From positions 1 through 27,020 of the IMG/VR virus record IMGVR_UViG_3300034524_000178: DNA of 27,020 nt; one strand, written 5' to 3'. The notes beneath the pieces are model-generated. The model did not search any database, was not told the origin of the DNA, and saw only the letters and a list, made by a program, of their open reading frames with translations. The translations under genes and the position numbers were made by a program. This DNA is from a virus. Below, piece after piece: positions 1 through 27,020 of the stretch (position 1 is the stretch's first letter; each line of letters begins with the position of its first letter).

Positions 1-210
1 ATGAGAATGCTTCAGAAACGGGTGTATAAATCGGTCAATGATGTTGTCCTAATGCCTCAAGAGTTAAATGCTATAGCCGATGAAATGATTAGTCAAGGCT
101 ATGAAGTGAATCGTGGCCCCGCCGGTACTGTTATTTTAAAGCTGGATGATGGACAGGTTTACTTTGTTCCAGCCGGTAACTCTATTAAGCAAATCTTATT
201 CCAAAATTAG
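1..210 (+). CDS. Small hypothetical protein, start uncertain
   Basis: This is a 69-residue reading frame if it starts at the first base of the window; the true start may lie upstream, so it could be the 3' part of a longer gene. An internal ATG at position 7 is another possible start. It is a mixed-charge soluble protein with no membrane segment, and I recognise no family. The middle looks alpha/beta (helix around residues 18-33, then strand-like VILKLDD and VYFVPAG). It ends 36 bases before the stop of the convergent minus-strand gene. An inverted repeat overlaps its stop codon. It may be a left-end early gene of the phage or a host gene; nothing here decides that. Confidence 0.5.
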   Translation: MRMLQKRVYKSVNDVVLMPQELNAIADEMISQGYEVNRGPAGTVILKLDDGQVYFVPAGNSIKQILFQN

Positions 211-261
211 ATGAGAGGAGAAAAAAACCTGACTAATGAAGCCAGGTTATTCATCTAATTT
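204..261. terminator. Nested inverted repeats between convergent genes; minus-strand terminator
   Basis: An 11-bp perfect inverted repeat (204-214 with 251-261) encloses an inner 6-bp stem (226-231 with 243-248). Read on the minus strand, the inner stem AACCTG / CAGGTT runs into seven consecutive T (complement of 221-227), as in an intrinsic terminator, and it begins within the stop codon of the minus-strand gene ending at 247. The outer repeat overlaps the stop codon of the plus-strand gene ending at 210. The inner stem is short, so strength is uncertain; the arrangement suits termination between convergent genes. Confidence 0.5.
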
Positions 262-780
262 GTTTAAGTCTAAGAATTTAATTGGCTTTCTTGGTTTTGA
301 AACAGCATTTTTTAAATCATCCAAGTAATCTTCAATAAATTCAGTTTCGCACCCTATTTCTTCTATAATGCCGGAATACTCTAAGACATTCTTGTCAGCA
401 TATCTTGTCAAAATAAGGGCCATAAATTCAGGACAAACTTTCCAAGCGCCGGCTACCTTATTTTCATGAAGCAATACTACAGAAAATACATTTAACTTTT
501 CCTCGACATCATGATAGAAATCACCACGGTAGATAAAAAGTGCTTCATGAAGGGTCAGCGGGGAAAAAACAGCTATAGGGCTTGGTAGTTCCGGATAAAA
601 AACATAACATCTCCAATCAGCGGGATTTTTCAAGTCTTCATCAACAACTTTGGCTAAATAATCGTGTCGGTGCAGCACATTAGTCAAAACATCGGGAAAC
701 TGTTTCTCAAGCGGTAAGAAACGATTAAATTCCTTAATGAGCTTAAGATCTTGTTGGATGTCAAATGGGAAATTTTTCAT
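247..780 (-). CDS. Hypothetical protein, minus-strand gene left of the transposase
   Basis: A 177-residue acidic soluble protein with no signal peptide or membrane segment, and no family I recognise. The sequence is rich in aromatic residues (for example DWRCYVFYPELPSP around residues 55-68), and the C-terminal 30 residues are strongly charged. It is transcribed against the transposase operon, the place and direction where phage Mu carries its repressor c. I see no convincing helix-turn-helix, so a repressor role is not supported. A GGGGG-containing ribosome site lies 11 bases before the ATG (complement of 792-797), back to back with the ribosome site of the divergent small gene. It could be an accessory (moron) gene of the phage. 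Confidence 0.65.
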   Translation of the reverse strand: MKNFPFDIQQDLKLIKEFNRFLPLEKQFPDVLTNVLHRHDYLAKVVDEDLKNPADWRCYVFYPELPSPIAVFSPLTLHEALFIYRGDFYHDVEEKLNVFSVVLLHENKVAGAWKVCPEFMALILTRYADKNVLEYSGIIEEIGCETEFIEDYLDDLKNAVSKPRKPIKFLDLNKLDE

Positions 781-783
781 ACT

Positions 784-797
784 GGAGGTGACCCCCT
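784..797. promoter_or_regulatory. Back-to-back ribosome binding sites of divergent genes
   Basis: Only 17 bases separate the divergent starts at 780 (minus) and 798 (plus). GGAGGTG (784-790) serves the plus-strand TTG start at 798 with a 7-base spacer. The complement of 792-797 reads AGGGGG and can serve the minus-strand ATG. No promoter fits in this gap, so the promoter of each gene must lie inside or beyond the opposing gene and the two transcripts should overlap at their 5' ends. Confidence 0.4.
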
Positions 798-956
798 TTG
801 TTAGAATTTAAAATTAATATTTCGCAAGATGAATTATGTGCATTAGTGAAAGGCCAAAAAATCAGGAAAGAAAAATGGTTTGATAGCCTTCCTGTTGATT
901 TAAAAGAAATGCTATTAAGATTAATGGAAGCACAAAAAGGAATAACTTTACAGTAA
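798..956 (+). CDS. Small hypothetical protein upstream of transposase
   Basis: A 52-residue protein starting at TTG, chosen because GGAGGTG sits 7 bases upstream and because the frame is open to the TAA at 954. It is lysine- and glutamate-rich, with a likely C-terminal helix (LKEMLLRLMEAQK). It lies directly before the transposase gene, where Mu carries ner, but I see no helix-turn-helix typical of Ner. It may be an early regulator or accessory factor; the function is unknown. Confidence 0.45.
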   Translation: MLEFKINISQDELCALVKGQKIRKEKWFDSLPVDLKEMLLRLMEAQKGITLQ

Positions 957-1006
957 ATAATTCTCTCTAAATTGCAAATAACCTTTTCGAAAGGAGGAAT
1001 AAAAAA

Positions 1007-3109
1007 ATGGTGCTACAGATACAAAAAGAGATATGGCTAACTACCGGAGAGGTTGCTGCCCTTGAAGGGATTTCAAGGCAGGCTGCACATAAAAAGGCAA
1101 AATCAAAAGATACAGATTGGAAAGTTAAAACAGATAAAATAACCAGTGGCGGTGGTGCAAGCGGTAAAGGTTTTTTAATTGCACTTTCCTCCTTATCGGC
1201 ATTGGCACAGCAGCGCTGGTACCAGAATAAACAGCTGGAAGTTATCAATGAGCAGGAAGAGATTTTAGAGGAACAATTTAATCCTGACTATGAAGATACT
1301 AAGCCGGCCCAGATATTTAACCTTGCTGAGCTTAAGGCACTGGTTGGAGAAGTGAAATTTGCCAGCATGATGAAGGATGCTGAAGAAAGCGCAAAGCCGG
1401 TTTATGAGTTTCTTGCTTTGGGTGACTGTCAGAACAAAACCATTAGAGCTAAGCAAATAGCTAAGAAGTACAGTATTTCTCTAAACACATTATACCGGCG
1501 GATAAATTCATATGAGGAAGGAGGAATAATTGGATTAATGCGAAAACTACCAAGCCTGGGTACCGGAACTATAAGAAGAGCTGTCCCAGAAGAAGTTGAA
1601 AGGTATATTTATGGGGAGTATCTGCAGCGGAATAAACCTAAAACAGCCCATGTATTTAAACGCACTATTAAATTCTGTGAGAAAAACGGTTTTGAAGTAC
1701 CTTCCCGGGCAACTGTTTACCGGGTGATCCAGGAATTGAATGAGACAAAACCTGACCTGGTTTGTTTAGCCAGAGACGGCGAGGAAGAATACATGAAGCG
1801 ATTTGCCGAAAAAGCAACTCGTAAAGAGCCTGATTTTGTTAACCAGGTGTGGGAAGGTGACCATCACCGGTGCGACTACTTCATCAATTACCGGGGAAGA
1901 GCTGTTAGACCTTGGTTTACACTATGGCTGGATGTTACCAGCAGGGTTGTTGTTGGTTGGGCACTAAGCATCCAGGCCAACGGCAGGACCATCGGATTAG
2001 CTTTAAGATATGGGATACTGGGCAAAAAAGTTTCCAGCATTGATGCACCAAGCAAGCAACTGCTTTCAACTATTGCTTCTCTTGGCTGGGATCTGAGCGA
2101 GCTCCAGCAGTTAGCCGGTGAAGAAATACCAATTAATGGATTGCCGGACAGCTTGTATATTGATAACGGTGAGGACTATAAGGCCAAGCTGAAAAAAGGT
2201 CTAAAATGCGAAGATTGGGAGTATTCCAAAGAAGTACGCAGTACCTGTGACCTTCTCGATATTAAGGCGAGATTTTGCACCAAATACAGCCCCTGGGCCA
2301 AAGGACATGCAGAAAGATGGTTTGGTACATACACCGACCAGTTCAGCCGGTATATGCCAGGATATTGCGGCAAGGATAACAAGCATCGGCCGGAAGGCTT
2401 GGATGAGCAGGCAATGGCCAAAAACAACCTGCTCCTGGATTTGGAAGAAGCTTGTTATCTTACGGAGATGTATATACTGCAGTATCACAACACAGTACAT
2501 AGTTCCCTGGGGATGACACCGCTGCAAAAATACCTAAATACTCCTAAGGTACGGGAAGGTATACCCGATGAAAGAACCTTAGACATCTGCCTCATGGATG
2601 TGGAGAAAGCAAAGGTTACCGCATCAGGAATTCAGCGGTTTGGCACCAAAGGAATGCGCCGGTACTACAAGCATGAAGAGCTTACCAAATATGCCGGTCG
2701 TTCAGTTGTCATCAGGTTTGACCCCAATAGAATCGGAGAAATACTGTGCTTTGACCCGAAAAACGGTAAATATATCTGCACTGCAACTAATAAAGAACTT
2801 CTGGAATGGAACGCATCTAAAGATGATATTCAAGCATTTCAAAAACGCCGGGCATCCCGGAAAAAAGATGTCAAAAAGATGTGGCATAACTACAGAGATG
2901 TTACTTTAGAAGCTGTTATGGAGGAGCGGCATGATGGTCTCGTAATGATTACCGGTCAAAATACCGAAACCAAGGGCATGAGGTTAATAACCGGAATGGA
3001 ACAGGCTTCTAAAGCAACGAGCAATAGTAAAAAAGCAAAGCCTACATCAGCCCGTAAGAAAACAAGCAGGTTTGATGAATTTATTCAGAAAGCAGGCAAC
3101 CAATATTAA
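1007..3109 (+). CDS. Mu-like DDE transposase (MuA family)
   Basis: A 700-residue protein that should carry out strand transfer of the phage ends into target DNA, for both integration and replication. Residues 8-75 form an N-terminal DNA-binding domain of the Mu type (WLTTGEVAALEGISRQAAHKK, GKGFLIALSSL). Helix-turn-helix segments follow at about 145-240. The RNase H-like core carries the DDE triad: D285 in WEGDHH, D386 in YIDNGEDY and E436 in GHAERWFG. A beta-barrel Mu_transpos_C-type domain follows (about 530-620), then a lysine-rich tail. Length is close to MuA (663). The D-D spacing of 100 is longer than in MuA, which suggests an insertion around residues 340-380. The start follows AAGGAGG by 9 bases. 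The MuB-like gene begins 20 bases downstream. Confidence 0.95.
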   Translation: MVLQIQKEIWLTTGEVAALEGISRQAAHKKAKSKDTDWKVKTDKITSGGGASGKGFLIALSSLSALAQQRWYQNKQLEVINEQEEILEEQFNPDYEDTKPAQIFNLAELKALVGEVKFASMMKDAEESAKPVYEFLALGDCQNKTIRAKQIAKKYSISLNTLYRRINSYEEGGIIGLMRKLPSLGTGTIRRAVPEEVERYIYGEYLQRNKPKTAHVFKRTIKFCEKNGFEVPSRATVYRVIQELNETKPDLVCLARDGEEEYMKRFAEKATRKEPDFVNQVWEGDHHRCDYFINYRGRAVRPWFTLWLDVTSRVVVGWALSIQANGRTIGLALRYGILGKKVSSIDAPSKQLLSTIASLGWDLSELQQLAGEEIPINGLPDSLYIDNGEDYKAKLKKGLKCEDWEYSKEVRSTCDLLDIKARFCTKYSPWAKGHAERWFGTYTDQFSRYMPGYCGKDNKHRPEGLDEQAMAKNNLLLDLEEACYLTEMYILQYHNTVHSSLGMTPLQKYLNTPKVREGIPDERTLDICLMDVEKAKVTASGIQRFGTKGMRRYYKHEELTKYAGRSVVIRFDPNRIGEILCFDPKNGKYICTATNKELLEWNASKDDIQAFQKRRASRKKDVKKMWHNYRDVTLEAVMEERHDGLVMITGQNTETKGMRLITGMEQASKATSNSKKAKPTSARKKTSRFDEFIQKAGNQY

Positions 3110-3129
3110 ATAAAAGGAGGAATTTTTAA

Positions 3130-4143
3130 ATGGCCGTTTTGGAAAAAGATTTGTTTGATGTTCAAAACAGTCAAAAAGGGTGGTCAAAAGAAAGGGCCCT
3201 CCTCCGTCGCCTAATTAAGGAAGAGGGCAGTAAAGTGACTGATGTTGCACGGGAACTTGGGAAATCTCACACAACAATCAGCCTTTACATCAATGGAAAT
3301 TATTCAGAGAGCGAACAATTCCAAGCTTCTGTAAGAGATTATCTCATAAGTTTGGGAAAATGGGAAGAAAATGATGAAAAACAAATTTTGGATGATACTC
3401 AACAAGTTCCTGAAGGCGGCTGGCGCACTAACATGAAAGACTTCCCTTTTATTGTTACTGCTGATACTAAACGAATCTGGGGAATCTGCCGGGTTTGTAT
3501 GGAACAAAACGAAATGGGAGTTATTGTCGGTGATCCAGGGTTAGGCAAAACCTTTTCCCTTGAAAGCTATATGAAAGAATTTTTATCTGTAGATGCTGTT
3601 ATGGTTACTTGCGACGAAACTACCAGTGTAAAGAGTATGCTGATTGAAACTGCTGAGGCTTTGAAAATAGAAACTAAAGGAACAAAACCAACGTTAATGA
3701 GACGTATCGTTAGTGAGCTTAAAAAGAATCCACGCCTTTTAATATTTGATGAAGCTGACCTGCTTAAAGGACCGGAACCCTATGAAACCATAAGGGCAAT
3801 ACATGACAAAGCAAAGACCGGTATTGTACTCTGCGGCAATAACAACTTAGCCATTAAGCTTCTTATGTATGCAGAGGACAAGCCGGAGATGGCCCGCATA
3901 CGAGACCGGATAGGATATTTTTGCAGACTATCAGGACTTACTCCTGAAGAGGCTATCCGCTTCCTGGACGATATAAATGCCACACCTGAAGCCAAGAAAA
4001 TGCTAACAGAAATAGGACGCCGGCGTGGTATCCGTCAGTTAGTTAAAGCTTTAAGCAGGCTGTTGGATGTTACCCATGGTGACAAGATTACAAGTGAATT
4101 AGTTGAGGACCTGGGGCAAATTGTTCTCAGTTTTAATGCTTAG
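3130..4143 (+). CDS. MuB-like AAA+ target-activator ATPase
   Basis: A 337-residue protein expected to bind target DNA as an ATP-dependent filament and to stimulate the neighbouring transposase. The N-terminal helix-turn-helix at about 33-58 (VTDVARELGKSHTTISLYING) matches the Mu B N-terminal layout. The AAA+ core shows Walker A GDPGLGKT (134-141), Walker B LLIFDEAD (203-210) and a sensor-1-like LCGNNN (234-239). The C-terminal helical part (about 265-337) fits the Mu B C-terminal domain. It is slightly longer than Mu B (312). AAAGGAGG precedes the ATG. Such ATPases also occur in Tn7- and Tn552-like elements, but the phage structural genes downstream settle this as a Mu-type phage. Confidence 0.93.
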   Translation: MAVLEKDLFDVQNSQKGWSKERALLRRLIKEEGSKVTDVARELGKSHTTISLYINGNYSESEQFQASVRDYLISLGKWEENDEKQILDDTQQVPEGGWRTNMKDFPFIVTADTKRIWGICRVCMEQNEMGVIVGDPGLGKTFSLESYMKEFLSVDAVMVTCDETTSVKSMLIETAEALKIETKGTKPTLMRRIVSELKKNPRLLIFDEADLLKGPEPYETIRAIHDKAKTGIVLCGNNNLAIKLLMYAEDKPEMARIRDRIGYFCRLSGLTPEEAIRFLDDINATPEAKKMLTEIGRRRGIRQLVKALSRLLDVTHGDKITSELVEDLGQIVLSFNA

Positions 4144-4154
4144 GGGGTGCAGCT

Positions 4155-4322
4155 ATGGATAAGATGGAAAAAATACGCAAGATGCAGTGTCTCCGGGAGG
4201 GGTGTAAATTCGCAAGAGAAAACCGGTGTCGAATTTACTGGGGCCAAAAATGCAATAGACTGGGCGGCCGAAAGATTCCAAGAATTATTTCGAGATATGA
4301 GTTTATTGATATATCAGATTAA
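4155..4322 (+). CDS. Four-cysteine miniprotein
   Basis: A 55-residue basic protein starting 11 bases after the ATPase stop, preceded by a GGGGGTG ribosome site. Its four cysteines (C12, C17, C25, C33) lie in a Cys-x4-Cys-x7-Cys-x7-Cys pattern, surrounded by many Arg and Lys, which suggests a small zinc-binding fold that touches nucleic acid. I recognise no family. Its position between the transposition ATPase and the accessory early genes implies early expression. A hairpin follows its stop. Confidence 0.6.
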   Translation: MDKMEKIRKMQCLREGCKFARENRCRIYWGQKCNRLGGRKIPRIISRYEFIDISD

Positions 4323-4330
4323 CTGACAGG

Positions 4331-4378
4331 TTAATCCCCCTTATCCCCCTTCGCCCAGGGTACCGCTAACCCCTGGGC
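4331..4378 (+). repeat. C-rich tandem motif followed by GC-rich hairpin
   Basis: Two near-copies of a pyrimidine motif stand in tandem (TTAATCCCCC at 4331, TTATCCCCC at 4341). They are followed by a perfect 8-bp stem GCCCAGGG / CCCTGGGC (4353-4360 with 4371-4378) with a 10-base loop. No T run follows, so this is not a standard intrinsic terminator. It could be an RNA processing or stability element, a pause site or an operator between the transposition genes and the accessory early genes. Confidence 0.5.
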
Positions 4379-4412
4379 ACTTACTTAATTAGTAGATTGG
4401 AGGTTACAAGAG

Positions 4413-4862
4413 ATGAAAGCAAGTAGTAAAGTATTCAGAAGCGCAATTCCCAAAGACTTGCGAGAAGACGGGCCTGCGGGGAAAATAGAAACCTACTGGC
4501 AGCCGGAAGCATTTACTTGGTATGGTGCTGAAATAAGCCAAAATAAAAGTGGCAGAATTCCCTATATTATTTATAACGACAAAGGGTTGTTTAGGATTTC
4601 AAATAAGGCTGCTTTATTGGCTGACCTTAAACCAGGTGACGGGCTAAAAATAGGTGTCAATAATGCATATCTAGCCATCATCAAAGATGTTACAGGTATT
4701 CCAGCCAGAGGGGATGCAGGTAAAACAAAAGCCATTCAATTTACATCGAAAGAAATGGCCAGATTGTTAACTGAAAAAGGATGGCCTAGTCGTAGGCATC
4801 TTATTTGTACACTGGATGAAAAAAATAATATGCTTGTTGCCAAAAAGCCTGTTGATAATTGA
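4413..4862 (+). CDS. Hypothetical early phage protein
   Basis: A 149-residue soluble protein with no family I recognise. The middle (about residues 40-95) looks beta-rich, with a turn of the form LKPGDGLKIGV that is common in small DNA-binding or swapped-hairpin folds. The C-terminal part is basic and ends with short strand-like stretches. GGAGG lies 10 bases before the ATG. It starts a run of densely packed small genes reaching to 6913. Function is unknown; expression with the transposition genes is inferred from strand and spacing. Confidence 0.65.
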   Translation: MKASSKVFRSAIPKDLREDGPAGKIETYWQPEAFTWYGAEISQNKSGRIPYIIYNDKGLFRISNKAALLADLKPGDGLKIGVNNAYLAIIKDVTGIPARGDAGKTKAIQFTSKEMARLLTEKGWPSRRHLICTLDEKNNMLVAKKPVDN

Positions 4863-4872
4863 GGTGAGTGAA

Positions 4873-5031
4873 ATGACATTTGAAGATACGGTTAAGGCTA
4901 CTATTTCTGCTTTTGGTGAAGGTCTGATAAGTAAAAGTGATGCGGTAGATACCATTCTGGATGCACTACATAACCTATGTGTCGATTGCAATTCCGTATT
5001 GGTTATTAATAGGCCGGAGGTAACGGAATGA
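4873..5031 (+). CDS. Small hypothetical early protein
   Basis: A 52-residue acidic protein. I chose the ATG at 4873 because GAGGTG lies 6 bases upstream; a longer version from 4816 would overlap the previous gene and lacks a ribosome site. The N-terminal half looks like an amphipathic helix (EDTVKATISAFGEGL), and two Cys (C36, C39) form a single CxxC. Its stop overlaps the next start (ATGA), indicating translational coupling. I recognise no family. Confidence 0.55.
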   Translation: MTFEDTVKATISAFGEGLISKSDAVDTILDALHNLCVDCNSVLVINRPEVTE

Positions 5032-5498
5032 TGGATAAACAGGCCCTGGAACTATGGTGTGATAAATGCAAAAAACGATTTTGGGTTGAAAAGCCCATTC
5101 CTAAAACAACTTGCTGCCCCATATGCAAGGAAACTGCAGAAATTAAATCGGAACGGGTGCCCTATGAAGAAATTAAAAATCTATGGAACTCAATCTGCAT
5201 CAGTTTTCCTAAGGTAGTTTCCGTCACGGATAAAAGAAAAGCCTCTCTTCGCTGCCGGTGGGAGCAGTTAAAAGAGTTAAGGGTTTTTGAAGAGGCATTT
5301 AAGAAACTGGAGTCCAGTGACTTCTGTAAGGGTAAGAATGACCGCAAATGGAAGGCTTCTTTCGACTGGATAATTGCAAACCAGACAAACATCGTGAAGG
5401 TCTTGGAGGGAAAGTATGACAACTATAATGTCAGTTATTCCAAAAACAGCCAGGGTACCTTTGACAAGATGCGGGACTTAAGTTATCTGGTTGAATAG
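5028..5498 (+). CDS. Zinc-ribbon protein with replication-initiator-like C-terminal region
   Basis: A 156-residue protein. The N-terminus carries a zinc-ribbon pattern, C11-x2-C14 and C29/C30 to C33 (CPIC). Residues about 50-135 resemble the conserved C-terminal region of many phage replication initiator or helicase-loader proteins: NLWNSIC, then a basic segment RKASLRCRWEQ, then FEEAF with ESSDFCKG, then WKASFDWII and KVLEGKYDN. Family recognition is from memory of the motif, not a search. Its stop-start overlap with the previous gene suggests coupling; GGAGG lies 7 bases before the first ATG. In a transposing phage such a protein may help recruit the host replisome after strand transfer; that role is inferred. 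Confidence 0.65.
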   Translation: MMDKQALELWCDKCKKRFWVEKPIPKTTCCPICKETAEIKSERVPYEEIKNLWNSICISFPKVVSVTDKRKASLRCRWEQLKELRVFEEAFKKLESSDFCKGKNDRKWKASFDWIIANQTNIVKVLEGKYDNYNVSYSKNSQGTFDKMRDLSYLVE

Positions 5499-5522
5499 TC
5501 TTTATGAAAGGCCGGTGAATTA

Positions 5523-5732
5523 ATGGAATTTGATGTTTTAAGAAGTGACCTGATTATTGTAACTGCAACTATTGATAAATCAATGACCATAAGCAGAGTT
5601 TTTAAGGATGTTGATGCCGCCTCCAATGCAATAAAAAATCTCACAAGATTGGGATATGTTGTAGCGGTTTTGGTGGGAGCAAATTTTAATCCAATGCCAC
5701 AAGTAGGAACTTTAGAGAAAGGAGCGTTTTAA
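5523..5732 (+). CDS. Small hypothetical early protein
   Basis: A 69-residue protein with an apparent alpha/beta pattern: strand (LIIVTATID), helix (VDAASNAIKNLTRLG) and a second hydrophobic strand (YVVAVLVGA). The last segment is too short and too interrupted to call a membrane anchor. It has a weak ribosome site (AAAGGCCGGTG). The stop overlaps the next start (TAATG). I do not recognise a family. Confidence 0.5.
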   Translation: MEFDVLRSDLIIVTATIDKSMTISRVFKDVDAASNAIKNLTRLGYVVAVLVGANFNPMPQVGTLEKGAF

Positions 5733-5872
5733 TGCTGAAAAAAGTGATTTTTTGGTTTAGATGCATAGGAATTGTTTGGAAAGACCGCAATAATAAAGCT
5801 TGTCGGCAAAAGTATCGCAGAATGGCTAGAGAATTTGAAAAAGTAATAATAGATAAATGGAGGATGATTTAA
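5732..5872 (+). CDS. Small basic hypothetical protein
   Basis: A 46-residue, strongly basic protein with a hydrophobic, aromatic N-terminus (VIFWFRCIGIVW) followed by an Arg/Lys-rich helix. GAAAGGAG precedes the ATG, which overlaps the previous stop; the next gene begins directly after the TAA. The layout could be an amphipathic membrane-binding or nucleic-acid-binding peptide. It is supported by the ribosome site and the exact packing between neighbours rather than by homology. Confidence 0.45.
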   Translation: MLKKVIFWFRCIGIVWKDRNNKACRQKYRRMAREFEKVIIDKWRMI

Positions 5873-6361
5873 ATGGCAAGAGTAAGAATACCTAGTGAAC
5901 CTGTCTTGAAATCTTGGGATGATGTTAATTTAACTCTTAAGGAAATTGCCGAGCTGGAGATTGCTATAGAAAAAATTGAAAATGATCTTAACGAAAAAGT
6001 ATCTGACCTAAAACTGGAAGCGGAAATGGCGGTAAAGCCACTCAAAGAAAGAATGGAAAAATTAGCTGCTGATATGAAAGATTTTGTGGAACTTAACCGG
6101 AGTGATATCAAGGGTAAGACAATGGTTCTTAATTTTGGAAAAACAGGCTTCCGGAAGAGCACAAAAATAATTCTAAAAAATGTTAAGGCAATTTTAGCCG
6201 CATTAAAAGCCCGAAAGATGGATGATTGCATATCTATAAAAGAATCAGTTAACAAGGAAAAATTAGGCGAATATCCTGATGAAATAATAGCAGCTGTAGG
6301 TGCTAGTAAAAAGATTGAAGACACCTTCTGGTACGAAACTGACCGGGAAAAATTATTTTAA
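5873..6361 (+). CDS. Mu Gam-like DNA-end protection protein
   Basis: A 162-residue protein resembling phage Mu Gam, which binds double-stranded DNA ends and shields linear phage DNA from host exonucleases (a Ku-like fold). Residues about 12-75 form the long helical arm (alternating acidic and basic residues), followed by the Gam-type core: KGKTMVLNFGKTGFRKST, ILKNVKAILAALKARKMDDC, then KLGEYPDEI. Length is close to Mu Gam (174). GGAGG lies 8 bases before the ATG. In Mu, gam is an early gene; the position here among early genes agrees. Confidence 0.85.
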   Translation: MARVRIPSEPVLKSWDDVNLTLKEIAELEIAIEKIENDLNEKVSDLKLEAEMAVKPLKERMEKLAADMKDFVELNRSDIKGKTMVLNFGKTGFRKSTKIILKNVKAILAALKARKMDDCISIKESVNKEKLGEYPDEIIAAVGASKKIEDTFWYETDREKLF

Positions 6362-6374
6362 GGAGGTTATGAAT

Positions 6375-6518
6375 ATGCTTAAAGCTAATATTCTGGATGC
6401 CAATGGACTATTGGATTTAGTTTTTAATGCTGATGAAAGCAACAAGCACAAAAGCTTGAGAGAAGGTATAACAATTGAACAACTGCAGCGGATGTATGAC
6501 CAGGGATATATTAATTAG
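6375..6518 (+). CDS. Small hypothetical protein between Gam and GemA
   Basis: A 47-residue acidic, helical protein. The ATG at 6375 is chosen because AGGAGG (6361-6366) is 8 bases upstream; the in-frame ATG at 6369 is too close to that site, and a longer frame from 6300 would overlap gam. The C-terminal half (ITIEQLQRMYDQGYI) resembles a short helix-turn segment, but no family is recognised. It ends 8 bases before the gemA start. Confidence 0.55.
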   Translation: MLKANILDANGLLDLVFNADESNKHKSLREGITIEQLQRMYDQGYIN

Positions 6519-6526
6519 GAGGTGTA

Positions 6527-6913
6527 ATGATGCCTCCAATATCAAAACAAAAAATCAAGAAACTTTGGGTGACAGCTAGGAACCTGGGGGTTGATGAAGA
6601 AAGCCTTCGTGATTTAGTTGAAAGCATAACCGGTTCCAGAAGCATCTCAAAGATGTCCGAGAAACATGCCAATAATGTCATAGATGCCTTAAAGGGTAAG
6701 TACCGGCCTGGTTTTGCATCCTCTCGTGAGGTCTGGAAAATATATGAACTGGCAAAAGAACTTGGCTGGGATGAGCCGCAGCGGTTAAGAGGATTTCTCA
6801 AAAAGAATTACAATGTTGAAGATCCTCGTTGGCTCACTTCAGAGATGAGCTGGCGGTGCATTGAAGGATTGAAAGTTCTTCTCAGAAAGCAAAAACAACA
6901 AGCTTCCGGTTGA
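6527..6913 (+). CDS. GemA / Mu gp16-like protein (DUF1018)
   Basis: A 128-residue protein matching the Mu GemA/gp16 pattern: an N-terminal helical segment ISKQKIKKLWVTARNLGVDEE, then LRDLVESITGSRSISKMSEK, and a C-terminal helix-rich part ending in a lysine-rich tail. In Mu, GemA modulates host gene expression and DNA supercoiling early in the lytic cycle. Tandem ATGs at 6527 and 6530 are both possible; AGGAGGTG is immediately upstream and the second ATG gives slightly better spacing. The order gam, small gene, gemA, mor follows the general order of Mu-like early regions. Confidence 0.85.
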   Translation: MMPPISKQKIKKLWVTARNLGVDEESLRDLVESITGSRSISKMSEKHANNVIDALKGKYRPGFASSREVWKIYELAKELGWDEPQRLRGFLKKNYNVEDPRWLTSEMSWRCIEGLKVLLRKQKQQASG

Positions 6914-6953
6914 TAAATAATAAAAATAAGTTTATAGTAAAGGTGGTGATTTT

Positions 6954-7262
6954 TTGAATTGGGAATGGGTAAAGGAAATCCCGGAAGAAAAAATACCCGA
7001 ACCATATAAAACAATAATGGTGGAAATTAGCCCGGAAGCTATGATTAAGTTCGCCCAGTTGTTTCAGGGAATGCCTGTATACTTCCCCAAGCTGGATAAT
7101 CTCCTCCAGGAGATAAGGAACGAAAAGATACAAAAAGAATTCAACGGTTCAAATTACCGGGAATTGGCCCGCAAATATAATCTAACTGAAGTTTGGATCA
7201 GAAACATAGTGGCACAAAAACACAATGAAAATCAAATGAGTATTTTTGATATTGCTCAATAA
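6954..7262 (+). CDS. Mor-family transcription activator
   Basis: A 102-residue protein starting at TTG, preceded by AAGGTGGTGA. The family match is to Mor/C activators of Mu: an N-terminal dimerisation part (EISPEAMIKFAQLFQGMPVYFPK) followed by a C-terminal helix-turn-helix (SNYRELARKYNLTEVWIRNIV). In Mu, Mor turns on the middle promoter and C turns on late promoters. Here a single family member sits just before the late block, so it may act directly on late transcription. It is the last gene before the strong terminator at 7311-7345. It is shorter than Mu Mor (129), but the core is present. Confidence 0.85.
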   Translation: MNWEWVKEIPEEKIPEPYKTIMVEISPEAMIKFAQLFQGMPVYFPKLDNLLQEIRNEKIQKEFNGSNYRELARKYNLTEVWIRNIVAQKHNENQMSIFDIAQ

Positions 7263-7283
7263 AGTAATTTTCTAAAGTACTTT
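7261..7283. promoter_or_regulatory. Paired palindromic motifs after mor, candidate operator
   Basis: AAAGTACTTT (7274-7283) is a perfect 10-bp palindrome, preceded 13 bases earlier by the near-copy AAAGTAATTT (7261-7270). They lie directly after the mor stop. Mor and C proteins bind dyad sites upstream of their promoters, so this could be an operator, but the terminator downstream makes a simple promoter reading awkward. The assignment is inference only. Confidence 0.25.
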
Positions 7284-7310
7284 ATTCGAAATCACATAGG
7301 ATAAATTATA

Positions 7311-7345
7311 AAATCCAAGGGAGAACAAATTCCCTTGGATTTTTT
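7311..7345 (+). terminator. Strong intrinsic terminator closing the early operon
   Basis: A perfect 12-bp stem (AAATCCAAGGGA at 7311-7322 with its complement at 7331-7342), an 8-base loop and a run of six T (7340-7345). It follows the mor gene and precedes the first late gene by 35 bases. It should separate early from late transcription unless late transcription starts inside it or reads through it. Confidence 0.9.
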
Positions 7346-7380
7346 ATTATCCAAAATTTTAAGAAAAGGAGGTTATTTGG

Positions 7381-7659
7381 ATGCTGGAAATTGCTATTAT
7401 TATCACTTTGACTATGGCCAGTGTAGAAGCAATTAAATTTTTCTTTGTAACTGATGAGAATGTAGAAGCCTTTAAAAAAATCTCTTTTATTCCTGTGCTT
7501 GGGATAGCAGTTGTTTTAAATATGCTTAATGCAGGCATATTTGGGGATGCCGGTTTTGCTACTGAAGCCCTTAAATTAGCAGCTAAAGACGGCATTATTT
7601 ACGGCATTGAAGCTGCCGGTGTCTATGGATTAACAAAAGCTGCTCTCGGCAAGTCTTAA
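7381..7659 (+). CDS. Holin-like small membrane protein
   Basis: A 92-residue protein with hydrophobic segments at about 3-23 and 34-53, and a moderately hydrophobic, alanine/glycine-rich C-terminal half. Size, topology and position at the start of the late block fit a phage holin, which forms the lesion in the cytoplasmic membrane at lysis. No specific holin family is recognised from sequence. AAAGGAGG precedes the ATG. No endolysin gene is next to it, which is unusual and leaves the holin call tentative. Confidence 0.5.
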   Translation: MLEIAIIITLTMASVEAIKFFFVTDENVEAFKKISFIPVLGIAVVLNMLNAGIFGDAGFATEALKLAAKDGIIYGIEAAGVYGLTKAALGKS

Positions 7660-7683
7660 TATAGCAAAAGGCGGTTTTAGCAA

Positions 7684-8004
7684 ATGAACTTAAGTTGGTT
7701 ACTACAGACGGCGGTAGTGATGTGCTTGGGAATTATAGGCTACTTCCTAAAGGATTTAAAGAAAAGTTTTGAACAGAAAATCTCAAATATTGAATTAAAA
7801 ATTGATGCCTCTGAAAAACGCATGTCGCAAGAGAATGACAAAATGGAAAAACGCATTGAAGAACTGCAGAAAAATTTTAATGACTATAAAGATTATGTCT
7901 CAGAAAAATATACCCTGAAAGATGATTTTATTCGAGCGGTATCAACCATCGATAAAAAATTAGACAAGATTTATGATGTTGTGGTTAAGAGAGGTGAACC
8001 CTGA
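7684..8004 (+). CDS. Membrane-anchored coiled-coil protein, Mu gp25 position (DUF2730-like)
   Basis: A 106-residue protein with one N-terminal membrane segment (about 4-22), then a long heptad-like coiled coil (about 28-72) and a charged C-terminus. Mu gp25 and its relatives have this layout, and the gene occupies the same relative position, before gp26- and gp27-like genes. A role in lysis (spanin- or XhlA-like) is an alternative. The stop overlaps the next start (TGATGG), indicating tight coupling. Confidence 0.55.
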   Translation: MNLSWLLQTAVVMCLGIIGYFLKDLKKSFEQKISNIELKIDASEKRMSQENDKMEKRIEELQKNFNDYKDYVSEKYTLKDDFIRAVSTIDKKLDKIYDVVVKRGEP

Positions 8005-8306
8005 TGGATCAAGTCCAGGTGCAAAAAAACAAAATGCTTAGAGGTCAGGTATTGAGAACTTTAGCCCTCTTCTACCCATCACCTGTTAGTGTAGCTAATA
8101 TTAAGACATCATTAATGCAAAGAGGAATGTTCTCCGGTAGTGATGTGAGTAAAGTTCTGGAATACCTCAGTGATGATAAAAAAGGTTATATAAAAATCTC
8201 TGAAGGCAAATTGGAAAATTTCGAAGATGATGACATGGTCAAGTTAACCTCTGTGGGAGTGGATTTAATTGAGGGTACCTTGAGCGACCCGGGAGTTGAA
8301 GTCTAG
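8004..8306 (+). CDS. Winged-helix-like protein, Mu gp26 position
   Basis: A 100-residue protein predicted to fold as a small winged helix: helix (LRGQVLRTLALFYP), helix (VSVANIKTSLMQRG), recognition-like helix (GSDVSKVLEYLSDDK), then strands (YIKISEG and VKLTSVGVDLIEG). The gene order gp25-like, this gene, DUF3486 matches Mu-like phages, in which the gp26-type protein is of unknown function. It could bind DNA near the packaging machinery. It overlaps both neighbours by one base. Confidence 0.6.
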   Translation: MDQVQVQKNKMLRGQVLRTLALFYPSPVSVANIKTSLMQRGMFSGSDVSKVLEYLSDDKKGYIKISEGKLENFEDDDMVKLTSVGVDLIEGTLSDPGVEV

Positions 8307-8869
8307 TGAATGGAAAGCGCAAGGTCACCCGGATTAAAAGTAAAATTGATGAGCTTCCGGAAGAACTGCGTGATCAGGTTAATAACATGATCATCGATGT
8401 TAACTATACCTATACAGAAATAAGTAATTTCCTTGCCCAAAAAGGATATGACGTATCCCGTTCCAGCATTGGCCGGTATGCCCTTCGGAAAAATGCCGTT
8501 GTACAGCGTTTTCGGGAAGCACAAGAACAAACTAAGATTCTTGTCGATGCGGTGAAAAACAATCCGGAAGGCGACTATACTGAGGCGACCATGCAGATGT
8601 TAATGACCAGGCTAACCGAAAAAATTGCAGTGGCCGAGGAAGAGTTTGAGAATTTGGACATGGGTGAAGCCGGACGGCTTATAGTAGCCCTAAGCAGGAC
8701 AAAAGCATATAAAGACAGGGTCCGCCAGGAAATGCGTAAAAAAGTTGACCTGGCTTTTGAGAAAATGGAGAGCGAAATATTAAAAGTTATCAAAGGAGCT
8801 CCCGAATTAGCGGCGGATTTAAGGGCTGTACTTGAAAAGGCAAAAGCTAGGATGATTGAAGATGATTAA
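8306..8869 (+). CDS. DUF3486 protein (Mu gp27-like), candidate small terminase
   Basis: A 187-residue protein starting at GTG, with GGGAG 11 bases upstream; the start overlaps the previous stop by one base. The N-terminal part holds a basic segment and a helix-turn-helix-like region (LPEELRDQVNNMI, then YTEISNFLAQKGYDVSRSSIGRY at about 17-54), typical of DUF3486. A long helical C-terminal part follows (about 95-180). In Mu-like phages this gene precedes the large terminase and is thought to be the DNA-recognition (small) subunit. Confidence 0.85.
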   Translation: MNGKRKVTRIKSKIDELPEELRDQVNNMIIDVNYTYTEISNFLAQKGYDVSRSSIGRYALRKNAVVQRFREAQEQTKILVDAVKNNPEGDYTEATMQMLMTRLTEKIAVAEEEFENLDMGEAGRLIVALSRTKAYKDRVRQEMRKKVDLAFEKMESEILKVIKGAPELAADLRAVLEKAKARMIEDD

Positions 8870-10625
8870 TCTCGATGCTTACATAAGGGAGCTAGAACCT
8901 GATGATAATCTGGAAGCTCTGGAGATTGAGGAATATCAAAATAAACTTTTTTTAGAATATGCCCAAAGAACGGAGAACTTCCCCGAGTTTCGCAAAAAGC
9001 TTTTAGAAGAATATCATTCGGGGAAGCCGCTCAGAGGAAAAAACGGACTTAGAAAACAACTTGGTGCAATAGATTTAGAATACTTCGGTCGAGCATATCT
9101 AGGACACTACTTCACCCGTAAATCCCCTGATTTTCATAGAAAATTAAATGCGATCTGGTTCGAAGGCGTACTTAAAAGTCTTAACCCTGCCGATAATGAG
9201 ACAAAGAAAAAATTAAGCAAATTAAAGGGCTGCCGCAGGGCTATAGCAGCACCCAGAGGACACGCCAAATCAACAAACCTCACTTTTAAAGACACAATTC
9301 ACGCAATAGTTTATGAATATAAGCACTACCCTATTATTCTTTCCGATTCCAGTGATCAGGCAGAAGGTTTTCTCGGCGACATAAAAATTGAGCTGGAAGA
9401 AAACCCAAATATCCAAGAAGATTTTGGCGACTTAAAGGGAAAGGTCTGGCGGGATGACTGCATAGTTACCTGTACAGGCATCAAGGTAGAGGCTATTGGT
9501 TCCGGTAAGAAAATTCGCGGACGAAGGCACAGAAATTGGCGACCGGACTTACTTATTCTTGATGATGTTGAAAATGATGAAAATGTTAATACTCCCGAAC
9601 AAAGAAAAAAGCTGGCTAATTGGTTCTATAAAGCAGTATCCAAAGCCGGAGATACTTATACCGACATTGTCTATATTGGGACAATGCTTCACTATGACAG
9701 TCTTCTGGCCAAGGTACTTAAGAATCCAGCCTATCAAAGTGTTAAATACCAGGGTGTAATTAGTTTTGCTGAGAATACCCACCTCTGGGAACAGTGGGAA
9801 GCAATTTTCGTTGACCTGGAAAATGAAAACCGGGAACAGGAAGCTTTAGAGTTCTTTGAAAGAAATAAAGAAGAAATGCTGGAAGGCACTGAGGTCCTTT
9901 GGGAAGAGAAACTGAGCTACTATGACTTAATGGTAATAAAGGTCAGCGAAGGTGATGCAAGTTTTAACTCCGAGATACAGAACGAGCCTATCGACCCGGC
10001 TTCCAAAATGTTTAACGAGGAATGGTTTGACTATTACAACGAGATGGAAATAGATTTCAGCGATAGGAAATTTGTTTATGTAGGTGCCGTTGATCCATCG
10101 CTGGGTAAAAACAAGAAGAGCGACTACTCCACTATTATCGCTCTAATGAAAGATAGACGTACCGGATACATGTATGTCTATGAAGCTGATATGGATAAAA
10201 GGCATCCTGATGTTATTATTACCGATACCATTGAATGCCACCGCAGGTTAAGGCGTGATTTTGGCCGGGGCTTTTTTAAGCTTGGTGTTGAAACAAACCA
10301 GTTCCAACACTTCTTCAAAGATACAATGGCCAAGGCCAGTGCTCAAGAAAACGAATACCTGCCCATTGAGGAAATGTATAATACCTCAGATAAGAAAATG
10401 AGGATTCAGAGCCTGCAGCCTTATATCAAAAATAAGTATATAAAGTTTAACCGGAAGCACAAAACACTTTTGGAACAACTTTTTAACTTCCCGATGGCTG
10501 CTAATGATGATGGCCCGGATACTTTGGAAATGGCTGTAAGGTTAGCAGAACAGATTAAAACTGACCGGGGAGAATATATATCGGTTTTAAAAAGGCTGGT
10601 TAAGTTCGGTAAGGGGGCATATTGA
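8862..10625 (+). CDS. Large terminase subunit
   Basis: A 587-residue ATPase/nuclease that packages DNA into the head through the portal. From the ATG at 8862: Walker A-like APRGHAKST (130-138), Walker B LLILDD (230-235) and coupling motif IGTML (272-276). The nuclease domain begins at VGAVDPSLG with D411, then D421, and GVETNQ with E477. The C-terminal half resembles the psiM2 ORF9-type terminase family. The ATG at 8862 is preferred over TTG at 8856 because AGGA at 8849-8852 spaces better. It overlaps the previous gene by eight bases and the portal by one. Mu-like phages package by a headful mechanism that includes flanking host DNA. Confidence 0.93.
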   Translation: MINLDAYIRELEPDDNLEALEIEEYQNKLFLEYAQRTENFPEFRKKLLEEYHSGKPLRGKNGLRKQLGAIDLEYFGRAYLGHYFTRKSPDFHRKLNAIWFEGVLKSLNPADNETKKKLSKLKGCRRAIAAPRGHAKSTNLTFKDTIHAIVYEYKHYPIILSDSSDQAEGFLGDIKIELEENPNIQEDFGDLKGKVWRDDCIVTCTGIKVEAIGSGKKIRGRRHRNWRPDLLILDDVENDENVNTPEQRKKLANWFYKAVSKAGDTYTDIVYIGTMLHYDSLLAKVLKNPAYQSVKYQGVISFAENTHLWEQWEAIFVDLENENREQEALEFFERNKEEMLEGTEVLWEEKLSYYDLMVIKVSEGDASFNSEIQNEPIDPASKMFNEEWFDYYNEMEIDFSDRKFVYVGAVDPSLGKNKKSDYSTIIALMKDRRTGYMYVYEADMDKRHPDVIITDTIECHRRLRRDFGRGFFKLGVETNQFQHFFKDTMAKASAQENEYLPIEEMYNTSDKKMRIQSLQPYIKNKYIKFNRKHKTLLEQLFNFPMAANDDGPDTLEMAVRLAEQIKTDRGEYISVLKRLVKFGKGAY

Positions 10626-12193
10626 TGTCTAAAATTTACGGGCCCAAGGGAGAAATCTTGATTAGCAATAAAATTACCAAAAAACCTAATACCAGAGAAA
10701 TAGCTGTTGTAAGCATTAGGAACCAATGGTCCAGCAGCCCCTCTAAGGGACTTACTCCTGAAAGACTTGGTCGTATTCTCAAAGAAGCAGAAAACGGAGA
10801 TGTTTTCAGTCAGTCGGAGCTTTTTGAGGAGATGGAGGAAAAGGATACCCACCTTTCTTCTATTATGAGTACCAGGAAAAATGCTGTTCTTGGTTTGGAC
10901 TGGGATGTAATGCCCTACTCCGAGGATCCTAGAGATGTTAAAAAAGCTGATTTTATAAGACAAGCTATGGAACTGGAAGGTCTGGAAGATGCTTTGCTAG
11001 ACCTCCTGGATGCCATTGGCAAGGGTTTCTCGGTAACAGAGATTATGTGGAAGATATTTAATAACCAAGTATGGGTTGACCGTTTGAAATGTATACATCA
11101 AAAGCATTTCACTTTTGATGAAGAAGACAATCTTAAAGTATCAACTGATGATCATCCCATGGGTATTTACCTGGAACCAAACAAATTCATTGTACACAGG
11201 TACAAGGCCAAGTCAGGCTCTACTGCCCGAGCCGGGATACTAAGGGTATGCACCTGGATGTACATGTTTAAAAATTACAGCATCAAAGACTGGGTTGTTT
11301 TTGCCGAGGTTTACGGAATGCCTCTTCGCCTGGGTAAATATGAGTCTGGTGTTACCAAAGAAGACAAGGACGCATTAATAGAGGCCATAAGGTCATTAGG
11401 TACCGATGCGGCCGGGGTTATTTCCAAAAACACGGAAATTGAATTTATTGATGCTATAAAAGGAACATCAAATGTATTTCATACCTTGGCCACTTTCTGC
11501 AATGCTGAAATGTCTAAAGCGGTATTGGGACAAACCCTCACAACAGAAGTTGGTACAAGAGGCAGCTATGCAGCCAGTAAAACCCATGATGAGGTTAGAC
11601 AGGATATCAAGGAAGCTGACTGTAAAGCGCTGGCCGAAACTTTACGGAGATATCTAATTAAACCACTCTGCCTTTTCAACTTTGGTGAGACAAATCGTTT
11701 ACCCTGGATTAAGTTTCACTATGAACCGGCTGATGATTTGGAGAACACAGCTAATATTTACAGCATCTTAATAAAAGATATTGGACTGCCGGTATCCCAG
11801 GATCATGTTTATGAGAAATTTGGTGTCCCAAAACCGAAAGAAGGTGAAACACTTATTGCTCCCCCTACTTCTACTCCTTTTCAGGATGAATTGGAGGCCA
11901 AGAGTATGAAACGCATGGCATTAAAACAGAAGAGATTGAGCAGCAGTCATCAAAAGCAGATAGATGAACTGGCAGACAAAAGCCTGGAAGATGCACTATC
12001 GCTCATTGATAAGCTGATACAGCCGGTCAGGGATTTAATAAATACTTCCTCCTCCCTGGAAGAAGTCCGGGATAGACTGGCTGAAATATATCAGGATATG
12101 GACACCGATGAATTAGAAGACTTAATAGCCAGGGCATTGTTTGCTGCCGACGCTTTTGGGAGGTGGACGGTAAATGCCGGAAATGGAAATTAA
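10625..12193 (+). CDS. Portal protein (DUF935, Mu gp29-like)
   Basis: A 522-residue protein of the DUF935 portal family, which forms the dodecameric ring at the special vertex. Family features include the N-terminal LTPERLGRILKEAENGD segment, EKDTHLSSIMSTRKNAVLGL, FSVTEIMWK, DWVVFAEVYGMPLRLGKY and the later SKAVLGQTLTTEVGT stretch. Length is close to Mu gp29 (512). The ATG at 10625 overlaps the terminase stop (TGATG) and has AAGGGGG 8 bases upstream; a TTG at 10622 is the other option. The 3' end overlaps the gpF-like gene by 20 bases. Confidence 0.93.
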   Translation: MSKIYGPKGEILISNKITKKPNTREIAVVSIRNQWSSSPSKGLTPERLGRILKEAENGDVFSQSELFEEMEEKDTHLSSIMSTRKNAVLGLDWDVMPYSEDPRDVKKADFIRQAMELEGLEDALLDLLDAIGKGFSVTEIMWKIFNNQVWVDRLKCIHQKHFTFDEEDNLKVSTDDHPMGIYLEPNKFIVHRYKAKSGSTARAGILRVCTWMYMFKNYSIKDWVVFAEVYGMPLRLGKYESGVTKEDKDALIEAIRSLGTDAAGVISKNTEIEFIDAIKGTSNVFHTLATFCNAEMSKAVLGQTLTTEVGTRGSYAASKTHDEVRQDIKEADCKALAETLRRYLIKPLCLFNFGETNRLPWIKFHYEPADDLENTANIYSILIKDIGLPVSQDHVYEKFGVPKPKEGETLIAPPTSTPFQDELEAKSMKRMALKQKRLSSSHQKQIDELADKSLEDALSLIDKLIQPVRDLINTSSSLEEVRDRLAEIYQDMDTDELEDLIARALFAADAFGRWTVNAGNGN

Positions 12194-12911
12194 GTTCGAG
12201 CCACTTCCTATGGATGAAGCTATAGAGTTCTGGCGGGAGAAAATACCGCTCACTCCTGATGAATTTTATGCAATGGCTGCTGAGGCCAGGAGTAAAGCTT
12301 TTACAATATCAGGCATTAGTTCTTTGGATATTCTTTTTGATATACACAAAGCACTTTTAAAAGCCTTAGAAAAAGACACTACCTTTGAGGAGTTCCGAAA
12401 AGAAGTAAACGCCATCTTTGAGAAAAAGGGTTGGACAGGGCTCTCCCCCTATCGCCTGGATAACGTTTTTAGGACTAATATCCAAACTGCCTACCAAGTA
12501 GGCAGATACCGGCAGATGACGGACCCGGATATCATTAATCGCAGGCCATACTGGATGTACGATGCTGTGAATGACAGCAGGACAAGAGAAACTCACCTGG
12601 CATTAGATCAAGTAGTTTTCCCGGCCGACCATCCCTTTTGGGATACATGGTATCCACCCAATGGGTACCGGTGCCGGTGTGGAGTACAAAGTCTATCCGA
12701 GCGGGAAGTAAAAAAACAGGGTTTAAAAGTGAGCACAGAAATTCCCAAGATGGTTGCTGCACCAGGACAATTAGGGAGACCACTACTTCCTGATCCGGGA
12801 TTTACAAATAATCCTGCAAAGGCATTCTGGGAACCTGATCTTAGTAAGTATCCTAGAGAATTAAAAGATGCGTATTTAGACAGATCAGCTAAGGGGGTAG
12901 ATATGATGTAA
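12174..12911 (+). CDS. gpF-like minor head protein (SPP1 gp7 family)
   Basis: A 245-residue protein of the Mu F/SPP1 gp7 head-morphogenesis family, placed next to the portal as is usual. The conserved block is clear: VFRTNIQTAYQVGRYRQM (98-115), then YDAVNDSRTRETHLALDQ (129-146), then the end motif PPNGYRCRCGVQSLSERE (161-178). It lacks the extra C-terminal length of Mu gpF (about 420 residues), so it is a short form. An in-frame TGA ends it cleanly, and the family core is complete, so I do not read it as a broken gene. A 234-bp gene-free stretch follows. Confidence 0.9.
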   Translation: MPEMEIKFEPLPMDEAIEFWREKIPLTPDEFYAMAAEARSKAFTISGISSLDILFDIHKALLKALEKDTTFEEFRKEVNAIFEKKGWTGLSPYRLDNVFRTNIQTAYQVGRYRQMTDPDIINRRPYWMYDAVNDSRTRETHLALDQVVFPADHPFWDTWYPPNGYRCRCGVQSLSEREVKKQGLKVSTEIPKMVAAPGQLGRPLLPDPGFTNNPAKAFWEPDLSKYPRELKDAYLDRSAKGVDMM

Positions 12912-13145
12912 CACTTGATTTTACTAGGTTTGTTGGCTATTACATCCATTCGAGTTAACAGCAATTTTAAGATTACGAATTACCCTAATATTTAAAACGT
13001 TTGTAACCGCCTTAAAATTGCCTGTAACGATAGTAAATTTTTATAAATATTAACCCTCAAAGAAGATTTAGTAACAAAAAATAACATGAAGTAACGGGGA
13101 AATAACACGGTTTATAAAAAAGGATACTGAAAGGCAGGTGATTGT
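12912..13145. other. Gene-free AT-rich gap with paired GTAAC motifs
   Basis: No ORF of note lies here. GTAAC occurs at 13003, 13024, 13071 and 13091, as two pairs with 21- and 20-base spacing, about two helical turns. A further copy overlaps the preceding stop at 12908. AAACGTTT (12995-13002) is a perfect palindrome abutting the first GTAAC. A promoter-like sequence spans 13018-13047. It is the only plus-strand gap of this size in the late block. It may be a regulatory region or the scar of a lost gene; Mu carries G after F, and the gpG-like gene here is elsewhere. Confidence 0.5.
13018..13047 (+). promoter_or_regulatory. Candidate promoter before protease/scaffold gene
   Basis: TTGCCT (13018-13023) and TATAAA (13042-13047) with an 18-base spacer form a weak-to-fair sigma70-type promoter. 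It would place transcription start about 90 bases before the protease gene and could boost head-gene expression. One of the GTAAC motifs overlaps its -35 region. The AT-rich context makes chance matches likely. Confidence 0.3.
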
Positions 13146-14270
13146 ATGGGAAAAACATTTCAAAAAAGTGGTTTTAGAGTTATTGCTCTGACAGCAGAAT
13201 TAGTTGATGTTCCTGAAGAGATACAACTTTTGCCCTATGGTTATGTCAAAAGCACCGAGGGAGATTTTATAGTCGATGAAATCTCAATCAAAGAAATTAA
13301 AGAAAACCTGGGTAAGCGCAAAAATGACACGGTCATCGACTATGAACACCAAACCATTTACGGAGGTGAAGCACCGGCCGCCGGTTGGTTTAATGTAAAT
13401 GATCTAATAGATAAAGGCAAAGTCGGCCTTTGGGTTAAACCCAGGTGGACTCCCAGAGCAGAGCAGTACATAAAAAATAAGGAATACAGATATTTTTCAC
13501 CGGTAGTTTTAGTAAGACTCTCTGACATGCGAGCTATCAATATTCACTCCGGAGCTTTAACAAATACGCCGGCCATTGATGGCATGGTACCAATTATTAA
13601 TAAAAATTTAACGGGATTTATACCCGAAGAAATGGAGGTCAAAGAAGAAATGATTATAAAGGCATTAAAACAGTTACTCGGTTTAAAAGATGATGCTACT
13701 GATCAGGAGGTGCTCGATGCTGTTACCCAGCTTAACTCTGCTTCTAAGTTGGTTGCTAATAAGGAAATACTTCAGGTTCTTGGCCTAGATGAAAAAGCCA
13801 CCTTAGAGCAGGTCAAAGAAAAAATCACTCCTGTTAATCTAGTAGCAAACAAAGAAATCCTGGAAGCCTTGGGATTAGATGAAAAAGCAACTGTCGCCGA
13901 AGTTAAGGGTAAAATTATTGCTCTGAAAAATCCGGCCAACTATGTTTCCAGTGAAGAATTTAAAGCACTTAAAGAAAAGCTGGATAAAAAAGAAGTTGAT
14001 GAAGTAGTCCAACTTGCTTTGTCCCAAGGGAAAATAACTCCGGCTCAGAAAGACTGGGCAGAAAGTATGGCTAAAAAGGATATGGAAGGCTTTAAGCAGT
14101 TTTTAAATACTGCACCGGTGGTTGTACCCCTTTCCCAAATCAAGGTAAATAAAGACACTAAAGTAACAATAGATGATGAAACTACCTTGATGATTAATAA
14201 GCAGTTGGGGATTGACCCTGAACTGTATAAGAAATATGAAAAGGAGCTGAATGGCGATGCCACTAACTAG
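13146..14270 (+). CDS. Head maturation protease with scaffold (Mu gpI-like)
   Basis: A 374-residue prohead protease/scaffold protein. The N-terminal part matches the Mu I protease: VIDYEHQTIYGGEAPAAGW (63-81), WTPRA (101-105), KEYRYFSPV (112-120) and ALTNTPAIDG (137-146). The His in DYEHQ and a Ser in the YFSP block are candidate catalytic residues. The C-terminal part (from about 165) is charged and helical, as in scaffolds, with related units bearing LGL at 178, 212 and 242; the last two are 30-residue near-repeats beginning LVANKEIL. GGCAGGTGA precedes the ATG. The stop lies inside the next gene. The protease should act on the scaffold and possibly on the capsid. Confidence 0.92.
   Translation: MGKTFQKSGFRVIALTAELVDVPEEIQLLPYGYVKSTEGDFIVDEISIKEIKENLGKRKNDTVIDYEHQTIYGGEAPAAGWFNVNDLIDKGKVGLWVKPRWTPRAEQYIKNKEYRYFSPVVLVRLSDMRAINIHSGALTNTPAIDGMVPIINKNLTGFIPEEMEVKEEMIIKALKQLLGLKDDATDQEVLDAVTQLNSASKLVANKEILQVLGLDEKATLEQVKEKITPVNLVANKEILEALGLDEKATVAEVKGKIIALKNPANYVSSEEFKALKEKLDKKEVDEVVQLALSQGKITPAQKDWAESMAKKDMEGFKQFLNTAPVVVPLSQIKVNKDTKVTIDDETTLMINKQLGIDPELYKKYEKELNGDATN
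13650..14270 (+). CDS. Predicted nested scaffold protein (Mu Z-like internal start)
   Basis: In Mu the scaffold Z is made from an in-frame internal start in gene I. Here GGAGGT (13634-13639) lies 10 bases before the ATG at 13650, codon 169 of the protease gene, exactly at the protease-scaffold boundary. Translation from there gives a 206-residue helical scaffold that contains all the LGL units and no protease motifs. This internal start is inferred from the ribosome site and from Mu; an ATG at 13632 is not served by this site. Confidence 0.5.
   Translation: MIIKALKQLLGLKDDATDQEVLDAVTQLNSASKLVANKEILQVLGLDEKATLEQVKEKITPVNLVANKEILEALGLDEKATVAEVKGKIIALKNPANYVSSEEFKALKEKLDKKEVDEVVQLALSQGKITPAQKDWAESMAKKDMEGFKQFLNTAPVVVPLSQIKVNKDTKVTIDDETTLMINKQLGIDPELYKKYEKELNGDATN
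13749..13928 (+). repeat. Two 30-codon tandem repeats in the scaffold domain
   Basis: Two adjacent 90-base units encode near-identical 30-residue segments (residues 202-231 and 232-261 of the protease/scaffold), each beginning LVANKEIL and carrying LGLDEKAT. A more diverged related unit precedes them (LGL at 178). Synonymous differences between units show the duplication is not recent. The repeats probably lengthen the helical scaffold rod. Confidence 0.75.
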
Positions 14271-14661
14271 AGATCGTAATACTCCTACCAGAGAAGGTAA
14301 GTTTCTTGTTTTGCCGGTTGCTGCTAATATAAAAATTTTTGCTGGTTCTTTTGTTGCAGCTAATGCTACCGGCCATGCTACTTTTGGTGCTGAAGACGCA
14401 AATCTAAAGGCAGCAGGTAGAGCCGAAGAATTTGTTGACAATACCGGCGGTGCAGATGGTGACCTTACTGTAAAAGTCAGACGGGGAGTTTTCAAATGGA
14501 AAAACTCCGCTGCTGATCCGATAGCTGCAGCTGATATATTAAGTACCTGTTACATCGAAGATGATGAAACGGTATCCAAAACCAATAACGCCGGTGCAAG
14601 GTCCGCAGCAGGAAAAATTATTGCAGTAGATAATGATGGCGTTTGGGTTGAAACCCTCTAA
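14257..14661 (+). CDS. Capsid cement/decoration-like protein
   Basis: A 134-residue protein resembling small capsid cement (structural cement) proteins found between protease and major capsid genes of Mu-like phages: start PLTRDRNTP, then GRAEEFVDNTGGADGD, VRRGVFKW, CYIEDDETV and DNDGVWVETL. It should bind the outside of the head and stabilise it. I choose the ATG at 14257 because AAGGAG (14241-14246) lies 10 bases away and family members tend to begin MPLT; the ATG at 14251 is only 4 bases from that site. It overlaps the protease gene by 14 bases. Confidence 0.75.
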   Translation: MPLTRDRNTPTREGKFLVLPVAANIKIFAGSFVAANATGHATFGAEDANLKAAGRAEEFVDNTGGADGDLTVKVRRGVFKWKNSAADPIAAADILSTCYIEDDETVSKTNNAGARSAAGKIIAVDNDGVWVETL

Positions 14662-14698
14662 ACTAATCAAAGTCAAATTGAAGGAGTGAAAAGGAACA

Positions 14699-15592
14699 AT
14701 GATTATTAATGCTGGTAACTTAAGGCAGCTTTATAGAAGTTTTAAAGTCCTGTTTCTCGATGCTTTTAATAAGGCTGCACCAAAATGGAAAAAAGTTGCT
14801 ATGGAGGTACCATCTACAGATAAAGGAAACGAGTATAAATGGTTAGGCAAACTCCCCAGGGTGCGGGAATGGATTGGTGACAGGGTTATACAAAACCTCG
14901 CCGAGTACGATTTTACTATCAAAAATAAACCTTGGGAGCTAACCATCGGTGTAGACCGTGATGACATCGAGGATGACCAGATAGGGTTATACAATCCTTT
15001 GATGCAAAACATGGCTTATGAAATGGCCATGCATCCCGATGAATTAGTGTTTGAATTACTAGCCAATGGATTTAATCAACTATGTTATGACGGTCAGTAC
15101 TTTTTTGACGCAGACCATAAAGACGGCAATGGCCCGATTCAAAGTAATGTTACAGATGCACCCCTTTCTCCGACTTCATATGGTGCAGCCCGCACTGCAA
15201 TGCAGTCTCTAACTGATGAGCACGGCAAATCTTTACGGGTTACACCAAATCTTCTAGTAGTTCCACCTCAACTGGAAGATAAGGGCAGAGAAATATTAGA
15301 AAAGCAGCGATTATCATCAGGCGAAGACAACATCTACTATAAATCGGCAGAATTGTTGGCAGCACCGGAATTAGCTGCATATCCAACCAGGTGGTTCTTG
15401 CTAGATACCACTAAGCCGATTAAGCCTTTGATTTATCAAACCAGAAGAAAGGTAGAATTTGTTGCTAAGGATAACCCAGATGATGAAAATGTATTTATGC
15501 GTAAAGAGTTTATCTATGGTGCTGACGCAAGATACAATGCCGGTTATGGTCTATGGCAATTAGCTTACGGTTCTACCGGGGATGGAGCGTGA
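14699..15592 (+). CDS. Major capsid protein (Mu gpT-like)
   Basis: A 297-residue major head subunit of the Mu gpT family. Telling segments are the N-terminal LYRSFKVLFLDAF, EYKWLGKLPRVREWIGDR (46-63), WELTIGVDRDDIEDD, then YFFDADHKDG, the central LRVTPNLLVVPPQLE and the C-terminal FIYGADARYNAGYGLWQLAYGS. Length is close to Mu gpT (305). An AAGGAG about 15 bases upstream and AAAAGGA nearer the ATG are both possible ribosome sites. It sits after the cement protein and before the HI1506-like protein, the normal order. Confidence 0.93.
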   Translation: MIINAGNLRQLYRSFKVLFLDAFNKAAPKWKKVAMEVPSTDKGNEYKWLGKLPRVREWIGDRVIQNLAEYDFTIKNKPWELTIGVDRDDIEDDQIGLYNPLMQNMAYEMAMHPDELVFELLANGFNQLCYDGQYFFDADHKDGNGPIQSNVTDAPLSPTSYGAARTAMQSLTDEHGKSLRVTPNLLVVPPQLEDKGREILEKQRLSSGEDNIYYKSAELLAAPELAAYPTRWFLLDTTKPIKPLIYQTRRKVEFVAKDNPDDENVFMRKEFIYGADARYNAGYGLWQLAYGSTGDGA

Positions 15593-15598
15593 TAACTG

Positions 15599-15997
15599 AT
15601 GCCGGTAATAATTACTTCTAAGCGTGATGGCTTCAGACGGTGCGGGATTGAACATCCCGCCAAGCCTGTAGAATATCCTGATGACAGATTTACCGAGGAG
15701 CAATTAAAGAAGCTTAAAGCCGAACCAATGCTGATAGTGCAGGTTGTTGACGGGCAAAACCAAAAAGAGCAAAAACAAGAGAAACCTGGAGAACAAGAAA
15801 AATTTATCGAAGGCAATCTGGATCCAGAACAGCTTGAAACTATGAAGATGGATGACTTACGGCAGTTGGCTGGAGAGATGCAGCTTGAGGTACCTAGTAA
15901 AATAACCAAAAAGGAACTTGTAGAACTCATTAGTTCTGAGAAGGTTTTAGTTGATGAAAAAGCCGTCATTGAACCTAATGATATAAAAACGGAATAA
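15599..15997 (+). CDS. FluMu HI1506-like protein with Rho-N/SAP-like helical motif
   Basis: A 132-residue protein. The N-terminal 40 residues (MPVIITSKRDGFRRCGIEHP, then a RFTEEQLKKLKAEPMLIVQ segment) match the short FluMu-type domain found after the Mu major capsid gene. A low-complexity Gln/Lys/Glu linker follows (about 52-68). The C-terminal part (about 75-112) has the helix-extended-loop-helix pattern of Rho-N/SAP/LEM-like motifs (MKMDDLRQLAGEM, then TKKELVELI). The role is unknown; it may be a head-completion or DNA-contacting protein. It starts 6 bases after the capsid stop with a weak ribosome site. Confidence 0.7.
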   Translation: MPVIITSKRDGFRRCGIEHPAKPVEYPDDRFTEEQLKKLKAEPMLIVQVVDGQNQKEQKQEKPGEQEKFIEGNLDPEQLETMKMDDLRQLAGEMQLEVPSKITKKELVELISSEKVLVDEKAVIEPNDIKTE

Positions 15998-16009
15998 AGG
16001 TGAAAAATT

Positions 16010-16444
16010 ATGTATTGTTCCATCCAGGACATAATTAATCGAATTTCTGAAGATGTCCTAATCAGGCTAACCGATGATAAAGATACTGGAATGATTGATG
16101 AGACTAAGGTTAATGAGGCTATCGAAGAAGCGGTCGGAGAAATAGATGCCTATGCACAAAGCAGGTACACCCTACCCTTTAATCCTGTGCCTAAGATAAT
16201 TAAGAAGCTCACGGTTGATCTGGCTATCTACTCCCTTTTCGCCCGACGTGGACTTAATGCAGACAATAATGAAGACCAGGTGATTATCCAGCAGAGAAAA
16301 GACGCTGTTAAATTCCTCGAAAATTTGGCCCGGGGATTAATTACTATTGGACCTGCTCCTGAGCAAACGCAGAAACCTGAATCAGGTGTAATAGTAACAG
16401 GTCCGGGAAGGGTATTTTCCAGAGAAAAAATGAGGGATTTCTAA
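16010..16444 (+). CDS. DUF1320 protein (Mu gp36-like), head-tail connector candidate
   Basis: A 144-residue protein of the Mu gp36/DUF1320 family: the start YCSIQDIINRISEDVLIRLTDD, helix EAIEEAVGEIDAYAQSRYTLPF (40-61), VPKIIKKLTVDLAIYSLFARRG and the C-terminal ARGLITIG. These proteins resemble head-tail adaptor (gp6/gp15-type) connectors that bind below the portal. AAAGGTG precedes the ATG. The stop overlaps the next start by one base. Confidence 0.87.
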   Translation: MYCSIQDIINRISEDVLIRLTDDKDTGMIDETKVNEAIEEAVGEIDAYAQSRYTLPFNPVPKIIKKLTVDLAIYSLFARRGLNADNNEDQVIIQQRKDAVKFLENLARGLITIGPAPEQTQKPESGVIVTGPGRVFSREKMRDF

Positions 16445-16923
16445 TGAGCGGTATTAAACTGGTGGGCGATTGGGCCCGATTAGAAAAGAATTTAAACCGG
16501 TTAAAAAAGATGAGCTTTCTTGCTCTACATAAAGAAATCGGGGAACAATTACTAACAAATACCAAAGAACGTTTCCGTAAGCAAGTTGATCCAGATGGTA
16601 AACCTTGGGCTAAATCTTTCCGAGCTGTACAGGAAAAGGGTAAAACTCTGATGGACAAAAGAGAGTTGTATAACTCCCTAAGTTTTAAAGCTAAGCCTGA
16701 CCGGGTAGATGTTGGTACTAATAAGATATATGCTGCCACCCACCAGGAAGGTGCAGTAATAAAACCGAGAAAAGCAAAGTATCTTAAGTTCAAATTTAAC
16801 GGGAGTTTCAGGACTGTAAAGAAAGTAAAAATACCTGCCCGGCCCTTTATGGGTATTAACAGAAATGACCGACAGGATATAGAGGAAATAATCAGAGAGC
16901 GTATTGAGGAGATATTAAGATGA
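16444..16923 (+). CDS. Phage virion morphogenesis protein (Mu gpG-like)
   Basis: A 159-residue protein of the gpG/P2 gpS-type virion morphogenesis family, tied to head completion and tail joining. The family signature is the central TKERFRKQVDPDGKPWAKS, followed by LMDKRELYNSLSF, then VDVGTNKIYAATHQEGAVI and the C-terminal IPARPFMGI. Mu G follows F directly; here the gene lies after the gp36-like gene, six genes downstream of F. It is coupled to both neighbours by overlapping stop and start codons. Confidence 0.88.
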   Translation: MSGIKLVGDWARLEKNLNRLKKMSFLALHKEIGEQLLTNTKERFRKQVDPDGKPWAKSFRAVQEKGKTLMDKRELYNSLSFKAKPDRVDVGTNKIYAATHQEGAVIKPRKAKYLKFKFNGSFRTVKKVKIPARPFMGINRNDRQDIEEIIRERIEEILR

Positions 16924-17423
16924 TCCAGGAATGCCTTAATCATGTAAAAGGTTGTCTCATAGAAATTGGGATAAACAATATTTTCGAAGATGAGGACAAT
17001 GTAAATAACTATAAAGGGTTTAAATTCGCCGGCATTTTGGTTGGTGATGAAACCATTGAAAAAGACGGTAGCTTGGTGGCAAAGGCAGATCTGGATGAAA
17101 TGAAACGAATATATCGCCGGAGGCTTTATACAAGGGAATTACCCGTATCAGTGCTTATAGTTGATAAAAATAAAGATCTGGTGAATGAACATCTGCAAAC
17201 TTTTTTGGTTACTATTGGAACCGGTTTTAAAGATGCCAATGAAAACTATATCTCAATCACAGCCGGCAATCCCACCTGGTTGGAAGAACGCAGTAAACTC
17301 AAACAGCGGTCCGGGGTGGAAATATCCCTGACCTTTGCCGGCGGCATATACAAGGATAAAGAAAAACTTTTGGTTGATTTATCTAATGCACTGCAGATTG
17401 AAACTGAATTAGGAGGTGTCTAA
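16920..17423 (+). CDS. Mu gp37-position protein, tail terminator candidate
   Basis: A 167-residue alpha/beta protein: an N-terminal helix, then VNNYKGFKFAGILVGDETIEKDG, then a basic pair of strands RIYRRRLYTRELPVSVLIVDK, a central helix DLVNEHLQTFLVTIG and a C-terminal strand VEISLTFAGGIYKD. It lies where Mu has gp37, between the morphogenesis protein and the sheath, the usual slot for a tail terminator. The fold pattern fits, but family assignment by eye is weak. ATGA overlap with the previous gene. Confidence 0.6.
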   Translation: MIQECLNHVKGCLIEIGINNIFEDEDNVNNYKGFKFAGILVGDETIEKDGSLVAKADLDEMKRIYRRRLYTRELPVSVLIVDKNKDLVNEHLQTFLVTIGTGFKDANENYISITAGNPTWLEERSKLKQRSGVEISLTFAGGIYKDKEKLLVDLSNALQIETELGGV

Positions 17424-17424
17424 T

Positions 17425-17637
17425 TTGTCAATTAAAGACAGCACCGAAAAGAAAAAAGAAACCATACTCGACCCTAGCATAGAGGAATTGGCACAAAAAT
17501 TAAATATACCTAAATGGGTTATGGCCGGTGCCAAACACTTTTATAAATGGGGTGCCGGCAAAAGGATGCCGGAAAAAGAGTTTATAAGAAAAATTGAGGA
17601 CTGGCAGAAAGGTCCGATGTACAGAGGTGGTAAGTAA
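17425..17637 (+). CDS. Small hypothetical protein, Mu gp38 position
   Basis: A 70-residue basic protein starting at TTG 17425, chosen because AGGAGG (17411-17416) lies 8 bases upstream; the GTG at 17416 lies within that ribosome site. Likely helices are EELAQKLNIPKWVMAGAKHF and EFIRKIEDWQK. Mu also carries a small gene (gp38) directly before its sheath gene, but I see no sequence likeness, so only position supports the link. It could be a helix-turn-helix-like tail assembly factor. The stop overlaps the sheath start. Confidence 0.6.
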   Translation: MSIKDSTEKKKETILDPSIEELAQKLNIPKWVMAGAKHFYKWGAGKRMPEKEFIRKIEDWQKGPMYRGGK

Positions 17638-19055
17638 TGCCTTTATCAAATGTAAATGTTACTATTCAAGACGGTGGATTAGGCATATTGGACCCTAACA
17701 GTGCAGTACCCCACGGAAAAGTAGGAGTATCTTCCCAGGGTGTGGCAAACCAGGTAGTACTTATAACTGACAAATCACAAATAGCTGCTTTTGGTACAGG
17801 CCCCTTGGTTAATGCTCTTACCGATGCATTTGATGCCGGCTCCAGACAAATATATGCGGTATTAGCTGAACCCGATATTAATGGTACAAAAAGCGCCATT
17901 ACCTCTACCAAAACAGGCCAGGGAGATATGACGGTCTCCGGAAATCCGCTTGATGCTTATGAGGTAAAAGTAGAAATTCTTTCCGATGGTGGTTTTAACC
18001 AGGCAACATTTAAATATTCCCTGGATGGCGGTGACAGCTATTCAGAGGAAATTACGGTACCCACTGACGGTGCATATGTAATTGCCAACACCGGATTAAC
18101 TCTAAACTTTACTGAGTATGCCACTACTCCGGCCGACAGCTTTAAAACCGGTGATGTATACAACTTTACTACAACGGCACCAACAGCAAGTATTGCTAAC
18201 ATTACCAATGCAGTTAATGCACTCCTGGATAGCAACTATTCCTTTGACTTCATTCATGTTGTAGGCGAAAGCGACAGTTCAGTTTGGACAGCTTTGGACA
18301 CTATTGCTGAGGATGCAGTTACTGAAAAGTATCGGTTCATTCACTTCCTTTGTGAGGCTGCATACTTATCAGCAGGGCAAACAACGGCTGAATGGGTGCA
18401 AAGCCTAATCGCTGCCAGAGCTAGCTTTGACAGTGTTAGGGTTTCGGTCTGTGCCGCTTTTGCAGAGATAGAAAACATAAATACAGGAAGGATTTTTAAT
18501 CATAACGGTGCCGGAATATATTCCGGCAGGGTTAGCTCAATCCCTTCCATGCGCTCCCCGGCTAGAGTACGGGACGGAAATTTGCCGAATGTCAAAAGTA
18601 TAAATCCAGTGGGACTATCCGAGGAGCAAATAGCTGCTTTGGATACTTTAGGATTTATTACTTTCAGAACTTATGAAGGAAAATCCGGTGTTTATGTAAC
18701 TGATGGTCGGATGATGGCTCCGGCAGGAAGTGATTTCCAATTTGTTGAGCATCGCCGGGTAATGGATAAAGCCTGTCGCAATCTTAGAAAAGCAGCTTTG
18801 GAGTACAAACATGCCGAAGTTGACCCCTTGGACCAAGAAGGAAGCCTGGCCCATTTCCAGGCCAGCCTTCAACAAGAACTGGATGCAATGGCTGCCGGCA
18901 GTGAAAAAGAAATAAGCTCCGGAAAAATTGAAATACCTGAACAGGATATTCTGGCCACCTCAAAACTAAGGGTGAAAATCAGAATAGTACCTATCGGTAT
19001 TATGAGAGAAATCGAACTTGACCTGGGCTTTGAAAATCCATTTTCAGCAGCTTAA
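17637..19055 (+). CDS. Contractile tail sheath protein (DUF2586-like)
   Basis: A 472-residue tail sheath protein. Evidence is the N-terminal VTIQDGGLGI with a strand-rich opening, KVGVSSQGVAN, a variable beta domain around residues 90-185 (with YSLDGGDSYSEEITV), the helical middle, and the conserved sheath end: IPSMRSPARVRDG, ITFRTYEGKSGVYVTDGRMMAP (about 344-365), EHRRVMDKACRN and a C-terminal strand pair KLRVKIRIVPIGIM. Its presence shows a contractile tail. GAGGTGG precedes the ATG. The tube gene follows by 13 bases, as in Mu (L then M). Confidence 0.9.
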   Translation: MPLSNVNVTIQDGGLGILDPNSAVPHGKVGVSSQGVANQVVLITDKSQIAAFGTGPLVNALTDAFDAGSRQIYAVLAEPDINGTKSAITSTKTGQGDMTVSGNPLDAYEVKVEILSDGGFNQATFKYSLDGGDSYSEEITVPTDGAYVIANTGLTLNFTEYATTPADSFKTGDVYNFTTTAPTASIANITNAVNALLDSNYSFDFIHVVGESDSSVWTALDTIAEDAVTEKYRFIHFLCEAAYLSAGQTTAEWVQSLIAARASFDSVRVSVCAAFAEIENINTGRIFNHNGAGIYSGRVSSIPSMRSPARVRDGNLPNVKSINPVGLSEEQIAALDTLGFITFRTYEGKSGVYVTDGRMMAPAGSDFQFVEHRRVMDKACRNLRKAALEYKHAEVDPLDQEGSLAHFQASLQQELDAMAAGSEKEISSGKIEIPEQDILATSKLRVKIRIVPIGIMREIELDLGFENPFSAA

Positions 19056-19068
19056 GGAGGTGTAATTA

Positions 19069-19503
19069 ATGGCTGTTAACGGCAAGAAATATAGTTGGGA
19101 AGATATAACTGCGGCAATGCCTCACGGGATACTGATTGACATAGACAGCATTGAGTATTCAGATGGCAAAGAAGTTGAACTGCAGTATGGCAAAGGTAGT
19201 CTGCCTACCGGTTATGGTACCGGCAACTATTCTGCGGAAGGTAAATTAACACTACTGCGGGAGGAGTTTAACAGGTTGCTGAATTACGCAAAAGGATTAG
19301 GTAAGTCTTTATATACTCTCCCGCCCTTTCCCATTACTGTTGCCTATGCTAACGAAGATCAGCCAACTACAGTCGATGTTTTAAAAGGTGTCAAATTTTC
19401 CAAAACTTCCACCTCCGTTAGCCAAGCTGATAAAAATGTAAAAATTGACCTTGATATCCAGATTGTCGGCGGAATAGCTTGGAACGGCGTTCACCCGGCT
19501 TAA
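19069..19503 (+). CDS. Tail tube protein (Mu gpM-like)
   Basis: A 144-residue protein placed directly after the sheath, as the tail tube gene is in Mu. It begins VNGKKYSWEDI, with a beta-rich pattern (ILIDIDSIEYSDGKEVELQYGKG), a central helix LREEFNRLLNYAKGLG and C-terminal strands KIDLDIQIVGGIAWNG, typical of tube proteins of the Hcp/gpV-like fold. AAGGAGGTG lies upstream of the ATG. It should form the inner hexameric tube through which DNA passes. Confidence 0.87.
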   Translation: MAVNGKKYSWEDITAAMPHGILIDIDSIEYSDGKEVELQYGKGSLPTGYGTGNYSAEGKLTLLREEFNRLLNYAKGLGKSLYTLPPFPITVAYANEDQPTTVDVLKGVKFSKTSTSVSQADKNVKIDLDIQIVGGIAWNGVHPA

Positions 19504-19529
19504 TTTAAAAAAATTGGGAGGTATAAAGC

Positions 19530-19886
19530 ATGAATGCAAATGAAAATACAAAAACAACAGAGTTAACAAAAGAGCAAATTGAGCAGTGGAAAGCCCAATA
19601 TGGCGAAGTCTATAAGATTCAGACCGATACAGATAACCCTAATGAAAAGCCTCTGGTATTTTACTTCCAGAAGCCTGCCAGAACCCACTTTTCCCGGTTT
19701 ATTAAAGACAGCATGAAGGACGCCTACAAGGCTATGCACACAATGATTAACGACTTAGCCCTTCATCCTTCCAAGGAAAAGCTGGCGCAAATATTCCAGG
19801 AGAAACCAGGTCTGGTTGTAGCCGTGGGTAATGAATTAAATAAGATTATCGGGGTATCTGAAGATTTTTTAACGTCGAAGGTATAG
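19530..19886 (+). CDS. Tail assembly chaperone, short (unshifted) form
   Basis: A 118-residue acidic, helical protein between the tube and tape measure genes, the position of the tail assembly chaperone (Mu gp41). A soluble N-terminal half (EQIEQWKAQYGEVYKI, then FYFQKPARTHFSRFI) precedes a helical region. Its last codons contain the slippery heptamer T TTT TTA, after which the unshifted frame ends in four more codons (TSKV). It should coat the tape measure protein during tail assembly. GGGAGG precedes the ATG. Confidence 0.85.
   Translation: MNANENTKTTELTKEQIEQWKAQYGEVYKIQTDTDNPNEKPLVFYFQKPARTHFSRFIKDSMKDAYKAMHTMINDLALHPSKEKLAQIFQEKPGLVVAVGNELNKIIGVSEDFLTSKV
19865..19871 (+). promoter_or_regulatory. 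Programmed -1 frameshift site (T_TTT_TTA)
   Basis: The heptamer lies in the zero frame as gaT TTT TTA, the canonical X_XXY_YYZ form. The -1 frame is closed by TGA at 19859-19861, four bases before the heptamer, and is open from there to 20110. GGGGT at 19851-19855, 9 bases upstream, may act as a stimulatory Shine-Dalgarno-like element. I see no strong downstream stem, so efficiency is unknown. Confidence 0.85.
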
Positions 19887-20110
19887 GCGAGGAGATACAA
19901 AAACGTCTGGAGGTATTGGAAAACTCCTTTTACCTTCAGACGGAATTTCTCATAGAACGGTATTTTGGGTTAAGTGTGGAAGAGATTGACAGATTGGAGC
20001 AGGAAACATTCTTGGATTTAGCAGCTAAGGCCATATTCCTAGAAAAGAAAAAGGCTGAAATAATTTCAGCCGGGATTATTGAAGCTATTAATAGGATATT
20101 CGTAAGATGA
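19871..20110 (+). CDS. Tail assembly chaperone, -1 frame extension (T domain)
   Basis: This is the -1 frame part of the long chaperone. Slippage at 19865-19871 joins 114 residues of the first frame to 79 residues here, giving a 193-residue fusion. No ATG with a ribosome site exists in this frame; the first plausible start, TTG at 19916, has a GGAGG only a few bases upstream. The extension is acidic and helical (EEIQKRLEVLE, ERYFGLSVEEIDRLEQETF, AAKAIFLEKKKAEIIS). In lambda-like systems this domain binds the tail tube protein. Its 3' part also encodes, on the opposite strand, the terminator of the adjacent minus-strand gene. Confidence 0.85.
   Translation, partial: NVEGIGEEIQKRLEVLENSFYLQTEFLIERYFGLSVEEIDRLEQETFLDLAAKAIFLEKKKAEIISAGIIEAINRIFVR
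20041..20071 (-). terminator. Minus-strand intrinsic terminator inside chaperone gene
   Basis: Read on the minus strand, an 8-bp stem GGCTGAAA / TTTCAGCC (20053-20060 and 20064-20071) with a 3-base loop is followed by TTTTTCTTTTCT (complement of 20041-20052). It lies about 42 bases beyond the stop of the minus-strand gene at 20113 and within the coding sequence of the plus-strand chaperone. The plus strand has no T run after the stem, so it should act only on the minus-strand transcript. Confidence 0.75.
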
Positions 20111-20112
20111 TT

Positions 20113-20409
20113 TTATTTCCAGCCTTTCTTTTCTAGCCAAGTATTAAGCCGAGCTTCAAAAGCATCGGCGTCCTTATTTCCTAACTCAATACCTTCTTTA
20201 GCACCTTCTTTTAAACTTTGCTTAAAACCAGATTTAAGCTCTGTATAACATTCTTTTAATAATGAAGCAGTACCTATAATAATTCTACCAATATCTCTAA
20301 ATATCTCTGCAATAATAAAACGACTCTTCCAAGTAGCATATATTAAGCCTAGACAAGCACCTATACCAAAGAAAAAAAGAAATATACCAAATGCACCAAG
20401 AAATAACAT
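20113..20409 (-). CDS. Small membrane protein of unknown function, minus-strand moron
   Basis: A 98-residue protein with one strongly hydrophobic N-terminal segment (about residues 2-25, rich in Phe, Leu and Gly) followed by a cytoplasm-like amphipathic, charged part (SLLKECYTELKSGFKQSL) and a C-terminus ending EKKGWK. It lies opposite the late operon, between the tail chaperone and tape measure genes, with its stop 2 bases from the chaperone stop. AGGAGGTGG lies upstream of its ATG, with AGGAGG (complement of 20419-20424) 9 bases away. With its own promoter and terminator it is an autonomous unit, the hallmark of a moron expressed from the prophage. No family is recognised; superinfection exclusion is one possibility, but nothing in the sequence shows it. 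Confidence 0.8.
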   Translation of the reverse strand: MLFLGAFGIFLFFFGIGACLGLIYATWKSRFIIAEIFRDIGRIIIGTASLLKECYTELKSGFKQSLKEGAKEGIELGNKDADAFEARLNTWLEKKGWK

Positions 20410-20430
20410 AATTATCCACCTCCTAGCTTT

Positions 20431-20459
20431 AGGATATAAGAAAAAACGGGGGCGGTCAA
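20431..20459 (-). promoter_or_regulatory. Sigma70-like promoter of the minus-strand moron
   Basis: On the minus strand, TTGACC (complement of 20454-20459) and TATCCT (complement of 20431-20436) stand 17 bases apart; TATATC is an alternative -10 at 15 bases. The -35 matches the consensus at five of six positions and the -10 at four. The ribosome site of the moron lies just downstream. The promoter overlaps the ribosome-binding region of the tape measure gene on the other strand, so active late transcription could interfere with it. Confidence 0.6.
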
Positions 20460-20461
20460 CA

Positions 20462-22597
20462 GTGGATTCTATTTATAAACTAGGTATTTTGTTTTCCGTG
20501 ATAGACCAGGTGAGTGGTCCAACACGGAAAATGATGAATGAAGTAGTAAACTTTGAAAAAAATATTCAAAGAGCCAAAGGAGCAATTGACTTCGGCCAGA
20601 GAATGGCTGTCTCCGGTGCTCTTGTTCAAGGTGCAGCTCAACAAATGCGTGGCGTTTTAGGAACGATTGTGGAGCCGGTTGCTACTGTTAACGACAGTCT
20701 TGCCGCCCTTTCAACTGTGACCACTTCAACCATGGGCGATATGAATAAATCTATGGAGTTTACAAAGAAGGCTGCAATTGCATGGGAGAAAAATCATAGA
20801 GAACTGGCAGAGCAATTTATTAATACTAGTTATATGATGGCCAGTGCAGGACTAAATGATGTACAGTCAGTTTATGGTACTGAAACTGCTTTGCGGGTGG
20901 CAACAGCTACTTTTGGGGACTATGCGGAAGCCGCTAACTTAATTGCAACCTCGTATAACAACATGGGTAATAAGAGTGCCAATGTTCAGCGGGAAATGGC
21001 AAGACTTGGTGATATCATAACTAAAACCCAGCAGACTTTCCAGTTTGCCAATCTCAATCAGCTAAGTGAAGGTTTGAAATATGCTATGCCTGCAGCTATA
21101 CAGGCCAGGATGGAGTTTGCCGAAGTGAACACTGTAATCGGCCAGTTAAATAATGCCGGACTTCAAGGCTCAATGGCCGGTACAGCTTTTGCAGCTTCCA
21201 TGCGACAGATGAACAAAGCTTCGAAAGAACTAGGCTTCACCATAGCCAAAAACCGGGATGGCAGCATCAGTTTTATTGGTACTATGGAAAATATCAGGAA
21301 TAAATACGGTGATTTAAGCAGAGCTTCCCCGGCAGTTCAAATGGCATTTCAAAAAGCTTTTGGTGAGGAAGGTTTGCGGGCAATAGTTCTTCTTAACCAG
21401 CAAACGGATGTAATGAAAGAAAATCTGGATAAGGTCAGAAATTCTGCCGGTGCTGCAGCTCTGGCTCAAGCGCAAATTGAAGGAACTGAGACAAATGATT
21501 ATCAGATCACAATGAATAATCTTAGAAGCTTAAGAAGGGAAGTCGGAGAACAACTGCTTCCAACAATAAAAGAGTTAATTCCGGAGCTAAGAAATCTAAT
21601 AAAATCTTTTTCGGGTTTTGTTAATGCCCATCCTCAGTTGATTAAGACATTAGTACTTATGTTTGCTGTAGGTACAGCGGTATTAAGTATATTGGCGCCA
21701 ATTCTAACAGTAGTGGCAAGTCTTATGATGATGTCAGGTTATGGGATGATGGCTTACTCTAAACTTGGGCAAGGTTTTAAGTGGCTATATAATACACCAA
21801 TCAAAAAGCATTTATGGCCAGGAATAAAAAATCTAAGAATGCTGTTCCTTAGATTTGGGAGTACTTCTTTAAAAGTAGTTAGTGGATTAGGTAGCAGATT
21901 ATTAATACTCGCAGTAAGAATAATCCCGATGGTTGTCTCAGGTGTATGGGCATTTACAACAGCTCTACTAGCTAATCCCATAACCTGGGTGGTAGTTGGA
22001 GTAGTTGCCTTAAGTGCGGCCCTATATGCTCTGTATAAAAATTGGGATACGGTAAAACAGGTTGCAGGCAATGTGCTGCAGTATATGTCGGACAAAGTGA
22101 CAGCCACTCTCGGTTGGTTAAGCAAAAAAGTGACTGAATTTAGGCAATCAGGTGCAGCTCTTTTAGGTGCTTTTACCGACGGCATTAAATCGGTAATCGG
22201 TAAACCGGTTGAAGTTATCCAGACGGGCCTTGCCAAGATTCGCAATCTTCTGCCCTTCTCCGATGCTAAAGAAGGTCCATTATCTACCCTTACCAGAAGC
22301 GGTATGGCAATGATAGATACTTTTGGCGCTGGTGTACAAAAAACACTTCCGCAGCTCCATGACATGATGACTGCCGGATTCGGTGATTTGCCGGTGGTAG
22401 CAGCGGGAGGATATGGTCAAGTAAGAGTGCCAGTGAGCGATTTCTTTTCACCCAGGGAAAGGTCAACTAAAGCTAATGCAGACAGACCGGTATTCAACAT
22501 ATACGGGGATATCATAATTAAAGTGGAGAAGCTGGATAATGAGGAAAAAGTATTCAGCATCTTCCGAAACTTAGCCAAGGAGGTCGCTGACGAATGA
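20462..22597 (+). CDS. Tail tape measure protein (TP901-like core)
   Basis: A 711-residue protein that sets tail length. It starts at GTG with GGGGGCGGT upstream. The N-terminal half shows the TP901-type core: helical and coiled (about 20-120), QQTFQFANLNQLSEGLKYAM (191-210), GTAFAASMRQMNKASKELG (240-258), then FQKAFGEEGLRAIVLLNQQ (296-314). Hydrophobic segments lie at about 394-430 and 478-525, consistent with the membrane-penetrating part of tape measure proteins. A later segment (LGAFTDGIKSVIGKPVEVI) and the C-terminal KVEKLDNEEKVFSIFRNLAKEV are typical of the family. The next gene overlaps its stop by four bases. It is separated from its chaperone by the minus-strand moron, an unusual interruption. 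Confidence 0.92.
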   Translation: MDSIYKLGILFSVIDQVSGPTRKMMNEVVNFEKNIQRAKGAIDFGQRMAVSGALVQGAAQQMRGVLGTIVEPVATVNDSLAALSTVTTSTMGDMNKSMEFTKKAAIAWEKNHRELAEQFINTSYMMASAGLNDVQSVYGTETALRVATATFGDYAEAANLIATSYNNMGNKSANVQREMARLGDIITKTQQTFQFANLNQLSEGLKYAMPAAIQARMEFAEVNTVIGQLNNAGLQGSMAGTAFAASMRQMNKASKELGFTIAKNRDGSISFIGTMENIRNKYGDLSRASPAVQMAFQKAFGEEGLRAIVLLNQQTDVMKENLDKVRNSAGAAALAQAQIEGTETNDYQITMNNLRSLRREVGEQLLPTIKELIPELRNLIKSFSGFVNAHPQLIKTLVLMFAVGTAVLSILAPILTVVASLMMMSGYGMMAYSKLGQGFKWLYNTPIKKHLWPGIKNLRMLFLRFGSTSLKVVSGLGSRLLILAVRIIPMVVSGVWAFTTALLANPITWVVVGVVALSAALYALYKNWDTVKQVAGNVLQYMSDKVTATLGWLSKKVTEFRQSGAALLGAFTDGIKSVIGKPVEVIQTGLAKIRNLLPFSDAKEGPLSTLTRSGMAMIDTFGAGVQKTLPQLHDMMTAGFGDLPVVAAGGYGQVRVPVSDFFSPRERSTKANADRPVFNIYGDIIIKVEKLDNEEKVFSIFRNLAKEVADE

Positions 22598-23175
22598 GAC
22601 AAGTAATAACCGATGACTTCGGGCAAATCAAAGTCGGCGACACCCTGCTCCCCGGTATATTGCAAAAGATTGAAGTCGAAGGCAGTGTCCGGATCGATGA
22701 TATGGAAGTGCCCGGTAGCTCCGGCAGCTCCAAGCAGCCTCAAGGCTTTGAAGATGCAATTATATATATTGAACTGTTACTACCTACAGATGATGCAACT
22801 ACCTGCTATGACAAGCTTCAAACCTTGGTGGGGATATTTAAAAAGGTTGACAAGCATGCAAAGCCTTATATCTACCGGATAGTTAACAAGCAAACACAGG
22901 TGTGGGGTATCAAAGAAGTCATATTTAAGAATTGTCGAACAACTGAGGACAACATGACCGACAGCATTAAGGCCACACTTGAATTTAAAGAATATAAGCC
23001 GGTACTGGTTAAAGTTGAGCAAATTTCTTCAATATTTGATGAGGTACCGCCAAATCAATTCACTAAGCAAGAACAGCCCAACATACTTAACATACTTAAG
23101 GAACAAAAAGTAGTTTTTTCACCGATGGGATTCCCGATATTCCTGGATAAATCACCCATTACCGATGAGGAGTAA
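22594..23175 (+). CDS. Tail/baseplate protein, Mu gp43 position
   Basis: A 193-residue protein between the tape measure gene and the hub gene, where Mu encodes gp43 (N). The sequence shows beta-rich domains (GILQKIEVEGSVRIDDMEVPG, then IYIELLLPTDD and ATLEFKEYKPVLVKVEQ) typical of a tail or baseplate protein at the tube end. Mu gp43 is much longer (about 490), so this is not a full counterpart. GGAGG lies 12 bases before the ATG. The role as a baseplate hub initiator is inferred from position. Confidence 0.65.
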   Translation: MRQVITDDFGQIKVGDTLLPGILQKIEVEGSVRIDDMEVPGSSGSSKQPQGFEDAIIYIELLLPTDDATTCYDKLQTLVGIFKKVDKHAKPYIYRIVNKQTQVWGIKEVIFKNCRTTEDNMTDSIKATLEFKEYKPVLVKVEQISSIFDEVPPNQFTKQEQPNILNILKEQKVVFSPMGFPIFLDKSPITDEE

Positions 23176-23180
23176 AAACA

Positions 23181-23969
23181 ATGATACCTTATATTGCGCC
23201 TTTTTGGAGCATTACAATCGGCAGCTACAAAGTAGAAAAGATGGTCAGCTTTGATGTATTTTCTGTAAGGAAAAGTCCAACTGACCACGCGGAAATCAAA
23301 CTACCTCTGGAAGGTCTCGACCTTTCCTATATCAAGAAGGATGATCAGGTCATCATTCACCAGGGTTATAGGGAACAAGGGTTATGGCGTATTTTCAAAG
23401 GTACCGTGGATAATGCAGAGCCGGATAAGGAATCCGTTATGATTTTCGCCTCTGACCAGATGAAAAAGCTAAAAAAGAAAATATCTAAGGCTTTTGTCCA
23501 GGTAACTCCCCAGGAGATTATAAAGTACGGCCTGCAGGCAGTGGGAGTAGAAAATTATATATTAAGCTCCTCCTCCTTCTCTCCTCTACCGGGCTTTACT
23601 GCAGCTAATGAGAGTGTAATCTCTTTGATCAAAAGGATGAATAAGTCCTGGAAAGCTTTAGCGGATTGGGATTTCTACTTTAACCCGGAAGATATGTTTT
23701 ATTGGGGACCTTGGGAAGAATCACCCCGGTATCAGCAGAATAGTTGGCCAAAACTACAGTACGGAGTTAACATTATATCTCATAACCTTATTACCGAAAC
23801 TAGAGGAATGATTGAAATCCCGGTGCTTCCTTATCTTAGGCACTCACACAGAATCAAAATCCAGGATCCCAGGTACTGGTCAGGGGAAAAAGAAGTCAGG
23901 ATTGAAAGGGTTAAATACCACCACTCTACTAAAGCAAGGATGGAGTTAGAATGGGAACAAGCCAGTTAA
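23181..23969 (+). CDS. Baseplate hub protein (gpD/gp44-like)
   Basis: A 262-residue protein of the gpD/gp27-like hub family (Mu gp44, P). The first part is beta-barrel-like (ITIGSYKVEKMVSFDVF, then DQVIIHQGY and GLWRIFKGTVDN), followed by a middle helical LysM-like or insert region (TPQEIIKYGLQAVGVEN), KRMNKSWKALADWDFYFNPEDMF and the second barrel with KEVRIERVKYHH. The C-terminal region overlaps the spike gene by 19 bases. It should form the trimer that joins the tail tube to the spike. Confidence 0.82.
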   Translation: MIPYIAPFWSITIGSYKVEKMVSFDVFSVRKSPTDHAEIKLPLEGLDLSYIKKDDQVIIHQGYREQGLWRIFKGTVDNAEPDKESVMIFASDQMKKLKKKISKAFVQVTPQEIIKYGLQAVGVENYILSSSSFSPLPGFTAANESVISLIKRMNKSWKALADWDFYFNPEDMFYWGPWEESPRYQQNSWPKLQYGVNIISHNLITETRGMIEIPVLPYLRHSHRIKIQDPRYWSGEKEVRIERVKYHHSTKARMELEWEQAS

Positions 23970-24463
23970 TGCAAGATTTAAAGATTATCATGGCTGAAGC
24001 TTACCCGGAAGTGCTAAAAGGCATTCCTTTCAAGGTCAAGGGTAAAGTGGTTAAAGCTTATACAACCGGGAAGTATGCTGTAGATATCCAGATACTTAAT
24101 AAAGATGGCTCTATCAATGAGGAGTATCCGATTTTCCCGGCGGTACCCATTCCGGTGATGTGGGCCGGAATCAACCGTGGTATATATGCTATCCCGCCGG
24201 TGGGTGCTATTGTCAGGCTCGGGTTCTACTATAATGACCCGGGATTACCTTACATTGATGCAGTCACCGGGGAGGGGCTCCCCCCTGGGGAGCATCCGGA
24301 AGGCACTTTGGTTATTCAGGAATCCAACGGCACGAAGATAGTCCTGGACTCGGACCATAAAATATCTATTACTGCAGATGTGGCAGTGAATATTACGTCA
24401 CCGGTGACCAGGATTGAAGGCAATTTAGAAGTAACGGGTACTATAAACGGTAATTCAATTTAA
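23951..24463 (+). CDS. Baseplate spike / assembly protein (Mu gp45, gpV-like)
   Basis: A 170-residue protein with an OB-fold domain (about 25-110; GKVVKAYTTGKYAVDIQI, then FPAVPIPVMWAG, AIPPVGAIVRLGFYYND) and a C-terminal beta-helix-like part (TKIVLDSDHKISITADVAVNITSPVTR, split by short turns). It matches the P2 gpV/Mu gp45 spike architecture, which punctures the outer layer. It is shorter than Mu gp45 (197) and shows no HxH iron-binding motif at its C-terminus, so the apex may be simpler or formed by another protein. Gram-positive hosts lack an outer membrane, which fits. It overlaps the hub gene. Confidence 0.85.
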   Translation: MGTSQLMQDLKIIMAEAYPEVLKGIPFKVKGKVVKAYTTGKYAVDIQILNKDGSINEEYPIFPAVPIPVMWAGINRGIYAIPPVGAIVRLGFYYNDPGLPYIDAVTGEGLPPGEHPEGTLVIQESNGTKIVLDSDHKISITADVAVNITSPVTRIEGNLEVTGTINGNSI

Positions 24464-24477
24464 AGGGGGGTTCCCAG

Positions 24478-24858
24478 ATGAGTGAAGATTTTTTAGGTAC
24501 AGATATAGCTTTGTTTGATGGAGATTTCCTTGTAACGCCTGATGGTGATGTGGGTTTGGTTTCCGGCCGTGATTGTCTGGTGCAGGATATCATGTCGGCA
24601 ATAATCTCTTCAGATAAGCTAACTGAATTTCTCAAAGATGAAATTACGGAAATCAATAGTATGGACTTGGCCCAAACCATTGAAGAAATAATTGAAGCTG
24701 ATCCCAGGGTTATACCAGGGAGTACTAAAGCTCAAGTCGAAGAATGGACTAAGGAAAGCTTAAGGGTCAGTGCCAACTTTCAGCCAATAGATGAAGGGAA
24801 TCCTATCAACCTTGTTGTTGGACATGACTTGGGAGAAATTACGGTGGAGGTGCTGTAG
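24478..24858 (+). CDS. Baseplate wedge protein (Mu gp46/gp25-like)
   Basis: A 126-residue protein of the gpW/gp25 (Mu gp46) type, which joins sheath and baseplate. Typical are the start GTDIALFDGDFLVTPDGDVGLVSG (split by beta turns), the helix DCLVQDIMSAIISS, then DLAQTIEEIIEADPRV and KESLRVSANFQPIDEGNP with a final strand LGEITVEVL. An AAGGGGGG ribosome site precedes the ATG. The next gene (J-like) begins directly after its stop. Confidence 0.82.
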   Translation: MSEDFLGTDIALFDGDFLVTPDGDVGLVSGRDCLVQDIMSAIISSDKLTEFLKDEITEINSMDLAQTIEEIIEADPRVIPGSTKAQVEEWTKESLRVSANFQPIDEGNPINLVVGHDLGEITVEVL

Positions 24859-26007
24859 ATGGCGGACCAGGATTTTAAAGAACTAATTGGATATAAGGAT
24901 CATGATACCCTGGTAACAGAAGTCCTCAACCGGATGAAAAGCCAAGGCAGTAAGATTACTAACTTTAACCGGTACGGAGTATTCCGAAACATAGTGAGTG
25001 CAATAATGTGGCCGGTGGCCTTGCTGTATGACCTTCTTCTTTCTGTAGTTGCTCAAGGATTTGCTTCCACTGCTTCTGGAAAATGGCTAGATAAAAAGGT
25101 TGCTGAAAACGGAACCGTCAGAAAAGAAGCCGTTAAGACACAGGGACTGCTTATCTTTGGCCGTGAGGTCGCAGGCGGAAACATTAATATACAAAAAGGC
25201 AATATTATTAAAACTGAGGTTCTACTTGATGGCTCTGAATTAAGATATCTGGTTATAGAAGACACGATGCTGGAAGAAGGTCAACTGGAAGTGGCTGTAC
25301 CTATCCAAGCCGAATTTGCCGGTAGTAAATATAATGTTGGTTCTAATAAGATTACTAAAATGGTTACTTATATAGCCGGAATTGATTATGTACGCAATGA
25401 TGCCGAGTGGATCACCAGAGAAGGGTCTGACATGGAAGATGATGAGTCTTTACGGCAAAGGTATTTTCTTAAATGGGAAGAAGCTTCCCAAGGTGGTACG
25501 GATGGTGCTTATGAATCATGGGCCAAAAGCATAGCTGGTGTTGAAAATGCTTTTGTAGATAGTAACCAGCCAAGAGGTGAGTTTACAGTTGATGTTATTA
25601 TTTCATCACCTCTAGGTGTACCCACTCAGGCATTAATTGATGAAGTGCAGGCTAAAATAGATGAAAATAAACCAAATATTGCTAATGTTCTTGTCAAAGG
25701 CCCAGTTGAAAGAGTTATAGACCTTGTTGTAACTCTCTACCTTCCTACTAACCAGGGAGATGAAACTATAACGAAAGCTGAAGCTGAAGCGAGATTTGCC
25801 GCTAAATTCACTAAAAATGATAAATACCCGAATATTAAGCCGTATCAGATTAGTGAGTCTTTTTATGCAGCATCAATTATCTCGATTGGAATGGGTATAT
25901 CACCTGTTGTGAATGTAATAGTAAACTCTCCTGCGGATACAATAGTTAATCCTGGTGAGCTGCTTACTCTCGGAACACTTACCGTTAATGTTGTGAGGGT
26001 GAGTTAG
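24859..26007 (+). CDS. Baseplate J-like protein (Mu gp47)
   Basis: A 382-residue wedge protein of the baseplate J/gp47 family. Family features are the N-terminal helical part, KWLDKKVAENGTVRKEAVKTQG (75-96), then FGREVAGGNINIQKGNII, the middle WITREGSDMEDDESLRQRY (186-204), SQGGTDGAYESWAKSIAGVENAFV and the C-terminal VIVNSPADTIVNPGELLTLG. Length is close to Mu gp47 (about 360). GGAGGTG precedes the ATG. It pairs with the gp48-like protein that follows without any gap. Confidence 0.92.
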   Translation: MADQDFKELIGYKDHDTLVTEVLNRMKSQGSKITNFNRYGVFRNIVSAIMWPVALLYDLLLSVVAQGFASTASGKWLDKKVAENGTVRKEAVKTQGLLIFGREVAGGNINIQKGNIIKTEVLLDGSELRYLVIEDTMLEEGQLEVAVPIQAEFAGSKYNVGSNKITKMVTYIAGIDYVRNDAEWITREGSDMEDDESLRQRYFLKWEEASQGGTDGAYESWAKSIAGVENAFVDSNQPRGEFTVDVIISSPLGVPTQALIDEVQAKIDENKPNIANVLVKGPVERVIDLVVTLYLPTNQGDETITKAEAEARFAAKFTKNDKYPNIKPYQISESFYAASIISIGMGISPVVNVIVNSPADTIVNPGELLTLGTLTVNVVRVS

Positions 26008-26601
26008 ATGAGTATAGCTGAATTTATCTGGAGCCTCCTCCCCCGGGCCTATAAAAGAGTAAAGCAAAATTTATCGGAAATATATATGCTCTGTATTGCG
26101 GTTGGAGAGCAGTTAGAGGCTCTAAAACAGGTTATCTTTTTTATACGAGAGGCATGGATAATCGAAACTGCTCCTGAATGGGCTTTAGAATTACACGGTA
26201 AAGACAGAAACATTATCCGTCTACCTAATGAGAATATTGAAATGTATAGGACCAGACTTTTTGCAGCATATATTAATTATGCTTTTGGCGGTACTAATAC
26301 AGGTATCGTAAGGGCCCTTGCCAAATTCAACTTTTCAGTACAAGTGCAGGAGTTATATAAAACTGAACCAACGAAAAGAGACCAATTCAATGTTATCGTA
26401 TTTGACCTGGGCGAGCCCATTACCACAGAAACATACAATTCTATACTTAGAACCATCTACAGAGTAAAAGCAAGCCATGCAAAGTTTGGAACCTTAATAG
26501 TAATCCTAACCTGGAATGATATTGAAGCGGCAAATACTACTTGGGATCAGTTATCTAATTTGACTTGGGATGAATTTTTGTTAGGAGGATGGATGGCATG
26601 A
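26008..26601 (+). CDS. DUF2313 tail protein (Mu gp48-like)
   Basis: A 197-residue protein of the DUF2313/YmfQ (Mu gp48, gpI-type) family that links wedge and tail fibre. It begins WSLLPRAYKRV, with a helical stretch to about 60, the WALELHGKDRNI segment, NIEMYRTRLFAAYINYAFGGTN, a central beta part and the C-terminal end WDQLSNLTWDEFLLGGW that is typical of Gram-positive versions. The ATG immediately follows the previous stop. Its stop overlaps the fibre start (ATGA). Confidence 0.88.
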   Translation: MSIAEFIWSLLPRAYKRVKQNLSEIYMLCIAVGEQLEALKQVIFFIREAWIIETAPEWALELHGKDRNIIRLPNENIEMYRTRLFAAYINYAFGGTNTGIVRALAKFNFSVQVQELYKTEPTKRDQFNVIVFDLGEPITTETYNSILRTIYRVKASHAKFGTLIVILTWNDIEAANTTWDQLSNLTWDEFLLGGWMA

Positions 26602-27020
26602 GTAGTAATAAAACTCCTAATTATAACTTGCATATTTGGGAAGGCACAGACCTTGTAAAACGTGAAGAATTTAATGAGAACTTTAATACCTTAGACGCTG
26701 CTTTAAAACCCACAGCTGACCCTTCGCAAGTGCCGAATGGGAACGTTGGTAAAATAGCTCAATGGATGTCATGGCTGACTAACCGCATACAAGTTATTGT
26801 GGGTAAGACAAACTGGTGGGATGCACCGGATATAACTCTTGTTGATGCTAAAAGTCATGTCGATGCTACAGCTCCTCACAGTGGCCATGAGACACCAGCA
26901 GGGGCCCAGGCAAAAGCGGATGCTGCAGAAGCTGCAGCTAATGTCTATACAGACCAGGCAGTATCTGCAATTGATGCAGAATTAACCGCGCTAGAAAATG
27001 ACGTTATGTCGCACAAGGCA
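26598..27020 (+). CDS. Tail fibre protein, partial (cut by window edge)
   Basis: An open frame of 141 codons without a stop, running off the window. It starts at ATG 26598, overlapping the previous stop, with TTAGGAGG upstream. The N-terminus (TPNYNLHIWEGTDLVKREEFNENFNTLD, in two blocks) is a common attachment domain of Gram-positive phage tail fibre proteins. A SHVDATAPHSGHE segment and a coiled, alanine-rich stretch (KADAAEAAANVYTDQAVSAI) follow. It should carry host-receptor binding further downstream, outside this window. Confidence 0.85.
   Translation, partial: MSSNKTPNYNLHIWEGTDLVKREEFNENFNTLDAALKPTADPSQVPNGNVGKIAQWMSWLTNRIQVIVGKTNWWDAPDITLVDAKSHVDATAPHSGHETPAGAQAKADAAEAAANVYTDQAVSAIDAELTALENDVMSHKA

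What the first reader, a model, noticed from the sequence alone, without database searches (positions are those of the whole stretch)
20041..20459. Self-contained minus-strand moron embedded in the tail operon
A 98-aa membrane protein gene (20113-20409) lies against the late operon between the tail chaperone and the tape measure. It has a sigma70-like promoter (TTGACC-17-TATCCT), a strong AGGAGG ribosome site and an intrinsic terminator. The terminator is written inside the chaperone coding sequence, so that stretch is under two constraints. The promoter overlaps the tape measure ribosome-binding region, which invites transcription interference and could make expression specific to the prophage state. 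I recognise no family for the protein.
Basis: partly seen in the sequence, partly recalled or inferred. Interest (0 to 1): 0.72.

Follow-up and report, generated by a model that had tools for sequence, protein, structure and literature searches.

The report
Prophage membrane gene beside tape measure
In a large group of Mu-like phages, the junction just before the tail-length (tape measure) gene usually holds a small, backwards-facing membrane-protein gene with its own on and off signals, probably a way for a resident phage to shut out rival phages; the arrangement was not annotated or described in anything searched here.

Summary
At 20113-20409 on the minus strand there is a real gene with a sigma70-like promoter, an AGGAGG site and an intrinsic terminator. 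The promoter and terminator counts are near chance in this window alone, but comparison settles the matter. 49 of 63 related phage loci carry a small minus-strand gene for an N-terminal membrane helix at exactly this junction, and 14 lack it. Close pairs have dN/dS of 0.06-0.32. The promoter (z about 11; control -0.4) and the terminator (33 of 41) recur. Close relatives show a clean empty site, and the gene is AT-rich in 39 of 40. So it is a moron cassette, usually retained but repeatedly lost or gained, and made of several unrelated protein families (types A, B and others). No library has a family for it. The chaperone-overlapping terminator is a local quirk: relatives put it in the gene's own last codons. 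Best reading: a prophage-expressed, tape-measure-linked superinfection-exclusion protein, analogous to (not homologous with) HK97 gp15, which sits in the same slot on the other strand. Function and expression are inferred, not shown.

The parts
20113..20409 (-). 98-aa protein of type A: N-terminal transmembrane helix (about residues 2-27), then a long charged helix
   Evidence: ORF; family alignments A1 and A4; AlphaFold model is one helix, residues 2-94, pLDDT 79, pTM 0.27; dN/dS below 0.3 in close type A pairs of relatives
20419..20424 (-). AGGAGG ribosome-binding site, 9 nt before the ATG
   Evidence: sequence; comparable sites in relatives
20431..20459 (-). sigma70/sigmaA-like promoter TTGACC-17-TATCCT; the -35 box lies between the tape measure Shine-Dalgarno and start codon
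   Evidence: conserved as TTGACA-17/18-TANNNT in most type A relatives, z=10.9
20053..20071 (-). intrinsic terminator hairpin, T-rich tail down to about 20043; lies inside the chaperone GT extension
   Evidence: dG -9.2 kcal/mol; 5% of shuffles as good
19530..19886 (+). tail assembly chaperone G (DUF6848), left flank of the cassette
   Evidence: PF20941 E=3.8e-19; phrog_20303
19865..19871 (+). slippery heptamer T TTT TTA for the -1 frameshift G to GT
   Evidence: sequence; TTTTTTA or TTTTTTC at the same codons in many type A relatives
19872..20110 (+). GT extension of the chaperone (-1 frame), ends 2 nt from the stop of the small gene
20462..22597 (+). tape measure protein, right flank of the cassette
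   Evidence: PF10145 E=2e-24; phrog_28 E=8.5e-59

Best explanation
It is a moron: a self-contained promoter-gene-terminator cassette inserted between the chaperone GT stop codon and the tape measure ribosome site of a Mu-like contractile-tailed phage. A housekeeping-type promoter would express it in the lysogen. The protein is a short single-pass inner-membrane protein, probably N-out/C-in, with a helical, mostly cytoplasmic tail. Most likely it is a superinfection-exclusion protein that meets the incoming tape measure protein at the membrane and stops genome entry of related phages. The antisense orientation would let late transcription override it once the prophage is induced. Shown by computation: cassette anatomy, family, selection on the protein, patchy presence, empty sites, recurrence of unrelated membrane proteins in the slot. 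Inferred: expression in the lysogen, topology, exclusion, tape measure as the partner, silencing by late transcription.
For: 49 of 63 loci hold a small minus-strand gene with a hydrophobic N-terminal segment at this junction, 14 are empty, and no small plus-strand gene was seen there. Empty-site alignment of L170, L175, L178, L181 against L163, L166, L174. dN/dS 0.06-0.32. Promoter z=10.9 and 11.0, control -0.4. Terminators in 33 of 41. AT-rich in 39 of 40. HK97 gp15, a known exclusion protein reported to block DNA injection and escaped by tail tube/tape measure exchange (PMC10883804), sits in the same slot. Tab (PMC10884400) is a minus-strand late-operon gene with its own promoter that targets the tape measure. 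For type B, divergence tracks the tape measure after conditioning on four other late genes (partial r 0.59, p 0.001). A sister clade carries other cargo one junction away (tail tube/chaperone), one a RelA/SpoT protein matching a candidate defence model.
Against: No expression or infection data exist. There is no sequence homology to any known exclusion protein. Co-divergence with the tape measure is inconclusive for the window's own type A (partial r 0.19, p 0.054; a downstream gene scores higher, 0.31, p 0.005). The tape measure is also the longest and an adjacent gene, which by itself improves such a correlation. HK97 gp15 and Ltp act on non-contractile tails, whereas this phage has a sheath (DUF2586).
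Confidence: 0.5

Rival explanations
1. Prophage-expressed membrane protein with another lysogenic-conversion role (envelope physiology, receptor masking, host fitness), not tape measure linked.
For: Same anatomy and selection. Short membrane proteins have many roles. Type A co-divergence with the tape measure is not specific.
Against: It does not explain why unrelated membrane proteins keep using the slot beside the tape measure or the type B co-divergence with it.
Confidence: 0.22
2. Late-acting tail assembly blocker like Tab: it binds newly made tape measure protein of an invader and stops tail assembly.
For: Tab is a small minus-strand late-operon gene with its own promoter that targets the tape measure (PMC10884400).
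Against: The present protein is membrane-anchored, is not in the terminase slot, and its cassette holds no second gene that could be an anti-Tab.
Confidence: 0.12
3. Lytic-cycle accessory: a membrane protein that helps tape measure or tail assembly, or lysis timing.
For: It sits in the tail operon next to the tape measure and is retained in most relatives.
Against: It is antisense to the late operon with a housekeeping-type promoter, is repeatedly absent in close relatives, and is exchanged for unrelated proteins.
Confidence: 0.08
4. The minus-strand RNA, not the protein, is the agent: antisense control or antisense exclusion, as with STnc6030 of phage BTP1 (PMC7067206).
For: In the window the transcript would overlap the last ~60 nt of GT. 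Antisense exclusion exists in another phage.
Against: The protein is under purifying selection while synonymous sites are free. In the aligned relatives the terminator lies at the gene's end, next to the GT stop, leaving little overlap with late genes. Transcription runs away from the tape measure.
Confidence: 0.05
5. A chance ORF with chance promoter- and terminator-like matches.
For: In the window alone the counts equal the shuffles, and no database family matches.
Against: Family in 49 of 63 relatives, dN/dS below 0.33, promoter and terminator conservation.
Confidence: 0.01

Closest known systems
HK97 gp15 (Escherichia phage HK97 moron, superinfection exclusion)
   Same: Same slot, between the frameshifted chaperone and the tape measure; short protein predicted in the inner membrane; followed by its own terminator. 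[quoted passage not shown]
   Different: HK97 gp15 is on the plus strand and matches PF13974 (YebO) and phrog_5031; hhalign with type A gives probability 0.6%. HK97 has a non-contractile tail.
Tab (Pseudomonas phage JBD26, tail assembly blocker)
   Same: Small minus-strand gene inside the late operon with its own promoter, expressed in the lysogen, tape measure as target (PMC10884400).
   Different: Tab lies between the terminase genes, comes with an anti-Tab gene, and acts on tail assembly rather than at the membrane.
Ltp (Streptococcus phage TP-J34 exclusion lipoprotein)
   Same: Exclusion at the membrane of a Gram-positive host; blocks DNA injection; tape measure changes overcome it (PMC3952083; PMC10883804).
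   Different: Ltp is a surface lipoprotein encoded in the lysogeny module; none of 40 type A/B proteins has a lipobox after a basic n-region.
Noncontiguous-operon immunity (Tha/Ith of Staphylococcus phage 80alpha)
   Same: Antisense gene with its own promoter inside a phage operon, separating lysogenic and lytic expression (PMC11087260).
   Different: There the antisense gene is the inhibitor, not the defence gene; a different protein family.

Membership tests
Moron (extra gene with own signals in a prophage) | Inserted between two genes that are adjacent in relatives | tested here: met
   Empty-site alignment; 14 of 63 loci lack it
Moron (extra gene with own signals in a prophage) | Own promoter and terminator | tested here: met
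   Sequence level only: promoters z about 11, terminators 33 of 41
Moron (extra gene with own signals in a prophage) | Base composition unlike neighbours | tested here: met
   GC 32.3% against 42.4% in flanks; lower in 39 of 40 relatives
Moron (extra gene with own signals in a prophage) | Expressed from the repressed prophage | not testable with these tools
   No RNA data held
HK97 gp15 | Slot between frameshifted chaperone and tape measure | tested here: met
   HK97 record; window
HK97 gp15 | Sequence homology (YebO, PF13974 / phrog_5031) | tested here: not met
HK97 gp15 | Co-oriented with the tail genes | tested here: not met
   minus strand in all 49 loci
HK97 gp15 | Blocks DNA injection of related phages | not testable with these tools
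   needs infection assays
Tab | Minus strand in the late operon with its own promoter | tested here: met
Tab | Terminase-gene slot with an adjacent anti-Tab gene | tested here: not met
   slot is chaperone/tape measure and the cassette holds a single gene
Tab | Acts on the tape measure | tested here: inconclusive
   co-divergence specific to the tape measure in type B, not in type A
Ltp-type exclusion lipoprotein | Lipobox signal peptide | tested here: not met
   0 of 40
Known anti-phage defence families (PADLOC-DB 2.0) | Profile match | tested here: not met
   no match, E up to 1

The most novel reading that the evidence does not exclude
The chaperone/tape measure junction is a dedicated exclusion slot in Mu-like phages: unrelated single-pass membrane proteins (at least types A, B and L118/L121-like) have been recruited there independently, always antisense and with a terminator usually written into their last codons, because each must be tuned to the adjacent tape measure protein and switched off by late transcription.
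Probability: 0.35. Interest if true: 0.72.

Novelty: new variant of a known kind. Interest (0 to 1): 0.55.

Why it matters
If true, the gene next to the tape measure predicts which phages a lysogen can exclude, and it gives a set of new small membrane proteins that should act at genome entry of contractile-tailed phages, where no tape-measure-linked exclusion protein was found in the papers read here. It also gives a simple rule for finding such genes that annotation overlooks: a minus-strand membrane ORF with its own promoter and terminator just upstream of the tape measure.

Tried and rejected
Single-sequence searches with the 98-aa protein found nothing in Pfam, PHROGs, viral contigs, genome contigs or annotated phages; its weak Listeria phage hits (E 0.4) were rejected as chance. 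An alignment scan with type A failed because no stretch is conserved enough. Tape measure relatives were mostly too distant to inform; the tail tube protein worked. Homology of types A and B was tested and not supported (hhalign probability 8.9%). PDB sequence matches were chance. A first terminator scan missed odd-length hairpins and was replaced; seven type A genes (L107, L108, L109, L112, L117, L124, L126) still show no terminator near the stop. A first promoter scan used wrong start codons for some loci and was replaced. Six loci with a different layout (L134, L143, L145, L147, L157, L161) were left out of the 63; L134 has a long chaperone/tape measure gap with no such gene. Fold searches were not run because the type A model is a single helix. 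Host taxonomy of the window was not established: it is an unnamed virus record. Mushuvirus mushu, MMP17, Riverbug and Peternella lack the gene.

Full report
What was checked. The window is a 27,020-base virus record of a Mu-like contractile-tailed phage: Mu transposase C-terminal domain, an AAA ATPase next to it, GemA, Mu F-like protein, gpT major head protein, DUF2586 sheath, tail tube, DUF6848 chaperone and tape measure. The ORF at 20113-20409(-), its AGGAGG site, the promoter TTGACC-17-TATCCT and the hairpin at 20071-20053 with its T tract are all present. In the window alone, promoter- and terminator-like matches are as frequent as in shuffled sequence (7 against 5.3 and 2 against 2.1), so comparison was needed.

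Neighbouring anatomy. The chaperone ORF 19530-19886 carries a slippery T TTT TTA at 19865-19871; a -1 shift there fuses it to a second frame ending at 20110, the G/GT arrangement. The GT stop and the small gene's stop are 2 nt apart, tail to tail. The hairpin lies inside the GT frame. The -35 box lies between the tape measure's Shine-Dalgarno and its GTG at 20462.

Relatives. Single-sequence searches with the protein found nothing. Relatives were therefore fetched with the tail tube protein. All 11 of the closest have a small minus-strand gene with an N-terminal hydrophobic segment at the same junction (two of them share one sequence). In the wider set, 63 loci could be scored: 49 have such a gene and 14 do not. 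The loci without it have a short gap of about 190-280 nt between chaperone and tape measure, which the GT extension largely fills; scored loci with a gap over 380 nt have the gene. It was never on the plus strand. Some of the 63 loci are near copies, so they are not independent; six loci with a different layout were not scored.

Families. Type A, which includes the window, has the consensus FFFFGIG..LGL..A.IRFGIP....EGW (20-36% identity to the window protein). Type B has FALCAGA.ISVLVFVPL.IYVIPY.LWVG...GKH.DKKKE..FR..RNAT.LYKSWITRKEPTF. L118/L121, L127, L130 and L136 carry further sequences. A and B are not demonstrably homologous (hhalign probability 8.9%). None has a convincing match in Pfam, PHROGs, NCBIfam or PADLOC, nor in the annotated phage collection. 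AlphaFold gives one helix over residues 2-94 for the window protein (pLDDT 79, pTM 0.27) and helices 2-47 and 58-74 for type B (pLDDT 85, pTM 0.53). Charge after the membrane segment is slightly positive, so C-in is the likelier topology.

It is a protein-coding gene. Close pairs within types A and B give dN/dS of 0.06-0.32, with synonymous sites often saturated. That argues against a chance ORF and against a role carried by the RNA alone.

It is a cassette. In close relatives the site is either filled or empty, with flanks aligned on both sides; the insert runs from just after the GT stop codon to just before the tape measure ribosome site. L170 and L173 share 83% identity over the first 300 residues of the tape measure, yet only L173 has the gene. 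Presence and absence need at least 7-8 changes on the tail tube tree, as expected for a moron lost or gained repeatedly. The gene is poorer in GC than its flanks in 39 of 40 cases (32% against 42% here).

Signals. With corrected start codons, promoter scores upstream of type A exceed shuffles by z=10.9 (mostly TTGACA-17/18-TANNNT, L112 a perfect TTGACA-17-TATAAT) and upstream of type B by z=11.0 (mostly extended -10, TGNTANNNT); the same stretch in loci lacking the gene gives z=-0.4. A hairpin plus T tract follows in 33 of 41 unique genes, mostly 6-16 nt after the stop codon, with mean energy -11.7 against -2.3 kcal/mol in shuffles. The stem usually includes the gene's last codons; the conserved ending of type B (EPTF-stop) is the 5' arm of its terminator. 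Seven type A genes show no terminator near the stop. In 14 of 41 loci the same stretch also scores as a terminator on the plus strand.

Mechanism. Antisense orientation, housekeeping-type promoter and short self-contained transcript fit expression in the lysogen and override by late transcription on induction (inference; antisense units switching between lysogenic and lytic expression are known in phage 80alpha, PMC11087260). The neighbour suggests the target. In HK97 the same slot holds gp15, an exclusion protein predicted to be in the inner membrane and reported to block DNA injection; [quoted passage not shown] PMC10883804). Tab of JBD26, another minus-strand late-operon gene with its own promoter, targets the tape measure (PMC10884400). 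The membrane nuclease SNIPE also meets tape measure proteins during genome entry (PMC13190303). Here, type B proteins diverge in step with the tape measure after conditioning on sheath, tube, chaperone and the gene after the tape measure (partial r 0.59, p 0.001), whereas those four give partial r of -0.16, 0.29, 0.02 and 0.03. For type A the same test is inconclusive (0.19, p 0.054; downstream gene 0.31, p 0.005). The test does not remove phylogeny and favours long genes.

A supporting observation: a sister clade with near-identical tail tubes has different cargo between tail tube and chaperone, one a RelA/SpoT-domain protein matching the candidate defence model PDC-S33. The junctions around the chaperone in these phages may therefore be favoured places for anti-phage cargo.

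Verdict. The gene is real and is a moron; I put that above 0.9. Superinfection exclusion linked to the tape measure is the best explanation, at about 0.5, by analogy of position and partial co-divergence; no experiment was available. It is not a member of the gp15, Tab or Ltp families.

Noticed in passing
L143 4537-5814; L145 6539-7939; L157 6603-8473; L161 6636-8395: Sister phages with near-identical tail tubes carry different, mostly unrelated cargo genes between tail tube and chaperone; that of L143 is a RelA/SpoT-domain protein matching PADLOC candidate PDC-S33. The GT/tape measure slot showed no small membrane gene in these.
   Followed up: partly
L011 7152-7685 (-); L062 5730-6200 (-): Unrelated phages also have a minus-strand membrane-protein gene just upstream of the tape measure; the L062 one is followed by a hairpin with T tract and matches phrog_13160.
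   Followed up: partly
window 19865-19871: -1 frameshift site T TTT TTA joining chaperone G to GT; conserved as TTTTTTA or TTTTTTC in many type A relatives, while type B relatives mostly have AAATTTA/G/C there.
   Followed up: partly
L140, L154, L167, L171 and ten other loci, region around the small gene's stop: In 14 of 41 loci the terminator also scores on the plus strand, which could attenuate late transcription just before the tape measure.
   Followed up: no
L088 9043-9414 (-): The longest type A member (123 aa) seems to repeat its E.W..G tail motif.
   Followed up: no
window 247-780 (-): A 177-aa minus-strand ORF at the left end of the window has no Pfam match.
   Followed up: no
L096 (Mushuvirus mushu) 6101-7003 and 6720-8471: The tape measure of this Mushuvirus mushu record is split over two frames: an unannotated frame from 6101 to 7003 starts like the other tape measures, and only the later frame (6720-8471) is annotated.
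   Followed up: partly
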